Positions 1 through 27,898 of a stretch of DNA of 27,898 nt are shown here, one piece after another. The DNA comes from Bradymonadales bacterium (lineage in GTDB: Bacteria; Myxococcota; Bradymonadia; REDH01). Position 1 is the stretch's first letter. Every line of letters begins with the position of its first letter. Below the pieces are notes generated by a model, which saw only the letters and a program-made list of their open reading frames with translations, was not told where the DNA came from and ran no database searches. Both the position numbers and the translations under genes were made by a program. The stretch is from positions 1 to 27,898 of the forward strand of contig CANKLS010000014.1 in NCBI GenBank assembly GCA_947483645.1. Reading direction: 5' to 3'.

Positions 1-1
1 C

Positions 2-82
2 CAGGTCATCTCGCTCTCCATCATCGCGCTGGGCCTCTGGTGGTTCCGCCGCCCCGCTACGAAGGCCGACGCATCGCCTTGA
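2..82 (+). CDS. lgt: C-terminal fragment of probable Lgt
   Basis: The frame beginning at base 2 reads QVISLSIIALGLWWFRR and a short polar tail, then stops at TGA 80-82. One hydrophobic helix followed by Arg residues and a short cytoplasmic tail fits the last transmembrane segment of prolipoprotein diacylglyceryl transferase, whose C-terminus usually reads GQ-[IVL]-L-S-[IL]-P-M-I then a hydrophobic run and RR. Base 1 is a C, which would complete a GGC (Gly) codon before the Gln, as in that motif. Lgt transfers diacylglycerol to the lipobox Cys of prolipoproteins, and several lipoproteins are encoded in this window. Only 26 residues are visible, so another membrane protein is possible. The end overlaps the convergent nfo gene by 26 bp. 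Confidence 0.45.
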   Translation, partial: QVISLSIIALGLWWFRRPATKADASP

Positions 83-917
83 GCCGGTCGAGGTTGGTCC
101 GGAAGCTCCGTTCGCCCGACTCCAGCGGCGGTGTCTCCAGCATGGCCGGCGTGGCCGCAAAAGCGGGGTGATTGACGAGGTGGGCAAAGGCCTCCGCCGC
201 GATGCCGCCTACGCCAATCTGGTCGTGCCGGTCTTTGCGGTTGCCTAGCCCGCCCATCGAGCCGTTGAGGTGGAAGGCGGCGACCTTGTCCCAGCCGACC
301 GTCTGCTTGAGCTGCTGGAGCATCTCTTCGCAGGCCTCTGCAGAGCCGAGGTCGTAGCCGCCCGCGAAGGCGTGGCAGGTGTCGATGCAGACGGCGATCC
401 GGTCGGGGTAGCGCGACGCACCGATGATGTCGCGCAGGTGCTCAAACCGGTAGCCGATGTTGGAGCCTTGGCCTGCCGTGTTCTCGATGACGACCATGGT
501 GTTGACCGCACCCGAGGCCTCAAGACACCGGTCCACGGTCGCCGCCACTTCGACGCAGCCCCAACTCTCGCTCTGCTCTTTGACCGCGCCAGGATGGGTG
601 TTGAGCCAGCGGATGCCGAGCTGCTCGCTGCGCACGATCTCGTCGGTGAAGGCCGCAACGCTCTTTACCCGGTTTTCTTCGTCCGGCGCGCAGAGGTTGA
701 TGAGGTAGCTGGTGTGAATCATCACCTCGTTCGGGCCGATGTCGGAGAGGGCCCAGGCGGCCTTCCAGCCATCGATGTCGGCCTGCGCGAGGGGCTTGGC
801 TGCCCACTGACGCGAGCTCCGGGTGAAGATCTGCAACGACTCCGCGCCATCCTCTTTCGCCAGCTCGAACGCTGTCGCGAGGGCGCCCGCACCACTCTCG
901 TGCGCACCGAGCCTCAC
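57..917 (-). CDS. nfo: Endonuclease IV (AP endonuclease)
   Basis: 286 residues, the usual length for Nfo. This enzyme cuts the backbone 5' of abasic sites and removes 3' blocking groups in base-excision repair, using three metal ions. All nine expected metal ligands are present: H68 (MIHTSYLINL), H108 (NTHPG), E145 (ENTAGQGSNIG), D179 and H182 (CIDTCHAFAGGYD), H216 (HLN), D229 and H231 (KDRHDQIGVG) and E261 (LETP). From E145 onward the numbering equals that of the E. coli protein. One oddity is HLNG at 216-219, where the family signature normally has HLND; that Asp is not a metal ligand. The start is GTG at 917. It overlaps the TGA of the upstream PLP-enzyme gene as GTGA, so translation is probably coupled. 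It is the last gene of a three-gene minus-strand operon. Confidence 0.96.
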   Translation of the reverse strand: MRLGAHESGAGALATAFELAKEDGAESLQIFTRSSRQWAAKPLAQADIDGWKAAWALSDIGPNEVMIHTSYLINLCAPDEENRVKSVAAFTDEIVRSEQLGIRWLNTHPGAVKEQSESWGCVEVAATVDRCLEASGAVNTMVVIENTAGQGSNIGYRFEHLRDIIGASRYPDRIAVCIDTCHAFAGGYDLGSAEACEEMLQQLKQTVGWDKVAAFHLNGSMGGLGNRKDRHDQIGVGGIAAEAFAHLVNHPAFAATPAMLETPPLESGERSFRTNLDRLKAMRRPS

Positions 918-2071
918 GCCACGCTCGCGGCCGCAAGGTCGAGGGCACGGGTCAGGTCGGCCAGCAGGTCGTCAGCGTCTTCGATGCCGACAGAGAGCCG
1001 GATGAGGCCGTCGCTGATGCCGAGCTGCGCACGGATGTCGGCAGGGATCGAGGCATGCGTCATCACGGCCGGGTGCTCGATGAGCGACTCGACGCCGCCG
1101 AGCGACTCGGCAAGCGCGAAGAGCCGGGTCTGCTCGAGCAGGGTGGTGGCCGCCTTGAGACCGCCCCGCATCACGCAGGTGATCATGCCGCCGCCGCCTG
1201 TCATCTGACGCTTCGCCAGTTCGTACTGCGGGTGAGACGGCGAGAAGGGCCAGGTGACCGTCTCCACCGCGGGATGGGCCTCCAAGAGCGCCACCACCTT
1301 CTCGGCGTTGGCGGCGTGCTGGCGCATGCGCACACCCAGCGTCTTGATGCCGCGGAGCACGAGGAAACAGTCCATGGGGCCGGGGATGGCGCCGATGGAG
1401 TTCTGCAGGAAGTGGAGCTGCTGCGCGAGGCCGTCGTCGCGGGTGACGGCGATGCCGCCGATCACGTCGGAGTGGCCGTTGATGAACTTGGTCGTGGAGT
1501 GGACGACGATGTCGGCGCCATGGTCGAGCGGCGTCTGGAAGATGGGCGACATGAAGGTGTTGTCCACCACCACAAGCGCGCCGGCCGCATGGGCAATCTC
1601 GGAGAGCGCCGCGATGTCGACCAGCTTGAGCATTGGGTTGGTCGGCGTCTCGAGCCAGAGCATCTTCGTGTTCGGGCGGAGGTGCTGCCGCAGCGATGCA
1701 GGGTCGGAGAGGTCGGCGAAGGTGAACTCCACGCCGAAGCGGGCGAGCACCTTGGTGAAGAGCCGGTAGGTGCCGCCGTAGAGGTCGTCACAGGCCACCA
1801 CATGGTCACCCGCGCTGAGGAGGTGGAGTACGGCGTCTGTCGTCGCGCAGCCCGAGGCAAAGGCGATGCCGTGCTTGCCGTTCTCAACCGCAGCGATGCA
1901 GGCCTCGAGCGCATGACGGGTCGGGTTCTGGGTCCGCGAATACTCGTAGCCCTTGTGGACGCCGGGGCTCGACTGCACATAGGTCGAGGTCTGGAAAATG
2001 GGCGTCATGATGGCGCCGGTCGTCGGATCCGGCTCTTGGCCGGCATGGATGGCGAGAGTGTCTTTATGCAT
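914..2071 (-). CDS. Cys/Met-metabolism PLP enzyme (cystathionine gamma-synthase or gamma-lyase)
   Basis: 385-residue fold-type I PLP enzyme of the trans-sulfuration family. Visible signatures are YSRTQNPTR (residues 44-52, phosphate-binding region of the neighbouring subunit), DDLYGGTYRL (95-104), VVDNTF with the pyridine-contacting D170, the Schiff-base lysine K195 in HSTTKFINGHSDV, and the C-terminal SLGGVESLIEHPAVMTHAS. Members either make cystathionine from an activated homoserine and cysteine (MetB) or cleave it (CGL/MetC-like). The motifs do not settle which, so I give no symbol. The ATG at 2071 has AGGA six bases upstream and lies only 2 bp after the stop of the upstream nucleotidase gene, with nfo overlapping its own stop. 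This is a clear operon, though the three functions do not form an obvious pathway. Confidence 0.93.
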   Translation of the reverse strand: MHKDTLAIHAGQEPDPTTGAIMTPIFQTSTYVQSSPGVHKGYEYSRTQNPTRHALEACIAAVENGKHGIAFASGCATTDAVLHLLSAGDHVVACDDLYGGTYRLFTKVLARFGVEFTFADLSDPASLRQHLRPNTKMLWLETPTNPMLKLVDIAALSEIAHAAGALVVVDNTFMSPIFQTPLDHGADIVVHSTTKFINGHSDVIGGIAVTRDDGLAQQLHFLQNSIGAIPGPMDCFLVLRGIKTLGVRMRQHAANAEKVVALLEAHPAVETVTWPFSPSHPQYELAKRQMTGGGGMITCVMRGGLKAATTLLEQTRLFALAESLGGVESLIEHPAVMTHASIPADIRAQLGISDGLIRLSVGIEDADDLLADLTRALDLAAASVA

Positions 2072-2073
2072 GT

Positions 2074-3615
2074 TCAGTCCTGCGGGTTCGGCCGGTTCGG
2101 CTTGGCATCGTTGGTGTGGGGCGGGGCGATCCGTGCCGCCCTGAAGTAATGCTCGGTCGAATACTCAAGGAAGTTCGACACGCGGCTGGTGTAGAGGTCG
2201 GCATGCTCTTCGATGGAGTCGCCGAAGAGCGTGCGGTCGTTGCCCTCGACGAAGACGGAGCCCCAGTGCGGGTGAAACTTCTGGTCAACCTGCGACTGCA
2301 GCACATGAATGCGCTGAATCAGCCTGCGCCGCGCCTCCTTGAGCCGCTGCGACTGGTCGAGCAGCTCATCATGGAGCGCGTGAACCTGCTGCCGTAGCGG
2401 GTCGGCCACCGTCCGTTCGCCCTCCTGTTCGAGCGCCTCGTCGAGCGACTCGCGGGCATCGGTCACAAAGGCAATCTCGTCGTTGAGCAGGTCAAGTTCG
2501 CGGTCGAGCCGGTCCCAGTCCGCATACCGTGACGGCGCCTGCGAGTTGAGGTCCAACTCTTCGTCCAGCTCAGGCACAATCATCACCGTCCGCCAGCCGC
2601 GCGCCCGCTTGCTGACCATAATGTCGCCGTAGATGTGGTCGCCCATGTAGAGCGTCTCCAGCATCGTATCGCCGAAGAACTGCTCAATCATCTCCACGTT
2701 GCCGCCCTCGTAGAGCCCCTTGTGCTCGAAGCGCGTGGCGACCGGCTCGATGGTCTCGCCCGCCCGGTTCAGGCGCTGTGCGGGGAGCGACTCACGGAAG
2801 AAGCGGGGCTTGGAGGCCGCCGCCACCACCAGGTCGAAGAAGGAGGTCCAGTCCTGCTCCGCGCCCACCAGCCAGCTCATCAGGCCGTCGGTGTAGGCAA
2901 AGTTCGAGTTCGTCACCAAGAAGAGCTTGCGGCGCCCTCGGTTGCGCAGCGAGCGCAGCGTATCTGCCAGCTGCGGGTCGGGGATGAGGTAGCGCTCCTT
3001 GTCGGCCAGCACCGCAGCCTTGATGCTGTTATCCTGATGCGAAAGGTCGACAGCGGCCCGCGTATCGTCGCAGATCTTGCGGAAGTCGCAGGGCAGAGCG
3101 CGCGACTCGAACCAGTCAATCAGCGCACAGATGATGTAGGCCTCAGGCAGGTCGAACAGCGTATCGAGCCGCATGAACCGCCGGCTGTCGAGTCGGAGGA
3201 CTTCGCGCCAGTAGACATCAATCTCACCCTGTTCGAGCGGCCGTAGCCCGTGCCACGCCTTCTTGATCTGGCGGTGGGCGTTGAGCTTCAGGAGGTGGCC
3301 CGTCGACTTGTCCACGCACAGCCCGCGAATCGCGAACCCCGGATGAAAGGGAATCTCCAGAATCTCGGCAGGATACCCATGCACCGCGACCAGCCGCTCC
3401 AGCGCAAGCCCATGCACCAGCCGGTCGAGCTCCTCGCGCCGGTAGATGGCCAGCGTGTAGTCCATGTCGAACCCGATCCAACCGATCCGCTTCATCGGGA
3501 TGTCCCGAATGGCAAACACCTGCTGCATCCGTTCGTGCGTCGGGCTCACACCGAGCAGGTCCAGCATCTCGATAACGCGCTCTCGGTTCACCGCACGATC
3601 TCCTGTCTCTGGCAT
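2074..3615 (-). CDS. HAD-IG family purine 5'-nucleotidase
   Basis: 513 residues in the cN-II-like (5_nucleotid) family of HAD phosphatases, which hydrolyse purine mononucleotides such as IMP and GMP in the cytoplasm. HAD motif I is GFDMDYTLA (nucleophile D50, acid D52), motif II is LVTNSN (T235), the motif III Lys is probably K269 in SKPRFF, and motif IV is MGDHIYGDI (D326, D331). A charged heptad-like stretch near residues 375-465 is probably a coiled coil, as in oligomeric family members. The frame is open upstream to 3750, but the ATG at 3615 is preferred. It has GGGAG six bases upstream, and the extra residues look like translated leader rather than protein. It is the first gene of the operon with the PLP enzyme and nfo. 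Confidence 0.92.
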   Translation of the reverse strand: MPETGDRAVNRERVIEMLDLLGVSPTHERMQQVFAIRDIPMKRIGWIGFDMDYTLAIYRREELDRLVHGLALERLVAVHGYPAEILEIPFHPGFAIRGLCVDKSTGHLLKLNAHRQIKKAWHGLRPLEQGEIDVYWREVLRLDSRRFMRLDTLFDLPEAYIICALIDWFESRALPCDFRKICDDTRAAVDLSHQDNSIKAAVLADKERYLIPDPQLADTLRSLRNRGRRKLFLVTNSNFAYTDGLMSWLVGAEQDWTSFFDLVVAAASKPRFFRESLPAQRLNRAGETIEPVATRFEHKGLYEGGNVEMIEQFFGDTMLETLYMGDHIYGDIMVSKRARGWRTVMIVPELDEELDLNSQAPSRYADWDRLDRELDLLNDEIAFVTDARESLDEALEQEGERTVADPLRQQVHALHDELLDQSQRLKEARRRLIQRIHVLQSQVDQKFHPHWGSVFVEGNDRTLFGDSIEEHADLYTSRVSNFLEYSTEHYFRAARIAPPHTNDAKPNRPNPQD

Positions 3616-3720
3616 GAATTCTCCCGTAGACCTAACCGTCACGATGGCCGCGGGCGGAGGCGCCCGTCCTGCTGACTGCTCGCGCTCTTCTGTGCAGGAA
3701 TAGCGCTCTGCACAAGTGGA

Positions 3721-3750
3721 ATCATACTCGGGCGACACCCCGACCGTCAC
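3721..3750 (-). promoter_or_regulatory. Candidate promoter of the nucleotidase-PLP enzyme-nfo operon
   Basis: Reading the minus strand, GTGACG (3750-3745) and TATGAT (3726-3721) are separated by 18 bp and resemble sigma70 -35 and -10 boxes (4/6 and 5/6 matches). The implied leader is about 100 nt. The rest of the 150-bp divergent region up to htrA contains a small hairpin (CGGGC/GCCCG near 3652-3667) and a second copy of ACCGTCAC (3635-3642 and 3743-3750). I found no convincing plus-strand promoter for htrA there. Sigma70 matches in GC-rich genomes are weak evidence. Confidence 0.35.
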
Positions 3751-3765
3751 ACCCTGGAGGCTCCC

Positions 3766-5169
3766 ATGCTTCGTCGACTCCGCTTCACCTTTATCATCCT
3801 CGCCGCCGTCGGCGTCTCGCTCGCAGCCGGCCTCACGGCAATCGCGGCGGAGTCAAACGCGCTCTGGAGCGACGGCCGCTCCGATGGCTCCCGCGCCAGC
3901 GAGCCCCTCAACTTCGGCACCTTCCGGACGCTCGCCGCACAGGCCTCGCCCGCCGTCTTCTCGGTCAATGTCTCCACGCCCGGGCCGCGCCGCCCATTCG
4001 GTATGGGACCGCAGGTTGATGGGCAGGGCGCCGGCTTCTTCATCAACGCAGAGGGCTACGCCATCACCAACTTTCACGTCATCGAGAACGCCACCTCCAT
4101 CGAGGTCGTGACCGACGACAACAAGACCTTTCCCGCCCGCGTCGTCGGCTCCGATGAGCGCACCGACCTCGCCCTGCTCAAGGTCGACGCCCCCACCAAA
4201 CTCCCCTTCGTGAGGCTTGCCGACTCCGACCAGGTCCGACCCGGCGACTGGGTCCTGGCCATCGGCAACCCGCTCGGCCTCTCGCAGTCTGTCACCGCAG
4301 GCATCGTCTCGGCAACCGGCCGGCGCGATGTCCACCCCGACGGCCGCGAACTCTACGAAGACTTCATCCAGACCGACGCCTCCATCAACCCCGGCAACAG
4401 CGGCGGCCCCCTGCTCGATATCTACGGCAATGTCATCGGCGTGAACTCCGCTGTCGCACGCGCCAACACCATTGGCTTCGCCATCCCCATCAACGTCGCC
4501 AAGACCCTCCTTCCGCAGCTCCGTAGCGGGACGGTGGAGCGCTCCTGGCTCGGCGTCCGCGTGCAAGACATGACCGAAGAGCTCGCCAAGAGCATGCAGC
4601 GCGACAATGCGATCGGCGCCCTCATCGCCGACGTTGTCCCTGGCGGCCCCGCCGCCGACGCCGGCATCGAGCCCGGTGACCTCGTGCTCAAAATCGAAGG
4701 CGAGGAGATCAAAGACTCCGCCGAACTCCGCTGGCTCGCCTCCACGGCGGGAGTCGGTGCCGCCCGCACCGTCGAGATCTGGCGCGACGGCAAACTCATC
4801 AAGAAGAAGGTCCAGTTTGGTCGGCTGCCGGGCGCGGCCGCGCAGGCCGACCCCGAGCCGCGCGAGGCGCAGGCAGCGGGCGCGATCACGGGCGCCGGAC
4901 TGACCGTCGCACCGCTCACCACCGCACTCCGCGAACGCTTTGGCCTCTCTGCCGAACTCTCTGGCGTCCTCGTTGTCGCCATCGATGCCGCCTCCGGCGC
5001 TGCGCGCGGCGGCATCCAGGTGGGCGATCTCATCCGGCAGGTCGGCCGCACCGAGGTGAATACGCCGGCCGAGTTTCAGAGCGCGACAGCCGGCGCGGCC
5101 CGTGGTACCCTCGTGAGGCTGCGTCTCCAGCGTGGCGAGGCGACCGTCTTCGTCGCCTACACGCTCTGA
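3766..5169 (+). CDS. HtrA/DegP-family periplasmic serine protease, two PDZ domains
   Basis: 467 residues. An N-terminal signal peptide (residues 1-28, hydrophobic FTFIILAAVGVSLAAGLTAIAA) sends it to the periplasm. The trypsin-like domain carries the triad H104 (TNFHVIEN), D134 (TDLALLKV) and S212 (NPGNSGGPL). Two PDZ domains follow, at about 258-352 (SWLGVRVQDM) and 376-465 (GAGLTVAPLT). Proteases of this layout degrade or chaperone misfolded envelope proteins, and PDZ domains bind exposed C-termini and regulate activity. The ATG at 3766 has GGAGG five bases upstream. It is divergent from the nucleotidase operon and only 19 bp before holB, so the plus-strand genes may be co-transcribed. A second HtrA-like protease lies at 11708-12922. 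DegP, DegQ and DegS subtypes cannot be separated here, but two PDZs favour DegP/DegQ. Confidence 0.94.
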   Translation: MLRRLRFTFIILAAVGVSLAAGLTAIAAESNALWSDGRSDGSRASEPLNFGTFRTLAAQASPAVFSVNVSTPGPRRPFGMGPQVDGQGAGFFINAEGYAITNFHVIENATSIEVVTDDNKTFPARVVGSDERTDLALLKVDAPTKLPFVRLADSDQVRPGDWVLAIGNPLGLSQSVTAGIVSATGRRDVHPDGRELYEDFIQTDASINPGNSGGPLLDIYGNVIGVNSAVARANTIGFAIPINVAKTLLPQLRSGTVERSWLGVRVQDMTEELAKSMQRDNAIGALIADVVPGGPAADAGIEPGDLVLKIEGEEIKDSAELRWLASTAGVGAARTVEIWRDGKLIKKKVQFGRLPGAAAQADPEPREAQAAGAITGAGLTVAPLTTALRERFGLSAELSGVLVVAIDAASGAARGGIQVGDLIRQVGRTEVNTPAEFQSATAGAARGTLVRLRLQRGEATVFVAYTL

Positions 5170-5188
5170 TTTTTTCGGAACCCGCCGC

Positions 5189-6199
5189 TTGAACCCACTC
5201 TCCTTCAGCCGCATCGAGGGCCAAGACCGGGCCATCCTTGCCCTCGTCGGCGCCTCGGCCCGCAAGAAGCTCCACCACGGCCTCCTCTTCGTCGGGCCCG
5301 ACGGCGTCGGAAAGCGCCAGGTGGCCCGTGCCCTCGCCGCCTCGACCTTCTGCGCATCGCCGCAGCCGCTCCGCCTCGACCCCACGCTTCACGAAGCCTG
5401 CGGTGTTTGCGGCCCCTGCCGCCGCATGCTCGCAGGTACCCACCCGGACTTCGTCGAGCAGTCACCCGACGGCCGGAACTACAAGATTGAGCAGGTCCGA
5501 GAGACTATCTCCGTCACCAAGTATCGCCCCGCGGAGGCCGGTGCCCGCTTCATTGTCCTCGACGCGGTAGACCTCCTGCGCGACGAGGCCGCCAACGCCC
5601 TCCTCAAGACCCTTGAGGAGCCCACCGGCGAGACCCACTTCATCCTCCTCACCGCGCAGCCGCACCGGCTGCTCAGCACCATTCGCTCACGCTGTCTCCG
5701 CGTCGCCTTCGCGCCGCTGGCAGACGCCATCGTCGCCCGCCTCCTTGTCGCCGCCGGTGTCGAAGCAACCGCAGCCGCCGGCGCGGCCCGACTCTCTGGC
5801 GGTAGCATCACCCGCGCCAACGCGGTGCGCGAGACCTCGGCCTACGCAAACCGCGACGAAATCGCCCGCGCCATCACCACGCTCGACGAGGCCAGCATGG
5901 CCGAACTCATCGCGCTGGCCGAGGCCTGGACCAAGGACAAGGAGGCGGTCAGGCCCATGCTCGACTTGGTCCGAGCCCTGGTCCGCGACGCCATGGTGCT
6001 CCGCGCCGGCCTCCCTGAGCGGAGGCTTCACCTCGACCTCGCGCCGCTCATCGACCCCTGGTCTGCGGGCCGTCCGCTGCAGGCCTGGCTCGGCGTCATC
6101 GACCAGATTGAACGGGCGGAGCGCGAGCTGCTCGGCAACGTCAACCCGCGCATGGTCGTAGAAAACCTAATGCTGGCACTCCGGCGCGATTCGGTCTAA
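5189..6199 (+). CDS. holB: DNA polymerase III delta' subunit
   Basis: About 336 residues. An AAA+ clamp-loader subunit: the P-loop is GPDGVGKRQ (K42), a zinc-finger-like module has four Cys (55, 71, 74, 77) in the CGVCGPC region, and the switch region reads EAANALLKTLEEP. The SRC motif (residues 167-169) marks clamp-loader proteins that supply an arginine finger. Delta' holds the clamp-loader ring that opens the sliding clamp at the replication fork. It is shorter than DnaX and lacks the tau extension, so HolB is preferred. No ATG lies near the conserved N-terminus NPLSFSRIEGQ; the TTG at 5189, preceded by a weak CGGAA, is the best start, and an upstream ATG would overlap htrA. It sits 10 bp before a ricT-like gene and then tatD, a widely conserved order. 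Confidence 0.9.
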   Translation: MNPLSFSRIEGQDRAILALVGASARKKLHHGLLFVGPDGVGKRQVARALAASTFCASPQPLRLDPTLHEACGVCGPCRRMLAGTHPDFVEQSPDGRNYKIEQVRETISVTKYRPAEAGARFIVLDAVDLLRDEAANALLKTLEEPTGETHFILLTAQPHRLLSTIRSRCLRVAFAPLADAIVARLLVAAGVEATAAAGAARLSGGSITRANAVRETSAYANRDEIARAITTLDEASMAELIALAEAWTKDKEAVRPMLDLVRALVRDAMVLRAGLPERRLHLDLAPLIDPWSAGRPLQAWLGVIDQIERAERELLGNVNPRMVVENLMLALRRDSV

Positions 6200-6209
6200 C
6201 TTCCGAATC

Positions 6210-7907
6210 ATGGAAGCGATGGAAGCCATTGAATCACTCTCGGAACTCGACCAACCGTTGGGCCGACCCTTCGCCGGCAAGCGGCGCCTCGCTAACATCG
6301 TCGACGTCAGGATGCCAGGCACCCACTACCGCTCGTCGGTAGAAGCTGGCGACCTGCCGGTTCGCCCCGGCGAACTGCTCATCATCGAGAACGAGCGCGG
6401 CCTCTTCGCAGCGCAGGCAGAGGGCTACGCAGAGCGCCGGCTCATCCCCGCACAAGACAGCCGCCGCGCCCTCCGCATCGCCACCGAGCAGGATCGCGTC
6501 GACCACGCCGAACAGCCCGGCCTGACCCGCGAAGGACTCCGTCGCGCCGTCATGCTGGCCCGCAGCAAGCGGGTCGACATCAAGTTCGTCACGCTCGACT
6601 ATACCCACGATCGCAGCAGGGTCTATGTCTACTACGCCAACGACGAGCGCATCGACCTGCGCCACTTCGCCCGCGACCTCGCCAACACGCTGAACTCCCG
6701 CGTCGAGCTCCGCCAAGTCGGCCTCCGCGAAGGCGCAGGCATGGTCGGTGGCATCGGCCCCTGTGGCAACGACCTCTGCTGCAGCAGCTTCCTGCGCAGC
6801 TTCGAATCCATCAGCATGAAGTACGCCAAGCAGCAGGGCTTGGCGATTCACCAGCAGCGCATCACCGGCATGTGTGGCCGCCTCAAGTGCTGCCTCATCT
6901 ACGAAGCCGACGCCTACAAAGAGCTCAAGCGCTACGCGCCGAAGAACGGCACGGGCGTGCTCACGCCGCAGGGCCCCGGCGAACTCAAGGAGTTCGACCT
7001 CATCTCGCAGCGCGGCCGCGTCCGGCTCGCCGGCGAAGGCTCGGCCTGGTTCGCTGTCGCAGACCTCGTCCTGCTCGGCCGCCAGCTCACTGCGGAAGAA
7101 ATCGCCGCCGGCACCTCACGCGAGATGCAAGTCCTCAACCGTCGCCGCGCCAGCCGCGGACTCGGCTCGGGCACCAGCGATGGCGCAGGCGGCGAGCGCA
7201 GCCGCGCAGCAGACGTAGAGGGCTATCTCTGGTCCGACACCACCAACGCGGGCGCCGAAGAGATGCTCTCCAACGCCAGCCAGCCCGACCGCGCCCCCCG
7301 TGGCGAGGGCGTGCAGCGCCGCGAGGGCCGTTCGCAGGCACAGGCGCCCGGCCGGCAGCAGGGCGGAGAGCGCCGCGATGGTCGTCAGCCGGGCCAGCCC
7401 GGCGAGCGCCGCGATGGTCGTCCGCAGAGGCAGCCCGGCGAGCGCCGCGATGGTCGTCCACAAGGGCAGGGCGGTCAGCCTGGTCAGCCTGGCGAGCGCC
7501 GCGATGGTCGTCCACAAGGGCAGGGCGGTCAGCCCGGTCAGCCTGGCGAGCGCCGCGATGGTCGTCCGCAGGGTCAGCCCGGCCAGCCGAGGGCCCCGCG
7601 TCCGCCGCTGCCGGAAGGCGCGGCCCGGCCGCCCCGTCCGCCGCACCCTGAGGGCAGCTCCCGTCCGCCGCTGCCGGAAGGCGCAGCGCGGCCGCCGCGC
7701 CCCGAATCCATCTTCCCCAACCAGCATGCTGAGGGCGACGGGCCAGGCGACGACGCCTCGGATGATCTGCTGAGCGCAGGCGCAGCGGGCTCCGAAGCGA
7801 TGGCGGCCCGTCGCAAGCGCAGGCGCAGGCGGCGCGGTGGCGGCGGCGGCGGCGGCGAAGGTAGTGCTCCGGCACCCTCTGGCGGCGGCGAAGGCGGCGA
7901 AGGCTAA
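6210..7907 (+). CDS. PSP1-domain protein (RicT/YaaT-like) with long disordered Arg/Gly/Pro-rich tail
   Basis: 565 residues. The first ~290 form a PSP1 domain of the RicT/YaaT type, including RQVGLREGAGMVGGIGPCG and the six conserved Cys C185, C190, C191 (PCGNDLCC) and C222, C227, C228 (MCGRLKCC). In Bacillus the same family is part of the Fe-S RicA-RicF-RicT complex that affects RNA processing by RNase Y. The last ~265 residues are an unusual low-complexity tail: five GERRDGR repeats, a duplicated Pro-rich block, then RKRRRRRR and a Gly run. Such RGG-like sequence suggests nucleic-acid binding, which is inference. The start is either ATG 6210 or ATG 6219; neither has a good ribosome-binding site. 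It lies between holB and tatD, as in many bacteria. Confidence 0.9.
   Translation: MEAMEAIESLSELDQPLGRPFAGKRRLANIVDVRMPGTHYRSSVEAGDLPVRPGELLIIENERGLFAAQAEGYAERRLIPAQDSRRALRIATEQDRVDHAEQPGLTREGLRRAVMLARSKRVDIKFVTLDYTHDRSRVYVYYANDERIDLRHFARDLANTLNSRVELRQVGLREGAGMVGGIGPCGNDLCCSSFLRSFESISMKYAKQQGLAIHQQRITGMCGRLKCCLIYEADAYKELKRYAPKNGTGVLTPQGPGELKEFDLISQRGRVRLAGEGSAWFAVADLVLLGRQLTAEEIAAGTSREMQVLNRRRASRGLGSGTSDGAGGERSRAADVEGYLWSDTTNAGAEEMLSNASQPDRAPRGEGVQRREGRSQAQAPGRQQGGERRDGRQPGQPGERRDGRPQRQPGERRDGRPQGQGGQPGQPGERRDGRPQGQGGQPGQPGERRDGRPQGQPGQPRAPRPPLPEGAARPPRPPHPEGSSRPPLPEGAARPPRPESIFPNQHAEGDGPGDDASDDLLSAGAAGSEAMAARRKRRRRRRGGGGGGGEGSAPAPSGGGEGGEG
7365..7589 (+). repeat. In-frame minisatellite coding GERRDGR repeats
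   Basis: Five tandem copies start with codons for GERRDGR and are followed by spacers of variable Gln/Pro/Gly sequence. Unit lengths are 36, 36, 54, 54 and about 45 bp. The third and fourth units are almost identical, so recent unit duplication is likely. All lengths are multiples of three, so copy-number change would keep the ricT-like reading frame. Confidence 0.9.
7599..7684 (+). repeat. Duplicated 63-bp Pro-rich segment
   Basis: An identical 23-nt block begins at 7599 and again at 7662, 63 bp apart and in frame, encoding RPPLPEGAARPPRP twice with a diverged RPPHPEGSS segment between. It continues the repetitive tail of the RicT-like protein. Confidence 0.8.
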
Positions 7908-7913
7908 CCTCCC

Positions 7914-8702
7914 GTGGCGCCCCTCTTCGATACCCACTGCCACCTCGACGAGCACCGCTACCCCGGCGAGCTCGACCAGATCATCCTTCGTGCCAAGGAG
8001 GCTGGGGTCACCCGCATGACCGCCATCGGTGCGGCCGGCGACCTCGACACCGCCCGCCACGCCATCCGGCTCGCAGAGCAGCACGACTTCATCTTCGCTT
8101 CGGTCGGCTTCCACCCGCACGAGGCGTCGCTGGTGACAGACGAGACACTCGCCGAACTCGCCTCGTTGGCCGAGCACCCTCGCGTCGTCGCCATCGGCGA
8201 GGCCGGCCTCGATTACCACTACAACTACAGCCCGCGCGAACAGCAGGCCCGCATCTTCGAGGCCCAACTCGACCTCGCGCGCGCGCTCAAGAAGCCCATC
8301 GTCATCCACAACCGGACCTCCGACGAAGACTGCATGCGCATCCTCAAGAGTGCCCGTGCGCACGAGGTCGGCGGCGTCGTCCACTGCTTCACCTCCTCGT
8401 GGGAGCTAGCCTCCCTCGCGCTCGACCTCGGCTTCTACCTAGGCTTCACCGGCATCGTTAGCTTCAAGAACGGCGAGAATGTGCGCGAAGTACTGGCAAA
8501 GACGCCGCGCGACCGCATCGTCGTCGAGACCGACAGCCCCTTCCTCGCGCCGCTCCCCTTTCGCGGCCAGCGCAACGAACCAGCCCGCGTCCGCGAGGTC
8601 GCCAGCTGGGTCGAAAAGGCGCTCGGCGAAGAGCCCGGCGCGATGACGGAGCAGCTCTGGAAGAACGCCCACGCCCTCTATCGCATCCCGCTTCCGGCCT
8701 GA
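7914..8702 (+). CDS. tatD: TatD-family metal-dependent DNase
   Basis: 262 residues, the normal family length. Metal ligands are visible: H8 and H10 in DTHCHLD, E96 in IGEAGLDY, H132 in VIHNR, H157 in VHCFT and D207 in ETDSPFLAP, with the conserved RNEP at 220-223. TatD proteins are Mg-dependent 3'-5' exonucleases acting on DNA, with proposed roles in DNA repair and DNA degradation. The start is GTG 7914, 6 bp after the stop of the RicT-like gene; the usual N-terminus (x-L-F-D-T-H-C-H) fits this choice. It is the last gene of the htrA-holB-ricT-tatD run, and the hairpin at 8708-8724 follows. Confidence 0.95.
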   Translation: MAPLFDTHCHLDEHRYPGELDQIILRAKEAGVTRMTAIGAAGDLDTARHAIRLAEQHDFIFASVGFHPHEASLVTDETLAELASLAEHPRVVAIGEAGLDYHYNYSPREQQARIFEAQLDLARALKKPIVIHNRTSDEDCMRILKSARAHEVGGVVHCFTSSWELASLALDLGFYLGFTGIVSFKNGENVREVLAKTPRDRIVVETDSPFLAPLPFRGQRNEPARVREVASWVEKALGEEPGAMTEQLWKNAHALYRIPLPA

Positions 8703-8707
8703 GTCGC

Positions 8708-8724
8708 GGCCTCCGTCGGAGGCC
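8708..8724. terminator. Hairpin between convergent genes
   Basis: GGCCTCC and GGAGGCC form a perfect 7-bp stem with a 3-nt loop in the 33-bp gap between tatD and the convergent surface-protein gene. It has no T run on either side, so it may be a weak bidirectional terminator or a transcript-stabilising stem. Confidence 0.55.
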
Positions 8725-8735
8725 CCGCTGCTGGC

Positions 8736-11135
<2,400 letters not shown>

Positions 11136-11303
11136 CTTCGCTCTGCCTCATTCTTTTGGGTCTCGCGGCCGCACCGACTGTTTGGTTGCGGGTGCCGCCC
11201 CTGGGGTCTAATCTCACTGAGGTTACCTGCGTTGGCGGGTCCCGTCAAAGCGGTTGTCGCCTAGCCGCCGACCTCTTCTTCTCTCCATTAGGGGCAGCGC
11301 GTC

Positions 11304-11702
11304 ATGAGCAACGAAGAATCGAACCCATCCTTGAAGGTGACCGACCGTCGCACCGTGGCCCAGCAGGAGGCCGCGGATGCAACGCTATCCCATGCTGCCG
11401 CTGCGGAGGAGTCGGAGAACATCTCTGCATCGCAGCGCCCTACGCCGACCCTCGATTTTGTCACCCTCATCCTCTCGCTCCGTGAGGGCGCCCTCGTCGC
11501 GCTCGGCCTCGTCTCCAACGAAGAGCTGGGCGACCTGCCTGCCGACTTCGCTGCTGCCAAATATCAGATTGAGATGCTCGCGCTCCTCGAGACCAAGACG
11601 CAGGGCAACCTCACCGCCGACGAGACCAAACTCCTCTCCACCGTCATCTACGAGCTCCGCGTCGCGTTCGTAGAGGCCAAGAAACTCGCCCCCCGGAGCT
11701 GA
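11304..11702 (+). CDS. DUF1844 family protein
   Basis: 132 residues. After a polar, Glu/Ala-rich N-terminus (1-47), the DUF1844 domain runs from TLDFVTLILSLREGALVALG through AKYQIEMLALLETKTQGNLT to TKLLSTVIYELRVAFVEAKK. It is mainly helical and has no signal peptide. The family is common in Deltaproteobacteria and other phyla, and its function is unknown. The ATG at 11304 has AGGGG nine bases upstream. Its stop is 5 bp before the start of the lipoprotein protease, whose ribosome-binding site (GAGG) overlaps the stop codon, so the two are probably translated as a pair. The 168-bp region upstream, shared with the divergent surface-protein gene, has no promoter I would defend. Confidence 0.88.
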   Translation: MSNEESNPSLKVTDRRTVAQQEAADATLSHAAAAEESENISASQRPTPTLDFVTLILSLREGALVALGLVSNEELGDLPADFAAAKYQIEMLALLETKTQGNLTADETKLLSTVIYELRVAFVEAKKLAPRS

Positions 11703-11707
11703 GGCCC

Positions 11708-12922
11708 ATGCGTAACCTCGTCTTCGCGCTCCTCGCGCTCCTCACCCTCGCTGCCTGTCTGCCCGACCCTGCGCCGCCCTCGCGCCCGCCGCAGGCCGGT
11801 CGCGGCTATCGGCCGCCGCCGCCAGCGAGCTCCGGCCAGGTCCCGCGCCGCCAGCAGCCGCAAGCGCCGGGCAAGTCGCCCGTCGCAGCCGCCCCCGCGC
11901 CGCCAGACCTGCCGCCCGTTAAGCTCGGTCAGGCTCCAAGCCCCTTCGGAGCCAAGCAGAGCGCGCCCGTCGTACCCATCCCCGGAGCCCCCGGCTCCTT
12001 CGCCGACCTTGTGCAGCAGGTCGAGCAGGGCGTCGTCTCTCTCTACACCACCCAGGTCGCCGACGACCCTGTCGCTGCCATGCGCGGCGAGGTCGGCTCC
12101 AGCCTCGGCACGGGATTCATCGTCGATGATCAGGGCTACATCCTCACCAACTTCCACGTCGTCGAGGGCGCCAGCGACGTCCGGGTCAAACTGCACGACA
12201 ACCGTGAGTTCCAGGCCACCCTCGTTGGCGGAGACCCCGCCACCGATCTCGCACTCGTCCGCATCTCCGCCTTCGAGGGCATCCGTCCGATCCCGCTCGG
12301 CGATTCCGACAGCGCCCGCGTCGGAGACTGGGTCGTCGCCATCGGCAACCCCTTCGGACTCAGCGCCAGCGTTACCGCAGGCATCATCAGCGCCAAGCAG
12401 CGCCGCGACGTCGTCACGGGCGGCGGCAACATCTTCGCCGACTTCCTCCAGACCGACACCAGCATCAACCCCGGCAACTCCGGCGGCCCGCTCATCAACA
12501 TGGCCGGCCAGGTCGTCGGCATCAACACCGCCATCAACGCAAAGGGGCAGGGCATCGGCTTCTCTATCCCCATCAACCTCGCCAAGAAGATTGCCACCCA
12601 GCTCCAGTCCTCGGGCCACGTCGAACACGCCTGGCTCGGCGTGCAGCTCGCCGACCTCGACCCCAACCTCGCCATGCAGCTCCGCCTCCCCGAGCCCAAG
12701 GGCGCAGTCGTTGCCAACGTCGTCCTCGGCGGCCCCGCAGACGCCAGCAGCGTCCAGCGGCTCGATGTCGTTACCAGCTTCGAAGGGCGCCCCATCGAAT
12801 GCTCCGCCGACCTCCGCATCGAGACCGGCACCTCCAAGCCGGGCACCACTGTCAACCTCGGCATTGTCCGCGACGGCTCGCCCATGTCGGTCGCCGTCAC
12901 GCTCGGAAGCCGCCCCCGCTAA
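11708..12922 (+). CDS. HtrA-like serine protease lipoprotein, one PDZ domain
   Basis: 404 residues. A lipobox (TLAAC, C17) predicts a lipidated, membrane-anchored protein, followed by a Pro-rich tether (18-95). The trypsin-like domain has H150 (LTNFHVVEG), D180 (ATDLALVRI) and S258 (NPGNSGGPL). A single PDZ domain spans about 307-400 (AWLGVQLADL ... GAVVANVVLGGPA). One PDZ plus a membrane tether resembles the DegS plan, but here the anchor is a lipid rather than a transmembrane helix. Substrate unknown. The gene follows DUF1844 with a 5-bp gap and overlaps the convergent pseudokinase by 4 bp (12919-12922), the TAA on one strand and TAG on the other sharing CTAA. It is a diverged paralogue of the protease at 3766-5169. 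Confidence 0.93.
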   Translation: MRNLVFALLALLTLAACLPDPAPPSRPPQAGRGYRPPPPASSGQVPRRQQPQAPGKSPVAAAPAPPDLPPVKLGQAPSPFGAKQSAPVVPIPGAPGSFADLVQQVEQGVVSLYTTQVADDPVAAMRGEVGSSLGTGFIVDDQGYILTNFHVVEGASDVRVKLHDNREFQATLVGGDPATDLALVRISAFEGIRPIPLGDSDSARVGDWVVAIGNPFGLSASVTAGIISAKQRRDVVTGGGNIFADFLQTDTSINPGNSGGPLINMAGQVVGINTAINAKGQGIGFSIPINLAKKIATQLQSSGHVEHAWLGVQLADLDPNLAMQLRLPEPKGAVVANVVLGGPADASSVQRLDVVTSFEGRPIECSADLRIETGTSKPGTTVNLGIVRDGSPMSVAVTLGSRPR

Positions 12923-14079
12923 CTCCGCAGCGCCCGCGCTACGAGCGACGCCAGCGCCAGCGCCATCAACAGCCAGCCGAGCAGGCTCCACCATCGCCGC
13001 TCCGCCGCAGGGGCTGCTGCCTCCGCCGGCGCCTCTGCAGGGGCCGCTGCGCTGACGGTCGGCGGGCTGAGCGCAGGCGCTACCTCCGCCTCACGCGGTC
13101 GAACCACCAGCGGCCCGGGCGAAAGCACCGACAGATGCGCCGCCGCGGGGACCGCCTCCGGCTCCTTCTCCGCATCCAGCGGCCGCAGCAGCGACAATGC
13201 CCCGAAACCCTGCGTCGCCATTGTGGGGAGGCTCTCCTCGCTCATCCAGGTCAACACCTTCTCGACCGTCGCGCTCCGGTGCTTGTGAAGCGTCTGCGTG
13301 AGGTGGGCAACGAGCAGCCGGAAGCCGTCGGGGAGCGGCGCAAACCGGGCAAAGGCCGCATCGCTCCACGGAGCCTCGGGCCGGCCCGTCGGATGCTCGC
13401 CGGAGACCGCAAAAGCGAGAATGCAGCCCAGCGAGTAGATATCTGTGCGCGGTACAAGGTAGATGCCACTCACCTCGCCAATCGCCTCCGGCGCGGTGTA
13501 GCGCGGGTCCACCGACCGCTTGGCAATCTCCACGCGGCTCTGCCGCTTCGCGCCATTGCCGAGCCCGACGAAGACGGGGCTCGAGAGATCGTTGTCTCGA
13601 AGCACGATGTGCTCAGGCGACAGGCAGCGCGCCACCCAGTCGCGCCCGTGCAGCGCAATGAGCAGCGCGCATAGCCCCCGACCCAGCGTGAGCGCCTCGG
13701 CGAGCGTGAGCGGACCGGTGCGTCGAACCCGCTCCGCCAGCGTCTCGCCCTCCACCCGCGCCTCAACAATCGCCGGTGCTGCGGCTCCCGTCACCCGGAA
13801 GAGGCCGCCGCCCGTGGCCACCTGCGAGAGCCCCAGCGCGCCAAGCTCCGCCTGGGTCGGCAACAGCCCAAACCGGCGCTCCCAAAACTCCGCGGGGAGC
13901 TCTTCGGGAAGCCAGGGAATCTTCGCCAGCCAGCCACCCTGCAGCCCCTCGCCCGACACCTCGTATAGGTCGAAGGAGCGGCCGCGCGAGACATGCACGC
14001 CGAGCACCAGCCACGGCGCCACGACCTGCGAAGTGGGGAGGGCAGTAAGAACGGTTCCGGGGGCGAGGTGCAGCGTCAT
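12919..14079 (-). CDS. Membrane-anchored serine/threonine pseudokinase
   Basis: 386 residues with an Hanks-type kinase fold pattern but no catalytic residues. The strand-3 Lys may be K53 (WLAKIP). The catalytic loop reads ARCLSPEHIVL (150-160) where HRDLKPENILL is expected, so His, Asp, Lys and Asn are replaced by Ala, Cys, Ser and His. The DFG position is GLG (172-174). The structural APE (196-198, RYTAPEA) and the F-helix D213 (TDIYSLG) remain, which supports a folded pseudokinase rather than decay. A Pro/Ala-rich linker (about 305-360) leads to one C-terminal transmembrane helix (WWSLLGWLLMALALASLVARAL), so the kinase-like domain should be cytoplasmic. It probably acts as a scaffold or a signal-binding protein, which is inference. 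A good promoter lies directly upstream. Confidence 0.85.
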   Translation of the reverse strand: MTLHLAPGTVLTALPTSQVVAPWLVLGVHVSRGRSFDLYEVSGEGLQGGWLAKIPWLPEELPAEFWERRFGLLPTQAELGALGLSQVATGGGLFRVTGAAAPAIVEARVEGETLAERVRRTGPLTLAEALTLGRGLCALLIALHGRDWVARCLSPEHIVLRDNDLSSPVFVGLGNGAKRQSRVEIAKRSVDPRYTAPEAIGEVSGIYLVPRTDIYSLGCILAFAVSGEHPTGRPEAPWSDAAFARFAPLPDGFRLLVAHLTQTLHKHRSATVEKVLTWMSEESLPTMATQGFGALSLLRPLDAEKEPEAVPAAAHLSVLSPGPLVVRPREAEVAPALSPPTVSAAAPAEAPAEAAAPAAERRWWSLLGWLLMALALASLVARALRS

Positions 14080-14085
14080 GCCGCC

Positions 14086-14114
14086 ATGATAGGCCGCTCG
14101 ACCGACGCTGCCAA
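14086..14114 (-). promoter_or_regulatory. Promoter of the pseudokinase gene (predicted leaderless)
   Basis: On the minus strand TTGGCA (14114-14109) and TATCAT (14091-14086) are spaced by exactly 17 bp, each a 5/6 match to the sigma70 consensus. Only six bases (GGCGGC) separate the -10 box from the ATG at 14079, so transcription would start at or next to the A of the start codon. There is no Shine-Dalgarno sequence, which fits a leaderless mRNA. The remaining 118-bp divergent region towards glnE shows a C6 run (14178-14183) just before the glnE ribosome-binding site. Confidence 0.6.
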
Positions 14115-14197
14115 CCGCTGTCCGACCGCCGACTTTGCGTGTGGCATCGGCGCTCGCTTGAGACTATCGAAGAGCCTCCCCCCTCGGAGCTGCCCGC

Positions 14198-17100
14198 GTG
14201 CCCCTGGTTCCCTACCGATTCGGCGACTACCGGACCACCGTCGCTGCCCGCACCGCGGAGTTCGCGGCGCTGCTGCGTGGCGCCTCCAAGGTGGTGTCGG
14301 GAGACGGCATCGAGTCCGTCAGCCGGTTGCAGGCCCTCGGCCAGGACCTCGGCCGCCGCTTCCCCGACCAGGCCGAGCGGATCGCAGCGGGCCTCGCGGT
14401 CGCGCCCATCCCCGAGCTCGCCGCACTCCGGCTGCTCGACGCCGACCCTGCCGCGCTGCTCGAGCAGGTGCTCCTCGACGATGACCGCCTCGCAGCCTTC
14501 TGCATCATCGCCTCCTCGAGCACCCTCTACGGCCGCCTCCTCGCAAAGGAGCCCCACTCGCTCATCGACCGCGAAGGCCGCATCGTCGAACTCACGCGCG
14601 AACTCGAACAGCTCTGCGATGAGGCCGAAGGGCTGCCCGCAACCAAACAGGCCGAGGCCATCGACCGAGCCACCCTGCTGCTCCGCACCCGCAAGCGCCT
14701 GGAGATGCTGGGCGTTGTCCTCGCGGAGGTCACCCAGTCCTCCGACATCCTCGCCACCGCCTCGGAGATTGCCCGCATCGCCTCGGAGGCGATCGCCACT
14801 GCCGTGCGTTTCGCAGAGCGCCTCCTGCGCGCCGACGCCCAGCATGTCGTTGTGCTTGGCATGGGCAAGCTCGGAGGGCGCGAACTCAACCTCTCCTCCG
14901 ACGTCGACCTCATCTTCGCCTGCGAACCCCCCGCAGCCACCACCGACCTCGGACAGGCCGGCGCCGTCGCCCGACTCGTCACTGCGCTCATCGACGATGT
15001 CACCCACGGCGGCCCCGTCTTCCGCGTCGACCTCCGCCTCCGCCCCTTCGGAACGCAGGGCGCCATCATCCACACCACCGACGAACTCGTCGCCTACTAC
15101 GAGAGCCACGGCCGCACCTGGGAGCGGGGCGCGCTCATCAAGGCACGCGCGGTCGGTGGAGACATCGCGCTCGGCGAGCGCCTCTTGGAGCGCCTCCGCC
15201 CCTTCGTCTTCCCCAAGGTCATCGACGAGAGCGTCATCGAGGAGATCGCCTCCACCAAGCGGGCCATCGACGCCAGCCTCCTCGGTCGCGCCGCGCGCGG
15301 CACCAAGCGTGGCTTCGACCTCAAACTCGGCAGCGGCGGCATCCGCGAGATCGAGTTCTTCGCGCAGGCCTTCCAGCTCGTCTTCGGCGGGCGTGAACCC
15401 GATGTCGCCATCGCCAGCACCGTGCCTGCGCTGCAGCGCATCACCCTGCGCGGCCACCTGCCCGAGCGCGACTGCCTCGAACTCACCGAGGCCTACCGAT
15501 TCCTCCGCCTGCTCGAGCACCGGGTCCAGATGGATGAGGAGCGCCAGACACACGAGATGCCCGTCTCACTCGAAGAGCGTCGCAGGCTCGCCTGGCGCCT
15601 CGGCTTCGCCACCCCCGAGGCGCTTGAAGAGCAGCTCGAGGCCCACCGAGAGACCGTCTCGCGCCGCTTCGCCAGCCTCTTCGCCCGCGGGGCAGCCGAG
15701 CCCTCACCGGACGCCTGGATCGACGCGGTCCTCGACGGCGCCCAGAGCGAGGAGGCCCGTCTCGCGCTGCTCGAGCAGGCAGGCTTCGTCCGCCCCCGCC
15801 GCGTGCTCGCCGACCTCACCGCGCTTGCCTCCCCGCCCGACCCCGTGCTCGGGCCCCACGCGCCTGCCGCCATCCGCGAGGCGGCCACCCGCTTTGTCGC
15901 TGCCTGCTCACGAACCGCACTTCCGGACAGGGCCATGGAGCGGGCCTTCGAAGCGATGCAGGTCAAGTATGCCCGCTCGCAGATCCTCGAGATTGTGCGG
16001 CAGCGGCCGCGTGCCGCCACCGTCCTCGCATCCCTCTTCGGCGCCAGCGAAAACCTCGGCCGCTCCCTCGTCCGCAACCCCGGCTTCATCGACATCCTGT
16101 TGGGCGCCAGCGCCAAGCCCGCGCTCGACCTCGACGAGCTCCGCGAAGAGCTCGCCCGGCTCCTCAGCTCCGTCGACGACCGCACCTCCGGCTCGCAGCG
16201 CGAACCCCATCTGCAGGCCATCCGCCGCTTCCGCCTTATCGAAGAGCTCCGCCTCGGCCTTGGCCGCCTCTCCGGCCGCCTCTCCACACGAGAGGCCTCC
16301 CGCGGCCTCGCCGACCTCGCCGATGTCTGTCTCGAATCCACCAAACAGGAGGCGCTCTTCGACCTGGGCGACCGCATCGACCGGCGCTTCCCGCCCCGCC
16401 TCGGCCTGCTCGCCTTCGGCAAACTCGGCGGCCGCGAGATGGGCCACGGCTCCGACCTCGACCTCGTCTTCGTCTTCGACGACGACCTCGCCCAGACCCC
16501 CCACTACGCCCGCTTCGCCCAGCGCTGGCTCTCCTTCGTCTCCACCCCCATGGTCCACGGCCGGCTCTACACAGCCGACATGCGCTTGCGTCCCGACGGC
16601 TCACAGGGCGCCGCCGTCACGACCGTCGAAGGGCTCTGCAACTACTACGCCGAACGCGCCTGGCCCTGGGAGCGGCTCGCACTCCTCCGCGCCCGCCCCG
16701 TTGCCTCCTCGGCCCGCATCAGCAAGCGGCTCGACACCGCCATCGACGAGGTGCTGGCAAAGACCAACCTCGAGAGCGTCCGAGAGGCCATCGTAGGCGT
16801 GCGCGCCAAACGGCTCTCCGAACTCGCACAGAAGTCCGGTCCGCTCGACTTCAAACTCATGGCGGGCGGCCTCGCCGACCTCGAGATTGCGGTCCAGTGG
16901 ATGCAGCTCTCCGCCATCGTCGCCGGCACCTGGCAGGGCAAACGGCGCGGCAACACTTGGGAGGCGCTTGAGCGACTCCAGCGACTCGGAACCCTCCCCA
17001 AGTCGCGCGGCAAACGGCTCGCCGAAGCACTCGAGTTCTACCGCTCGGTCGAGAACTGGGTCCGGCTCTCCGAGGGCGACCAGGCCAGCACGCTCCCTGC

Positions 17101-17239
17101 TGCCCCTGACCGGCGCATGGCCGTCGCGCTGCGGACCATGGGCGACCGCCGTCGCGCTGCCCGCTTCGATGCCGAGATTGCGGAACGGGCCGAGGTTGTG
17201 CAAGAAACCCTGACCCACCTCGGGCTGTCGGGGTCGTAA
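14198..17239 (+). CDS. glnE: Bifunctional glutamine synthetase adenylyltransferase/adenylyl-removing enzyme
   Basis: 1013 residues, slightly longer than the usual ~950. GlnE adenylylates glutamine synthetase when nitrogen is plentiful and removes the group when it is scarce, under PII control. Two nucleotidyltransferase domains are evident. The N-terminal, adenylyl-removing one has MGKLGGREL at 222-230 and SDVD with D235 and D237. The C-terminal, adenylylating one has GKLGGREMGHGSDLD from residue 741, with D753 and D755. Each is followed by a helical region, including RDLRLRPFG-type and DMRLRPDGSQGA segments. The start is GTG 14198 with CGGAG eight bases upstream. The receiver-PATAN gene follows after 12 bp and is probably co-transcribed. 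No glutamine synthetase or PII gene is in the window. Confidence 0.96.
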   Translation: MPLVPYRFGDYRTTVAARTAEFAALLRGASKVVSGDGIESVSRLQALGQDLGRRFPDQAERIAAGLAVAPIPELAALRLLDADPAALLEQVLLDDDRLAAFCIIASSSTLYGRLLAKEPHSLIDREGRIVELTRELEQLCDEAEGLPATKQAEAIDRATLLLRTRKRLEMLGVVLAEVTQSSDILATASEIARIASEAIATAVRFAERLLRADAQHVVVLGMGKLGGRELNLSSDVDLIFACEPPAATTDLGQAGAVARLVTALIDDVTHGGPVFRVDLRLRPFGTQGAIIHTTDELVAYYESHGRTWERGALIKARAVGGDIALGERLLERLRPFVFPKVIDESVIEEIASTKRAIDASLLGRAARGTKRGFDLKLGSGGIREIEFFAQAFQLVFGGREPDVAIASTVPALQRITLRGHLPERDCLELTEAYRFLRLLEHRVQMDEERQTHEMPVSLEERRRLAWRLGFATPEALEEQLEAHRETVSRRFASLFARGAAEPSPDAWIDAVLDGAQSEEARLALLEQAGFVRPRRVLADLTALASPPDPVLGPHAPAAIREAATRFVAACSRTALPDRAMERAFEAMQVKYARSQILEIVRQRPRAATVLASLFGASENLGRSLVRNPGFIDILLGASAKPALDLDELREELARLLSSVDDRTSGSQREPHLQAIRRFRLIEELRLGLGRLSGRLSTREASRGLADLADVCLESTKQEALFDLGDRIDRRFPPRLGLLAFGKLGGREMGHGSDLDLVFVFDDDLAQTPHYARFAQRWLSFVSTPMVHGRLYTADMRLRPDGSQGAAVTTVEGLCNYYAERAWPWERLALLRARPVASSARISKRLDTAIDEVLAKTNLESVREAIVGVRAKRLSELAQKSGPLDFKLMAGGLADLEIAVQWMQLSAIVAGTWQGKRRGNTWEALERLQRLGTLPKSRGKRLAEALEFYRSVENWVRLSEGDQASTLPAAPDRRMAVALRTMGDRRRAARFDAEIAERAEVVQETLTHLGLSGS

Positions 17240-17251
17240 GTAAGGGTATCG

Positions 17252-18589
17252 ATGATCCAGCAGGCCATTCCAGTCATCATCCTCGACGCCGAACCCGCCA
17301 CGGTTGCCCCCATCGAGGCCTTCCTCGCAGCAGCGGGCTACCGTCCGACCGTCGCAGCCATTGGCGAACAAATCGCAATCCCCGCCCGGGCCATCCTTGT
17401 GGTGCAGGTGGAGCCGCCAGCCATGCTCGACCGCAGCCAACTGCTGCTCGCCTGCCAGGAGGCCGGGGTGCCGGTCATCGCCTCGAGCGAACTCCTCGCA
17501 ACCCCCACCCATCGCGAGCTGCTCAAGCGCACCTACGGCCTGCTCGACGTCCTCCCGCGGCCGCTCGACCCGCAGGCCCTGCTCCAGCTCGTGCAGCGCG
17601 CCGCCTGGGCCCTGCCACCCGTTGCGCTCCCCGACTCCTCTCCGTCGGAACTCCCGCGCACCGTTGCCACGGCCGACCGAGGCAAGCTCGACGCCCCGAC
17701 CGAGGCCGAGTCGCCGATCCTCGACGCCGACGAACTCGGCGTGGAGGAGGACCTCTCCGACGAGATGCATGAAGATGCAGGCGACCCGCCTGGCCTGCCA
17801 CCGACCGTCGAGGTCGACTCCTTCCCAGATATCGCTGCGCTCGATGCGCCCGCCTGGAACAGCTGGAACCCCGACCTTGTCCCCGACGACGGTTCGCTCG
17901 CCGACCATGCCATCGCGACCGTGCTCGCGAGCGCCGCCATCGCGGGCTACGATGGCTCGCTGCTGCTCGCGAGCGAGGCCGAGAGACTCGAGGTCGTCTT
18001 CCTTTCGGGTGCCGTTGTCGCCGCGCGGAGCAATCGCCCCGAGGAGCGGTTGGGAGCACTCCTCGTCTCGGATGGCAGGCTGTCGCAGGAGAGCGCGGAC
18101 CGCATCGCCGCCGACGCGCAGGCCTCCGGCAGCCTCTTCGGCGCCACACTCATCGCATCAGGCCTGGTCACCGCCGCAGATGTCCAGACCTTCCTGCGGC
18201 TTCAGCTTCGGCTGCGCGTCGAGGGGCTGCTCGGCTGGCGGGCAGGGCGCTTCGGCTTCCGCGCGCTCCCCTTCGTGGAGGAGCAGGCCGTCGCCGGCGC
18301 GCCGCAGCTCGGCGAGATGCTCTGGGCCGGCATCCGCCACCTGCTGCCGCTCTCCGAACTCCGCGGGCTCGCCTCAGCACTCTCCTCCGCCCGCCTCACG
18401 ATGAGCGACGAGCCACCCATCGCGCTGCCTCACGCCGACTTCACCCCCGCGCAGGCCGCACTGGTCGCCGGCTGGGCGCCAGGTCTGGCAAATCGTCGCG
18501 CCGCCGGCCCCTTTCTCGCAGACGAGCGCCTCGCCCGACTCATCTACCTGTTAGTGACCAGCAGGTCGGTTCAGGTCAGCCAGAACTGA
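17252..18589 (+). CDS. Degenerate receiver - PATAN (DUF4388) protein
   Basis: 445 residues. Residues 1-120 look like a response-regulator receiver (VIILDAEPATVAPIEAFLAA, then LPRPLDPQALLQLVQRA in the place of the usual KP-x-D-x-x-x-L end). The phospho-acceptor strand reads ILVVQVEPP without Asp, and the beta-5 Lys is Arg, so it should not be phosphorylated. An acidic linker follows (about 130-210). A PATAN/DUF4388-type domain spans roughly 225-350 (GSLLLASEAERLEVVFLSGA, RPEERLGALLVSDGRLS, LRVEGLLGWRAGRFGF). Such domains are common in myxobacterial signalling proteins and probably mediate protein contacts. Cytoplasmic, no membrane segment. The ATG has AAGGG upstream and lies 12 bp after glnE. 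Its TGA is inside the terminator stem. Exact role unknown. Confidence 0.8.
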   Translation: MIQQAIPVIILDAEPATVAPIEAFLAAAGYRPTVAAIGEQIAIPARAILVVQVEPPAMLDRSQLLLACQEAGVPVIASSELLATPTHRELLKRTYGLLDVLPRPLDPQALLQLVQRAAWALPPVALPDSSPSELPRTVATADRGKLDAPTEAESPILDADELGVEEDLSDEMHEDAGDPPGLPPTVEVDSFPDIAALDAPAWNSWNPDLVPDDGSLADHAIATVLASAAIAGYDGSLLLASEAERLEVVFLSGAVVAARSNRPEERLGALLVSDGRLSQESADRIAADAQASGSLFGATLIASGLVTAADVQTFLRLQLRLRVEGLLGWRAGRFGFRALPFVEEQAVAGAPQLGEMLWAGIRHLLPLSELRGLASALSSARLTMSDEPPIALPHADFTPAQAALVAGWAPGLANRRAAGPFLADERLARLIYLLVTSRSVQVSQN

Positions 18590-18609
18590 CGCCTCGCGTC
18601 AGCGGTTTT
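18586..18609 (+). terminator. Intrinsic terminator after the glnE-PATAN operon
   Basis: CTGACGC-CTC-GCGTCAG is a perfect 7-bp stem with a 3-nt loop, followed by CGGTTTT. The stop codon TGA (18587-18589) of the PATAN gene lies inside the 5' arm. Confidence 0.75.
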
Positions 18610-18650
18610 GCTTGCGCCGATCGACCCAGAGAGTAGGGGCGCGGCGAACA

Positions 18651-18672
18651 GTCTGATCCCGATCGGGCAGAC
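18651..18672 (+). promoter_or_regulatory. Hairpin/dyad in the ilvE leader
   Basis: GTCTG (18651-18655) pairs with CAGAC (18668-18672), enclosing the self-complementary CCCGATCGGG (18658-18667) with a 2-nt AT bulge. The ilvE ribosome-binding site AAGGA (18679-18683) begins seven bases later. It could be an operator dyad or an mRNA stem near the ribosome-binding site. I see no T run, no leader peptide rich in branched-chain codons and no T-box. Confidence 0.4.
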
Positions 18673-18690
18673 CTGTACAAGGACCGCTTC

Positions 18691-19614
18691 ATGTCTTCAC
18701 TTCGCGCGAATTTTGTCTGGATGGATGGCGCCCTTGTCCCCTGGGACGAGGCCAACGTCCACATCATGACCCACACGCTCCACTACGGCCTCGGAATGTT
18801 CGAGGGCATCCGGTGCTACCAGCGGGCCGACGGGCGGAGCCACATCTTCCGCCACCGCGAGCACATCCGCCGGCTCTTCGACAGCGCCCACATGGGTCTG
18901 CTGGAGATCCCCCACTCGGTTGACGAGATCATGCAGGCCTCGCGCGAACTGATTCGCGCCAATGGTCAGGCAGAGGCCTATCTCCGGCCGCTCGTCTTCG
19001 TCGGCGACGGCGCGATGGGCCTCGGCTCTACCGCCAACCGCACCCGGGTCGCCATCGCCTCCTGGCAGTGGGGCGCCTACCTCGGCGACAAGGGCATGAG
19101 GGAGGGCATCTCCGCCAAGGTCTCCTCCTTCCAGCGCATCCACCCCAACACCCTCTTCAACAAGGGGAAGATCGTTGGGCACTATGTGAACTCCATCATG
19201 GCCAAGCGCGAAGTCATGCTCGCCGGCTACGACGAGGCCATCATGCTCGACCACGAGGGCTACGTCTGCGAAGCCTCGGGCGAGAATGTCTTCATCGTCC
19301 GCGACGGCGTCGTACGCACCGCGCCGCTGGGCTCCGCCATCCTCGGCGGCATCACCCGCAACACGGTCATCACGCTGCTCCGCGACAACGGTGTTGCCGT
19401 AGACGAGACCCGCTTCGCACGCGAAGAGATGTATGTGTCCGACGAGGTCTTCTTCTGCGGCACCGCCGCAGAGGTGACGCCCGTCCGCATGGTCGACAAC
19501 CGCAAGATTGGCGACGGGAAGGTCGGTCCGGTGTCCAACCTCGTCCAGTCGCAGTTCTTCGAGGTCGTGCGTGGCGCCCGCGAAGGGTACGACCGCTGGT
19601 TCGACTACATCTAG
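18691..19614 (+). CDS. ilvE: Branched-chain amino acid aminotransferase
   Basis: 307 residues, fold-type IV PLP enzyme. It transfers the amino group between glutamate and the 2-keto acids of leucine, isoleucine and valine, the last step of their synthesis and the first of their breakdown. Signatures include THTLHYGLGMFEGIRCY (27-43), AYLRPLVFVG (96-105), the probable Schiff-base Lys K160 aligned with KAGGNY of the E. coli enzyme (here KIVGHYVNS), E194 in CEASGENVF, and the C-terminal DEVFFCGTAAEVTPVR. The K-x-x-G segment differs from the common KAGGNY. A D-amino-acid transaminase or ADC lyase is unlikely given the strong group I IlvE pattern. The ATG has AAGGA seven bases upstream. It stands alone between the terminator at 18586 and the surface-protein promoter region, with no other ilv genes nearby. 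Confidence 0.94.
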   Translation: MSSLRANFVWMDGALVPWDEANVHIMTHTLHYGLGMFEGIRCYQRADGRSHIFRHREHIRRLFDSAHMGLLEIPHSVDEIMQASRELIRANGQAEAYLRPLVFVGDGAMGLGSTANRTRVAIASWQWGAYLGDKGMREGISAKVSSFQRIHPNTLFNKGKIVGHYVNSIMAKREVMLAGYDEAIMLDHEGYVCEASGENVFIVRDGVVRTAPLGSAILGGITRNTVITLLRDNGVAVDETRFAREEMYVSDEVFFCGTAAEVTPVRMVDNRKIGDGKVGPVSNLVQSQFFEVVRGAREGYDRWFDYI

Positions 19615-19705
19615 ACCGCTTGGCGCCTCTGGAATCGCTGCCGCACTGCGTCATGAAAACGGCCAGTTCACGCATCGATGTTGCGCCGAACTTCGGGGAT
19701 TCACC

Positions 19706-19734
19706 TTGACACATCCCCCCCCCACGGGGGTAAC
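19706..19734 (+). promoter_or_regulatory. Candidate promoter with a poly-C spacer
   Basis: A perfect -35 hexamer TTGACA (19706-19711) is followed at 17 bp by GGTAAC (19729-19734), a weak -10. The spacer contains nine consecutive C (19715-19723) and then ACGGGGG, which can also fold as CCCCC-CAC-GGGGG. It is upstream of the large surface-protein gene, whose ATG is at 19798. The rest of the 183-bp region (19615-19797) shows no clear ilvE terminator. Small A/T-rich patches such as TTTATTGGAAGATTTT (about 19743-19758) could hold another start site. Confidence 0.4.
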
Positions 19735-19797
19735 TTGAACAGGTTTATTGGAAGATTTTGGCGCGGGCCCCTGAGCCTCGTTGATGTTGGAGGAAGA

Positions 19798-22700
19798 ATG
19801 GGTGCTCTGATCTCGAGTTCGGTCCGTCGTCAGCTCCTACTGCTCTTCGTCATGGCCGCCATGTATGCCTGCGCTGGCGGTGGCAGCGGATGCGGCGCTG
19901 GTGGTTGCGGCGGCTGCGGCGGTTGCGGCGGCTGCGGTGGTTGTGGCGGCGCGCCCGTCGATCCGAACGCGCCCCTCTTTGTCTACCCCGACGACGCACC
20001 GCAGGTTCCCCAGGGCGCCCAGATCCACGTGACCCAGCGCGGCTTCGACTTCCTTGGTGACAACGTCGGCACCCTCGCCGGTGGTCTCCTCGGCGGCGAC
20101 GGCGGCGTAACCTCCTGCCCCTCAGGCGGCATCCCCTTCTGTCTTCCGCCCACGGCGTTTGACACCGGAGTGGTGGGCACGGCCAACATCTGCTCCCAGG
20201 CTTCAGATGTCTGCAACGACGGTTCGCCAGGTTGCCAGCTCGAGATCTGCATCGACCCCAACCAGGTCGATATCCAGGGTCGGGGACCGAACGAGATCGT
20301 CGCTAACATCGGCCTCGGCCTCGACGAGACAATCTCCATTCGCGTGATCGGCGCGACCTGCCAGATCTCGCTGCAGGCAAACCCGCTGCCGGTCAGCGCA
20401 GTCGTTCAGTTCAATGTCGGCGCCCCTCCGGGAGAGAAGGTCGCCATCGCGGTACCGCCAGATCAGCTCGTCATCGGAACCGATGCACTCGATATCGGCG
20501 CCAGCGGCGGCTTCCTCTGCACCATTCTTAACGCGGCCAGCGGCCTCATCGGCGGCCTCGTTGCTGACCAGCTCACCGGCCCCATCACCGATGCGCTCGA
20601 CACGGCGCTCTGCACCCAGTGCGGCGCCGACAACAGCTGCCCCAGCGGCTCCACCTGCGACGCCGGTACCTGCAACCTCACGGGCACCGCGACCTGCCGC
20701 CCCATCGACCTCGGCGCGTCGGGCTCCATCGACCTCGGCGCTGCGCTCGCCTCCGTCTCGCCCGGCCTTGAGGCTGGCCTTGGCTACACCTTCAACCTCG
20801 CCAACTATGCCCGCGGCACCGGCCCCCTCGAGGGCGCTGCCCCCGGCCTCGACCTCTCCGGCCAGGTCGGCGTAACCGCCGTCGAGCCCAGCCCCTGTGT
20901 CCCCTACCGCGACCCCCCGCCGGTGGATCGCGTCCCCGCCTCGGCGGCCATCAACGCCAACGCCACACCGGCAGGCCAGCCCTTCGCCCTCGGCATCGGT
21001 ATCCACAAGGAGGTCCTCGACCTCGCAGGGTGGGGCGCCTACAACTCTGGCGTGCTCTGCCTCTCGGTTGGCTCCGACACCATCCCCCAGATCTCGACCG
21101 GCCTGCTTGCAACCCTGCTGCCGAGCCTCCGCGACCTGACCGGCGGCGCCGACCGCCCCGTCTCCATTGAGCTCCGCCCGCAGGAGGCTCCGACCATCAC
21201 GCTCGGCGCCGGCACCACCATCACGGCCGCAGATGGCACCGTCTCCATCGACGACCCGCTGCTCACGCTCAACCTGAACAACCTCAACCTCGACTTCTAC
21301 ACCTTCGTCGAAGAGCGCTACGTCCGCATCTTCACGCTCGACACCGACCTCGCGGTACCGCTGGGCCTCGATGTCACGGCCAACAACGAGATCCTCATCC
21401 TCCTCGGCGACCTCTCGGCGGCACTCACCCGCATCGAGCCCCGGAACGGCGAACTCCTCAAGTCCTCGGAGGTTGCCAACCTCTCTCGTCTGCTTCCGAC
21501 ACTCCTTGGCTCCATCCTGCCCGCCCTCACCGGCTCGCTCCTGCAGCCCATCGCCATCCCCGATGTATCCGGCCTCCGCATCCTCTTCCCCGAGGGCGCC
21601 TTCACCTCCGTGGATAGCAACCAGATGCTCGCCATCTTCGCCGACCTCGCGATTGCCCCGCCCGTCACCCCCGGCGGCCTCGTCATGCCCCTCACCCCGT
21701 CCATCGCGGGCAAGCGCCTCATCGAGACGCCCTACGCCACCCGCCGCGCGATGCTTGACCGTGCCGACCAGCTCGGCGAGCCCGTCGACCTCGACCTCCT
21801 CATCCCCACCCTCGAACTCGACATGGAGACCATGGTCCCCGGCCTCGACGAGGTGCAGCTCGACTACTCCTGGCGCTTCGCCGGCGGCCTCTGGTCGGTC
21901 TGGCAGCAGACACCCCACCTCAAGATTTCGGAGCCCGTCATGGCACTCGAAGGCAACCACAACCTCGAGGTCCGCGTCCGCAAGCGGGGCGATGGTTCCA
22001 GCGTGAGCCCCGTCACCGCCTCGACGATGGTCACAATCGATCACTCGGTGCCGAGCATCGCCATGGACCGGGTCGGCAATCAGGTTGACTTCACCGCCAT
22101 CGACACCGTCTCGAGCGCTGAGGCCCTCCTCGTCCGCTACCGCATCGCCGATGGCGCCTGGGTCACTGCTCGCGCAGCTGGTAGCATTGACCTCTCGGCC
22201 TACGAGGGTCGCTCGGTCGAGGTCGCCGTTGAGGCCACCGACGCCGCCGGTCACCGCGCCACCACCACCAAGAGCTTCCGCGTTGTGGGCGGCGGCTCCT
22301 CCGCTCAGAGCAGCGAAACGGATGCAGGCTGCAGCGCCTCGGGCAACAGCGCCGGTTCGCTTGGCGGCCTTGTCGCTCTCTTCGCCGGCATGATGCTCCT
22401 CCGTCGCCGCCGCTCGCTTGCGGTCGCCGCCTCCGTCGGCCTCGCCGCACTCGTCCTTGCCGCCTGCGGCACCGAGCCCGCCAGCAGCGCCTCGGTTGGC
22501 ATCTGTAACCCTGCCTGCGCCGCCGGCCAGATCTGTGTCGACGGCGCCTGTCAGGGTGAGCCGGACTGCACCGTAGATGCCGATTGCGAAGCTGGCTTCC
22601 GCTGCGAGGCCGGCAGCTGCGTCGCTCGCACCAGCTGCGAGACCGCCGCCGATTGTCAGGACGGTCAAATCTGTGTCGATGGCGCCTGCGTCGCCGGCAC

Positions 22701-24369
22701 CCTCTGCGCCGACGTCTCGGACTGCCCGGCCTGCGAGGGCGACCTCGCCGCTCGCTGCACCGACGGCGTCTGCGCCTGCGAAGTCGCCTGCCCGGATGGC
22801 TGCGGCGACGGCACCTACTGCTGCAACGCCACCGGCGCCTGCATCGACCTCCCTGCTGCCTGCGATGCCACGGAGTGCGAGCCCGGCTTCGATGCCGTCC
22901 CCGTCGCCGACGGCTCGGGCAACAGCGACACCTGCGAGGCCACCGTCGGCGAGTGCAACTGCGTTGCCAAGCCCCCGCTGCCGATTGGCAACTTCGGTAC
23001 CTGGACCGACTCCGGCGTCTCTGCCGATGGCAGCCAGTTCGTCGTCGCCACCTTCAACGCCACCTACGGCGACCTCATGGTCGGCGTGGTCGGCGCCGGC
23101 GATGAGATTGCCTGGGAGTTCGTCGACGGCGTGCCTAGCGACGCAGCCGTCACCGGCGACCCGAGCGGCCCCCGCGGCGGCGTCGCCGCTACCGGCGCCA
23201 TCATCGGCCGCTACGCCTCCATCGAGGTTGCCAATGACGGTGTCATCCACGTCTCCTACTACGCGCAGACGGGAGACTCCGTCCGGTCGCTCCTCTACGC
23301 GCGCGGCGTCCCCTCCACCACCGGCCACGACTGGACCCGCATCGTCGTCGACCCCAACAACGGCGCCGGCCTCTACACCGACCTCGTCCTCGACGCCGCC
23401 GGCAACCCGGGCATCGCCTACCTTGCCCCCACCATCAGCGACACTGCGGCCGTGCCGGCCCTCTACGCCTCGGAGCTCCGCTTCGCCGCTGCCGCCTCCA
23501 ACGCGCCTGCCACCGCCGCTGACTTCACCATCCATGCGCTCGACCGGTCGACCAACAGCCTCTCCTGCGGCGGCTCCTGCGCCACCGCCGAGGCCTGCCG
23601 CATCGACACCAACCTCTGCACCACGGCAGCGGCCGACGCCGACTGCGCCGGCGCCTGCACCGCCACCCAGAAGTGCTTCACCACCGACGCAGGCCCCACC
23701 TGCGCCGAGGTGGCCACCTTCTCGAAGTTCTCCCTCTTCGCCCTCGGCGCTGGCCTCTTCGCTGATGCCGAGTACTTCTCCTCGGGTGAGCTCGGCGTCG
23801 CCTACTACGACTCCATCAACGGCAACCTGAAGTACATCCGCGTCCCCACCGACACCTACACGGGAACCGCCGCTATCGTCGCGGGCGAGACCGCCGATGC
23901 CTCCGGCGCTGCCGTCGACACCGGCGATGTTGGCCGCTTCCCCGACCTCTACATCGGTACCGGAGATGAGACCTTCATCTCCTACTACGATGCCACCCGC
24001 AACGACCTGCGCCTCGCCAACATCTCGACCACCACCGACGAGCTCCTCGACGACGGTCTCCGCGACTTCGCCGGCGAGTCACAGTCCTCGCGCGTCGGCC
24101 ACGACTCCTCGCTCCTCTTCCTCGGTACCCAGCTCTCCGTCGTCTACCAGGACGCCACCGAGCACACGATCGTCGAGAAGATCCGCGGCGACAGCGGCTG
24201 GTCGGCCCCCGCGACCGTCATCGGCGGCAACCGCGGCCCCGCCTACGAGGGCGCCTACGGCTTCTACCTCGGTCAGGCCATCCCCACCTCGGGCCGCGCG
24301 CTGCTGAGCTACAAGATCAACGCACAGGCCAACCCGGTCGTTCGCACCCTCGCCGTCGTCCGCCGTTAA
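19798..24369 (+). CDS. Giant envelope protein joining a MYXO-CTERM-type protein to a Cys-rich/propeller lipoprotein
   Basis: 1523 residues from the ATG at 19798, which has GGAGG four bases upstream; the frame stays open to 19678 but that part reads as leader. Part A: signal peptide (LLLLFVMAAMYAC, C25, imperfect lipobox), five CGG repeats (C37-C49), a large domain of unknown type (about 50-640), and two beta-sandwich-like segments (about 642-830, with WSVWQQTPHLKISEP and AVEATDAAGHRATTT). Then a MYXO-CTERM-like signal: GC (844-845), hydrophobic stretch (853-868), RRRR (869-872). Part B begins at once with a second lipoprotein-like signal (SLAVAASVGLAALVLAAC, C890), Cys-rich repeats (895-1058), and a probable beta-propeller with YYD-type repeats (about 1060-1523) interrupted by a Cys-rich insert (about 1257-1308). 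No stop lies between A and B. Function unknown; cell-surface location is inferred. Confidence 0.8.
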   Translation: MGALISSSVRRQLLLLFVMAAMYACAGGGSGCGAGGCGGCGGCGGCGGCGGAPVDPNAPLFVYPDDAPQVPQGAQIHVTQRGFDFLGDNVGTLAGGLLGGDGGVTSCPSGGIPFCLPPTAFDTGVVGTANICSQASDVCNDGSPGCQLEICIDPNQVDIQGRGPNEIVANIGLGLDETISIRVIGATCQISLQANPLPVSAVVQFNVGAPPGEKVAIAVPPDQLVIGTDALDIGASGGFLCTILNAASGLIGGLVADQLTGPITDALDTALCTQCGADNSCPSGSTCDAGTCNLTGTATCRPIDLGASGSIDLGAALASVSPGLEAGLGYTFNLANYARGTGPLEGAAPGLDLSGQVGVTAVEPSPCVPYRDPPPVDRVPASAAINANATPAGQPFALGIGIHKEVLDLAGWGAYNSGVLCLSVGSDTIPQISTGLLATLLPSLRDLTGGADRPVSIELRPQEAPTITLGAGTTITAADGTVSIDDPLLTLNLNNLNLDFYTFVEERYVRIFTLDTDLAVPLGLDVTANNEILILLGDLSAALTRIEPRNGELLKSSEVANLSRLLPTLLGSILPALTGSLLQPIAIPDVSGLRILFPEGAFTSVDSNQMLAIFADLAIAPPVTPGGLVMPLTPSIAGKRLIETPYATRRAMLDRADQLGEPVDLDLLIPTLELDMETMVPGLDEVQLDYSWRFAGGLWSVWQQTPHLKISEPVMALEGNHNLEVRVRKRGDGSSVSPVTASTMVTIDHSVPSIAMDRVGNQVDFTAIDTVSSAEALLVRYRIADGAWVTARAAGSIDLSAYEGRSVEVAVEATDAAGHRATTTKSFRVVGGGSSAQSSETDAGCSASGNSAGSLGGLVALFAGMMLLRRRRSLAVAASVGLAALVLAACGTEPASSASVGICNPACAAGQICVDGACQGEPDCTVDADCEAGFRCEAGSCVARTSCETAADCQDGQICVDGACVAGTLCADVSDCPACEGDLAARCTDGVCACEVACPDGCGDGTYCCNATGACIDLPAACDATECEPGFDAVPVADGSGNSDTCEATVGECNCVAKPPLPIGNFGTWTDSGVSADGSQFVVATFNATYGDLMVGVVGAGDEIAWEFVDGVPSDAAVTGDPSGPRGGVAATGAIIGRYASIEVANDGVIHVSYYAQTGDSVRSLLYARGVPSTTGHDWTRIVVDPNNGAGLYTDLVLDAAGNPGIAYLAPTISDTAAVPALYASELRFAAAASNAPATAADFTIHALDRSTNSLSCGGSCATAEACRIDTNLCTTAAADADCAGACTATQKCFTTDAGPTCAEVATFSKFSLFALGAGLFADAEYFSSGELGVAYYDSINGNLKYIRVPTDTYTGTAAIVAGETADASGAAVDTGDVGRFPDLYIGTGDETFISYYDATRNDLRLANISTTTDELLDDGLRDFAGESQSSRVGHDSSLLFLGTQLSVVYQDATEHTIVEKIRGDSGWSAPATVIGGNRGPAYEGAYGFYLGQAIPTSGRALLSYKINAQANPVVRTLAVVRR
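19903..19950 (+). repeat. 9-bp tandem repeat coding Gly-Gly-Cys
   Basis: Five 9-bp units of the form GG[CT]-TG[CT]-GG[CT] plus a final GGC, coding CGG repeats shortly after the putative lipidation Cys C25. The bases vary at third positions, so selection seems to keep the protein pattern. Confidence 0.85.
22327..22467 (+). other. Internal junction: MYXO-CTERM-like signal followed by a lipoprotein signal peptide
   Basis: Bases 22327-22332 code the Gly-Cys pair. The hydrophobic segment LGGLVALFAGMMLL, four Arg codons, a second hydrophobic segment AVAASVGLAALVL and the lipobox LAAC (Cys codon 22465-22467) follow. Two ATG codons (22390, 22393) could begin part B as a normal 25-26-residue lipoprotein signal, but the bases before them (TTCGCCGGC) give no ribosome-binding site. 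As a single chain this would be a membrane hairpin with the Arg cluster in the cytoplasm and both large parts outside. Confidence 0.75.
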
Positions 24370-24374
24370 CCGCG

Positions 24375-24426
24375 GCGCTTCGGCGCAACCCTATCGAGGC
24401 CGCCTTCGGGCGGCTTCGGTCGTTTT
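24375..24426 (+). terminator. Intrinsic terminator with tandem UUCG hairpins
   Basis: The main stem pairs CGAGGCCGCC (24395-24404) with GGCGGCTTCG (24409-24418), 10 bp with one G-U pair and a C(UUCG)G tetraloop, followed by GTCGTTTT. A smaller GCGC-TTCG-GCGC hairpin lies at 24375-24386, just after the stop codon. Bases 24427-24536, up to the convergent PEGA gene, hold only a 10-bp palindrome, CCAACGTTGG (24480-24489). Confidence 0.85.
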
Positions 24427-24536
24427 GGAGCAGTATCTCGCTGCCCATCCGGTTGCAGAGAGGCCTAGGCGACGCGGGCCCAACGTTGGAACGGTTCGGG
24501 GGCAGGGCGCTGTTCAACGCCGAGCCACCCGAGCGG

Positions 24537-25778
24537 TCAGAAGCCGGTCGAGACGCTCACGCCGGCGCCGCCGGCGCCCAGCCAAGGCACCAGCACCAGG
24601 CCGTCATCGCTACCGGCAGCGGGCGCGCTGCCACCCTGCTTGCCCCAGAAGTAGCCGGCGCCAGCCGTCAGTGCGCCGAGCACCAGGAAGGTGTCGGCCA
24701 CCGCGGCACTGGTCACGGCCGTCGACCGCGCGTCGGCGCGCCCCACCGAGCCCCGGTTGTTGCTGTAGTCGGACTGCGCAGCGATCGCGACCACACCGGC
24801 GAGCAGGCCAACGCCACCAAGCCCCGCGCCCGTCCAGAGCAGCCGCTCCGGCCAGACGCTCGGAACCATTCCGGCCAGCTCCTCTTCGGAGAAGATACGC
24901 GCCGACCTGTGCATCACACGCACCGGCTCGCCGCTGACGACCTCGATGGTGGTCGCAAAAGGCTCCCAACCCTTCGCGGTCACTTCAAGTTCGTAGCTCC
25001 CCGGCGGGATGCGGCTGCCCTCGATGGGCGTGTAGCCGTAGAGGTCGCCGTCGAGCAGCACCGCCATGCCCCGCTCAGGTGCATCGATGGTCAGGGTGCC
25101 GGGCGCCGTCGCCACAAACTCCGCGCGCGTCCCGCGACGCTCGAGGGTGACCCGAAAGGGCACTGCCTCGCGGCCCGTCAACTTGACCTGCTCCTGCACT
25201 GGCTGGAAGCCCTCCAGGGCAACCCGAACGGCGTGCTCGCCCGCATCCACCCGCTCGAGCGTCAGCGGCGTCACGCCTCGGACCTTGCCGTCCATGGAGA
25301 CCTCGGCGCCGGCCGGCTCGCTCGCAACGATGATGCTGCCCCGCACCCGGTAGTCCCGCTGGGTTACAGTCGCCGGGTCGTAGCCCTGCGCAACCAGGTC
25401 GCTCTCCACGCGTCCAATCCTCTTCTCGCAGGCAGCCTGAATCTGGCGGGGCGGCTTCTGTGCGAGCAGCTCGCGATAGCGGCGAAGGGCGTCGGGGAGC
25501 CGGCCGCCCTCTTCGTGGGCACGCGCCAGGTTGAAGGCCAAGGTTGGGTCGGGGTCGAGCTTGTAGGCTGCCTCGAAGAGGCGGGCTGCGGCCGCAAACC
25601 GGCGCTCCGAGAAGGCCTTCGTCGCCTCGCCTACGAGCGCGGCCGGGTCCGGCGCCGCCTCTTCCTCGGCCTCGTTGAGGTCGGGAAGCTCCTCGGCCGC
25701 GACGACCGCCGGCAGGAGCGCGACACCCAGCTGGGTCGCGATGGAGCAGAGGGAGAGCAGGCGGAGAGTCGAGCGCAT
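24537..25778 (-). CDS. PEGA-domain / TPR membrane protein
   Basis: 413 residues from the ATG at 25778 (GGTGG upstream; signal peptide RSTLRLLSLCSIATQLGVAL ending near VVAAEE). The frame is open to 25883, but the added residues are not signal-like. After an acidic stretch come TPR-like helices (about 53-108, including PDPTLAFNLARAHEEGGRLP). Two PEGA-type domains follow (about 146-213, with EPAGAEVSMDGKVRGVTPL, and 226-290, with MAVLLDGDLYGYTPI). Two hydrophobic helices (313-335 and 353-376) and a short C-terminal segment ending in Phe complete it. PEGA domains are beta-rich and usually extracytoplasmic; this TPR-PEGA-two-helix layout is common in myxobacterial envelope proteins, with no known reaction. 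It is divergent from the small barrel-like protein across the inverted repeat at 25804-25849. Confidence 0.82.
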   Translation of the reverse strand: MRSTLRLLSLCSIATQLGVALLPAVVAAEELPDLNEAEEEAAPDPAALVGEATKAFSERRFAAAARLFEAAYKLDPDPTLAFNLARAHEEGGRLPDALRRYRELLAQKPPRQIQAACEKRIGRVESDLVAQGYDPATVTQRDYRVRGSIIVASEPAGAEVSMDGKVRGVTPLTLERVDAGEHAVRVALEGFQPVQEQVKLTGREAVPFRVTLERRGTRAEFVATAPGTLTIDAPERGMAVLLDGDLYGYTPIEGSRIPPGSYELEVTAKGWEPFATTIEVVSGEPVRVMHRSARIFSEEELAGMVPSVWPERLLWTGAGLGGVGLLAGVVAIAAQSDYSNNRGSVGRADARSTAVTSAAVADTFLVLGALTAGAGYFWGKQGGSAPAAGSDDGLVLVPWLGAGGAGVSVSTGF

Positions 25779-25803
25779 GGGGCCACCGGAGCGGAGCGAA
25801 CCC

Positions 25804-25849
25804 CTGCATGCTACGCCGCTTCGCGCGGGGAGGGAAGCGTAGCATGCAG
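25804..25849. repeat. Perfect 13-bp inverted repeat in a divergent intergenic region
   Basis: CTGCATGCTACGC (25804-25816) and GCGTAGCATGCAG (25837-25849) are perfect inverse complements with a 20-bp spacer. Each arm also contains the 6-bp palindrome GCATGC. The element is 25 bp upstream of the PEGA gene start and 89 bp upstream of the barrel-like protein start. It could be an operator shared by both promoters or an mRNA hairpin. The remaining part of the region (25850-25938) shows no clear promoter. Confidence 0.85.
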
Positions 25850-25938
25850 CCACTGTTGCGGGCCGCCCGAAGTTTGCCACCACCGCCGCGCCGACCTACG
25901 CCCACGCTGGTCCTGTTGTCGGTTTCCTCGGAGTTCTC

Positions 25939-26493
25939 ATGCGTTGGAGCGCGCTTGTCGCAGTTGCCCTCACCACCTTGCCCTGCGCCGTCGCCTCCGC
26001 GGGCGAGAAGGTCCCCGATGCCCTCCTCGCCGGCGTCTCCTTCGGCATCAACGGCAGCTCGCTCACCATCGAGACGGGCGACCTCGAGCTGGAGTCCGAC
26101 GCCAACGACACCACCGACATCGCCTACGGCTTCAAGATTGGCATGCGTGTCCGCCGCGACCTCGACATCTACCTCGTCCACGACGCAGCCCTCGTGAACC
26201 GCGTCGACAACTACGGCGTGAGCATCCTCGGCGTCGGCGCCACCTACGATACCCGCCGCGGCGGTCTCTTCCCCAAGGCCATCGTCGCGCTCGGCAAGGG
26301 CTACCAGGCCAACAACTCGCGCGATGATGCCAAGACCCCCGAGGGCTGGGCCCTCATCGTCGGCGGCGAGTGGCCGCTCCACCGCGACCTCTCCGTTGAT
26401 GCCTTCTACAAGCGGGTCGAGGTCGACCCGTTCCCCGGACAGACGCTCAAGTACGACATCCTTCAGGTCATGCTCACCTACGAGCTCCTCTAG
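25939..26493 (+). CDS. Small outer-membrane beta-barrel-like protein
   Basis: 184 residues. A signal peptide (MRWSALVAVALTTLPCAVASAG, cleavage near ASA-GE) is followed by about eight alternating strand-like segments, such as AYGFKIGMRVRRDLDIYLVHDA, YGVSILGVGATYDTR, FPKAIVALGKGY, GWALIVGGEWPL and DILQVMLTYELL. The length and the strand ending at the C-terminus suggest an 8-stranded barrel of the OmpA/OmpW/PagP size class, but the last residue is Leu rather than Phe, and I recognise no specific family. The ATG at 25939 has CGGAG five bases upstream. It is divergent from the PEGA protein, which may act in the same envelope process (inference). Confidence 0.75.
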   Translation: MRWSALVAVALTTLPCAVASAGEKVPDALLAGVSFGINGSSLTIETGDLELESDANDTTDIAYGFKIGMRVRRDLDIYLVHDAALVNRVDNYGVSILGVGATYDTRRGGLFPKAIVALGKGYQANNSRDDAKTPEGWALIVGGEWPLHRDLSVDAFYKRVEVDPFPGQTLKYDILQVMLTYELL

Positions 26494-26570
26494 GCCACCG
26501 CAGCCAAGCCGCTTGCAACGCCCCGCCCGCTGCGGCACACTAGACGCTCTCCGTCTCCTTCGGCTCGACC

Positions 26571-27898
26571 ATGCGGCTCTACCCTCTCGCCCTCCTCCTG
26601 CTCCCCTTCGCGCTGACGGGCTGTAGCCTGCTCCTCGACGTCGAGCCCGACTGCGACGCAGCGCGCGACTGCAACGGCTACCGCTGCAACGCGGAGCTGA
26701 CCGGCTGTTTCAACATCTGCGCCGCCGAGACCGACTGCACCGCGGGCTACGCCTGTGACGAGCCATCCCAGAGCTGCCGGCAGATTGCCGACCTCGAAGC
26801 GGAGCCCATCGCGCTCGCCGCCGTGCCAACCTGGGGTGAAGAGTTCGCTCTCGGTACCGGCGGTTCGCTTCTCTCCACCGAGTTCGGCCTCGTCGTGGGC
26901 GGAAGCGAAGGCCTCGGCCTGGCGCGCTTCTCCACCGCCGGCGCCCCGCTCCCCTCGTCGCTTGAGCCCGCACCCTTCGCCCTTGAGCGGCTTGCGCAGC
27001 CAAATCCTGCGGGCCCCCGCTTCCTCCCCGCCGTCGGCCGCGCGCTGCCCTCTTCGACTGCCGGCCTCTTTGACGCAGCGCTCCTCTTCGGCTGGGCCGA
27101 GCCCAGCGCCGACCGAAATCGCATCTTCGTCGCGCGCCGCACCATCGGAGAGGGCCAGGCCGTTGCGGCGCCCCGGCTGCTCCGCGACGCCAGCAGCCAG
27201 GCCTCGCTCTCGCAGATCAGCTTTGCCGCCGGCCCCGACCTCATCATGGCCCTCTGGAGAGAGCAGTCCGGCGTCTCCTCCGAGCTCCGTGCCATGCCGC
27301 TTGCGGCCGACAGCCTCACCCCCATCCTCAGCGCCGCCTCCCGCCTCACCGGCTCCAACGAGGTGGCCGCCAACCCCGTCGCGCTCCGCCTCGGCGAGCG
27401 CTGGGGCGCCCTCTACCTCTCCAGCGAGCTCGGCGTCCGCACCGTCCGCGTCATCGGCCTGGAGTCCGACGCCTCGCAGCTCGGCGAACTCGACCTGACC
27501 ACGCCCGTGCCGAACGCCGTCGAACTCGGGGACCTGGTCGCCACCGAGACCGCCTCCGGCGCCGCGGCCGCCTACAGCCAGCTCGAGGGCGGCCAGAAGG
27601 GGCTCCGCGGCCTGCTCCTTCCCGCAACTGCCGTCGCCGCGCTTGGCGACCCTGCCCAGATCGCTACCAGCGGCCCCACCTTCGCTGTCAGCGAAGGCAC
27701 CGCCAGTATCTCCAAGCCGGCCATCGCCTCGGTTGACGGCGAGGTCGCCGTTGCCTGGCTCAGCATCGGAGAAGATCGGGCGCGATCGCTCATGCTCCGC
27801 CGCTTCAATGGCGCCGGTGTGGCTCTCTCTCCCGCAGGCGTCGTGGTCTCAGACGCCGGTGGCACCGTCATCGACCTCAAGCTCGCAGCCACCGTCAA
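26571..27898 (+). CDS. Cys-rich lipoprotein, 3' end beyond the window
   Basis: From the ATG at 26571 the frame is open to the end of the window, giving 442 complete codons and no stop. The signal peptide MRLYPLALLLLPFALTGC has a textbook lipobox (LTGC, C18). Residues about 27-75 are Cys-rich with DC..G..C spacing (DCDAARDCNGYRC, ETDCTAGYAC), like the repeats in the other envelope proteins here. The remainder alternates short strand-like segments (ALLFGWAEPSADRNRIFVAR, DLIMALWREQSG, GEVAVAWLSIGEDRARSLML) that suggest a repeated beta-propeller-like body; this is inference. No ribosome-binding site is obvious upstream of the ATG, and the 77-bp gap from the barrel-like gene shows no terminator, so the two may be co-transcribed. 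Function unknown. Confidence 0.8.
   Translation, partial: MRLYPLALLLLPFALTGCSLLLDVEPDCDAARDCNGYRCNAELTGCFNICAAETDCTAGYACDEPSQSCRQIADLEAEPIALAAVPTWGEEFALGTGGSLLSTEFGLVVGGSEGLGLARFSTAGAPLPSSLEPAPFALERLAQPNPAGPRFLPAVGRALPSSTAGLFDAALLFGWAEPSADRNRIFVARRTIGEGQAVAAPRLLRDASSQASLSQISFAAGPDLIMALWREQSGVSSELRAMPLAADSLTPILSAASRLTGSNEVAANPVALRLGERWGALYLSSELGVRTVRVIGLESDASQLGELDLTTPVPNAVELGDLVATETASGAAAAYSQLEGGQKGLRGLLLPATAVAALGDPAQIATSGPTFAVSEGTASISKPAIASVDGEVAVAWLSIGEDRARSLMLRRFNGAGVALSPAGVVVSDAGGTVIDLKLAATV

Follow-up and report, generated by a model that had tools for sequence, protein, structure and literature searches.

A MYXO-CTERM signal in mid-chain, directly followed by a lipoprotein signal, suggests a lipoprotein polyprotein in Myxococcota

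What does a bacterium do with a C-terminal sorting signal that stands in the middle of a protein? This question is raised by a gene of a Bradymonadales bacterium (contig CANKLS010000014.1; the whole stretch of 27,898 nucleotides that was analysed is called the window here). At 22327-22467, the gene encodes GCSASGNSAGSLGGLVALFAGMMLLRRRRSLAVAASVGLAALVLAAC, that is, GC, 23 residues including a hydrophobic helix, RRRR, a second hydrophobic helix and LAAC. The first part of this junction is a MYXO-CTERM: TIGR03382 scores 16.4 bits (E 0.011) on the whole protein, above its curated cut-off of 15.85, and 23.9 bits on a 47-aa junction piece; TIGR03901, with no match reported for the whole protein, passes on this piece only (21.5 bits, cut-off 20). 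The tag is not C-terminal, as the frame continues for 651 residues beyond the Arg cluster, and it may work at its internal position like the usual one. The second part has the features of a lipoprotein signal, namely RRRR as n-region, the h-region SLAVAASVGLAALVL and the lipobox LAAC; this signal is internal in the window gene and N-terminal in stand-alone C-terminal halves and split genes of the same family. A sequence-only reading of this DNA had claimed a MYXO-CTERM and then a lipoprotein signal in one frame, which is confirmed by the open frame, the TIGR03382 score and the conserved pair of cysteines. Its further proposals, that the Arg cluster doubles as the end of the first signal and the n-region of the second and that two exported proteins lie in one chain, are supported by the analyses below.

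The features of the gene are collected in Table 1. The open frame extends from 19678 to a stop codon at 24367-24369; ATG 19798 is the likely start codon, and GGAGG precedes it at 19789-19793. Counted from this ATG, the junction cysteines are C845 and C890; the same residues are C885 and C930 from 19678, the numbering used here. A lipoprotein-like signal is followed by a BPI-like half, the MYXO-CTERM, the lipoprotein signal and a Cys-rich and propeller half, with a Gly/Cys-rich spacer between the N-terminal signal and the long first half. An N-terminal hydrophobic stretch with a final [GAS]C was found in 109 of the 110 fused database proteins with a scorable N-terminus, the sole miss being P0017, which has a late start. 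The window's own N-terminal lipobox, MYAC, is weak, and the lipobox status of the first half is a prediction. Opposite the gene lies an antisense open frame of 1110 aa (window 20203-23535, -), which we take as a by-product of GC-rich DNA; conservation tracks the + frame. Elsewhere, window 8736-11135 (-) encodes a 799-aa protein with a MopE-type metal-binding motif.

Table 1 Features of the fused gene and its product, in window positions
Feature	Position	Strand	Remarks
Whole gene	19798..24369	+	1523 aa plus stop; basis: sequence, stop-free full-length homologues
N-terminal signal peptide, lipobox-like MYAC at end	19798..19872	+	Cys 19870-19872
BPI/CETP/LBP-like tandem TULIP fold, predicted	20005..21657	+	
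Two Ig/FN3-like domains, predicted	21685..22293	+	Model residues 605-807
Internal MYXO-CTERM (GC, hydrophobic helix, RRRR)	22327..22413	+	Cys 22330-22332 = C885
Internal lipoprotein signal (RRRR n-region, h-region, lipobox LAAC)	22402..22467	+	Cys 22465-22467 = C930
Cys-rich stretch of second product	22465..22977	+	Sequence; many invariant Cys
Beta-propeller of second product, predicted	22987..24366	+	Model mean pLDDT 81.4, pTM 0.70

The folds of both halves were predicted from structure models. Two TULIP domains in BPI order are present in the predicted fold of the N-terminal half, and the first product may be a lipid carrier of the BPI type. Window 20005-21657 (+) is predicted to form a full-length BPI-like bacterial fold that is nearly invisible to Pfam: PF01273 and PF02886 were each matched by 1 of the 26 family members scanned (best E 0.015 and 0.0072), PF01273 is precomputed for P0091 and P0112, and a search for a sequence-level link to solved BPI structures gave none at E up to 1. 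For the C-terminal half, the best Foldseek matches of the model were PLL/PHL fucose lectins (best E 2.7e-10), followed by sialidase-like and other propellers. A profile sequence search with this half gave no match to PLL/PHL lectins, and the likeness is thus one of fold only. Much of the junction has a pLDDT below 50 in both models, which are therefore uninformative on it.

The simplest explanation would be an artefact, that is, an assembly with a lost stop or missing bases, or a neutral fusion of recent date. Fusions confined to one genome are indeed found for other genes, such as L268, whose halves lie apart in other matched genomes. However, when the full-length query was compared with 57 relatives, long stop-free frames were found in several families of the class (a partial match in G055 contains a stop). 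The same junction design occurs in separate MAGs, for instance in both L003 and L004, and across the phylum. Three near relatives have an uninterrupted junction with few amino-acid changes (pN/pS 0.19, 0.18 and 0.00; the L004 row did not anchor and was discarded from this comparison). In an alignment of 29 rows (the window and 28 loci), the sole invariant columns of the junction are the two cysteines (columns C820 and C865), and in a second alignment, with 28 rows, invariance is complete for C930 and nearly so for C885. The recent stop loss or assembly deletion that had been offered as the plain alternative is thus refuted for the BPI family, where we give an artefact practically no weight. 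It had also been proposed to search each half in related genomes: repeated single-gene cases were found in the class and the phylum, as expected for a polyprotein, and close relatives do not all carry two genes, the two split genomes being nested among fused ones.

The fused arrangement is spread widely. The N-half profile has matches, many of them weak and partial, in 171 of 282 genomes of the phylum. Of 40 loci retrieved next, two belong to the window's class and the others to other classes or families; 34 have the halves joined in a single frame, 2 have them as separate genes and 4 have only the N-terminal half. When loci and database proteins were pooled (225 sequences), 178 matched both half-profiles, near-duplicates included. 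A first regular expression found the junction in 172 of these, and inspection by eye found it in 4 of the 6 misses. This expression at times takes a neighbouring Cys, and a second, differently written test was designed to check that; both tests were devised after the sequences were seen. The second test placed both signals in one frame in 176 of the 178, the Arg cluster being followed by a hydrophobic stretch with a final [GAS]C; in the exceptions, P0069 and P0071, the first (MYXO-CTERM) helix is lost and the lipobox is kept. By the first expression, the loop between the helices has a median length of 11 residues and a mean of 5.8 basic versus 0.18 acidic residues, with a net charge of at least +2 in 170 of 172, which fits a cytoplasmic loop. 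In genome G006, two fused paralogues of the BPI family lie in tandem, their open frames overlapping slightly (L093 329-9522, -), and a third copy, L006, is present.

We consider it fairly probable that the gene encodes a bacterial polyprotein that is cut at both signals, by a myxosortase and by LspA. The chain would be exported from its N-terminal signal, with its predicted lipobox, until the MYXO-CTERM helix halts transfer and leaves the Arg cluster in the cytoplasm. The following helix would start from the same Arg cluster as an internal signal, leading to export of the C-terminal half. A myxosortase, MrtP in these bacteria, would cleave at C885; Lgt would lipidate C930, and LspA would cleave before it. 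If the myxosortase acted first, it would leave a near-ordinary lipoprotein precursor with one extra helix. A single translation event would yield, in the 1:1 ratio that the sequence-only reading had proposed, a lipid carrier of the BPI type, which may have a lipid anchor at each end, and a propeller protein rich in Cys, likewise anchored by lipid. This proposal is built on the fused frame, its conservation, the two sequence signals, the predicted folds, the protease genes of near relatives and the split relatives, and it is from these that we infer the topology, both cuts, the lipidation, the surface location and the lipid carriage.

The main rival of the polyprotein reading is an uncut hairpin, in which the two helices form a two-pass membrane anchor and the halves remain one protein with both domains outside. 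The short loop permits such a hairpin, and fusion is the rule, as expected if the halves act joined: in a FastTree phylogeny of the N-terminal half (156 thinned rows, midpoint-rooted for drawing only), 142 rows are fused, 12 have the N-terminal half only and 2 are split, with 8 changes required between the fused and separate states. Five truncated or frame-broken rows, rows under 500 model positions and rows at least 80% alike had been left out before the tree was built. However, neither an invariant Cys at two sites nor a small residue before the second one is required of a plain anchor, and the second Cys is retained where the Cys-rich stretch is missing, as in L073. Moreover, in split relatives and stand-alone halves the two signals stand at free termini. 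The first gene of L071 runs to RRRRRGEDQ and a stop, and 20 bases separate it from the second gene, which starts with MSKTRLALLAALAALAFGC; the two genes of L089 overlap at their stop and start codons (TGATG), and the downstream one starts with MNARTCLVGALALTLAGVANPGC. At both loci, the first gene stops shortly past the Arg cluster, and the second has an ordinary lipoprotein signal at its start. The stand-alone C-terminal halves P0029, P0031, P0033 and P0037 also have lipoprotein-like N-terminal signals, and twelve N-half-only proteins, including L084, L086, L104 and L106, have the MYXO-CTERM at their end. These sequences favour two working signals over a mere anchor, and we regard the hairpin as unlikely.

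The position of the split genes in the tree bears on their origin. P0053, the database copy of L071, is the sister of a fused protein (99% support), and L089 falls within a clade (98% support) in which 10 of the 11 rows are fused. Since the split rows sit among fused rows, and the fused-to-split direction rests on this nesting, the splits seem to be later fissions, in which the chain was opened twice, each time at the junction and with both signals intact. A partner gene for the seven-row clade of N-half-only proteins was sought with P0080 in 266 genomes; no close member was found, the best match having 36% identity, to a fused gene.

Both proteases required by the polyprotein reading are encoded by most near relatives. 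The CPBP protease of the relatives is MrtP, with two examples at 351.9 and 393.1 bits (cut-off 250), and it scores over the cut-off in 44 of 55 relatives, including the nearest one, G001 (291.9 bits). The LspA family was found in 51 of the 55, and G001 scores 118.8 bits (cut-off 25); it is from G001 that we infer the proteases of the window organism. In the wider phylum, 199 of 266 genomes have a passing match to the myxosortase core model. MrtX was considered as the protease and rejected: it has matches in 55 of 57 relatives, 0 of 57 over the cut-off, and MrtP fits instead. The 11 relatives without MrtP over the cut-off are the eight f3 genomes and G033, G041 and G045; the last three have partial matches, and the eight have neither an N-half match nor MrtP over the cut-off, a co-absence that may reflect ancestry alone.

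These data also bear on a reading in which one signal only is used, e.g. by an LspA cut before C930, and the N-terminal half keeps the MYXO-CTERM helix and the leftover signal as its anchor. A single cut suffices to part the halves, and P0069 and P0071 do without the first helix. Against this, the first Cys and the Arg cluster are conserved about equally to the second site, and the eight f3 genomes lack the N-terminal half and MrtP together, if not by ancestry alone. We find the use of one signal quite unlikely. Finally, translation might start at an ATG within the junction and give the C-terminal half by itself, as an ordinary lipoprotein; in the window, RRRR is preceded by two ATG codons in frame (MMLLRRRR...). 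However, among the 62 fused loci for which DNA was available, 32 have an in-frame ATG and only 5, the window not being one of them, combine a start codon with an SD-like 4-mer. As neither is conserved, we rejected an internal translation start, which appears very improbable.

The same junction is found in other proteins. A loose dual-motif scan of 1468 ORFs from 2.0 Mb of genome G011 gave 3 matches, with controls of 0.6 (shuffled, mean of 5) and 3 (reversed), and two of the three resemble polytopic membrane proteins. As controls can equal the matches in number, the loose motif carries little weight by itself, and the real evidence comes from conservation. The third match, unrelated to the BPI family, consists of an M23 peptidase, FG-GAP repeats, a MYXO-CTERM, a lipobox and a weakly PD40-like part. 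In this M23 family, all 10 fused ORFs, which come from ten genomes including that of the query, have the junction and both cysteines, and among nine other relatives of its N-terminal half that were aligned, seven end in an Arg-tailed helix, six of these with the Cys. A junction profile was run on ten genomes, with at most 150 candidates scored per genome. Fourteen of its loci were examined and comprised five new dual junctions, one BPI-family member and eight ordinary C-terminal tags; in all, the profile led to at least nine further ORFs with a MYXO-CTERM and a second signal. A lipobox follows the MYXO-CTERM in eight of them (L242, L247, L255, L265, L266, L267, L268 and L269). In L240 (379-2325, +), the second signal ends in AHA, like a signal-peptidase-I site, and its tail is a short protein, maybe a barrel, without Pfam match; the layout recalls MXAN_5598 of Myxococcus xanthus, discussed below.

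The domains of these further ORFs differ (Amidase_3, NIDO, SpoIID with VanY, FG-GAP with cadherin-like, MopE motifs), although L255 and L266 are mutually related and L247 and L269 have a short stretch in common. L268 (303-3236, -) joins SpoIID and VanY by the junction and has another MYXO-CTERM at its true C-terminus. L265 (1349-7501, +) is an ORF of 3056 aa, with two MYXO-CTERM/lipobox junctions, behind FG-GAP/cadherin-like units, within the 2051 aa examined; if it were cut at both, one chain would give three proteins. Among 78 genomes, L242 and L268 had whole-length matches only to themselves, the halves of L268 being matched separately elsewhere, and they therefore look like young or lineage-bound fusions. 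The range of the arrangement so far is one phylum-wide family, one family in part of a class, at least several more ORFs and one ORF with two junctions. It seems to us evenly balanced whether Myxococcota make surface lipoproteins as polyproteins, with a MYXO-CTERM and an adjoining lipoprotein (or signal-peptidase-I) signal as a cutting module that can be reused.

Polyproteins of cellular origin are, to our knowledge, uncommon in bacteria. One bacterial case is the FbcH cytochrome precursor, which is cut at an internal signal peptide; FbcH and viral glycoproteins are cut by signal peptidase I or its eukaryotic counterpart. As in these cases, the window protein is one chain whose second product would be exported from an internal signal and released by a signal-peptidase cut. 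Unlike in both, the predicted enzyme is the lipoprotein signal peptidase, and the site lies directly behind a C-terminal sorting tag. The junction shares the basic n-region, hydrophobic stretch and lipobox of Lgt/LspA lipoproteins, but its signal is internal and theirs N-terminal. Should the chain be cut at both sites, it would follow that an internal signal is accepted by Lgt and LspA and that a myxosortase can act in mid-chain. Much of the phylum would then make a BPI-like lipid carrier and a propeller as a fixed-ratio pair, and the two-Cys design and the split relatives make the polyprotein reading directly testable.

The first product can be compared with the bacterial DUF4403 TULIPs, which, in the part of Levine 2019 (PMC6791001) consulted, are full-length pseudo-dimers of the BPI type, exported and often predicted to be lipid-anchored. 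The N-terminal half is likewise a predicted full-length pseudo-dimer of this type, with predicted export and a predicted lipobox; unlike them, the 26 scanned members had no DUF4403 among their Pfam matches (E up to 0.1), and they match LBP_BPI_CETP weakly, one member per model.

For the junction itself, PMC11980579 was the one paper to emerge from literature searches on internal MYXO-CTERM, internal lipoprotein signals, second or internal lipoboxes and lipoprotein polyproteins, and searches on bacterial internal signal peptides and polyproteins gave nothing closer. In the sections of that study consulted, MXAN_5598 has a mid-chain MYXO-CTERM with exported protein on either side, its C-terminal part being an outer-membrane beta-barrel with OmpA domains; internal motifs are said to be rare, and MXAN_5598 is called atypical, with a gene fusion suggested. 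An internal MYXO-CTERM is thus already known, whereas the literature searched gave no case with a lipoprotein signal directly after it. The window protein likewise has exported protein on both sides of its tag; unlike MXAN_5598, behind whose tag these sections describe no lipobox, its family has a lipoprotein signal phylum-wide. Ordinary MYXO-CTERM proteins such as TraA, as presented there (PMC11980579), share with it the GC, the helix and the Arg cluster, and its near relatives have a myxosortase; it differs from the TraA type in that its tag is not C-terminal and in that its relatives have MrtP, with MrtX never over the cut-off. If the polyprotein reading is true, the family would provide a handle on the lipidation of MYXO-CTERM proteins, a question that the same sections leave open.
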